Origin: Opitutales bacterium
Lineage (GTDB): Bacteria; Verrucomicrobiota; Verrucomicrobiia; Opitutales; JAJFLR01
DNA length: 37,192 nt
Reading direction: 5' to 3'
Assembly: GCA_021772565.1 (NCBI GenBank)
Contig: JAJFLR010000029.1
Span: 1 to 37,192 of the forward strand
The stretch's first letter is position 1; every line of letters begins with the position of its first letter. Both the position numbers and the translations under genes were made by a program. Positions 1-37,192 of this stretch are shown here, one piece after another. The notes beneath the pieces were generated by a model. It worked only from the letters and a program-made list of their open reading frames with translations. It had not been told where the DNA came from and did no database searches.

Positions 1-1130
1 TGCTTGAATACTTTTCCGATTCGTATGCCTATTTGCTTTTCCGTTGCTACTCGTTTGCTTGTGCCGGTCGCTATTTGTTTCAAGGCTTGATCGGTTTTTT
101 CGAGCAGGTGTTCTCGGGTTTTGCCTTCGCGTTTTGCCGAGTCTTCATTGCGGCATAGCATTAGGCGGCGTTGAGGATTATTTGGGTCTCTGATTTCGGC
201 TATGTTTTTTTCGTCAAACAGTTGCGCTTCTATCTGTTTGGCTTTCAGTAAATCCAGAATTTGAGGATGCGTTAACGCTGATATGGTATTTAAGCCTTTT
301 ATATTTTTTACTTTCTCGTAATTCGATTGAGTGACCATTCCGCGATCTCCGACAAAGATTATTTGTTGCATGCCGAAGTCTTGTTGTAATTGCCTGATTT
401 TATTTTCTACCGTGCTTTCATCTTTGGTGTTGCCGGAGAATACTTCTACGGCAACCGGACAGCCTTGGGCATTGCAAATTAATCCGATGACGATTTGCTT
501 GCGGTTTTTTTTCTTGTCGCGGTTGTAGCCGAACCGAACGATTTCGCTTTGCTCATACTCTCCTTCAAAGTAACTGCTGGTAATATCATACAAAACCAGT
601 GACGAACTGTTGAGATGTTTTTTGGCCAAGCTTTTTTGAATGGCTTTCTGCCTGGCGACCAAAGCATCCATTGCCTGATAACAATGTTCTTCAACGTCCG
701 GGCGGTCTTTGATTCCGGAAAGTTCCCATAAAGCGGAATCTTTCCAACGGTTGACCAAAGAGAGTTTACTGCCGGCATAAATGAGTCGGCCAACAATCAT
801 AGCCAAAGCAGAACGCACCCATGGTTCTTTGCGTGAGTAGAGGATGCGGTCGAGTCCGATTTGTTGAGCGAATTTGAGAATGGCACAACTGGCACCCCAC
901 TCTTTGGAGTGAGAAGTTTTGAGAGCTTCAGGGGAATCGATGGGGATAGCCTTGTTGCGAAAGGCCGCCTGAATAAGCTTGAGGTGATCAAGGGAGAAGC
1001 CATTGAGGCGGCCATAGGTGATGTGAGCGATTTTACCGTTAAGGCGAAAGGTTGAGCGAATGATCCCGATAGGATTGCGTCGGTGAGTCTGAATCTCAAG
1101 GTGAATAGGTCTGTGTTTGGGGTTGGCCAT
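1..1130 (-). mobile_element. IS1634-family transposase, 3' part beyond the left edge
   Basis: The minus strand has one uninterrupted reading frame from an ATG at 1130 to the window edge, about 376 codons with no stop. The protein begins MANPKHRPIHLEIQ. It carries transposase hallmarks: YDITSSYFEGE around residue 190, a GYNRDKKKNRKQ basic block, then VGDRGMVTQSNYEKV near residue 260. This is the usual layout of IS1634 transposases of the IS4-like DDE superfamily, where YDxTSxYFEG and GDRGM surround the first two catalytic aspartates. The gene looks intact as far as visible; the third catalytic residue and the stop lie outside the window. Base composition is noticeably richer in GC than the neighbouring chromosome, as expected for an acquired element. 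It most likely caused the truncation of the adjacent ABC ATPase gene. Confidence 0.9.
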
Positions 1131-1233
1131 AAAGTATGGAACGACAATAGCACAGGAACATGAGAAAGCAAGTATAAAAACAAGAAAAAGATTACAAATG
1201 TATGGCTACATTGAAATCCGAATCAGCCGCTAT

Positions 1234-1251
1234 CCCTTTACTGATAAGGGG
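1234..1251. repeat. Imperfect inverted repeat near the presumed IS end
   Basis: CCCTTTACTGATAAGGGG forms a short stem (CCCTT/AAGGG) about 100 bp upstream of the transposase ATG and about 17 bp before the stop of the truncated ABC gene. It may lie in or next to the terminal region of the insertion sequence. The opposite IS end is outside the window, so true terminal repeats cannot be confirmed. Confidence 0.35.
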
Positions 1252-1267
1252 TGGAGCTTAAACTCGC

Positions 1268-1684
1268 TCAGAACATCGGAATTGCGCCTGCTTTTTCCTC
1301 CAACGTTGCGTTTGTTTTTCTGTGAAAATTTCCAGGTAACATTGCATTGAGCCAATTGTCGGTTGGGTTTTGCTGCATTGCCAAAACGATATTTTCTTGC
1401 ACCGAAAGTTTTGTAATTAATCGCAAATCCTGAAAAGTTCTGCCAATACCGAGTCGGTTTATTTTGTATGGCTGGTGGTTAGCGATATTTTTTTTTTCAA
1501 AAAAAATCTCACCGCTTTGTGGTTTGATGAAACCTGTAATGAGATTGAACAAAGTAGTTTTCCCAGCTCCGTTACTTCCCATCAAAGCATAAATATTTTT
1601 TTCTTCCAAAGACAATGAAAGGTTTTTGAGGATATGGGTTACGGGAGAAAAGGAGAAAGTGATATTTTGGAGTTGGAGCGTCAT
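1268..1684 (-). pseudogene. Truncated LivG-like ABC transporter ATP-binding protein
   Basis: This is the N-terminal half of an ABC ATPase, 138 residues where the family is about 250. The Walker A motif GSNGAGKTT lies near residues 36-44. It is followed by LFNLITGFIKPQSGEI and then IGRTFQDLRLITKLSVQEN, the Q-loop region typical of the branched-chain amino-acid subfamily (LivG/LivF). The signature motif, Walker B and H-loop are all absent. The frame ends abruptly next to the IS1634-type element, so insertion probably cut the gene. The fragment could not hydrolyse ATP. No permease or binding-protein genes are nearby. The subfamily assignment rests on the GRTFQ segment and overall similarity. Confidence 0.8.
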
Positions 1685-1998
1685 GGTTTTAGTGCTTTTG
1701 ACATACGAAAATATCTTTTGTTCAATGCAACTTTGCAGCCCTTCAATTCTTTACAAGATTCATTACGAATTTGCTTTTCTTGAAATTTATTGTTCTTTGT
1801 AACGATTACCTGTCCAATAACGAAATCCATATGAACCACATTATCAGAGTTTACAGATAGGAAATTGCTTTTTACAAGGCCAAAATAAAGACGAAAGGAT
1901 TTTGCGCACGTCTAAAAGAATAAGCCGTGAATGTATATTTTACTAAGTAAAATTCTCATTGCCTAAATTATTGAAATTATAATTATTCATCTATAAAC
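1685..1998. other. Gene-free spacer between the ABC remnant and the NUP gene
   Basis: AT-rich, with no open frame of note on either strand. It separates two divergently oriented genes, so it should hold the promoters of both. The only clear structure is the palindrome at 1937-1953. Confidence 0.6.
1937..1953. promoter_or_regulatory. 17-bp palindrome upstream of the NUP gene
   Basis: ATTTTACT-A-AGTAAAAT is a perfect inverted repeat with 8-bp arms around a single base, ending 45 bp before the ATG at 1999. Its symmetry and place are those of a dimeric repressor or activator site. No regulator gene lies beside it, so function is inferred only from symmetry and position. Confidence 0.35.
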
Positions 1999-3048
1999 AT
2001 GCATGCTCCAAGTCAATCAACAGAGGAATCTTTACCGGTTAAATGTTTACTGGTCACAATGTTTGAGCCGGAAGGGCATACCCCTGGCGAAATGCATTTT
2101 TTCCAAAAAGCTGAAAATCTTCAGTCAACAGTAAAACATCCCGGCATCACGGAAATATTAACTAATCCCGACGGACTCGTTGGTCTTATTGTTGGTGCAG
2201 GTACTGCAAAAGCTGCAGCATCGATGATGTCGTTTGGTTTGGATACGCGTTACGATTTAAGAAAAACTTATATTATTATCGTCGGTATCGCCGGTGGTAA
2301 TCCACGTTATTGCTCACTCGGGAGTGCAGTTTGGGTAAATTATGTAGTTGACGGGGATCTTGCTCACGAGATAGACGCAAGAGAAATGCCTGATGATTGG
2401 TCGACTGGAGTATTTCCACTCGGATCGCGTTCACCATTTAATAAAGGTGATAGAGAAAAGGATAAACTTTTTACTGATGATGAAGTTTACAAATTAAATT
2501 CTAGTCTATCTCAGTGGGCATACAATTTAACAAAAAAAATAGATATTTCAGATTTAGATAATCCATATTTAAAAAAATATAATGAAGCTTATTCAAATTT
2601 TGATGAGGCGCGTAAGCCTCCTTCAATATTACAGGGAGATAATTTGTCATCAAGCCGATACTGGCATGGAGAACATTATCACAGGTGGGCAGAACAGTGG
2701 GTTGACTTTTGGACAGCCGGCAAAGCAAAATTTGTCACCTCATCGATGGAAGATTCCGGAACGCTCTGTTCACTAAGGCAGTTAGCTCAAATGGGGAAAA
2801 TCGACTGGAGTCGCGTTATGTTATTGCGGTCAATTAGTAATTATGTCGTGCAACCACCTTTCGGGATGACGCCGTTAGAAAGTTTGAGTGGTGGAACCAA
2901 TAAAAGCGAATTATCTTATCCGGGATATATTCCAAGTTTAAAGGCTTTGCAACGAGTCGGCAGTAGAGTAATCCATGAAATTTCAGATAATTGGCATAAA
3001 TTCAAAGATACCGTCCCTAAAGGGATGAAACCTCGGAAGACTAAATAG
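1999..3048 (+). CDS. Purine nucleoside permease (NUP) family protein
   Basis: 349 residues. The protein matches the NUP family (purine nucleoside permease, first described in Candida), with the early motif MFEPEGHTPGEMHFF, the core IIIVGIAGGNPRYCSLGSAV, the acidic EIDAREMPDDW segment, and the late block SSMEDSGTLCSLRQLA followed by LLRSISNYV. The fold resembles nucleoside phosphorylases (a GIAG glycine loop and a Glu/Asp pair in the MED segment), so the protein may bind or cleave nucleosides rather than transport them. There is no signal peptide or membrane segment. This fits a cytoplasmic enzyme-like protein better than a permease, despite the family name; many family members do carry a signal peptide. 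It stands alone, divergent from the ABC remnant, behind a palindromic candidate operator. Confidence 0.8.
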   Translation: MHAPSQSTEESLPVKCLLVTMFEPEGHTPGEMHFFQKAENLQSTVKHPGITEILTNPDGLVGLIVGAGTAKAAASMMSFGLDTRYDLRKTYIIIVGIAGGNPRYCSLGSAVWVNYVVDGDLAHEIDAREMPDDWSTGVFPLGSRSPFNKGDREKDKLFTDDEVYKLNSSLSQWAYNLTKKIDISDLDNPYLKKYNEAYSNFDEARKPPSILQGDNLSSSRYWHGEHYHRWAEQWVDFWTAGKAKFVTSSMEDSGTLCSLRQLAQMGKIDWSRVMLLRSISNYVVQPPFGMTPLESLSGGTNKSELSYPGYIPSLKALQRVGSRVIHEISDNWHKFKDTVPKGMKPRKTK

Positions 3049-3160
3049 AAGTAACTGTCTTACTGTATTGTAAGATAATACTATTTCATATAAATGATTA
3101 GTATTAGCACTTCAATTCTAATGTGTTGATGTATATCCCAATGGAATTTTAATTATTTTT

Positions 3161-3246
3161 GTCATCACGAGGATTGAAATGACCCGGCGATCTATGACTT
3201 TTATTTTATATAAAAGATTGCCACGCTCACATTCGTGAGCTCGCTA
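3161..3246. repeat. Dispersed intergenic repeat of the GTCATxxCGAGG type
   Basis: The left part reads GTCATCACGAGGATTGAAAT then GACCCGGCGATCT; the right part reads AGATTGCCACGCTCAC. This resembles the widespread bacterial repeat whose arms run GTCAT-CGAGG-…-GCGATCT and, inverted, AGATTGCCACG…. The right arm is incomplete here and carries a separate perfect hairpin (GCTCAC-ATTC-GTGAGC, 3225-3240). A diverged partial copy of the left arm occurs at 31745-31778. Confidence 0.55.
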
Positions 3247-3465
3247 CCGAATCCGAAAGTTGATACCTCAACGATTGAAGTGAGATTGGAACAAAGTGAC
3301 AAGTGAACCCATAACAGAAAACATGACTATTATTTAAATTATTTTGATCAGGCATCGCAGAGTTAAGATTAGAATATAGATAGATCTGACTAACCTGTGA
3401 AATTTGATTTTAGATTCTTAAAACATTTAAAGCAGACTGTTTTGCTTCGGTGCAAATGACGTAAG

Positions 3466-3666
3466 GTGTTGCAATTGAAGCGGGATTTTAGAAAGATTAA
3501 AGCGGCCAACAAACCTTTTACCCGATTGATGCTTGATGCCAAACATCTCAAAGATATCCCCATTATTCGTCACAATTGCTCAGTTGGAAGTTACTTCAAT
3601 TACAATACACTATTGCTGAGTTTTCCACTGGAAATAATAATCACTTTAAAAATATCAAGGAGCTAG
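3466..3666 (+). pseudogene. Possible transposase/integrase remnant
   Basis: A 66-codon frame from a GTG. The first half, roughly LKRDFRKIKAANKPFTR then LMLDAKHLKDIP, resembles the segment of IS481-like integrase-fold transposases where a catalytic Asp sits in a D-x-K-x-L-x-D-I-P context. The second half looks like unrelated sequence, and a stop lies just upstream in frame. It may be a decayed fragment left by an old insertion. It could equally be a chance frame; no terminal repeats were seen. Confidence 0.3.
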
Positions 3667-3689
3667 AAACTAAAATATTCAAACCGTAA

Positions 3690-4670
3690 TTAATTTTTTT
3701 CTAGTCCAAATTTTTCACGGTAAGCAGGAATAGTTATCATAGGCGGGCGTTCTTCTTCGATTATTTTGCTGGTGGTCTGTTCGTATTGATTGTTGCGAAA
3801 TTGAAACTGACGGTGAATGTGACTGAGGTCGGGCAATTTCTCGAGCATGCCGTTTCTTTCGACGCGGTTAAGAAATGATTGCAAAATACCAAACGACATT
3901 TTGCCGAGTGCAGCTGTTGTTTGGTTTCTGTGAACCCGTTGGTCGAGATCTGTTTGCCCAAATGCTTCAAGTCCCCAGCGATGATAGACATCCAAGATAT
4001 GAGAGGTTTCTACGCCATAGCCAATAGGAAAGGGGAGTTTGTCCAGGACGTTTCTTCTAACAGCGTATTCCCCTGACAGCGGTTGAACAATAGCAGTGAG
4101 TTCTGGGAAAAATAATGAAAAGAGTGGTCGCATTAAAATTTCTGTGACTCTTCCTCCCCCTGAAACTCGAATATTTCCAGATACAACTAACGGTCTGTCG
4201 TAAAATGCTTTAACATATTTTATTTGGTCATGGTAAAGAAGGGGTGCAATTAGGCCGTAGGCAAATCGTGGATGAACATTTTTGATATCGGCATCAACAT
4301 AACAGATGATATCACCCTTTAACTGATAAATTGCCTTCCATAAATTTTCTCCTTTGCCCTTTTTTTCACCTTCTTCCGGTAGTATGTCAGATGAAAGGTA
4401 AACATCAGCGCCAAAAGATTCAGCAACTTCTAAAGTATTATCAGTCGATCCGGAATCGATTACAGCAATTTCATCGATTAAAGGATAACGGTCCATCAAT
4501 TCAGATTTAAAGATAACGATTTCTTTGCCGATAGTTTTTTCTTCATTGAGAGTTGGGATACAGAGTGAAACGGTTTGATCTTTTTTTTCTTTTTGTTCAA
4601 GCAAAGCTAAATTATTCCAAAACATGCTGTGATGGAAAGTATTCGATTTTAGCCAAGGTTCGATATTCAT
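3690..4670 (-). CDS. gpgS: Glucosyl-3-phosphoglycerate synthase
   Basis: 326 residues, a family-typical length for this GT81/GT-A glycosyltransferase. GpgS transfers glucose from a nucleotide-glucose donor to 3-phosphoglycerate, the first step to the compatible solute glucosylglycerate. Visible motifs: nucleotide-sugar entry CIPTLNEEKTIG (37-48), AVIDSGSTDNT (69-79), GKGENLW (105-111), the metal-binding D-A-D at 126-128, FYDRPL (156-161), GGGRVTE (171-177), QPLSGEY (196-202) and the conserved HRNQ at 247-250. The ATG is 2 bp past the stop of the upstream M20-fold gene, so the two are almost certainly co-transcribed. No phosphatase (GpgP) is adjacent, so the second step must be encoded elsewhere or done by another enzyme. 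Confidence 0.88.
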   Translation of the reverse strand: MNIEPWLKSNTFHHSMFWNNLALLEQKEKKDQTVSLCIPTLNEEKTIGKEIVIFKSELMDRYPLIDEIAVIDSGSTDNTLEVAESFGADVYLSSDILPEEGEKKGKGENLWKAIYQLKGDIICYVDADIKNVHPRFAYGLIAPLLYHDQIKYVKAFYDRPLVVSGNIRVSGGGRVTEILMRPLFSLFFPELTAIVQPLSGEYAVRRNVLDKLPFPIGYGVETSHILDVYHRWGLEAFGQTDLDQRVHRNQTTAALGKMSFGILQSFLNRVERNGMLEKLPDLSHIHRQFQFRNNQYEQTTSKIIEEERPPMITIPAYREKFGLEKN

Positions 4671-4672
4671 GA

Positions 4673-5836
4673 TTAATTTTCCAAATCAGCTAATTGCATA
4701 ATGCCAATTAATTGTGCTAGCCCTTTAAATATGGGATCGATTTTAATTGATTCATTGAGTTCGTGCAAATTAGAACCTTTTGTCAGGCCTAATGTAATTC
4801 CCGGGATTCCTTTATTTATCAATGCTGACAATAAGCCAACTGATGGTGTGATTTTTGAATCAATGCCAAGCGATCTCATTAGATGTTTTGTATTAATTAC
4901 TAGAGGATGATTATCATTCAAGCCACCCGGTGATATTCGAGCAATGATATCAAAGACAATTTTAGATCCTGTTGCGATGGCTGCATCATCAACGATTTCT
5001 TCAATTCTTTTTTGGATTTCACGCACCATCTTATCTTTTTCACTCCGAATTTCAAAACGCAAATTTGAACTTAAAGGAGCAGTATTATAGGAAGTCCCTG
5101 CCTCAACGGAACCAAGAATTATGGATGTTTTTGGCTTTTCCGGAATTGGTATCCGCGAAATTTCTGAAATGATTTTAATCAAATCTGGAATTATTCCTTT
5201 TGAGTCAAAATCGTCCCATTCTGATTCTCTAGTAGCATGACACGTTATCTCACCACGAAGCATTCCTAAACTTTTATAACTCAATCTACCCAAGTGGACA
5301 CCTTCGACGCAAATTGCTGAGTCAATTGGTTTATTAAAATTATCCAGAAAAAAACGAATGCCTTTTAATTCTCCGCGACCTAAACTTTGAACAGTGCCAA
5401 GGAAAATAATATTTGAAGTAAATTGGATATCGAGTTTTTCTAATATGACTGGTAAAACGCCCAAAATAGAAAGTCCTAAACTATTGTCGGCTATGCCGGG
5501 ACCAATGATAAAATTCGGTTCCACCATGACAGTATGATCAACAGTTTTTTTAAAAACAGTATCAGCGTGTGCAGCAACGAGAATATTTTTATCTTTATTT
5601 TTTCCGGGTAAAATGGCTATTGCATTGCCAACTTCATCAATTGAAATATTGAGTAATCCGCATTCTGTAAATCGGTCTGATAAAAAATCAATTCTGTCGG
5701 ACTCATTAAAAGTTTCAGCTTGGTGTTCTCCAATCATTACAGCGTTAGCCAAAATTATTTCTCTCAATGATAATAATTTTTTTTGATAGCCCGGAATTTT
5801 CTCGAGTAGTGATTTAACTGATTTAGTATTTGGCAT
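4673..5836 (-). CDS. M20-fold metallohydrolase-like protein lacking the catalytic Glu pair
   Basis: 387 residues with the layout of M20/M25/M40 zinc hydrolases: HADTV (H90, D92), the bridging-Asp motif GIADNSLG (D117), a later metal-ligand candidate EGVHLGR (E179), a dimerisation-type insert (about 190-300) and a C-terminal NLHELNE (H358). Where active members read T-x-G-E-E-G-L-G-D-L-x-G, this protein reads TVQSLGRGELKG. Both glutamates (the general base and a metal ligand) are replaced, by Ser151 and Leu152. It may therefore be a binding protein or pseudoenzyme, or use another chemistry. It is the first gene of a two-gene unit with gpgS, so a role in glucosylglycerate or osmolyte metabolism is conceivable but unproven. 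Confidence 0.75.
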   Translation of the reverse strand: MPNTKSVKSLLEKIPGYQKKLLSLREIILANAVMIGEHQAETFNESDRIDFLSDRFTECGLLNISIDEVGNAIAILPGKNKDKNILVAAHADTVFKKTVDHTVMVEPNFIIGPGIADNSLGLSILGVLPVILEKLDIQFTSNIIFLGTVQSLGRGELKGIRFFLDNFNKPIDSAICVEGVHLGRLSYKSLGMLRGEITCHATRESEWDDFDSKGIIPDLIKIISEISRIPIPEKPKTSIILGSVEAGTSYNTAPLSSNLRFEIRSEKDKMVREIQKRIEEIVDDAAIATGSKIVFDIIARISPGGLNDNHPLVINTKHLMRSLGIDSKITPSVGLLSALINKGIPGITLGLTKGSNLHELNESIKIDPIFKGLAQLIGIMQLADLEN

Positions 5837-6011
5837 TAAATCAGAACCAAATGTTTATTAAAGTCCATTAACTCAATATAAATGGCTAATACATCCAAGA
5901 TCAATAGAAATTATATGAAACAAATTTCTCAGTTTGCTTTCAATTGGGAATAATTTATGTTTTATAAACATCGTAATATCAGATAAAATTTTAATGCAAA
6001 AATGAATAATT

Positions 6012-6500
6012 ATGAAATCAAAATATATTAGATTCTTTATATCAACGTTACTGTTTTTCAGTCTTACAATAATGTTTATGGCATTTTCCAGCTCAGCTGA
6101 AGCTGGTGGTGGAGAAGGATGGGAAGTTGATTTTAAAAAAGCATCTGAATTGGCAAAAAAGGAAAACAAATTTATGCTTTTGGATTTTACCGGTTCTGAC
6201 TGGTGTTATTATTGCAAGAAATTGAACAAGGATGTTTTTATAAAACAGCAGTTTAAAGATTTTACCTCTCAGGAAATGGTTTTAGTTGAAATAGATTTTC
6301 CGCAAAAAAAATTGAGTGATGAGCAGACAAAGCAAAATAATTTACTGTTAGAAAAGTATGGTGTATCTGGTTTTCCAACGATTGTAATACTTAATCCAGA
6401 AGGCAAAGAAGTTGATCGCCACACTGGATACCGAGCTGGTGGAGTCGAGTCCTACGTTGATTTTCTGAAGAAGGTAATCGCGAAAAATAAAACGAACTGA
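6012..6500 (+). CDS. Secreted thioredoxin-fold protein
   Basis: 162 residues. A Sec signal peptide (hydrophobic 7-27, ending near SSSAEA) directs it to the periplasm or envelope. The mature part has the thioredoxin-like FTGSDWCYYCKKL segment with redox cysteines C65 and C68, and GFPTIVIL with the cis-proline P122. It belongs to the Thioredoxin_7/DUF255-like group, which likely reduces or isomerises disulfides of exported proteins. No dedicated electron donor (DsbD/CcdA) is beside it. It is a single-gene unit convergent with the DUF4870 gene. The start ATG is supported by the signal peptide. Confidence 0.85.
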   Translation: MKSKYIRFFISTLLFFSLTIMFMAFSSSAEAGGGEGWEVDFKKASELAKKENKFMLLDFTGSDWCYYCKKLNKDVFIKQQFKDFTSQEMVLVEIDFPQKKLSDEQTKQNNLLLEKYGVSGFPTIVILNPEGKEVDRHTGYRAGGVESYVDFLKKVIAKNKTN

Positions 6501-6509
6501 TATGTATAA

Positions 6510-6824
6510 TCAGCCTACTTTTTTATCAGCAATATCTCCAATGATCGGCAGTTTAAATTTTTGTCCCTGAAAAGCTTTAAACATCATAAATATCCAGAGG
6601 ATTAAGAAAAGTAGTGAAATATAATTTCCAACAACAGGGATAAAACTTAAGACAATTGATACAACTATTAATGCGATAGACATCAAGATAGATTGCAATG
6701 CGTGGAATTTAACAAATTTACTATCTTTTTCGATTAAGAAAAACACCAATCCAGTAATCCAGCCTAGCAAATAACATAATAAGCCGGCAATATTTTCATT
6801 CAATCCTGTAGATGATTTATTCAT
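6510..6824 (-). CDS. DUF4870 family membrane protein
   Basis: 104 residues with three predicted membrane segments (about 11-31, 45-65, 70-88). The pattern LCYLLGWITGLVFFLIE, then KFVKFHALQSIL, then FKLPIIGDIAD near the end is characteristic of DUF4870 (Tic20-like) small membrane proteins. Function is unknown. The gene is convergent with the thioredoxin gene, 9 bp apart, leaving no room for a separate terminator. Confidence 0.8.
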   Translation of the reverse strand: MNKSSTGLNENIAGLLCYLLGWITGLVFFLIEKDSKFVKFHALQSILMSIALIVVSIVLSFIPVVGNYISLLFLILWIFMMFKAFQGQKFKLPIIGDIADKKVG

Positions 6825-6959
6825 AATAATTATTGTTAATGTTAATAGATGTTAGAAACTATTTTATTGGAAGTTATTCATTAAATATTGTCAATATCTA
6901 GTTATCTATTTGATAGATCAATGAAAAAATTAGTAGATAATAGTTTTATTATTTAGCTA

Positions 6960-7613
6960 ATGGGCGTTTTTTATCTGATATTTGGTGTGATTTTAGGAAC
7001 TGTGTTTTCAGTAACAACAATTGCTGCTACTGTATGGTGTATTCAAATTACAATTTACAAAGGTTTCTGGGCTGGATCTATTGCAGGATTTGGAGTAGCA
7101 CTTTCACAATTTGGATGGGCATTAATTGCAGCAGCAGTCGTCGTATATATATCATCCTATGCATGGGAATTTGATTGGCTCTATCGTATTTTAGCTGTTC
7201 CTACACTTCTATCCATGGCTTGGAGTATATTTGGATCTAAAAAGATTGAATCTATTAGTTATCGGGGAGAATTTAGTAAAAATTCTGAAATATTCTATAA
7301 CACATTTATAAATGCCATTAGGATGCCTATGAGATTTTCTGGGTATATATCTTTATTCATATCCGTAAGTCTTCAACTAAGTCCCGGATTTAAAAATGAA
7401 GGGTTCATTAGTGGATTATTAATCGCAGTCGGGGTATTTATTGGATCGATGTTTTGGTGGCTATTTTTTATAATATTAGCTGCCTTGTTTGGCAAAAGAG
7501 TTCCTGAACCAGTGACATTAAAGTCTTTAAATAAGCTTAAATTTTTATCCGGAATGGTTTTGTTAGCGTTGGCATTAATTTGTGCGATACCACTTATACC
7601 CGGGTTTAGTTGA
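6960..7613 (+). CDS. LysE/RhtB-like polytopic membrane protein
   Basis: 217 residues, mostly hydrophobic, with about six membrane segments. The overall length, a GFWAGSIAGFGVALSQFGWA segment after the first helix, and a later FIGSMFWWLFF helix resemble LysE/RhtB-type amino-acid or small-solute exporters. Similarity is weak and the substrate cannot be inferred. No ribosome-binding site precedes the ATG. It lies 140 bp upstream of arsS on the same strand, so it could be co-expressed and act as an exporter for that pathway, but this rests on position only. Confidence 0.6.
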   Translation: MGVFYLIFGVILGTVFSVTTIAATVWCIQITIYKGFWAGSIAGFGVALSQFGWALIAAAVVVYISSYAWEFDWLYRILAVPTLLSMAWSIFGSKKIESISYRGEFSKNSEIFYNTFINAIRMPMRFSGYISLFISVSLQLSPGFKNEGFISGLLIAVGVFIGSMFWWLFFIILAALFGKRVPEPVTLKSLNKLKFLSGMVLLALALICAIPLIPGFS

Positions 7614-7753
7614 TTTACTAATTACAAATTACAAATGATATTGGATGAGTTTTGGAATTATTATTAATGGCGATGTCTCTAACAGCTATTTATTGATTAA
7701 TCTGGAATAATATAATTACATTTGGAATCTTATAAGAACTATATAAATCAACA

Positions 7754-8734
7754 ATGTCTGAAGTTTTATCAATAGCCAGAGCATCTTTTGCTGAAAAGTT
7801 ATCCGAAAATAATATAAATTTATTACGTACAAAGCCAAAGATTTTACAAATAAATGTTGGCAAGCTCTGTAATCTAACGTGTTTTCATTGTCACGTAAAT
7901 GCGGGCCCCAAACGTAAAGAAATAATTACTCGTAATACAGTTGATAAAATTTTAAAATGGATTGAGCCAACTGATATTCCAGTGGTAGACTTAACTGGTG
8001 GAGCTCCTGAAATGATTCCTGATTTTAAATATTTGGTTAGTAGTTTAAAAAAACAAAATAACGTACGGCATATTATTGATCGTTGTAATCTGACAATTTT
8101 ACTCGATGCAGAATTTTGTGGATTAGCAGAATTTTTAGCTGACAATAAAATCGAAATTGTTGCGTCGATGCCATGTTACGAACCTAAAAGTGTAAATGCC
8201 CAAAGAGGAGACGGAGTATTCGATAGTTCGATAGCTGCGTTGAAATTGCTCAATGATCTCGGTTATGGGAAAGAAGAAGAATTGCCGTTAAATCTTGTCT
8301 ACAATCCTGTAGGTACGCATTTACCACCTGATCAAGGCGAGTTGGAGAAAGATTATAAAGATGAATTAATAAAACATTATGACATAATTTTTAATAAACT
8401 TTACACGATAACCAACATGCCGATTGCTAGATATTTGTCTTATTTAAAGAGAAATGGGCAATATGAGGATTACATGAATTTGTTGGTTGATAATTTTAAT
8501 CCAAATGCGGTTGAGGGTTTGATGTGTCGAGATACTATAAGCGTTAGTTGGAAAGGGGAGATATTTGATTGTGATTTTAATCAAATGCTTGATATGCCAA
8601 TGGGAGGTAGTAAAAGCAGGTTTTTATGGGACTTGGATTGGATATCTCTTGAAGGTAAATCAATTAATTTAGAGAACCATTGTTTTGGCTGTACTGCCGG
8701 TGCGGGATCATCATGTAGCGGTTCTTTGAGTTAA
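7754..8734 (+). CDS. arsS: ArsS-type radical SAM protein (arsenosugar biosynthesis family)
   Basis: 326 residues. The radical-SAM cluster motif CxxxCxxC is at C39-C43-C46 (KLCNLTCFHCHVNAGP). Family-specific blocks follow: VVDLTGGAPEM, ASMPCYEPKSVNAQRGDGVF, LNLVYNPVGTHLPP, and the C-terminal tail HCFGCTAGAGSSCSG (cysteines 310, 313 and 321). This pattern matches ArsS, which is proposed to add the 5'-deoxyadenosyl group to dimethylarsenic compounds during arsenosugar formation. Some family members carry selenocysteine; here every visible position is cysteine. The usual methyltransferase partner (arsM) is not adjacent. The gene converges on coxB with only 10 bp between stops. Confidence 0.85.
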   Translation: MSEVLSIARASFAEKLSENNINLLRTKPKILQINVGKLCNLTCFHCHVNAGPKRKEIITRNTVDKILKWIEPTDIPVVDLTGGAPEMIPDFKYLVSSLKKQNNVRHIIDRCNLTILLDAEFCGLAEFLADNKIEIVASMPCYEPKSVNAQRGDGVFDSSIAALKLLNDLGYGKEEELPLNLVYNPVGTHLPPDQGELEKDYKDELIKHYDIIFNKLYTITNMPIARYLSYLKRNGQYEDYMNLLVDNFNPNAVEGLMCRDTISVSWKGEIFDCDFNQMLDMPMGGSKSRFLWDLDWISLEGKSINLENHCFGCTAGAGSSCSGSLS

Positions 8735-8744
8735 CTAATATAAA

Positions 8745-9908
8745 CTATTTTAATGTTTGAAGAAATTTGGCAATTTTTTCGAATTCATCCGGTGTCAGAT
8801 TTTTCTCCTGTATGCGTTCATACATTAAATTTCCCGGTTTAACATCTTCAGATTTACTTATCCAATGAACGAAATTTTTCAGTTGTAATGCTGAATCTAT
8901 TGGTCCCTCATTATCAGGATCTGGACGGTTGTCGAGAAGTCCGGCACCAATTGATTTACGACTGGCAAGGTGAGTGAGGTTTGGCCCTAAAACGCCCATA
9001 GAACGCATTGAACCATCGATTGTGTGGCATTCGATGCAACCCCCTTTAGTCATATATAAACGAGCCCCATCCTGAATTGGATCATTGGCGAATGATTTAG
9101 GAATATTATCCATATCCTGATACCATTCCTGCCATGTCGATTTTGCTGGCGGGCGAGCCTCTATTAATTGTTCATCCACCCAATTATCAAATTTGCTTTG
9201 AGAAACAACATCGCTACGAAAGAGCATATATGCATGAGCTTCACCACAAAACTCCAGGCATTGCCCATAGTAGTGACCTTCTTCATTAGCTTGAATCCAC
9301 ATCCAGTTTTTTCTACCAGGCATTAAATCTGTTTTACCGGCTAATTTTGGCAGCCAAAAGCTATGGATAACATCGGCTGTTCTTAAATTTAGTTTAATAA
9401 CTTTGTTAACGGGAATCACGAGTTCATTAGCAGTTGTGATCCCTTCTTCTGGATACTCAAATTTCCACCACCACTGATAACCTGTGACATTAACAGTTAT
9501 ATAATCTTTTTCCGAGTTAATCGGCATTTCATGCATTTCCCATATGCCCTGAACGGTTGGTATGGCAATTATTACAAGTAATAGTGTGGAAAATCCAATA
9601 AGTCCGATTTCAACAAGCGGATGCCCATGGGCTTGTTTTGGTAATGGTTTATCTTTATCACTTTTCTTTTCTCTAAAAATGACTACTGCGGTTAGTAATG
9701 TTCCTCCCACTGTAATAAACAGAAACAATGTAACCCAAACTGTAACCATAAAAAGATCGAGTTGCATTTCCGCTAATGGACCTTTGGGGTCGAAGGTCGA
9801 CATGCGATCTTTGCTATCTGTGCAACCGTTAAATAGAATTAACATTGTTGAGATCAACACTGTCGAAAAAAATATTTTCTTACTATAGAATTTAATTTTT
9901 GAAACCAT
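8745..9908 (-). CDS. coxB: Cytochrome c oxidase subunit II, caa3-type with fused cytochrome c
   Basis: 387 residues. The N-terminus is a lipoprotein signal ending LFNGC (C29), then two membrane helices (about 53-77 and 100-120). The cupredoxin domain has the CuA ligands H182, C217, E219, C221, H225 and M228 (QCLEFCGEAHAYM). A fused C-terminal class I cytochrome c has GGCIECH (C291, C294, H295) and GPNLTHLASR. The protein accepts electrons from soluble carriers and passes them to subunit I at the outer face of the cytoplasmic membrane. Subunits I and III normally follow coxB, but here the next position holds the convergent arsS, so this copy is isolated from a cox operon. All key residues are present. 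Confidence 0.93.
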   Translation of the reverse strand: MVSKIKFYSKKIFFSTVLISTMLILFNGCTDSKDRMSTFDPKGPLAEMQLDLFMVTVWVTLFLFITVGGTLLTAVVIFREKKSDKDKPLPKQAHGHPLVEIGLIGFSTLLLVIIAIPTVQGIWEMHEMPINSEKDYITVNVTGYQWWWKFEYPEEGITTANELVIPVNKVIKLNLRTADVIHSFWLPKLAGKTDLMPGRKNWMWIQANEEGHYYGQCLEFCGEAHAYMLFRSDVVSQSKFDNWVDEQLIEARPPAKSTWQEWYQDMDNIPKSFANDPIQDGARLYMTKGGCIECHTIDGSMRSMGVLGPNLTHLASRKSIGAGLLDNRPDPDNEGPIDSALQLKNFVHWISKSEDVKPGNLMYERIQEKNLTPDEFEKIAKFLQTLK

Positions 9909-9923
9909 TTATAATTAAAATTT

Positions 9924-10013
9924 TGGCGGAAGGAGAGGGATTCGAACCCCCGAGACCGTTTCCGGCCTAGCGGTTTTCAAGACCGCCGCGATCGGCCACT
10001 CTGCCATCCTTCC
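9924..10013 (-). tRNA. tRNA-Ser (anticodon TGA)
   Basis: On the minus strand the acceptor stem is GGAAGGA/TCCTTCC with an encoded CCA at 9924-9926. The anticodon stem-loop is GCGGTCTTGAAAACCGC, giving anticodon TGA. There is a long variable arm as expected for a class II tRNA, and the T-arm reads GGGGGTTCGAATCCC. Confidence 0.95.
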
Positions 10014-10168
10014 TGATTTTAAAATTTAAAAATATTCAGTTAATAAATAGAAATAATTTGGTCAATATGTTTAGCATTAATTAGTCTAATCTATAAAATT
10101 GAACTGTATGATAGATGCAAGATGCCAAAGATTTGCAAGATTTGATAGTGTAAAGTTGTAATTATCTG

Positions 10169-10239
10169 GCCATGCTATCTATTTTAACATGGCAGAATAG
10201 TTTAATTTGAGGCTGTATTTTTTAACCAATAAAATTGGT
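10169..10239. other. Two hairpins downstream of rho
   Basis: GCCATG (10169-10174) pairs with CATGGC (10188-10193), and ACCAAT (10225-10230) pairs with ATTGGT (10234-10239) around an AAA loop. They lie just past the rho stop on its transcription path. Neither is followed by a U-run in the rho direction, so they are not typical intrinsic terminators. They may shape the transcript end or separate rho from the tRNA-Ser. Confidence 0.3.
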
Positions 10240-10259
10240 CAGGTCTCAAAAAACACCAA

Positions 10260-11969
10260 CTATCGATTAATACTGATCAAAAATTCTGGGTTGGTTTTAG
10301 TCTTCTTAACACGTTGTATGAGCATTTCCATTGCCTCAGGCGATGGTACTCCTTTCATTGCTCTACGCAAGGAGTATACTTTAGTCATTTCATCAGGATG
10401 ATATAAAAGTTCCTCTTTTCGAGTACCGCTTTTTTCAAGGTTAAGTGATGGAAAAATACGTTTGTCAACTAGAGCTCTATCAAGGTGGAGCTCCATATTT
10501 CCGGTTCCTTTAAATTCTTCAAAAATTACCTCATCCATTCGACTTCCGGTTTCGACGAGTGCTGTTGCAATAATTGTTAATGAACCACCACCTTCAATAT
10601 TTCGGGCTGATCCAAAAAAGCGTTTAGGTTTTTGAAGTGCATTTGCCTCCACACCGCCAGAAAGAATTTTACCACCGCTCGGCATGAGAGTATTATACGC
10701 CCTAGCGAGTCTTGTTATCGAGTCTAATAATATAACGACGTGTTGACCGTGTTCGACCATGCGTCGTGCTTTTTCAATGACCATTTCAGCAGCGTGAACA
10801 TGGCTTTTGGCTGTCTCGTCAAATGTTGAGCTAATAACTTCACCTTTAACGTTTCTTTTAAAGTCTGTAACTTCTTCAGGACGCTCATCAATGAGAAGAA
10901 CTAGTAATTTAGTGTCTGGATTATTTTCAGCGATTGAGTTTGCAATACATTGTAAAAGGACGGTTTTTCCGGTTCTTGGAGGGGCAACGATCAGGCCTCT
11001 TTGACCAAATCCAATTGGCGTAAGTAAATCAACAATTCGCATTGATGCGTTATCCCAGGAAACTTTTGGATTAGTTTCTAAAAGTATTCTCTCCAGTGGA
11101 TAGTACGGAATGAGATCTTCAAAAGGATTTATGCTGGCTAAGTGTTCCGGTTCAAAATCGTTTATTTTTTCTATCCTTAATAAAAATGGGCATGCTTCAT
11201 TTTCACGGTGTGGGTGAATTAATGCTTCAATATGATTTCCTCTTTTTAACCCGAATTTTTTAATGAATGCTGATGCAACAAAAGTATTCATTGGAGAAAT
11301 TCGATAGTTTTGAGAGGGCAATGTAATTATGCCATGTCCGTTATCAATTTCTTCAAATAATCCTCTTACTTTCAATGGACGTTTGTTTTTAAAGGCAGTA
11401 TCAATTAATTCATTTATGAGATCATTTCTATTTGGTGCATTACTAATGACAATTTTTGCTTCATTTGCTATTTCTATAAGTTCGTTAAGTGTTTTATCAA
11501 AAAGGGTATCAATGTATAACGATGATTCAGTTTCAACATAGGATTCTTTAATTAATTCACTGAGAGCGTCAGAATCTGAAAATAACGAATCTCTGGATAG
11601 CGTTCCTGAATCAAAACTGTTATCTTTTACATGACGCGACCTGTCGTTATTACTTCTACCATTGTTTCTATTACCGTTATTTTGATTATTCTTTTTGAAC
11701 TTGGAAGGTTTCTTAGATCTATTCGATCTTTGTGAATCTTTATTTCGATCGTTTTGATGTGGGTAGTTTTGTCTTTGTTTTGGTCTTTCAGAATTTAGCC
11801 GGCTATTTTTTTCATGGTCTTTGTTTTCACGGATGTGATTACTTTCATTATCTGCTGCTGATTTTTTTTGTTCTGCAGATTTAGAAATTTTTTGCACTGA
11901 AGAATCAGTATTTTTTAAATTCTTTTTTATTTCAGTCTGTGTGTTAGATTCTGTTTTTATATCTGTCAT
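10260..11969 (-). CDS. rho: Transcription termination factor Rho with disordered N-terminal extension
   Basis: 569 residues, about 150 more than the E. coli protein. Residues 1-125 are low-complexity, rich in Asn, Lys, Arg, Ser and Asp. The Rho N-terminal helical domain (about 156-195), the RNA-binding cold-shock-like domain (about 198-275) and the RecA-type hexameric motor follow. Walker A is [10 protein letters not shown] (328-337), where the usual sequence is APPKAGKT. Walker B-like [16 protein letters not shown] and the Q/R-loop region [15 protein letters not shown] are present. It terminates untranslated transcripts. The ATG abuts the coaE stop directly, so both are in one operon downstream of tRNA-Lys. 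The N-terminal extension probably adds RNA-binding capacity or promotes condensation, as described for insertion-bearing Rho proteins in other phyla. Confidence 0.95.
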
Positions 11970-12554
11970 TTATATTTTTTTATTTAAGTAATTGCACAAC
12001 AATTCAATTTGCTTATGCAGGAAATTTATTGAGCCATTATTTGAAATTACGTAATCGGATTTCTTAACTTTTTTGTTAATGGGTAACTGGTTATTAATTC
12101 TGGACTTTATCTCATTTTTATTGAGCCCTTTTCGTATTAATCTATTAAATTGAGTGGTTGTTGTGGCTGTTATTGTAACAGTTAAATCAAAACATGCTTC
12201 AAATTTTTTTTCGAATAAGAGTGGTACTTCAATTATCCAATGTTCAAAGGGTTGATTGGTGACAACATTTTGCCACTTTAACTGAACAATTGGGTGAAGT
12301 AGATTCTCAAGCCATTGCAGCTTATTATTATTATTAAAAACAATAGTCGCTAATTTTGCTCTGTCAATAGCGTTCTTTTGATTAATTACAGTATCACCAA
12401 ATTTGTTTAAAATTTTATCTTTTACTGTTAGATCATTATTAATCAAATCGCGGACAATCTCATCAGAATCAATAAATTGATATCCAAATTGTTTGAAAAT
12501 CTGTCCTACAGTTGATTTTCCACAGCCAATAGAGCCTGTAAGTCCGATTTTCAT
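11970..12554 (-). CDS. coaE: Dephospho-CoA kinase
   Basis: 194 residues, normal length. The P-loop GSIGCGKST is at 7-15. GYQFIDSDEIVRDL (the DxD substrate-site region, about 25-38), the LLHPIV segment and EVPLLFEK are typical of CoaE. It phosphorylates the 3'-OH of dephospho-CoA in the last step of coenzyme A synthesis. It is immediately followed, without spacer, by rho. The upstream neighbour is tRNA-Lys on the same strand. Confidence 0.93.
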   Translation of the reverse strand: MKIGLTGSIGCGKSTVGQIFKQFGYQFIDSDEIVRDLINNDLTVKDKILNKFGDTVINQKNAIDRAKLATIVFNNNNKLQWLENLLHPIVQLKWQNVVTNQPFEHWIIEVPLLFEKKFEACFDLTVTITATTTTQFNRLIRKGLNKNEIKSRINNQLPINKKVKKSDYVISNNGSINFLHKQIELLCNYLNKKI

Positions 12555-12652
12555 TATATATTTTTGCTATTTCAATTTAATACAGAAAATAGTAATCGAA
12601 TATAATTAAGCTGGATTATGTGATTTGTAGATCACTTTAATTATACGGGATA

Positions 12653-12724
12653 TAGGCCGGCAGGGATTCGAACCCTGAACCAATGGCTTAAAAGGCCACT
12701 GCTCTACCGTTGAGCTACCGACCC
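12653..12724 (-). tRNA. tRNA-Lys (anticodon TTT)
   Basis: On the minus strand: acceptor GGGTCGG with CCGGCCT, D-arm GCTCAACGGTAGAGC, anticodon loop CTTTTAA giving TTT, and T-arm CAGGGTTCGAATCCCTG. The first acceptor pair is a G-U wobble. CCA is not encoded. Confidence 0.92.
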
Positions 12725-12833
12725 AAGATTATTAAGTAATATAGGTGTCTATATTAAATCTTAAAATTGGAGTAATATTTTTAAATGTTTAATTCTGGCA
12801 AGCTTAATAACAGATATTTGGTTAATTCATAGA

Positions 12834-13310
12834 TTATTTTTTAATATTAAATATTGGTAGCTTGTCAGAAATTTTAATTTGATCGATTAATTTTTTTTCC
12901 ATTAAACGCATTTTTTGTTGTTCATTAGGACTTTGATCATCATATCCTGCCAAGTGTAACCAACCATGAACGAGGTAAAGGGTAATTTCGAAATTCAGTG
13001 GAAGGATCCTTTTTTTTGATGATTCAATAGCGTAGTCAACTGATACACAGATTTCTCCGGCGATATCAAAGTCTGAATCACCCTGAAATGTTATTACGTC
13101 AGTTGGAGTTGGATCGTTTAAATAGTCTAAATGAATTTGGCAAATCATCTCTTCGTTTAAAAATGCTATGGACAACTCGCCATCGGGTATAGCTGAGGGC
13201 AATATATTATCCAGATAATTGAATAATAATTTTATAGATGAAGATTTAAAATCTATAAAATTTGATTTATTACAAACCTGGATGCTGCGCTTTTTTTTCT
13301 TCTGGTTCAA
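12834..13310 (-). CDS. ybeY: YbeY-like endoribonuclease with altered third metal ligand
   Basis: 158 residues. YbeY is the zinc-dependent RNase that matures 16S rRNA 3' ends and supports 70S quality control. The family motif HGxLHLxGYDH appears here as HGWLHLAGYDD: H115 and H119 are kept, but the third ligand position is Asp125. The DVITFQ segment and GEICVS strand are conserved. The gene overlaps the 3' end of the 7TM-HD gene by 41 bp, suggesting translational coupling. The ATG at 13310 is followed by a lysine-rich stretch, and a slightly later start is possible. Asp can bind zinc, so activity is plausible. Confidence 0.88.
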   Translation of the reverse strand: MNQKKKKRSIQVCNKSNFIDFKSSSIKLLFNYLDNILPSAIPDGELSIAFLNEEMICQIHLDYLNDPTPTDVITFQGDSDFDIAGEICVSVDYAIESSKKRILPLNFEITLYLVHGWLHLAGYDDQSPNEQQKMRLMEKKLIDQIKISDKLPIFNIKK

Positions 13311-15762
13311 AAGCTATAATTTTTGATTTACTTTGAGGATTGTTGTTATCTGCAGATTCTTTTTTATCAGGCGTATCAATATTTTTAGGTGTCTTATCAT
13401 TGTGGGCAGTTTTATTAGTCGATGATTGTTCTTTTTTACTTTTTGGGTACTCAACTCGTGAGTGTAACATATTTAATATAGTAAACGAAAATTGCTTTTT
13501 GATAATATCTATTTCCTTAAAAGTTAGTGGACAATCAGAAAGTTGTCCGTCTTTTATGCGATCCTGAATAATATTATCAATGAGTTCATCGATGCTTTGT
13601 GGAGAAACTTTTTTAAGAGATCTGCTGGCGGCTTCTACAGAATCAGCAAAGAAAATTATAGCACTTTCTTTGAATTTTGGTTTAGGACCTTCATATCTAT
13701 AAGTACTTTCATTAACTTTTCCAAGATCGATACTAGGTGCATTTGTTAGAAGAGGTGGCAGTGTAGATTTTTGGCTTTGTAATGCTTTATAGTAAAAATA
13801 TTGGATAAGTGTTGTTCCATGATGTTGCTGTATTACATCTATAATTAATTTTGGTAATTTATGTTGTTTGGCTAATGCAACACCTTCTTTGACATGTGCT
13901 TTTATGACTAAAGCACTCATTGATGGATTTCTCATGAAATGTGGATTATTCCCTTCATTTTGATTTTCAGTGAAATATTCAGGTTTAACGATTTTTCCAA
14001 CGTCATGAAAAATTGAGCAAACGCGGCATACCAAAGGATTAGCTCCAATTGCAGCAGCAGCATTTTCAGCCAGGTTTGCTACCATCAAGCTATGGTGATA
14101 ACTTCCAGGCGCAGTTAATTGCATTCTCCTGAGCAATGGGTGATTAAAATCAGTTAATTCTAGTAGTGTAATATCAGTTGTATATTTGAATAGATTTTCC
14201 AATATCGGTAAAAATCCGACAACTGCTATGCCAGTTACTAGTCCGACAGTTAAAGCACCGGCCATTTGTTCAACAATTAAGACAAAATCAAGAGCTTCTC
14301 TCAATCCTAGAAAAAAAGAACTGATTGCCATTACGGATCCGGATAAAGCTCCCGCACGGACAAGTTTTGTTCTCACTTTTATATTGCGACAAGCATAGAT
14401 CCCCACTAAAGATGATAGAAATCCAACCAACAACACTGGTATTGAATTGCCCTGCATTAGAGTATTGAACAAGCTAATCAGTGTTGCAGCAACGATTCCG
14501 GTCAATGGTCCCATTAATATTGATATAATAATAGGTCCAAATGCTATTGGAGCTAAAAATGGCATTATGCCTATAAAGTCTGGAGTTTTTTCAATTAATA
14601 GAGCCGAATCCCCTGTTTCTAAAATTAGTCGTATAACTCCTAAATTTAGTAATGTAATCAACCCACAAAGGGTCAAATTTCTATTATGACCATAAAGTTT
14701 TGAATTTCCTAATTTTATGTATAGTGCAAGTGTTATTGTAATAATAAAAGTTAGTAGAGATCTCTCCCAAAGCAATGAGTCAAATGTAAATCTAGAAGAT
14801 TCTTTAGTTTTTAATAACCTACGATACTCGTTGAGCTGCTCAATTTGAATTGAATTTACACGGGATCCTGGATCAATAATAGTTTGCCCAACTTCAACGT
14901 TTACGACTACACTTTCGATGTCTGTCAATAATTGCTGTATTTTCTTTTCACTTTTTACTTGATCATAAATTAGATTTGGATTGAGCCCATTCCTTAAAAT
15001 TCGAAATAATGTATCAGAAATTTCTCTTGAGATATCCAATGCGGAAAGATTTATCCTTAATGATCTCAAAGCATCTTCTTCTGATTGAACATTCACATTT
15101 ACGATATGGCCTGATTCTCGTTCGATATTAAAAAAGCTTAGATTTCCTGTTTGAGATTTTATTGCTGCATGCTCCTCACCGTATATACCTTCATGGAAGA
15201 TTTTGCGTAATATTATTAAACCTTCATCAAATAATTTTTTTCTTTTATCTGCATTAACCTGCTCAATTAAAGTAGCAACATCATCACTGTTAATATTATA
15301 TTTACTGCGAGGATCAAAATCTGAAATGAACTTAGCAATTGTTTCTGGCTCTGCTATAGTTGACAAAGAATCGTTCTCAATTCCTAATTCATGAAGTGAT
15401 TCAATAAACCGAGTGATATACTTATTAAATTTATTGTAGTCTTCAAAATCCAGACGGTAAATAGGAGGAACTCTTTTGCGCCTTTTTTCTATTTTTAGAT
15501 TTGTTAGAATTTCACTGGTATATGAAAATTTAAATTCTGACACTATATGTGTTCTAGCAATCTGATCCTCGATAATTTGAGGACCGGCTGGTGATAAGCC
15601 GACAAAACAAATTAGGATGCAACATCCGGAAAATATAATAAAAAGTAATAATGTAAGCAGGCTATTGAATTCAAAAAATTCAGATTTTTTTTGTTTTTTA
15701 GGCGCATGCCTGTTCTCTCGTGCAGAAGAGGTATCTTTTTTATGTGATTTAAAAAACTTCAT
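13270..15762 (-). CDS. 7TM-HD phosphohydrolase (PgpH/YqfF-like, putative c-di-AMP phosphodiesterase)
   Basis: 830 residues. The order is a cytoplasmic tail, one membrane helix (about 33-57), a large extracytoplasmic domain, a block of seven membrane helices (about 330-530), a cytoplasmic HD domain and a disordered charged tail. The HD domain has SYHHSLMVANLAE, the FHDVGKI signature near residue 587, and QQHHG further on, so the metal-binding residues are present. PgpH members hydrolyse c-di-AMP. Whether this organism makes c-di-AMP cannot be told here, as no cyclase is in view. The position between phoH and ybeY is a recurrent bacterial arrangement that supports the family call. Confidence 0.9.
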   Translation of the reverse strand: MKFFKSHKKDTSSARENRHAPKKQKKSEFFEFNSLLTLLLFIIFSGCCILICFVGLSPAGPQIIEDQIARTHIVSEFKFSYTSEILTNLKIEKRRKRVPPIYRLDFEDYNKFNKYITRFIESLHELGIENDSLSTIAEPETIAKFISDFDPRSKYNINSDDVATLIEQVNADKRKKLFDEGLIILRKIFHEGIYGEEHAAIKSQTGNLSFFNIERESGHIVNVNVQSEEDALRSLRINLSALDISREISDTLFRILRNGLNPNLIYDQVKSEKKIQQLLTDIESVVVNVEVGQTIIDPGSRVNSIQIEQLNEYRRLLKTKESSRFTFDSLLWERSLLTFIITITLALYIKLGNSKLYGHNRNLTLCGLITLLNLGVIRLILETGDSALLIEKTPDFIGIMPFLAPIAFGPIIISILMGPLTGIVAATLISLFNTLMQGNSIPVLLVGFLSSLVGIYACRNIKVRTKLVRAGALSGSVMAISSFFLGLREALDFVLIVEQMAGALTVGLVTGIAVVGFLPILENLFKYTTDITLLELTDFNHPLLRRMQLTAPGSYHHSLMVANLAENAAAAIGANPLVCRVCSIFHDVGKIVKPEYFTENQNEGNNPHFMRNPSMSALVIKAHVKEGVALAKQHKLPKLIIDVIQQHHGTTLIQYFYYKALQSQKSTLPPLLTNAPSIDLGKVNESTYRYEGPKPKFKESAIIFFADSVEAASRSLKKVSPQSIDELIDNIIQDRIKDGQLSDCPLTFKEIDIIKKQFSFTILNMLHSRVEYPKSKKEQSSTNKTAHNDKTPKNIDTPDKKESADNNNPQSKSKIIAFEPEEKKAQHPGL

Positions 15763-15802
15763 GAAAATTAAAGTAATTACTAATAATGAAGATTATTAAT
15801 TG

Positions 15803-16750
15803 TTATCTAAAATTATTGTATGATTCAATTATATCCTGAACCAGAGGATGTCTGACAATATCAGATTCATTAAAATAAAAGAACTGGATTCCATTTGTCT
15901 TATGTAAGACTTTTCTTGCTTCTTTCAAGCCGGATGACTTTGAATTTGGTAGATCAACTTGGGTAATATCACCTGTTATAATCATTCTACTTCCTTCTCC
16001 TAGTCGTGTCAAAAACATCAGCATTTGTTCAGGTGATGTGTTCTGGGCCTCATCAAGGATGATTAAAGCGTTCGATAATGTTCTGCCTCTCATATATGCT
16101 AGCGGCGCTATCTCGATTGTTTGATTATCAATAAGCTTTTGAGACAACTCTTTTCCAAGTATTTCATTCATTGCATCATATAACGGTCGTAAATAAGGCA
16201 GAATTTTCTCATTTAAATCTCCAGGCAAAAATCCGAGAGCCTCTCCGGCTTCAACTGCAGGTCTTGTTAAAATTAATTTTTCAATATTATGTTTTAAAAG
16301 CGAATCTATTGCTGAGGCAACAGCCAGGTACGTTTTCCCTGTTCCTGCTGGACCAATTCCAAAAACGATATCATTATTATTAATAACATTCAGATAATTT
16401 TTTTGATTTAGTGTTTTGGCTATAATGCTTAATCGCTTGAATTTCAAAATCGTTGGCTGGTCAAAAACATTTTGTAAATCTCTACTATTTCCATTTGTCA
16501 TGGATTTGAGCAAATTTTCAAAGTCGTTGTTTCTTATTATCATTCCCTGTGATTTACCCTTATTCAGTAAATTAAAAAAAGTTGCAGTAGTTTCTATCGA
16601 TTTCTCTTCTCCGCATATTTGAAGCCACCCTTCTCTTGTTGTGATTTTTACTTGTAAAGCTCGTTCTACTTTATCCAGATTCTCCTCTTTCCCACAATAT
16701 AACTGGTTGATTAGTCGTGAACTTTCAAAATGGAGTGTTTTTTCTAGCAT
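15803..16750 (-). CDS. phoH: PhoH-like ATPase
   Basis: 315 residues, typical length. After an N-terminal KH-like region, the ATPase core has Walker A GIGPAGTGKTYLA near residue 135, TRPAVEAGEALGFLPGDL, and Walker B IILDEAQNTSP near residue 235. PhoH proteins are RNA-associated ATPases often linked to YbeY and ribosome maturation. Here phoH is followed by the 7TM-HD gene and ybeY on the same strand, the usual cluster. The spacing of about 40 bp to the next gene fits one operon. Confidence 0.93.
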   Translation of the reverse strand: MLEKTLHFESSRLINQLYCGKEENLDKVERALQVKITTREGWLQICGEEKSIETTATFFNLLNKGKSQGMIIRNNDFENLLKSMTNGNSRDLQNVFDQPTILKFKRLSIIAKTLNQKNYLNVINNNDIVFGIGPAGTGKTYLAVASAIDSLLKHNIEKLILTRPAVEAGEALGFLPGDLNEKILPYLRPLYDAMNEILGKELSQKLIDNQTIEIAPLAYMRGRTLSNALIILDEAQNTSPEQMLMFLTRLGEGSRMIITGDITQVDLPNSKSSGLKEARKVLHKTNGIQFFYFNESDIVRHPLVQDIIESYNNFR

Positions 16751-16811
16751 AATTAAAAATTACTTTTCAGCTAATATCTCAGTAAATTATTTTATTATTT
16801 GATTATATTAT

Positions 16812-17291
16812 CTACACAAATTTTCTTAAACTTTTCCAAGTTACCTCTAATGCTTCAGGCAAAACCCTAGTTTTACCAACCACAGGCATAAAATTAGTAT
16901 CGCCGTTCCATCGAGGTACTATGTGACAATGTAAATGATTTGGAATTCCGGCACCAGCCTGGGTACCCAAATTCATTCCTATATTATAGCCATCAGGATT
17001 AATTGCCTTTTTTAAAATTTCTTTTGATTTTATAATCATGTTCATAAAATCTGATTTTTCTTCTTCGTTAAGATTTGAAATATCTGCTACCTCACGATAA
17101 GGAACTACCAAGAGATGACCGGGGTTATATGGATATTTATTTAGAACTAAGTAGCTGGTTTGGCTCCTGTAGATAATCAAAGCGTCCTTATCCTCCAATT
17201 TCGGTAGTTCAGAAAACAAACAATTGTTGCCTTCTGATTTGGTTGGAGATTTTATATATTCCATTCGCCAATATGAATTGAGTATATCCAT
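16812..17291 (-). CDS. HIT-family nucleotide hydrolase/transferase
   Basis: 159 residues. The catalytic histidine triad is in NHLHCHIVPRW (about 118-128), preceded by NPGHLLVVPYRE and GYNIGMNLGTQAGAG, as in Ap4A-phosphorylase-like HIT proteins that act on adenosine polyphosphates. The N-terminal zinc-type CxxC of many relatives is reduced to a single Cys (NNCLFSEL). It is the first gene of the minus-strand run that continues with phoH, 61 bp away. Confidence 0.88.
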   Translation of the reverse strand: MDILNSYWRMEYIKSPTKSEGNNCLFSELPKLEDKDALIIYRSQTSYLVLNKYPYNPGHLLVVPYREVADISNLNEEEKSDFMNMIIKSKEILKKAINPDGYNIGMNLGTQAGAGIPNHLHCHIVPRWNGDTNFMPVVGKTRVLPEALEVTWKSLRKFV

Positions 17292-17638
17292 TTGTATAAA
17301 GTAGTATATCTGTAATCATTTATTCTTTACCAAGTTTCACTATGACTATTACAGCTAGTAATTGGAGATTAGTAAACATATTTTACTGACCAATAATTAT
17401 CTAAGGCCATGTCAGTGCCGATTGAATTTTGTTATTTTCTAAAAAATTAATTTAATAAATTGAAGACTTTATATACTGCAACATAAGGTTAATTCACAGA
17501 CAACAATTTAATTTTATTACTTATGTATTTGATCTTCAGTGATTAAAGAATTTGTGTGTAGTGGATGTGCTCTATTATTGCGTATTAATACTTAATAAAC
17601 TAGGGTTTTTATTTTATTATTTATAAAAATCCTCAATT

Positions 17639-17656
17639 GACATTTCCCCGAATGTC
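17639..17656. promoter_or_regulatory. Inverted repeat GACATT-N6-AATGTC, candidate operator
   Basis: Perfect 6-bp arms around TCCCCG. A TTGACA box (17637-17642) overlaps the left arm. The matching -10 would be a poor AATTAT, so an operator for the stronger promoter 75 bp downstream is about as likely as a second promoter. Confidence 0.3.
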
Positions 17657-17730
17657 GCTTAATTATAGGGATTAATTATTATAAATCTAATGTATTTAAA
17701 TGATTTTTTACAGATAAATTCAAATGCGAG

Positions 17731-17760
17731 TTGACAAATTACAAAAATTTCATTTATATT
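17731..17760 (+). promoter_or_regulatory. Sigma70-like promoter of the first surface-protein gene
   Basis: TTGACA (17731-17736), an 18-bp spacer, then TATATT (17755-17760). Start of transcription is predicted near 17767, leaving a leader of about 60 nt. The leader holds two copies of TAACTTAAATAAAA (17788-17801 and 17805-17818) and an AAGGA ribosome-binding site at 17818-17822, six bases before the ATG. This is one of the few clear Shine-Dalgarno sequences in the window, which suggests high expression. Confidence 0.65.
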
Positions 17761-17828
17761 TGAAACAATTAGTAAATCAAAAAATATTAACTTAAATAAA
17801 ATTCTAACTTAAATAAAAAGGAAATAAA

Positions 17829-18575
17829 ATGAAGATATTAAATACAATCAAAAGCACCGCTCTTAAAGCATCTTTAATTAGTGGTTTAACATTACTAGGG
17901 GCCATGCAAGGTTATGGTGCACAATTCACGCATAACATAACTAATGGAACAGTTGGTTCACCACTTACTTTAAATCAAATTGGCTTAACTTACTCAGTGC
18001 CAAAGTTTGATTCTAGTTTGGGAACTTTGACTAGCATAGATTTTACCTTTAATGGTACTGTTGCTGGCGATAAGAAGATGGAAAGTCAGGATGCTACTGC
18101 TACTAATGGTAATATTCTAACATTGAGTGCTTCATTTAATATTGATGATCCACTAGCTGCAGGAAACCTATTATTTGCTTCTGCACAAGATCAGACATTT
18201 CATAATTTAGGTGCGTTTGATGGCACTGTTGATTTTGGTGGCGCATCAGGTGTTACTGTAAGTGGAGTTTCAGCGTCTGATAGTGATTCATTTACTGATA
18301 CATCTGCCGGTGGTTTAGCTCACTTTACTGGAACTGGAAATGTAGACTTAAATGGTAATTTTATAGGCACATCATTTGCTTCTGGACCATCTTCAGTGCA
18401 ATCAGAATTTACAGCGTTGGGATATGCTGATCTTGAGGTTGTATACAACTATACTGAAGCACCTGAAGGAAGTGTCCCATTTGGTTTTGACCCAATGATT
18501 GGCTTGTCAATCTTAGGAGCAGTTGGAGGATATGAAGTTCGCAGACGTAGAAATAAAGCTGCTAAAACTGAATAA
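17829..18575 (+). CDS. Secreted choice-of-anchor E-type protein with VPFGFDP sorting-like tail
   Basis: 248 residues. A signal peptide (1 to about 31, ending MQGYGA) is followed by a beta-rich, cysteine-free, acidic body. The segment VPKFDSSLGTLTSIDFTF with a following GTVAG…ME resembles the choice-of-anchor E domain seen on PEP-CTERM-type surface proteins. The C-terminus is tripartite like a sorting signal: a short VPFGFDP motif, a hydrophobic stretch (IGLSILGAVGG), and a terminal basic cluster (RRRR…K). PEP-CTERM tails are processed by exosortases, but the VPFGFDP motif differs from VPEP and recalls cyanobacterial PFE-type tails. No exosortase is in the window. The protein is probably exported and anchored at, or released from, the cell surface. 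It has its own promoter and terminator and is a paralogue of the next gene. Confidence 0.72.
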   Translation: MKILNTIKSTALKASLISGLTLLGAMQGYGAQFTHNITNGTVGSPLTLNQIGLTYSVPKFDSSLGTLTSIDFTFNGTVAGDKKMESQDATATNGNILTLSASFNIDDPLAAGNLLFASAQDQTFHNLGAFDGTVDFGGASGVTVSGVSASDSDSFTDTSAGGLAHFTGTGNVDLNGNFIGTSFASGPSSVQSEFTALGYADLEVVYNYTEAPEGSVPFGFDPMIGLSILGAVGGYEVRRRRNKAAKTE

Positions 18576-18594
18576 TTAACCAATAATGATTTTT

Positions 18595-18633
18595 AAAACC
18601 CGCCTCGCAAAATAACAGCAGGCGGGTTTTTTT
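18595..18633 (+). terminator. Intrinsic terminator after the first surface-protein gene
   Basis: Perfect 11-bp stem AAAACCCGCCT/AGGCGGGTTTT around CGCAAAATAACAGC, followed by a T-run, 20 bp after the stop codon. Confidence 0.92.
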
Positions 18634-18681
18634 ATCCCCAAAAATATTTAACAGTATATTTATAATCTAAAAATACGAAAG

Positions 18682-19491
18682 ATGAAGTCCTTTAAATCAC
18701 TATCAAAAGTAGCATTGAAAGCACATTCTGCCTTAATTTTAGCTGTCTCACTATTTGCGATTTGTAATCAAGGATTTGCCGATACTCTACCGGAAAACAC
18801 AGTCAATATCGGTTCACAATCTACTCCTATTACCCCAGATACAACTTTGAATCTTTCTATCCCAAAATTTGATTCATCTCTTGGCACATTAACCGCAATT
18901 AACTTTAACTTGGACGGTACTGTTTTTGGAAGCATGGGAATGGAAAATTTAAGTGTTTTTCAGCCCACCTTCTTTAATTTAATAAGTCTCTCGGCATTTT
19001 TTGAATTGGATACTCAATCCGGACAGAGTTTAATTAATGTCAATCCATCTGATTTCGAATTAGTTGGAGACAGCCTTGATCCATTTAATGGATTAACTAC
19101 TTATGATGGAACTACAGATTTTTCTGGTACTTCCGGTGTAACATTCAACAATATTGAAAATTCATCATCAGCTGCAGCGACAAATATAGATTCAGGGGTT
19201 TTAGCATTATTTACAGGTTCTGGAAATATTGATTTAGTGCTCGATATCACAGACGTTTCATTTGCCGTCAGTCCATTAGAAAATCCTGAAACTTCACCAG
19301 ATGATTATGAATTTACTGCATTTCAATTTAATACATCAACTTTTGCAACATTAGGTGTCGAGTATGAGTTTACGCCTGCTGCAGCACCTGGTGCCGTTCC
19401 TTTTGGATTTGATCCAGTTATTGGACTTTCAATTATTGGAGCTGCTGGTAGCTGGGAAATAAAAAGGAGAAGGCGTCGAATAAAAAAATAA
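18682..19491 (+). CDS. Second choice-of-anchor E-type protein with VPFGFDP tail
   Basis: 269 residues. The signal peptide covers about 1-33 (ending NQGFA). The body repeats the neighbour's blocks in order: IPKFDSSLGTLTAI, DGTV-G…ME, LSAFFELD, a DGT-DFSGTSGVT segment, a long Ser/Ala stretch, and ALFTGSGNIDL. The tail is VPFGFDP, a hydrophobic IGLSIIGAAG and a terminal K/R-rich cluster. It is clearly a diverged tandem duplicate of the upstream gene. A TATAAT at 18661-18666 lies only 15 bp before the ATG, so a separate promoter with a very short leader is possible. The upstream terminator argues for independent expression. Confidence 0.72.
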   Translation: MKSFKSLSKVALKAHSALILAVSLFAICNQGFADTLPENTVNIGSQSTPITPDTTLNLSIPKFDSSLGTLTAINFNLDGTVFGSMGMENLSVFQPTFFNLISLSAFFELDTQSGQSLINVNPSDFELVGDSLDPFNGLTTYDGTTDFSGTSGVTFNNIENSSSAAATNIDSGVLALFTGSGNIDLVLDITDVSFAVSPLENPETSPDDYEFTAFQFNTSTFATLGVEYEFTPAAAPGAVPFGFDPVIGLSIIGAAGSWEIKRRRRRIKK

Positions 19492-19517
19492 CTGGTATTA
19501 TATAGTAATATTTAAAT

Positions 19518-19553
19518 AAACTCGGTTAGAATTTATCTAAGCGGGTTTTTTTA
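19518..19553 (+). terminator. Intrinsic terminator after the second surface-protein gene
   Basis: Stem AAACTCGGTTAGA/TCTAAGCGGGTTT with a short ATTTA loop and a following T-run, about 25 bp after the stop. The stem has one mismatch and a G-U pair. Confidence 0.85.
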
Positions 19554-19669
19554 TTGAATAAATTGTAAAATCAATTTGTAAGACATATTTTAAAATCACT
19601 ATAAATTATAAGAATATTTTTCTCAAAAAATAATCTTGCCAGATATCGACTATTATTACCTTTTAATTT

Positions 19670-20416
19670 ATGAATTTAACCTTTAATAATAAAACAGCGT
19701 TAGTGACTGGAGCTGGAAGAGGAATAGGTCGATCAATAGCTGAAGAATTGGGGTACTTAGGTGTCACTGTAATTTGTGTGAGTAAATCTGAATCTTCGTG
19801 CAAATCTGCTGCAGATGCTATAATTAAAAATGGCGGGGAAGCTACATTTAGATCTGTTGATGTAGCAGACTCAAAAGCAGTTGAAGTGGCTTGTAAGAGT
19901 TTATTGGAAGAATTTACAAATATTGATATTTTAGTCAATAATGCTGGAATTGTTAAAGATGGATTAGTGCTTAGGACTTCAGTAAGTGATTGGGATAATG
20001 TTATTCAAACTAATCTTAACAGTTGTTTTTACTGGGTAAAAAATCTGGTACATCCAATGGCCAGAAAACGTTGGGGGAGAATAATCAATATATCTTCAGT
20101 AATTGGCTTGGTAGGCAATGCTGGGCAGGCTAGTTATGCAGCGTCAAAAGCGGGAATTATTGGCTTGAGTAAAAGCTTGGCTAAAGAATTTGCATCTAGA
20201 ACTATAACTGTAAATACATTGGCGCCAGGATTTATTGAAACAGATATGACTTCAAGGCTTGACGAAAGAACAAAAGATAGCATTGCTAATTTAATACCTT
20301 TGCGACGTATGGGTAAACCTGACGAAATTGCAAAAATGACTGCTTATCTTTGCTCGGAAGAAGCAAGTTATATAACAGGTCAAGTTTTTACGATTGACGG
20401 AGGTATGGTGATGTGA
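19670..20416 (+). CDS. fabG: 3-oxoacyl-[ACP] reductase
   Basis: 248 residues, standard SDR length. NADPH-binding TGAGRGIG (13-20), NNAG (90-93), the catalytic Ser in INISSVIG (about 142), and Y156/K160 in SYAASKAG. The C-terminus ITGQVFTIDGGMVM is typical of FabG. It reduces 3-oxoacyl-ACP in fatty-acid elongation. It is first in the order fabG-acpP-fabF-prmC. No Shine-Dalgarno sequence precedes the ATG. Confidence 0.94.
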   Translation: MNLTFNNKTALVTGAGRGIGRSIAEELGYLGVTVICVSKSESSCKSAADAIIKNGGEATFRSVDVADSKAVEVACKSLLEEFTNIDILVNNAGIVKDGLVLRTSVSDWDNVIQTNLNSCFYWVKNLVHPMARKRWGRIINISSVIGLVGNAGQASYAASKAGIIGLSKSLAKEFASRTITVNTLAPGFIETDMTSRLDERTKDSIANLIPLRRMGKPDEIAKMTAYLCSEEASYITGQVFTIDGGMVM

Positions 20417-20452
20417 TGAAAATTATTTTAATAAAAAGAAAAAATTAATATT

Positions 20453-20713
20453 ATGGCAGACAAACCGATAGACGAACGAGTAAAAGAGATTATTGTTAAT
20501 CAGCTCAGTGTAAATGAGGAGCAAGTCACACCTGAAGCGTCATTTTTGGATGATCTCGGTGCTGACTCACTTGATACGGTTGAGCTTATAATGGCATTTG
20601 AAGAAGAGTTTAAAGATGAACTTGATGGTGAGATTCCTGAGTCAGACGCTGAAAAAATGCAAACAGTTGGAGATATTATAAAATACATCGAAGATAAAAA
20701 ATCATCTAGCTAG
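20453..20713 (+). CDS. acpP: Acyl carrier protein
   Basis: 86 residues, acidic. The phosphopantetheine attachment serine is S39 in the [13 protein letters not shown] motif. It carries growing acyl chains during fatty-acid synthesis. The position between fabG and fabF is the classical one. The N-terminus is a few residues longer than in E. coli. Confidence 0.96.
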
Positions 20714-20767
20714 TTTACTAAATTATTTATTTAAATTTTTATTTAACAGCCTATTCCAGGTCTATTA

Positions 20768-22039
20768 GTGGAAAAAGATAGACTAGTTAAACGTATTGTT
20801 GTTACCGGAGCCGGGGTAGTTACTTCGCTGGGCTGTGATCTGGATAGTTTTTGGAATAATTTACTTTCCGGAAAAAGTGGTGTTCAAAGAGTTTCACAGT
20901 TTGATCCTGAATGTTTTCCAAGCCAAATTGGATCTGAGGTACTTGATTTTGATCCTACCAGATGGATGGAGCCCAAAGAAGTGCGGCGTAACGATCGATA
21001 TACACAGTATGCAATGGCCGCATCCAAGATGGCAATAGAGGATTCTGGTATAAATATTTCTCTATTAGACAAAGAAAGATTTGGTGTTCTAATCGGAAGT
21101 GGTATTGGTGGAATGCAGACTATCGAGAATCAGATGAGAAACTTGATCAATAAGGGGCCTAGAAAAGTTTCACCATTTACTATTCCATCACTAATTGCTA
21201 ATATTGCTTCTGGTGTTGTGGCAATTGAATTTGGTGCAATGGGGCCTAATTTTAGCATAGTTAGTGCTTGTTCATCATCCACGCATGCAATTGGTGAATC
21301 AATGCGAATTTTAAAAAATGATGAAGCTGATATAATTGTTGCCGGTGGAAGCGAAGCTTCAATTACTCAAATTGGTTATGCTGGATTTTGCTCTATGAAA
21401 GCGATGAGTACGTCATTTAATAATGACCCTGAAAGAGCAAGTCGCCCGTTTGATGCAAACAGGGATGGCTTTGTGATGGGCGAGGGTTCAGGTATTTTAA
21501 TACTCGAAACACTTGAGCACGCCATTGCCAGAAATGCCTCAATTTATTGTGAAATAGTTGGATATGCTGCCAGCTGTGATGCATATCACATTACTTCACC
21601 ACATCCAGATGGAAAAGGACTTAGTTTATGTCTACAGAATTCTTTAAAAAGTGCCGGCTTAAAGCCAAATGATATAAACTATATTAATGCACATGGAACT
21701 TCCACACATCATAATGATAAGTTTGAAACCAAAGCTATTAAAGATGTTTTTGGAGAGGATGCCTATAATATACCAATTAGTTCAACTAAATCGATGACTG
21801 GGCATCTGTTGGGCGCTGCTGGCAGTGTAGAAGCAATTGCTACTATTAAAGCAATTCAGACTGGAGATATTCCACCGACGATAAATTATGAAAACGCAGA
21901 TCCCGACTGTGATTTAAATTATGTACCTAATATCAAAACCAAAGCTGATGTTAAAATTGCAATGAGTAATAATCTTGGATTTGGTGGTCAAAATGCTAGT
22001 TTAATATTTAAAGCTTATGATGAAATTACTCCTAACTAA
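20768..22039 (+). CDS. fabF: 3-oxoacyl-[ACP] synthase II
   Basis: 423 residues. The catalytic triad is complete: C168 (VSACSSSTHA), H309 (NAHGTSTHHND) and H346 (KSMTGHLLGAAGS). It condenses malonyl-ACP with acyl-ACP. The start is a GTG at 20768; no in-frame ATG precedes the conserved RIVVTGAGVVT. It lies 54 bp after acpP in the same transcription unit. Confidence 0.95.
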   Translation: MEKDRLVKRIVVTGAGVVTSLGCDLDSFWNNLLSGKSGVQRVSQFDPECFPSQIGSEVLDFDPTRWMEPKEVRRNDRYTQYAMAASKMAIEDSGINISLLDKERFGVLIGSGIGGMQTIENQMRNLINKGPRKVSPFTIPSLIANIASGVVAIEFGAMGPNFSIVSACSSSTHAIGESMRILKNDEADIIVAGGSEASITQIGYAGFCSMKAMSTSFNNDPERASRPFDANRDGFVMGEGSGILILETLEHAIARNASIYCEIVGYAASCDAYHITSPHPDGKGLSLCLQNSLKSAGLKPNDINYINAHGTSTHHNDKFETKAIKDVFGEDAYNIPISSTKSMTGHLLGAAGSVEAIATIKAIQTGDIPPTINYENADPDCDLNYVPNIKTKADVKIAMSNNLGFGGQNASLIFKAYDEITPN

Positions 22040-22064
22040 CTATCAATTGAATTATTGTTAATGA

Positions 22065-22907
22065 ATGCAGTCTTTACTTGAGATATTAAATAAAACAACT
22101 GATTATTTTGAGAAAAAAGGGATTTCTAATGCACGGTTTAATAGTGAACTATTAATAGGTAATATTTTAAATTGTAAACGTCTTGATTTATATTTGCAGT
22201 TTGAACGCATACTAACTGAATTTGAATTAGTATTAATTAAGACAGACATTCGAAGACGTGTTACTCGTGAGCCTCTACAATATATTATTGGGCATGTTGA
22301 TTTTTTTAATACTAAATTAAAAATTGATAATAGGGCTCTTGTGCCACGTCCAGAAACTGAAGAACTTATTGAGTTGATTATAAAATCATTATCAATTGAA
22401 CCCAAAAAAATACTTGATGTTGGTACTGGTAGTGGGGCAATTGGAATTGCATTAGCAAATTACTATTCTTGTGCGCATATTACACTTGCTGACATTGATG
22501 AAACAACGTTACAGCTAGCAGGCGAAAATATAAATATATCAGGAATAAAAAATCAATTTGAAATTATTCAATCAAACTGGTTTGAAAATATTAAAGGAAA
22601 GTTTGATCTTATTATTGCGAATCCTCCCTACTTAAGTGAAAATGAATGGTCAGATTCAGAAGCAGAAGTTAGGGACTATGAGCCAAAGCATGCACTTGTT
22701 GCTAATAATAATGGGTTGTCAGATTTGTGCTTTATATTAGAGCAATCACCAAATTACCTGAATAACAACGGGGTTATTTATCTGGAAACCGGTATATATC
22801 ATCATTCAAAATTAATAAAATTAGCTAATGAATTAGGTGCAAAAAAAATACAAGCATCTAAAGATCTTTCAGGTAGAGATCGTTTTATTTGTGCGAAGTT
22901 TAGTTGA
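22065..22907 (+). CDS. prmC: Peptide chain release factor N5-glutamine methyltransferase
   Basis: 280 residues. The PrmC N-terminal helical domain is followed by a Rossmann methyltransferase domain with LVPRPETEEL, the SAM-binding DVGTGSGAIG (118-127) and the Gln-methylation motif NPPY (186-189). It methylates the GGQ glutamine of RF1/RF2. It lies 25 bp after fabF on the same strand, probably co-transcribed with it. It converges on prc. Confidence 0.93.
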   Translation: MQSLLEILNKTTDYFEKKGISNARFNSELLIGNILNCKRLDLYLQFERILTEFELVLIKTDIRRRVTREPLQYIIGHVDFFNTKLKIDNRALVPRPETEELIELIIKSLSIEPKKILDVGTGSGAIGIALANYYSCAHITLADIDETTLQLAGENINISGIKNQFEIIQSNWFENIKGKFDLIIANPPYLSENEWSDSEAEVRDYEPKHALVANNNGLSDLCFILEQSPNYLNNNGVIYLETGIYHHSKLIKLANELGAKKIQASKDLSGRDRFICAKFS

Positions 22908-22974
22908 TTCTAAATGCTCAAAATTGCAACTTGGTAGATTAGACTAATGATCAGTAATGTAATATAAAATATCT

Positions 22975-25518
22975 TTATCCCTGCTTGGTTTCAATTTGAT
23001 TACTATTTAAAGTTTTTGCAGTCTGAGTCGAAATTATTAGCCAGTCAGAAACTATTCGCAGGCTCTCACGCAGTAGTATATCTACATCGTCCCGCTTGTT
23101 GAGAACTCTAGGGTCTAATTCAATGAGTTGAGTAAAGAATTCAGGAAGAAACTCATTAATGTTTTCCATCAGTACTATATTTCCAAAATGATTCATAAAA
23201 ATATTTTCAACTTGCAAATTAGAATTATATTTAAGGGTTTTTAGATCCTGTAACAGTTCTTCAACCACTTCATCGTTAACCTCTATTCCTATTTTTTTAG
23301 AAATTAATGATTTAATTTTTTTATTATATTTTGAAATTGCTTCATAATCAATTTCTTCAACCCATACTTCACTTACTTCACTTTCTTCGTTAGGTTGATA
23401 GTAGAATACTTTCTGGTAATAGTTGTTTGCTAATGGTTTTCCATTTGGTAATAATGATTTTTTTAATTTTTCCTGATGTTGTTTTTCTTGTTTTATTGAT
23501 ATATCCAACAAAACTTCTTTTGCGAAAAAATCAGTTAAGCTCAGATTGTATCTCAGTTCATCCATTTCTTTTTTAAATAATTTATCAGCTTCTTTCTGTG
23601 TTTTTCTTTTTTTGATATTCAATGAAACTTCTTTTAATTCTTGACGCTTTTTAAACCAGTTTATGTTACTCTGAACATATGAAAACTCTTTTAACTTTGA
23701 TTGTCTTTCGCCGCTAAATGCTCGGAGTTCATCGATAAGATGATTTTCTATTTGTGCTCCACCAGGCGCAATTGAGTCTTGTTCTTCCCATTTTATTGGT
23801 TCAATTGTATCCCATACCAATGCATTAGGTAGATCTGATTCGCCAATCGGTAAATATTCATTTATTGAAGGAAGTATTATATCCGATTGCACCCCTTCTT
23901 TTTGAGTTGAAGCTCCGTTAGGTAAATAAAATTTCTGGATGGTAATTTTTGCTGCACCAAATTTTGCTTTTTTAGTAAAAGGATTCCAGACTAAATTTCG
24001 ATCGAGTTCAAAAATAGCTTGTACAGTTCCTTTACCATGCGTTGCACTGTCTCCAACAATTATTGCTCTTTTGTGATTTTGAAGTGCACCCGCTACAATC
24101 TCAGAAGCTGAAGCACTTCTTCGTGATACAAGTACGACAAGTGGACCTGTGTAGGCAACCTTCGGATTTCGATCCCAGTCTTGACGTATATTGCCGGTAG
24201 TGTCTTTAATTTGAACAACAGGTCCTTTAGGAATAAATAGACCGGTTAAACTAACTGCTTCACTCAAAAGTCCACCCCCATTTTTTCTTAAATCCAAAAT
24301 TAAACCTTTAACTCCAATCTTCTTTAACTTTTCAATTAGTTCTTCAACGTCATTAGTTGTACTAGATATGCCTTTCCCGTCAGATCCTGATCCATAAAAT
24401 GACGGTACATCTATCACACCAATTTGAATAGTACTATCCTGAAAAGGTATTTCATAAACTTCAGCTCTAGTGAGATTGGACGTTAATTTAATCTTGTCTC
24501 TTATAAGTTTCACGACTTTACGATCAGAAGTATCTGATGATCCTGATGGAACTATTGTAAGTATTACTTCTGTACCTTTTTTACCCCTAATCTGTTTGAC
24601 GATTTTACGTAATTTCATGTCAATGACATCAACTGGGGCTTCGTTTTTTTGAGATACTTCAACTATTTTGTCACCAGGATACAATTGACCGCTCATCTCG
24701 GCTGGACCACCCGGTATAAGTTTTTGAATGACACAGTATCCATCCTCATCTCTCAATAATGCGCCAATTCCAAATAATGAATTTCGCATTGATATGGAAA
24801 ATTCCTCTAAAGAATCCGAAGACAAAAAATTTGAGTGCGGATCGAATAGGTGTGCAAAAGTGGTCAAAAATATTTCATGTACGTTATGTGCTTCAATTTC
24901 GTCTACATACTTTTTTGTTCGAGTGTAACGTCTATGAACTTTTTTGATAGCATCTTTTAATGGCAAATCAGTTAGCATTTCCTGAAGAAGATCATGCTTT
25001 ATTCTTTTACTCCAAAGTCTATTTGACTCTTTAGTATTCTCTGGCCAATCCATTTCCGAACGATCAGGAATAAATGTTTGATCTGATTTAAAATTAAAAT
25101 CTCCCTTTAACTTTTTAAATACCCAATTAATTCTTTCATGAACACGGTCTCGATACATCGAGAAAATTTGAAATGCCGGATAAAGATCTCCGTCTGATAA
25201 GTAAACTTCCTTTAATGTTTTTTCAAATCTAACAAGAATTTCATCGCGATCTTTTTTCTGGAAGAACAGTCGATTATAATCCAATTCCTTCATGAAATTA
25301 ATAAGAATTTCTTTGGATTCAATATTATCCAGATCCTTTTTAGTGTAATGATATGATCGAAGATAATCTAATGCTAACACAGTTTCTTTATTTAACTTAC
25401 CATGCTGGTCATCCGTTAAGGTGAATAAATCAGTACTGTCACCTGCAAGAGGTAATGTAAGACAAACTAATATGAGATAACGAAAAAGTAAATTTGTAAT
25501 TGATTGATTAATTTTCAT
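22975..25518 (-). CDS. prc: Tail-specific protease (C-terminal processing peptidase)
   Basis: 847 residues, longer than the roughly 680 of E. coli Prc. A signal peptide (to about residue 26) leads to the periplasm. The N-terminal domain is followed by a PDZ domain (about 240-325), then the S41 core with GLILDLRKNGGGLLSEA, RRSASASEIVAGALQ (nucleophile Ser near 470) and GDSATHGKGTVQ (catalytic Lys near 494). A DUF3340-like C-terminal domain with much charged helix follows (about 590-780). It degrades or trims proteins with exposed hydrophobic C-termini. It is last in the run M3 peptidase-glnE-prc. Confidence 0.92.
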   Translation of the reverse strand: MKINQSITNLLFRYLILVCLTLPLAGDSTDLFTLTDDQHGKLNKETVLALDYLRSYHYTKKDLDNIESKEILINFMKELDYNRLFFQKKDRDEILVRFEKTLKEVYLSDGDLYPAFQIFSMYRDRVHERINWVFKKLKGDFNFKSDQTFIPDRSEMDWPENTKESNRLWSKRIKHDLLQEMLTDLPLKDAIKKVHRRYTRTKKYVDEIEAHNVHEIFLTTFAHLFDPHSNFLSSDSLEEFSISMRNSLFGIGALLRDEDGYCVIQKLIPGGPAEMSGQLYPGDKIVEVSQKNEAPVDVIDMKLRKIVKQIRGKKGTEVILTIVPSGSSDTSDRKVVKLIRDKIKLTSNLTRAEVYEIPFQDSTIQIGVIDVPSFYGSGSDGKGISSTTNDVEELIEKLKKIGVKGLILDLRKNGGGLLSEAVSLTGLFIPKGPVVQIKDTTGNIRQDWDRNPKVAYTGPLVVLVSRRSASASEIVAGALQNHKRAIIVGDSATHGKGTVQAIFELDRNLVWNPFTKKAKFGAAKITIQKFYLPNGASTQKEGVQSDIILPSINEYLPIGESDLPNALVWDTIEPIKWEEQDSIAPGGAQIENHLIDELRAFSGERQSKLKEFSYVQSNINWFKKRQELKEVSLNIKKRKTQKEADKLFKKEMDELRYNLSLTDFFAKEVLLDISIKQEKQHQEKLKKSLLPNGKPLANNYYQKVFYYQPNEESEVSEVWVEEIDYEAISKYNKKIKSLISKKIGIEVNDEVVEELLQDLKTLKYNSNLQVENIFMNHFGNIVLMENINEFLPEFFTQLIELDPRVLNKRDDVDILLRESLRIVSDWLIISTQTAKTLNSNQIETKQG

Positions 25519-25579
25519 ATCGATACTGATTGTGTAGCATAAGCTTTAAATTTTAAACTGATTTAGCAATAATTTTTGA

Positions 25580-28387
25580 CTAGATTTTAATATTTTTAAT
25601 TATCGTTATATTTTGTAGCATTATTGTTTTTAATTGTTCTTCAAAATCTATACTATTTTCGTATCCTAGCCAAATTGAAATTGTTTTTATTTCATCCATA
25701 TTATTGCTAATATTTGTTACAGATGAATTAGTATTTCTGCGTAAATAACATTCAACTTTTCTCAAAATGTTGTAGTTTTTTATTAAAATCGTTCCATCCT
25801 GCTCATTAATGAGGTTGCTGGCTATTAGCTCAATCAGGATTTTTCTTGTTTCAGTGATTCTAAGTTGTTCATTATGATAGCCATATAGTAGTTGAAACTT
25901 TTGACAAAGAAATTCAATTTCATGTATTCCGCCTTTTCCACTTTTGAAATCTAGATATTGTGAATTATTGGTAACTTTCTCAGCTAGAATTTTTTCACGC
26001 ATTTCATCAATTTCAATCAAAGCATCTTTAGAAATTGTTTTAGAATAAATTAGATTATTTTTTATTAAATTAAATTCTTGATACAAAATTTTATTTCCTG
26101 CTACAAAACGAGATCTGGTTAGTATTTGCTTTTCCCATGTAAGAGCAGAATTGCTATGATAAATTTGAAATGCATTTAATGTAGTGATTATAGGACCGTC
26201 GTTTCCATGTGGACGTAGTCTCAAATCAACATCAAATGTTTGTCCCATTGTTTGATGAAAATTGAGAATCTTTAATAATCTCTTTATGCAGGAATTAATA
26301 TTATTTGAATCTACCTCAGCTGAACAGAATATCATAATATCAAGATCTGAGCCAAATATTAATTCACTACCGCCATATTTACCAAAACCAACTATTGCTA
26401 AATCTGTTTCAAGATTTAAATATTTCAATACATGATTAATCGTTAAGTCTGCAAGTTGAGTTAATTTTTCTTCTAGAGAAATGTAATCAAATGCGTTTAA
26501 CAATTCTCCTATTGCGAGTCTTACTTGTTCTGCTTTAACATACAACCATAACCATTTTGCCAATTCATTATCTGTGGATGCGGGTATGTGAGATAATTCA
26601 TCTGTGATAACATCATTGCCTTTTGCAACACGTAACCCGGAATAAAATATTTCTTCCATAATTTCGGGATGGTTGCTCAACAGATCAAATATAAATTTAC
26701 TTCGATCAAACAATAACACTAACGATTTAAAAAACTGAGGGTTTTGGTTGCACATTTTTAAAAATTGTTTTCTAGCACCATACTTGTCCGCAAAATGTGT
26801 GATTCTTTTGAGTGTCAACAATGAGTTGGCTAAGGGCTTTAGAGCAGTATCAAATTGTTTGGAGATATCTAAGAATAACGTGATATGTTCTCTGGTTAGT
26901 AAATTGTGAGGGGCGCCCAAAATAAACTTTATTAAACAATCAATAACATCTTTATTATCACTTTGGAACCAGGATTTTAATTTATTAGAAATATTATCAG
27001 ATATATTTTGTTTGCTAATAAATAACGACCATTCCTGTATGTATTCCTCATTTGTAACCTCAGAAAATAATGCATTATAATTTTTCCTAACTTTTTTCCG
27101 TATATCATTTATATGAGCTTCAAATTCGTTAACATCTGTAAAGTTCAGTGATTTTGCCAATATTTTCATTCGATCAAAACTGGTAGGTAATTTATGCGTC
27201 TGGCGTTCATCTCGCATCTGCAGACGATTTTCTACAAGTCTCAAAAATAAATAATAATCTGTTAAGATTTTTTGGTCTTTTTTAGTTATTAATTTATATC
27301 GAGATAATTTTTCTAATGCTTTTAACGTCGATCCGGTTTGTAAAAACGGATTGCGTCCTGCATTTATTAATTGCAATGCCTGCACAAAAAATTCGATCTC
27401 ACGAATTCCGCCTTCGCCGTTTTTAATATCTAATTCCAAATTCTCTTTTCCAACAACTTCCTTTTCAATTCTCAATTTGACACCGGCAACCTCAGGTAAA
27501 ATTGTTTCTGGTAGAAATCGTGGATAACGAAAGTTATTTAAATTTTCTAGTAATTCATGGCCTAAATTGATATCACCTGCAACCGGCCTTGCTTTAATCA
27601 ATGCCATTCTTTCCCAAATTTGTCCTGTTTCAAAATAGTAAGCCTCCATCGATGAAAATGATCGTGCGATCGGTCCGGTATCACCTTCCGGGCGAAGTCG
27701 TAAATCGACATTGTAAAGCGACCCATAATTCACTTTTTCATTTATTTTAGCTGTGATGTCTCGGCAAACACGTGAATAAAATTCCTGCAATGACGTATGA
27801 GTAAGACGACCATTTTTTTTGCAATATCCGTTGCCGTCATAAAAATATATGAGGTCGAGATCCGAATAAAAATTCAATTCATTTCCGCCAAATTTTCCTA
27901 ATCCCAGTATACAAAAACGTGCTTCACTCTCTGTCTCTTCATTCCACGGTAATCCTAACCTGTTTGACCATGATTGAATTGTGAAATCAGTTAATCTTTG
28001 TAAGCAAAACTCAGCTAGCGATGTTAATTCTTTAAAAGTATCGGTGATTTTTACTAAATTATTTATCTCGCGATAAGCCACGCGCAATGACATTTTTCTT
28101 CTAAATTCTCTTAATTGTTTTACTAAAACTTTTTGAGTTCTAGATTGTGTGGAGTAATCAATACACCATTCTTTTTCATATTCTATAGCTTTAAAGACGG
28201 TATCTCGAATTTCAGGATTTTCTAACCATTCTAAATAATCAGGATTATTTAAAATTAACTGGCTGTAAACTGGGCTGATTTCTGCAAGATTTTCTAATCT
28301 GATTTTACAGTCTGCACTAAACCATTCAGGTAATGCATCACTGTTTAGTTTTTTAAGGGAATTAGAAAACTCTTCTATATAACTCAT
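25580..28387 (-). CDS. glnE: Bifunctional glutamine synthetase adenylyltransferase/deadenylase
   Basis: 935 residues, near the usual 945. Two nucleotidyltransferase domains are visible: the N-terminal (deadenylating) GLGKFGGNELNFYSDLDLI near residue 162, and the C-terminal (adenylylating) GFGKYGGSELIFGSDLDIM near residue 667. Each is followed by DLRLRP…G-x-G/D-P and a GKGGI/GEGGI-REIEF motif. GlnE adjusts glutamine synthetase activity to nitrogen status, normally under PII control. Neither glnA nor glnB is near. It sits 24 bp downstream of the M3 peptidase gene and 61 bp upstream of prc. Confidence 0.95.
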   Translation of the reverse strand: MSYIEEFSNSLKKLNSDALPEWFSADCKIRLENLAEISPVYSQLILNNPDYLEWLENPEIRDTVFKAIEYEKEWCIDYSTQSRTQKVLVKQLREFRRKMSLRVAYREINNLVKITDTFKELTSLAEFCLQRLTDFTIQSWSNRLGLPWNEETESEARFCILGLGKFGGNELNFYSDLDLIYFYDGNGYCKKNGRLTHTSLQEFYSRVCRDITAKINEKVNYGSLYNVDLRLRPEGDTGPIARSFSSMEAYYFETGQIWERMALIKARPVAGDINLGHELLENLNNFRYPRFLPETILPEVAGVKLRIEKEVVGKENLELDIKNGEGGIREIEFFVQALQLINAGRNPFLQTGSTLKALEKLSRYKLITKKDQKILTDYYLFLRLVENRLQMRDERQTHKLPTSFDRMKILAKSLNFTDVNEFEAHINDIRKKVRKNYNALFSEVTNEEYIQEWSLFISKQNISDNISNKLKSWFQSDNKDVIDCLIKFILGAPHNLLTREHITLFLDISKQFDTALKPLANSLLTLKRITHFADKYGARKQFLKMCNQNPQFFKSLVLLFDRSKFIFDLLSNHPEIMEEIFYSGLRVAKGNDVITDELSHIPASTDNELAKWLWLYVKAEQVRLAIGELLNAFDYISLEEKLTQLADLTINHVLKYLNLETDLAIVGFGKYGGSELIFGSDLDIMIFCSAEVDSNNINSCIKRLLKILNFHQTMGQTFDVDLRLRPHGNDGPIITTLNAFQIYHSNSALTWEKQILTRSRFVAGNKILYQEFNLIKNNLIYSKTISKDALIEIDEMREKILAEKVTNNSQYLDFKSGKGGIHEIEFLCQKFQLLYGYHNEQLRITETRKILIELIASNLINEQDGTILIKNYNILRKVECYLRRNTNSSVTNISNNMDEIKTISIWLGYENSIDFEEQLKTIMLQNITIIKNIKI

Positions 28388-28411
28388 ATTAAATATACTA
28401 TCAACGATTCA

Positions 28412-30550
28412 CTATTTAATTCCCAATCGATTTAAAAATGGATTGATATCTGTTTTTCGACCAAGAAATAACTGTACAGAATCGTTGATATCTCGCATGT
28501 TTCCTTGCTCATAAATTTCTTTTCGCAATCGCATACCCGCTTTTAAATCGAGATACCCATTACTGGAATTTTCAAAAATAGTTGCCATGTCGGCAGATAT
28601 CGCATCTGCCCAGGCATATCCGTAATAGCCTGCGTCATAACCAGTTAAATGTCCAAAATAGGCAACAAATGCCGTGTCATCCGGTACGGGTAGAAAAATT
28701 TTATTGATAATATTATTTGCCAATTCAGCTATATTTTTTACCGCCTCACCCTCCTTTATTTTGTGTAACTCAATATCAAGCATACCATAGGCTAACTGTC
28801 TGCGATAAAAACTTCCAACAGTTGCTTTTTTTGATGCAATAATTTGATCCAATGTTTTTTGCGGAAATTTTTTATCCGGATTGCGATAGTCAGCAGCAAA
28901 AATATCGAGAATTTGTTTACTCTCTAACCAATATTCTAACAGTTGTGATGGGGCTTCTACAAAATCTCTCGGCACACTTGTTCCTGAAAATCTTGAATAA
29001 GGTGAGCGTGTAAGAATCGAATGCAATACATGGCCAAACTCGTGGAATAACGTTTCAACATCATTATATTTTAAAAGTGATTTACCCTCATCGTCTGGTG
29101 GAGGAAAATTACAGAGCAAAGCAACCGTTGGTCTTTGATATTTTCCGCTCTCTAATTTTTTACCGGATATAATTCCAAATTGTGCAAAATGATTATATTT
29201 TCCCTCACGTGGAAACATATCCAAATAAAATAAACCGAGTGGTTCATTTGTCGTCTTATCACTAATTGCATACAGTGTCACATCCGAGTGCCATTTGTCA
29301 GGGTTAGAAATTTGTTCAATAGAAAGGCTAAAGATCGTTTCAAAAACATTGAACATGCCGTCCAAAACTTTTTGATAGGGAAAGTAGACTCGCAATGCTT
29401 CGTTATCGACATTGTATTTTTCTTTCATCAACTGATTTCTATAATATCGCCAATCCCAAATATTAAATGCAGTATTTTTGATGCCTGTCTTTTTAGATTT
29501 TATTGCAGTGAACCGAGAAATTTCCTCTTCAAATTTTGGCTGCAGTCCCGAATAAAGATTATTTAAAAATTGGCTGACAGTTTTTTCATTTTGTGCCATT
29601 TTAACTTCTGTTTTATAGTCTGCCCAACTATTATATCCGAGTTGATGCGCTATTTTTGCCCGTAGTTTTACAATCTTGGTAAGCACTGGAATATTTTTTT
29701 CTTTGGCCAGTTTATAGCGTGTCAGAAACAATTTTTTCCGAGTTGCTTCCAATTCAGCATTTTCCATTATCGTTAGATAATGCCAGGTAATATTTACTTT
29801 AACATTATATTTTCCCTCAGCATTTTTAATGTCTTTATTATTTAAAAATGATTCTGGCAGGCCTTTTAAATCTTCTTTTGTAAATGTTAATTCTGCCGCT
29901 ACTTTATTAATGTTGTTGTCAAAATCAGTTTCAAGTTTTGCTAATTGCTTTTGCATAACAATTAACTCGTCCCGGTCTTTTTTAGGCAAATCCAACCCGG
30001 CTCTTTTATAGTCACGCAAAGTCTCATTGAGTAGCTTTTTATCTACGGAGTTTAATTTTAGGTCAGTTGCCGCAAACTTTTTTAAGACCTTATAGACATC
30101 CTCACGGTATTGAAAATCGACAATCCAGTCCTGATATTTTTTCACAGAATCAGTCGCAGATTTTTTAAGATCTTTATTGGCGGTAGTTTCTTTGATTAAA
30201 TAATGTCTGCTTACAACACCATCTATTTCATGCAACAGAGAATCAAGTGCCACAAAAGTATTCTTAAAGCTTAGCTCTGTGTCTTTCAGCTGTGCCAATT
30301 TATCTCCGTCAGCATTTGCTTTTTTAATAGCTTGATCAATAGCTTTAGCAATCTCATCGGGGTCATCCTCAAAAACAGGGGCTGTAAGAACAGAATTATA
30401 CTTTTTTTCTAAATCTTTAAATTTAGCCAGGTCAGGTAATTTAGCGTCTCCTTGAGTAGTGAAACTAAACATTAGCAAAGACCAGATGATAGTCAGAACC
30501 CTCGTGTTAAATAAACTGTGTTTAAACGGGTAAATTTTATTTTGAGACAT
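28412..30550 (-). CDS. Exported M3-family zinc metallopeptidase (Dcp/OpdA-like)
   Basis: 712 residues, typical length. The active site HEFGHVLHS lies near 501-509, with the further zinc-ligand Glu region APSQLLEYW about 27 residues later. Late motifs such as TGYDAGYYGYAWADAIS are characteristic of oligopeptidase A and dipeptidyl carboxypeptidase. A hydrophobic stretch at about 18-33 suggests export, unlike cytoplasmic OpdA, so periplasmic oligopeptide breakdown is likely. It heads the M3-glnE-prc run; pairing with Prc would suit sequential degradation of periplasmic peptides. Confidence 0.9.
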   Translation of the reverse strand: MSQNKIYPFKHSLFNTRVLTIIWSLLMFSFTTQGDAKLPDLAKFKDLEKKYNSVLTAPVFEDDPDEIAKAIDQAIKKANADGDKLAQLKDTELSFKNTFVALDSLLHEIDGVVSRHYLIKETTANKDLKKSATDSVKKYQDWIVDFQYREDVYKVLKKFAATDLKLNSVDKKLLNETLRDYKRAGLDLPKKDRDELIVMQKQLAKLETDFDNNINKVAAELTFTKEDLKGLPESFLNNKDIKNAEGKYNVKVNITWHYLTIMENAELEATRKKLFLTRYKLAKEKNIPVLTKIVKLRAKIAHQLGYNSWADYKTEVKMAQNEKTVSQFLNNLYSGLQPKFEEEISRFTAIKSKKTGIKNTAFNIWDWRYYRNQLMKEKYNVDNEALRVYFPYQKVLDGMFNVFETIFSLSIEQISNPDKWHSDVTLYAISDKTTNEPLGLFYLDMFPREGKYNHFAQFGIISGKKLESGKYQRPTVALLCNFPPPDDEGKSLLKYNDVETLFHEFGHVLHSILTRSPYSRFSGTSVPRDFVEAPSQLLEYWLESKQILDIFAADYRNPDKKFPQKTLDQIIASKKATVGSFYRRQLAYGMLDIELHKIKEGEAVKNIAELANNIINKIFLPVPDDTAFVAYFGHLTGYDAGYYGYAWADAISADMATIFENSSNGYLDLKAGMRLRKEIYEQGNMRDINDSVQLFLGRKTDINPFLNRLGIK

Positions 30551-30885
30551 AACAGATAATACAAAGAAAAAAGAAAATTCTAGCCAGTCTGAATTTTGCT
30601 TAAAGTAGGAAACTGTAGATTTTTAACAACAAAGCCTGCAATTTGTTCAATTTATAATATTGACCATAATCATAAACCTGATCCTAATCCATATCTGCCT
30701 CACGCCTAGCCGCAATGTTGTTAAAGAGTTTTTACCACAGAACTCACAGAGTAAGATGAGAGTTCTTTATAGGCTTGAAACCACATAAGACGCAAAAATT
30801 CACAAAAAATATCTACTACTGATCTATCTGCTATTGCCTATAGTCCATTGGGCATTACTAGAAGTAATAGATTCACCATTCTTAA

Positions 30886-30912
30886 AATCCTGTTAATCCT
30901 GTTAATCCTGTC
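30886..30912. repeat. Three tandem 9-bp units, AATCCTGTT
   Basis: Units at 30886-30894, 30895-30903 and 30904-30912; the last ends in C. This is a short direct repeat inside the phrase mosaic. Confidence 0.8.
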
Positions 30913-30959
30913 TAAAAATCCTTATCATATATTCGAAATCTCGGCTATCGGCTATCGGC

Positions 30960-30988
30960 TATTGTCTATTGGCTATTACCGCAGGTAG
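30960..30988. repeat. 29-bp phrase, copy 1 (contains GCTATTACCGCAGGTAG)
   Basis: TATTGTCTATTGGCTATTAC then CGCAGGTAG. An identical 29-bp copy is at 32065-32093, on the other side of the vapBC operon; the last 17 bp occur again at 32177-32193. The copies are directly repeated. Confidence 0.85.
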
Positions 30989-30997
30989 TTTCACTAT

Positions 30998-31399
30998 TCA
31001 CTTCACAAACTCTCGTGGAGTAACTGCAACTTTTGGAACAGCCTTTAAAATATTTTTATCCATTGTAACTAATTTTACGCCCAAATTTTTAGCCAGTACA
31101 ACAAACTCAGCATCATAAGCAGAAAATTTTGTTTTTTGGGTTAATTCTAATACAGATATTGAAGTTACGATATATTCACGGTCAGCTAACATTTGTTCTG
31201 CTTTTCCCATTGTAGCAATTGCTTGCTGCACATTCATTTTTGTGACCCCCATATAAGTGGTCAGTATATTTCTAAACTCGGATCGCCACAACATTGGCAC
31301 TACCCAATTGTCATCCTTTTGATAGACATTTTCAGCTTCTAAGTTTCTTTCACCTGGAATTAATAGATAAGAGATTAAATTGGTATCGGCGACGATCAT
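30998..31399 (-). CDS. PIN-domain toxin (VapC-like ribonuclease)
   Basis: 133 residues. The PIN acidic site is visible: D5 (MIVADTNLI), E41 (WRSEFRN), D96 (SAYDAEFV) and D114 (TMDKN). Such proteins are Mg-dependent ribonucleases that cut tRNA or rRNA and are kept silent by a cognate antitoxin. The start overlaps the stop of the upstream antitoxin gene by 4 bp, the usual coupled arrangement. The operon is enclosed by the repeat phrases described here. Confidence 0.9.
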   Translation of the reverse strand: MIVADTNLISYLLIPGERNLEAENVYQKDDNWVVPMLWRSEFRNILTTYMGVTKMNVQQAIATMGKAEQMLADREYIVTSISVLELTQKTKFSAYDAEFVVLAKNLGVKLVTMDKNILKAVPKVAVTPREFVK

Positions 31400-31635
31400 G
31401 GCCGTCCCACGGTCTTAGCATTTTCAATCATCTTATCGGTTAGTTTACCGGGGAGTTGATTTCGATATTCCCGCACTTCTGCGAGAAACTTGCCAGCATC
31501 CAATTTTTGTGGAGTGACTATATTTTCCAGGCATTCAATAATTTCACGATTTAGACTTCTCTTATTTTTTTTTGCTCTACTCTTTAATGCAGTATGCAAT
31601 CGAGTAGGAATTTGTTTTACAGTAATTGTAGTCAT
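31396..31635 (-). CDS. Ribbon-helix-helix antitoxin (FitA/VapB-like)
   Basis: 79 residues. The N-terminal MTTITVKQIPTRLHTALKSR followed by RSLNREI is the Arc-type ribbon-helix-helix DNA-binding domain found in FitA/VapB antitoxins. The C-terminal part should wrap the VapC-like partner. It precedes its toxin with a 4-bp overlap and probably represses its own promoter through the AACCAT sites just upstream. Confidence 0.88.
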   Translation of the reverse strand: MTTITVKQIPTRLHTALKSRAKKNKRSLNREIIECLENIVTPQKLDAGKFLAEVREYRNQLPGKLTDKMIENAKTVGRP

Positions 31636-31640
31636 AGTGG

Positions 31641-31669
31641 AACCATAAAAAAACCATAATGGTTGTCAA
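31641..31669 (-). promoter_or_regulatory. Predicted promoter and operator of the vapBC operon
   Basis: On the minus strand: TTGACA (31664-31669), a 16-bp spacer, then TATGGT (31642-31647). The spacer contains the inverted repeat AACCAT-A-ATGGTT (31652-31664), and a third AACCAT lies at 31641-31646, as expected for an RHH autorepressor. The predicted start of transcription falls at about the A of the ATG at 31635, implying a leaderless or nearly leaderless transcript. Confidence 0.55.
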
Positions 31670-31744
31670 TATAGAAACAGATCAATTGCCATAGATTTAA
31701 ATTTTTGCCTCACGCCAAGCCGCTAAGTCGCAAAGATATATTTT

Positions 31745-31778
31745 GTCATCGTGAGGAATGCAATAACGTGGCGATCCA
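31745..31778. repeat. Partial copy of the GTCATxxCGAGG dispersed repeat
   Basis: GTCATCGTGAGGAATGCAAT then AACGTGGCGATCCA; compare GTCATCACGAGGATTG and GCGATCT at 3161. Only the left arm is present. Confidence 0.5.
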
Positions 31779-32064
31779 TCCCTATTCGTAATTGGTAATT
31801 CGTAATTAGAAATTAGAAATTAATTTTTCCTCGACCTAGAAACCAAAACATAATCTAATCGAACAACCATTAGCCTTATCCGAAACATGGCTGATAAAAA
31901 ACAATCCAAGCAGCAATGTCCATAATCATTATGCAACTAATGACCAATGGCGGTAGCTTGTGAACTAAGAATGGTGTGCCAAGGCCGATAGCCGACATCC
32001 ATCATGAGGAATTCAGATCTGAATAATTTATATTATACTAAAACATATTCTATCGGCTATTTGT

Positions 32065-32093
32065 TATTGTCTATTGGCTATTACCGCAGGTAG
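32065..32093. repeat. 29-bp phrase, copy 2
   Basis: Identical over 29 bp to 30960-30988 and in the same orientation; the two flank the vapBC operon. Confidence 0.85.
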
Positions 32094-32176
32094 GATTTTT
32101 CACCACAGAGTTCACGAAGTGTTGTCCTAATCTTAGCTAACTATTTTAACTCTCTTGTTTTCACCATTCACGATTT

Positions 32177-32193
32177 GCTATTACCGCAGGTAG
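32177..32193. repeat. 17-bp phrase GCTATTACCGCAGGTAG, copy 3
   Basis: Shares the last 17 bp of the longer phrase and is again preceded by a CACCATTCACGA stretch similar to text next to copy 1. Confidence 0.8.
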
Positions 32194-32416
32194 TTGAATC
32201 CATATCAGGTCACAAAAAATTAGATTTTTTACTGTAACTGAAATTTGCGCTTACTTTGAGAATAGGGTGAAAAATGCAAAATTATCCATGCTTGACAATC
32301 AATTTTTTCCACTTTTTCATGCCTGATATGATAAATAGCCAGGAAAAAGTTTCCACCTATTTATAATGTAATATAATGGAAAAATTTCCATATATCAATA
32401 CTGTTAGAACAAAAAA

Positions 32417-32827
32417 ATGTCACTCACACAGGCCCAAGCACAGACTCTGATTACAACGCTCAAAGAGGCCTCACGGCGGACACCATTCACGTGGGAAGCT
32501 AGTGTTCGATATGATGAGCCACTCGTCGCGATTGAGCATGAAGGAATAGAGTTCATTCTCACACTGAATCGTAATCCGTTTGAGATCCGACTTCATCTTC
32601 GCACCCAGAACGACAACATTGGTTTGTGTCGAATTGACGCCGCACCATACCACCCTAATCCAGATGGGACAGAACTCCGCGATACACCACACATGCACGT
32701 CTATCGTGAGGGCTACGGCCTGAAGTGGGCCGAACCAATTGATTGGTATGACACTGGCGATCAACAGGGGACCTTGGAGCAGATTCACGCTCGATTCCCT
32801 AATGGAATTCAGACGACACTACTTTAG
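32417..32827 (+). CDS. DUF6978 family protein
   Basis: 136 residues, soluble, no signal peptide. The central block IRLHLRTQNDNIGLCRID, followed by HPNPDGTE, then HMHVYREGYGLKWAEPI, matches the pattern of DUF6978 proteins; molecular function is not known. The gene is much richer in GC than its surroundings (one 60-bp stretch inside it is 48% GC), pointing to acquisition from another genome. The next gene starts 5 bp after the stop, so the two form one unit. The family is found in accessory, mobile-element-rich DNA, so a defence or addiction role is possible but unproven. Confidence 0.72.
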   Translation: MSLTQAQAQTLITTLKEASRRTPFTWEASVRYDEPLVAIEHEGIEFILTLNRNPFEIRLHLRTQNDNIGLCRIDAAPYHPNPDGTELRDTPHMHVYREGYGLKWAEPIDWYDTGDQQGTLEQIHARFPNGIQTTLL

Positions 32828-32832
32828 TCCTG

Positions 32833-33621
32833 ATGGCCGAACTCTTACCAGATTTCGCTTCAGATTATGGCCGCTGGCTGACTTCACGTCTTTCTCAACA
32901 GGTCAGGGATGGAGTCGTCGAAGTGTCCACACCTTTATTGGACCCGCTCAACGATGGAATGCGTGTATACATCGAGACTGGTCCAGGAGGAACCCTTGTT
33001 CATGATGGTGGCATGACGATTGAGACTTTGGCCGTGCACGGAGTCGATGTCCACTCAACCGTCAAGAGGGAGAGTCTTGTCGACGACATTCTCAGATCTT
33101 CAGGCCTTTCGATGGAGGACGATCGTATCCAGACACAAGCCAATCCACACAATTTACCCCAAAGGATGCATTTCCTCCTTTCTGCGATGCATCGTATCAG
33201 CGATCTCTCGCTTACTGCTCGCCAAGGCAAGGCGACGGATTTCTTTGAGCGCGTATGCAGCTATTTAGACGACCGAGATGTATTATATTCCACCCATCTA
33301 TCTATACCAGGCAAGACTGTAGAGCATCCTGTCGACATTATTATTCCGCTGCCACGCCGGAGAGAGCGCCTAGTAAGACTAATTGGTACACCGAACATCA
33401 ACACCGCTAAGATTGTATCCTTTTCATGGATTGAAGTAGCTGACGTGCGCCCTGAAGCAGAAAGGGTTATCTTAATTAACGATGAGGCATCCGGCGACAG
33501 AGATGAGATTAAGAGCATCAGCCAACAAACAGAATCAATTCTACAGGGATATAGCACGGGAATGTATCGTTGGAGCTGTCGCAATAATCCCGAATTCAAA
33601 CAGTTTTGGCGCGCTGCATAA
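32833..33621 (+). CDS. DUF1828/DUF1829 domain protein
   Basis: 262 residues. The N-terminal half (about 10-105) has the DUF1828 pattern: VEVSTPLLDPLNDGMRVYIE, then GGTLVHDGGMTIETL. The C-terminal half (about 145-260) fits DUF1829, with HPVDIIIPLPRRRERLVR then GTPNINTAKIVSFSWIEV. The role is unknown; the second domain has a nuclease-like alternation of strands but no catalytic motif I can name. Composition is GC-rich like its partner, unlike the AT-rich chromosome. It is translated 5 bp after the DUF6978 gene. Together they look like a compact two-protein module brought in by horizontal transfer. Confidence 0.75.
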   Translation: MAELLPDFASDYGRWLTSRLSQQVRDGVVEVSTPLLDPLNDGMRVYIETGPGGTLVHDGGMTIETLAVHGVDVHSTVKRESLVDDILRSSGLSMEDDRIQTQANPHNLPQRMHFLLSAMHRISDLSLTARQGKATDFFERVCSYLDDRDVLYSTHLSIPGKTVEHPVDIIIPLPRRRERLVRLIGTPNINTAKIVSFSWIEVADVRPEAERVILINDEASGDRDEIKSISQQTESILQGYSTGMYRWSCRNNPEFKQFWRAA

Positions 33622-33622
33622 A

Positions 33623-33680
33623 AAGTGCTAACAAGTCGTAGCACATTAACTAGCTTCGTGCTTGAGCGCACTCAAACTTT
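33623..33680. other. Structured region downstream of the DUF1828 gene
   Basis: Three mutually complementary 5-mers, GTGCT, AGCAC and GTGCT, and a hairpin TTGAG-CGCA-CTCAA. The run GTGCTAACAAGTCG at its start resembles the left end of integron attC sites, but no matching right core is found. There is no T-run, so it is not a standard terminator. Confidence 0.35.
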
Positions 33681-33711
33681 AAGCCTAATTTGTCTATTGA
33701 GAGATCAACGC

Positions 33712-33810
33712 ATGGACTCTAGAGAATCAAACGCAATCAGAGATATTAAAAAACTGGTAGAGGCTAACAAAAAGGGTCAGATTGATGATATTGCAACTAA
33801 CGCTGTATAA
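33712..33810 (+). pseudogene. 32-codon mini-ORF, possible gene remnant
   Basis: MDSRESNAIRDIKKLVEANK then KGQIDDIATNAV. The sequence looks like a genuine helical, charged protein N-terminus, but it stops after 32 codons. Its last third lies in the 133-bp unit that is duplicated next door. No family recognised; it may be the stump of a larger gene or chance. Confidence 0.25.
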
Positions 33811-34042
33811 ATTTATTATAAAATTCTAAAACAAACGTAATCGTAATAGAGCTATTACGATATCATGTCGCAGAATATCTCGACGAAATGTCGGGCTAAC
33901 AAAAAGGGTAGGCTAACAAAAAGGGTCAGATTGATGATATTGCAACTAACGCTGTATAAATTTATTATAAAATTCTAAAACAAACGTAATCGTAATAGAG
34001 CTATTATGATATCATGTCGCAGAATATCTCGACGAAATGTCG
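33761..34042. repeat. Tandem duplication of a 133-bp unit
   Basis: Copy 1 at 33761-33893 and copy 2 at 33910-34042 differ at a single position (GCTATTACGA versus GCTATTATGA). They are separated by 16 bp (33894-33909) that repeat the first bases of the unit (GGCTAACAAAAAGGGT). Each unit carries the near-palindrome TCGTAATAG-AG-CTATTACGA (perfect in copy 1). Copy 2 ends in the hairpin TCTCGAC-GAAAT-GTCGAGA (34027-34045). Confidence 0.93.
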
Positions 34043-34208
34043 AGACAGTAGATGAACATTAACTCACTATTGAACGATTAAAATTAATAGATCATTCCTT
34101 TATCTATAGCTGATAGTAACAAAGTTATACTCAGGCTGGCACTAGCTGGTTAATCGACGATTTATGGAGGCAAACTCTGTCTTTCGAGATTTCATACAAC
34201 CAAAATGC

Positions 34209-34526
34209 CTAGGAGGAAATAGATAACAGTTCACCAGGCTTGATATCAATTAAAGCGGATATACCGGAAGGAATAAGAGGTATTATATCGTCGTATCGGT
34301 TTGATTGAACCACGAGAACGATAATTGCTATTTTTGATGTGATGAGATTTTGTTGATACTGAATATTTTGATCTACTGTCAAGAAGACATCGAATTGATT
34401 TTCGATCTCTTTCAACAATTCTCCGTTGTCCAAACCAGCAAGTTTTAATTGACGAACTGTCGATACATCATGGGGTAATTCGTTTGCGACTCGTCTCGGA
34501 ACGCATTCATCCAGAATTATTTTCAC
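34209..34526 (-). CDS. DUF5615 PIN-like toxin
   Basis: 105 residues. The start MKIILDECVPRRVANELP (D6), GLDNGELL (D33) and FDVFLTVDQNIQYQQNL (D46, D52) match the DUF5615/Mut7-C-like PIN-related family. This family is usually the toxin partner of DUF433 antitoxins. It probably acts as a ribonuclease on cellular RNA. The gene overlaps the DUF433 stop by 4 bp. A composition-neutral AT-rich gene. Confidence 0.87.
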   Translation of the reverse strand: MKIILDECVPRRVANELPHDVSTVRQLKLAGLDNGELLKEIENQFDVFLTVDQNIQYQQNLITSKIAIIVLVVQSNRYDDIIPLIPSGISALIDIKPGELLSISS

Positions 34527-34738
34527 GCTGATAACTGTGTGTTTAGGAGATGCTCTTTTGCCCTCTCCAGAGTCGCAATTACTTGTTCACGCGAAACCGT
34601 TGGGAAATCGTCAAGAAAAACTTCGATTGAATCTCCTGCTTCCAAGTAATCGATTAGTGCTTGGAACGGAACCCGGGTACCGGAAAATACTGGAGTTCCA
34701 CCAAGAATATTTTTCGAAGACGTAATTAGATTTTTCAT
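34523..34738 (-). CDS. DUF433 antitoxin
   Basis: 71 residues. The motif ILGGTPVFSGTRVPFQALIDYLE then FLDDFPTVSREQVIATLE is diagnostic of DUF433 (a VapB-like winged-helix antitoxin). It precedes its DUF5615 partner with a 4-bp overlap and should neutralise it and repress the operon. The promoter at 34748-34775 places the transcript start only a couple of bases before the ATG. Confidence 0.88.
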   Translation of the reverse strand: MKNLITSSKNILGGTPVFSGTRVPFQALIDYLEAGDSIEVFLDDFPTVSREQVIATLERAKEHLLNTQLSA

Positions 34739-35281
34739 AGTAACAATAATATAGTGTAATAAAGAGATTCATCAACCTTAATTACAATACTGGGTATGAA
34801 CCGAAGACATAGGTTACACATTGTTTAGGAAGACAATAAAAGAGTCTAACGCAAAACATTAACATTTCTGGAAAAATTATTATTTTTCTAATTATATTAA
34901 TACTAACGGATACAGTAAATCCATATCGAGTAACGTTGTAGAATTTTGATACTGTGAAAACTTTATGATCACACAACTTATCGAAGCCAAAGCGAATTAA
35001 CTCTCACTGATCAGCCTACGCTTGAAGCTACTGCTAGACGCGGACACTATTGAGACAAAAAGGAAAGAAAAATTAAAATAAATCTTTCTGCGTCACAGCA
35101 ACTTAGTGTGAGATAAAAATCTCATACTTTAGATTCCAATTAAAATTAGTGCCAATGAGTGAAAATTGTTATGATTGATGTCACTTTGTTCGGTAGTGGT
35201 CTATAAATAGTATAATTGAATAAATGAACTGAAGTTGAGAATAGATTTGATCTTTTGTTTGCCGCTAGTATGGTTGGGATT
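34739..35281. other. Gene-free AT-rich spacer
   Basis: About 540 bp. Apart from the DUF433 promoter and a small hairpin TGAGAT-AAAA-ATCTCA (35109-35124), I see no gene or repeat. Confidence 0.6.
34748..34775 (-). promoter_or_regulatory. Predicted promoter of the DUF433-DUF5615 operon
   Basis: On the minus strand: TTGATG (34770-34775), a 16-bp spacer, TATATT (34748-34753), then nine bases to the ATG at 34738. This leaves almost no 5' leader and no Shine-Dalgarno sequence. Confidence 0.45.
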
Positions 35282-35467
35282 ATGACAGAAAAAGAGATAT
35301 TAATTAGCATTTTGAATCGATTGCCTGATGAGGTTTCTTTTAGTAAGATTAAGGATGAATTTGAAGTTCTAAGTGCTTTGCAGGAAGCTGGGGCTGATAT
35401 TGATGCTGGTCGTACGAAGACACACGAAGAAGTGAAGTCGCTATTTAAGTCATGGGTTGCCAATTAG
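35282..35467 (+). CDS. Small antitoxin-like protein without a visible toxin partner
   Basis: 61 residues from the ATG at 35282 (MTEKEILISILNRLPDEVSF). An upstream in-frame TTG at 35255 would add nine residues but is less likely. The pattern LNRLPDEVSFSKIKDEFEVL, then AGADIDAGRTKTHEEVKSLF, is that of small RelB/ParD-side antitoxins: an acidic helical protein with a D-x-G-R…HEEV C-terminal segment. A cognate RelE/ParE gene would be expected right after it, but the next gene encodes a membrane protein. Confidence 0.6.
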   Translation: MTEKEILISILNRLPDEVSFSKIKDEFEVLSALQEAGADIDAGRTKTHEEVKSLFKSWVAN

Positions 35468-35515
35468 CGCTGACTATATAGATTCTATCAGCATTGAAAG
35501 TACTTAACTGAAAAA

Positions 35516-35860
35516 ATGAATCGAACAATATTAGCATTTCTTATAGCGCCAGCTTTTCCGGCTATTTGGATGAGTGCGACTGACATTCTATCATTCTTTT
35601 ATTTTGGTTATTCTTATATTTGTAGTTATGTGATTGGTGTTCCTGGTTTTTTATTACTTCGTAAGTTCAAAATAGAATTTCACTGGACATATGCTTTGTC
35701 AGGATTTTTGGGAGGGATAATAATAATTATTTTAATAAACGTTAATTATATTAATAGTGGTATATTTTTACCAGCACTAGTGTTTGGTGGATTTGGCCTA
35801 ATAGTGGCTTTAGTGTTTAGCCTAGTAAGAGGTTCAGAGAGAATTAGATCATCGAAATAA
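35516..35860 (+). CDS. Small membrane protein of unknown function
   Basis: 114 residues with four predicted membrane segments (about 4-22, 27-49, 60-80, 84-107) and a basic, charged C-terminus (RGSERIRSSK). The length and topology resemble uncharacterised membrane proteins common in gene-cassette arrays and genomic islands. No family recognised. It lies between two antitoxin-type genes and has no clear promoter or ribosome-binding site. Confidence 0.6.
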   Translation: MNRTILAFLIAPAFPAIWMSATDILSFFYFGYSYICSYVIGVPGFLLLRKFKIEFHWTYALSGFLGGIIIIILINVNYINSGIFLPALVFGGFGLIVALVFSLVRGSERIRSSK

Positions 35861-36040
35861 ATATGCTAAGTCGAATAAACGCCACAGAATTTTACGCGGA
35901 TGAATAAAACTCTACCGAGCTTGCGACAATTCAACAATTGAAATGAGAATAACGAGATCAACAGCCGGCTAGCATATTTTGGCGTTGGCTCGAAATGAAA
36001 TATTGACCAGAAAGAATTATTAAATATGCTGAATCTTATG

Positions 36041-36274
36041 AATTTATCAGTAAAAGAAATTGAAAATGAAGCGTTGCAATTACCAGCAGGCGAGAGAGAA
36101 AGATTGGCTTCAAATTTATTCAATAGCATTCACAATACTGAGTTGAATGAAACTGATGAGGCTTGGTTATCTATTGCAGAAGACCGATATGAAGCTTTGA
36201 TATCTGGAAAAGATAAAGGCATCAAAGAGAGCGAATTTTTTGAAACTCTTAATGAGTCTTTAAAATGGATTTGA
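36041..36274 (+). CDS. Addiction-module antitoxin (TIGR02574-like)
   Basis: 77 residues from ATG 36041 (MNLSVKEIENEALQLPAGER); an ATG at 36026 would add five residues. The LPAGERERLASNLFNSI segment and the C-terminal WLSIAEDRYEALISGK match the family of small helical proteins annotated as addiction-module components. It overlaps the following toxin gene by 10 bp, so the pair is translated together. Confidence 0.85.
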   Translation, partial: NLSVKEIENEALQLPAGERERLASNLFNSIHNTELNETDEAWLSIAEDRYEALISGKDKGIKESEFFETLNESLKWI

Positions 36275-36561
36275 TTTTTGCATCTGAGGTCATTTCCGAA
36301 ACTTCTGAATCAGCAAATTACTACGAAAATGAAGTCGAAGGACTTGGTAAAGCATTTCTCCAAAAAGTGGAAGATGGCTTTAGTGATATAAAGGAAAGTC
36401 CATTGGCGTATAGGATTATCCGAGGAGATTTTCGTAGACATTTATTATCAAGGTTTCCATTCGGTATAATCTATCGAATTGATTCTGATACAATTTATGT
36501 CGTAGCAGTGATGCACCTTAAGAGAATACCCCACTATTGGCTGGAACGAAAAATTAAATAG
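36265..36561 (+). CDS. RelE/ParE-family toxin
   Basis: 98 residues. The fold signature is clear: an N-terminal strand and helix (ISETSESANYYENEVEGLGK), FLQKVEDGFSDIKESPLAYR, then RRHLLSRFPFGIIYRIDSDT and VVAVMHLKRIPHYW. This is typical of ParE/RelE proteins, which poison gyrase or cut ribosome-bound mRNA; which one cannot be told from the sequence. The partner antitoxin is directly upstream with a 10-bp overlap. Confidence 0.88.
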   Translation: MDLIFASEVISETSESANYYENEVEGLGKAFLQKVEDGFSDIKESPLAYRIIRGDFRRHLLSRFPFGIIYRIDSDTIYVVAVMHLKRIPHYWLERKIK

Positions 36562-36685
36562 CTAACGAACCGATGCTTTTTAACATTTATATTTGTTGCC
36601 TGAGCATAAAAGTTTAAGATCAAGATTTCTTAATTCATTTATTATACTGACAAAGAAAATAAAATTTACTCTGCGTCACAGGTGC

Positions 36686-36702
36686 GTCAGGCGAAGCCTG
36701 AC
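36686..36702. repeat. Perfect hairpin GTCAGGC-GAA-GCCTGAC
   Basis: Seven-base-pair stem with a GAA loop, in a GTGCGTCAGGCGAAGCCTGA context that recalls short extragenic palindromic repeats. It lies between the ParE/RelE toxin and the IS66 region. No T-run follows. Confidence 0.7.
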
Positions 36703-36759
36703 TTCTCTATTAGTCTGAAAAGTGATTAACATGAAAACTGAATGTCCAACATGTAGCCA

Positions 36760-36902
36760 AACCGGCACAGAAAGGAGTAATCCCCAAAGTGAAGCCCGGT
36801 GCGGTGAACTTGTGAGCCGCAACGCAAGTGAACTCGATTCGGCCTCGTTACGCTATGTGGGAATGGCCAATCTTCCAGAGATGCTGAAGCCTGCAAACAT
36901 CG
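36760..36902. other. GC-rich tract preceding the IS66 transposase
   Basis: One 60-bp stretch here (36781-36840) is 57% GC, against about 35% in a sampled stretch of the spacer upstream. It contains GTGAAGCCCGGTGCGGTGAA, and the later text GAACTCGATTCGGCCTCGTT, which recall structured RNA such as a group II intron, but I cannot identify domain V. A 66-codon frame crosses it (36722-36922) with a CPTC-type start but no recognisable family. It may be the left part of the IS66 element or a fragment of another mobile element. Confidence 0.35.
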
Positions 36903-37192
36903 GTGAAGAGACATTCATTTGAACGAATTCAATTGCGAAGACTTATCGAGCAAGATCCTGAGCGAGTTATCGATTTAATTTTAGAGCTGAAAGCTCAAAA
37001 CCTGGCACTGCAAACTCAGGTAGTGCAACTGGCCGAGAAGGTGGCTGAATTAGAAGGTCGCTTGAATAAAAATAGTCGCAATAGTTCCAAGCCGCCTGGC
37101 AGTGACAGTCCTCGAAAACCAAATCCGAAAAGTTTACGCAAAAAAGGCAAACACAACAATGGAGGTCAAACAGGCCATCGTGGCAAAACTTT
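36903..37192 (+). mobile_element. IS66-family transposase (TnpC), 5' part, cut by the right edge
   Basis: The frame starting at GTG 36903 stays open to the window end. It encodes a coiled-coil leucine-rich N-terminus (LILELKAQNLALQTQVVQLA) followed by LEGRLNKNSRNSSKPPGSD and a lysine/asparagine-rich GGQTGHRGKT segment. This is the standard N-terminal region of IS66 TnpC proteins: leucine zipper, then the NSSKPPSSD linker. The catalytic domain lies outside. The GTG start is chosen because an in-frame stop lies just upstream; an alternative start is possible. Confidence 0.88.

Follow-up and report, generated by a model that had tools for sequence, protein, structure and literature searches.

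The window (the whole 37,192-nucleotide stretch of DNA analyzed, contig JAJFLR010000029.1 of the Opitutales bacterium assembly GCA_021772565.1) carries on its forward strand two tandem paralogues whose products both end, as the first-pass annotation had described, in VPFGFDP, a hydrophobic IGLSI-x-GA-x-G stretch, and an Arg/Lys cluster, starting at residue 216 of the first protein and residue 239 of the second. The two genes and their parts are as follows:

17829..18575, + strand: first surface protein gene, 248 aa, choice-of-anchor E body and VPFGFDP tail
17829..17921, + strand: signal-peptide-like N terminus of the first protein (by inspection, no predictor)
17970..18452, + strand: choice_anch_E body of the first protein, residues 48-208 (NF033208, E 2.7e-29)
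18474..18572, + strand: C-terminal tail of the first protein, with VPFGFDP (18474-18494), hydrophobic stretch, and RRRR cluster (NF050011, 25.1 bits; cut-off 24)
18595..18630, + strand: probable intrinsic terminator 3' of the first gene (-19.5 kcal/mol, z -6.0, then a U-run)
18682..19491, + strand: second surface protein gene, 269 aa, choice-of-anchor E body and VPFGFDP tail
18682..18780, + strand: signal-peptide-like N terminus of the second protein (by inspection, no predictor)
18820..19368, + strand: choice_anch_E body of the second protein, residues 47-229 (NF033208, E 9.3e-23)
19396..19488, + strand: C-terminal tail of the second protein, with VPFGFDP (19396-19416), hydrophobic stretch, and KRRRRR cluster (NF050011, 15.5 bits, below the cut-off of 24)
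19513..19553, + strand: probable intrinsic terminator 3' of the second gene (-14.6 kcal/mol, z -6.5, then a U-run)

Both N termini are hydrophobic, contain Lys, and look signal-like on inspection. The two bodies score 102.6 and 81.4 bits against NF033208, above its cut-off of 23.8, in agreement with their initial assignment to the choice-of-anchor E type, and no Pfam domain was found in the tail or body of either protein. The terminator hairpins were missed by a simple terminator scan and were revealed by folding; with a hairpin and a U-run 3' of each, the two genes have the appearance of separately terminated units. Neither adjoins an exosortase gene or an HpsJ gene. No homologues of the cargo proteins were found on plasmids, and their sequences had no significant match to solved structures. 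Elsewhere in the window, on the reverse strand, a PIN-domain protein (30998-31399) and a DUF5615/PIN-like protein (34209-34526) are possibly the toxin parts of toxin-antitoxin pairs.

A conserved tail on unrelated proteins

Between the two proteins, 18 of 25 tail residues are identical (72%), compared with 42% identity over the body in the amino acid alignment. At the nucleotide level the tails are 64% identical, and different codons encode 11 of the 18 shared residues, so the likeness of the tails reflects constraint at the protein level rather than a recent copy.

A search for the tail on other proteins of the genome returned three more carriers, so the refuting case named by the first-pass annotation, a tail confined to this pair, does not apply. 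The profile used was built from tails of this kind, including all five genome copies, so its recovery of those five (all at E ≤ 8.1e-12, with no sixth) is expected, and the count itself rests on profile searches. The general NCBIfam model, which was built without these tails, independently recovered all five, one at E 0.015 and the others at E ≤ 0.002. When the tail profile was run against 14 searched genomes without PFE tails, the best match had an E of 0.014. The three tails outside the window are found on an Asp-rich repeat protein (contig C62, IPFGFDPSLGLG) and on two HAF-repeat proteins (C82, VPFGFDPTIGLG; C93, IPFHFNPSIGIA). The choice_anch_E, HAF-repeat, and Asp-rich bodies are unrelated, and the tail occupies the extreme C terminus of each carrier.

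The body of the C62 protein (L009:115-1602) consists almost entirely of Asp-rich GDDDDDxxGKD repeats and has no Pfam match, and an HpsJ_like_A gene lies immediately 3' of its gene. A third choice_anch_E domain occurs in a 2345-aa protein (G000:C118, L145:1587-8624) together with RCC1, DUF5122, Calx-beta, and trypsin-like domains; a sorting tail is absent from this protein.

A probable divergent, Glu-less PFE-CTERM

Neither window protein matched PEP-CTERM models in Pfam (PF07589) or NCBIfam, even at E 10, and the Pro-Glu-Pro motif of PEP-CTERM is missing from both tails. The genome does contain PEP-CTERM, with 16 matches above the Pfam cut-off (at least 16 proteins), and the C46 tails were not among the matches when the organism's own genome was searched with PF07589. 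The model that the tails do resemble is NF050011 (NCBIfam PFE_CTERM, cut-off 24), against which the first window tail scores 25.1 bits and the second 15.5, with the tails on C62 and C82 above the cut-off (32.2 and 31.7 bits) and that on C93 below it (17.1 bits). The VPFGFDP tail is most probably a divergent form of a class already named, one that the first-pass annotation had itself put forward for comparison; that annotation was right to set the tail apart from PEP-CTERM, but comparison with profile models does not make it an undescribed class. PFE-CTERM had no mention in the open literature searched, its domain name having been given by NCBI curators.

Each of the genome's five tails keeps Pro-Phe but has Gly or His where Glu would stand. 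Across 15 Verrucomicrobiota tails, the residue after Pro-Phe is Gly in 11, Asn in 2, Asp in 1, and His in 1, and never Glu, whereas the fourth residue after Pro-Phe is Pro in every one of the 15. Cyanobacterial tails have Glu after Pro-Phe in 21 of 27 cases and lack it in 6. VPFDPG was read in three more tails picked up by the new profile. [VI]-P-F-x-x-x-P is a better signature for most of these tails. A more tentative idea is that the Glu-less PF-x-x-x-P class could form a Verrucomicrobiota sorting channel of its own beside PEP-CTERM, with each HpsJ_like_A paralogue partnering the adjacent cargo or exosortase, an arrangement we consider possible rather than probable.

Exosortases and HpsJ_like_A proteins of the genome

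The search for an exosortase-like protease that the first-pass annotation had proposed found six in the genome, five resembling EpsH/XrtD types and one, on contig C53, that is cyanoexosortase A-like and distinct from the EpsH type. The C53 exosortase is fused to a CrtA-associated domain, and an HpsJ_like_A gene adjoins it. Its score against TIGR03763 (130.2-132.5 bits) is below the cut-off of 150, as are those of long-form cyanobacterial cyanoexosortase A. Such long enzymes (about 525-550 aa) were seen below the cut-off in both phyla (G000:C53:71726-72439 and cyanobacterial loci L125-L136), and some of the cyanobacterial ones have no evident Cys-x-Gly by a simple pattern.

The C53 enzyme has Cys192, Arg237, His255, and Gly259 (Cys-x-Gly, a downstream Arg, and His-x-x-x-Gly), residues that do not vary across 16 sequences, but it is missing the Asn of the Asn-x-x-Arg motif (PMC1569441). 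In the structural model the membrane core is a confidently predicted helix bundle and the C-terminal third is without confidence; the model had no significant match in the PDB, and the sequence matched no solved structure. Two of the EpsH-type exosortase genes are adjacent in divergent orientation (G000:C67:5921-8041).

Against NF050013 (cut-off 140), the HpsJ_like_A proteins on C110 and C62 score 164.4 and 146.2 bits, above the cut-off, and those on C25 and beside the exosortase score 134.0 and 123.0 bits, below it. No tail gene stands alongside the C110 and C25 copies, and a Rho factor gene precedes the former.

Co-occurrence in two phyla

A survey of 132 genomes of the order detected PFE tails in five, and the same five, with no others, give strong HpsJ_like_A matches (hypergeometric p of 3e-9, a value that overstates independence because the five PFE-bearing Verrucomicrobiota genomes represent two lineages only). 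A CrtA-clade exosortase is present in all five, each adjoining an HpsJ_like_A gene; exosortases of any kind occur in 91 of the 132. For nine of the 15 PFE genes an HpsJ_like_A gene is found no more than 1.2 kb away, and the tail gene, exosortase gene, and HpsJ gene are consecutive in genome G128. The choice_anch_E body family is modular, carrying the PFE-type tail here and a PEP tail in G093, a genome of the same order with no detected PFE tail, where a tandem choice_anch_E pair ends in VPEP tails.

The same parts come together in Cyanobacteriota. In 292 sampled genomes, PFE tails were found in 10, CrtA (at E 1e-20) in 50, and both in 8 (p of 1.5e-5). Most CrtA-bearing cyanobacterial genomes showed no PFE tail, and at the same threshold CrtA was not detected in two of the 10 PFE genomes (G211 and G260), a pattern suggesting that CrtA may also serve other tails. 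Cyanobacterial gene runs contain HpsJ_A, CrtA, the CrtA-associated protein, and a PFE-tailed protein; at loci L082, L142, L143, and L144, PFE-tailed genes of the Npun_F0296 family or choice-of-anchor Y type are joined with the other three. In G428, three consecutive PFE genes have Val in place of Glu.

In a tree, 50 exosortases fall on two sides (99/95): cyanobacterial CrtA together with the C53 enzyme and the PFE-linked enzymes of Verrucomicrobiota on one, and the EpsH type of the order on the other. The C53 enzyme is placed among cyanobacterial CrtA, but a topology uniting it with the other Verrucomicrobiota enzymes in one clade was not rejected (AU p of 0.29); for this reason we make no claim that the C53 exosortase was transferred from cyanobacteria.

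Proposed mechanism and alternatives

We propose, with a probability of roughly 0.8, that the tail is a divergent PFE-CTERM signal recognized by the cyanoexosortase A-like enzyme of C53 together with HpsJ_like_A, and that the enzyme then cuts the protein and transfers it. By analogy with PEP-CTERM and exosortases (PMC1569441, PMC12188702), Sec would export both window proteins, and the C-terminal helix would hold them in the inner membrane, leaving the Arg/Lys cluster on the inner side and VPFGFDP exposed on the outer one. Recognition would take place there by the C53 enzyme, which has Cys192, Arg237, and His255 and the fused CrtA-associated domain, with an HpsJ_like_A protein assisting. The Cys would probably cut at or near the motif, and the protein would be passed to a surface or extracellular acceptor through a channel separate from that of PEP-CTERM proteins. 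For cyanobacterial CrtB, tail peptides were not detected either way (PMC12188702).

The most serious alternative keeps the tail as a sorting signal but assigns its reading to one or more of the five EpsH-type exosortases, which serve PEP-CTERM as well, and takes the link to CrtA as incidental. The genome has five such enzymes and at least 16 PEP-CTERM proteins, and the overall layout of the tail, being that of PEP-CTERM, would fit an EpsH-type reader. However, most of the 132 genomes of the order carry EpsH-type exosortases, whereas PFE tails are confined to genomes that have both HpsJ_like_A and a CrtA-clade enzyme; the tail genes also lie next to HpsJ_like_A and, in some genomes, next to the CrtA-clade enzyme. 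Together these observations make an EpsH-type reader improbable. Slightly less probable still is a role for the tail as an uncleaved membrane anchor, conserved only because of the needs of helix and topology. Although a hydrophobic stretch and a basic cluster alone would retain a protein in the inner membrane, a plain anchor has no need, on unrelated bodies, of a Pro-Phe that never varies or of a conserved Pro before the helix, nor any reason to co-occur with one exosortase clade. Finally, although the window genes are tandem paralogues, the differing tail codons and the presence of the same tail on unrelated bodies on three other contigs rule out chance or a recent copy as its origin and leave recent tandem duplication a negligible explanation for the likeness of the tails.

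The reading of the tail as a PFE-CTERM signal served by the C53 enzyme extends the PFE-CTERM/cyanoexosortase A system to Verrucomicrobiota and ties tail, enzyme, and HpsJ to one another through co-occurrence and gene adjacency in two phyla. The suggestion that the tail marks a distinct sorting system of this lineage is sustained in part: the channel would be apart from PEP-CTERM, but the system, with its CrtA enzyme and HpsJ, is not peculiar to the lineage. A single cell with two coexisting exosortase channels that use different tails would open the substrate specificity of exosortases, as well as the part played by HpsJ, to direct testing.

Comparison with known systems

The body domain of both window proteins is that of choice-of-anchor E (NF033208), and the difference here is the PFE-type tail. 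The PEP-CTERM/EpsH system (PF07589, PF09721; PMC1569441) has in common with the present one a signal peptide, a short Pro motif, a hydrophobic helix, and a basic cluster, as well as the exosortase Cys, Arg, and His and single genes with their own terminators, most PEP-CTERM genes being single-gene units (PMC1569441). In contrast to PEP-CTERM/EpsH, the tails have no Pro-Glu-Pro and no match to PF07589 or TIGR PEP-CTERM models, and the associated exosortase belongs to another clade.

The closest likeness is to a system whose parts all have models of their own, with the same tail profile (PFE-CTERM, NF050011), exosortase clade (cyanoexosortase A, TIGR03763), associated domain (CrtA-associated protein, TIGR04153), and companion (HpsJ_like_A, NF050013), and whose cyanobacterial form shows gene adjacency of the same parts. 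Compared to the cyanobacterial PFE-CTERM/CrtA system, the one described here is found in Verrucomicrobiota, lacks Glu at the position following Pro-Phe (0 of 15 versus 21 of 27 tails), and has its parts spread over contigs. The C53 enzyme also differs from cyanobacterial CrtA in joining exosortase and associated protein in one chain, a fused-length form that occurs in cyanobacteria as well.
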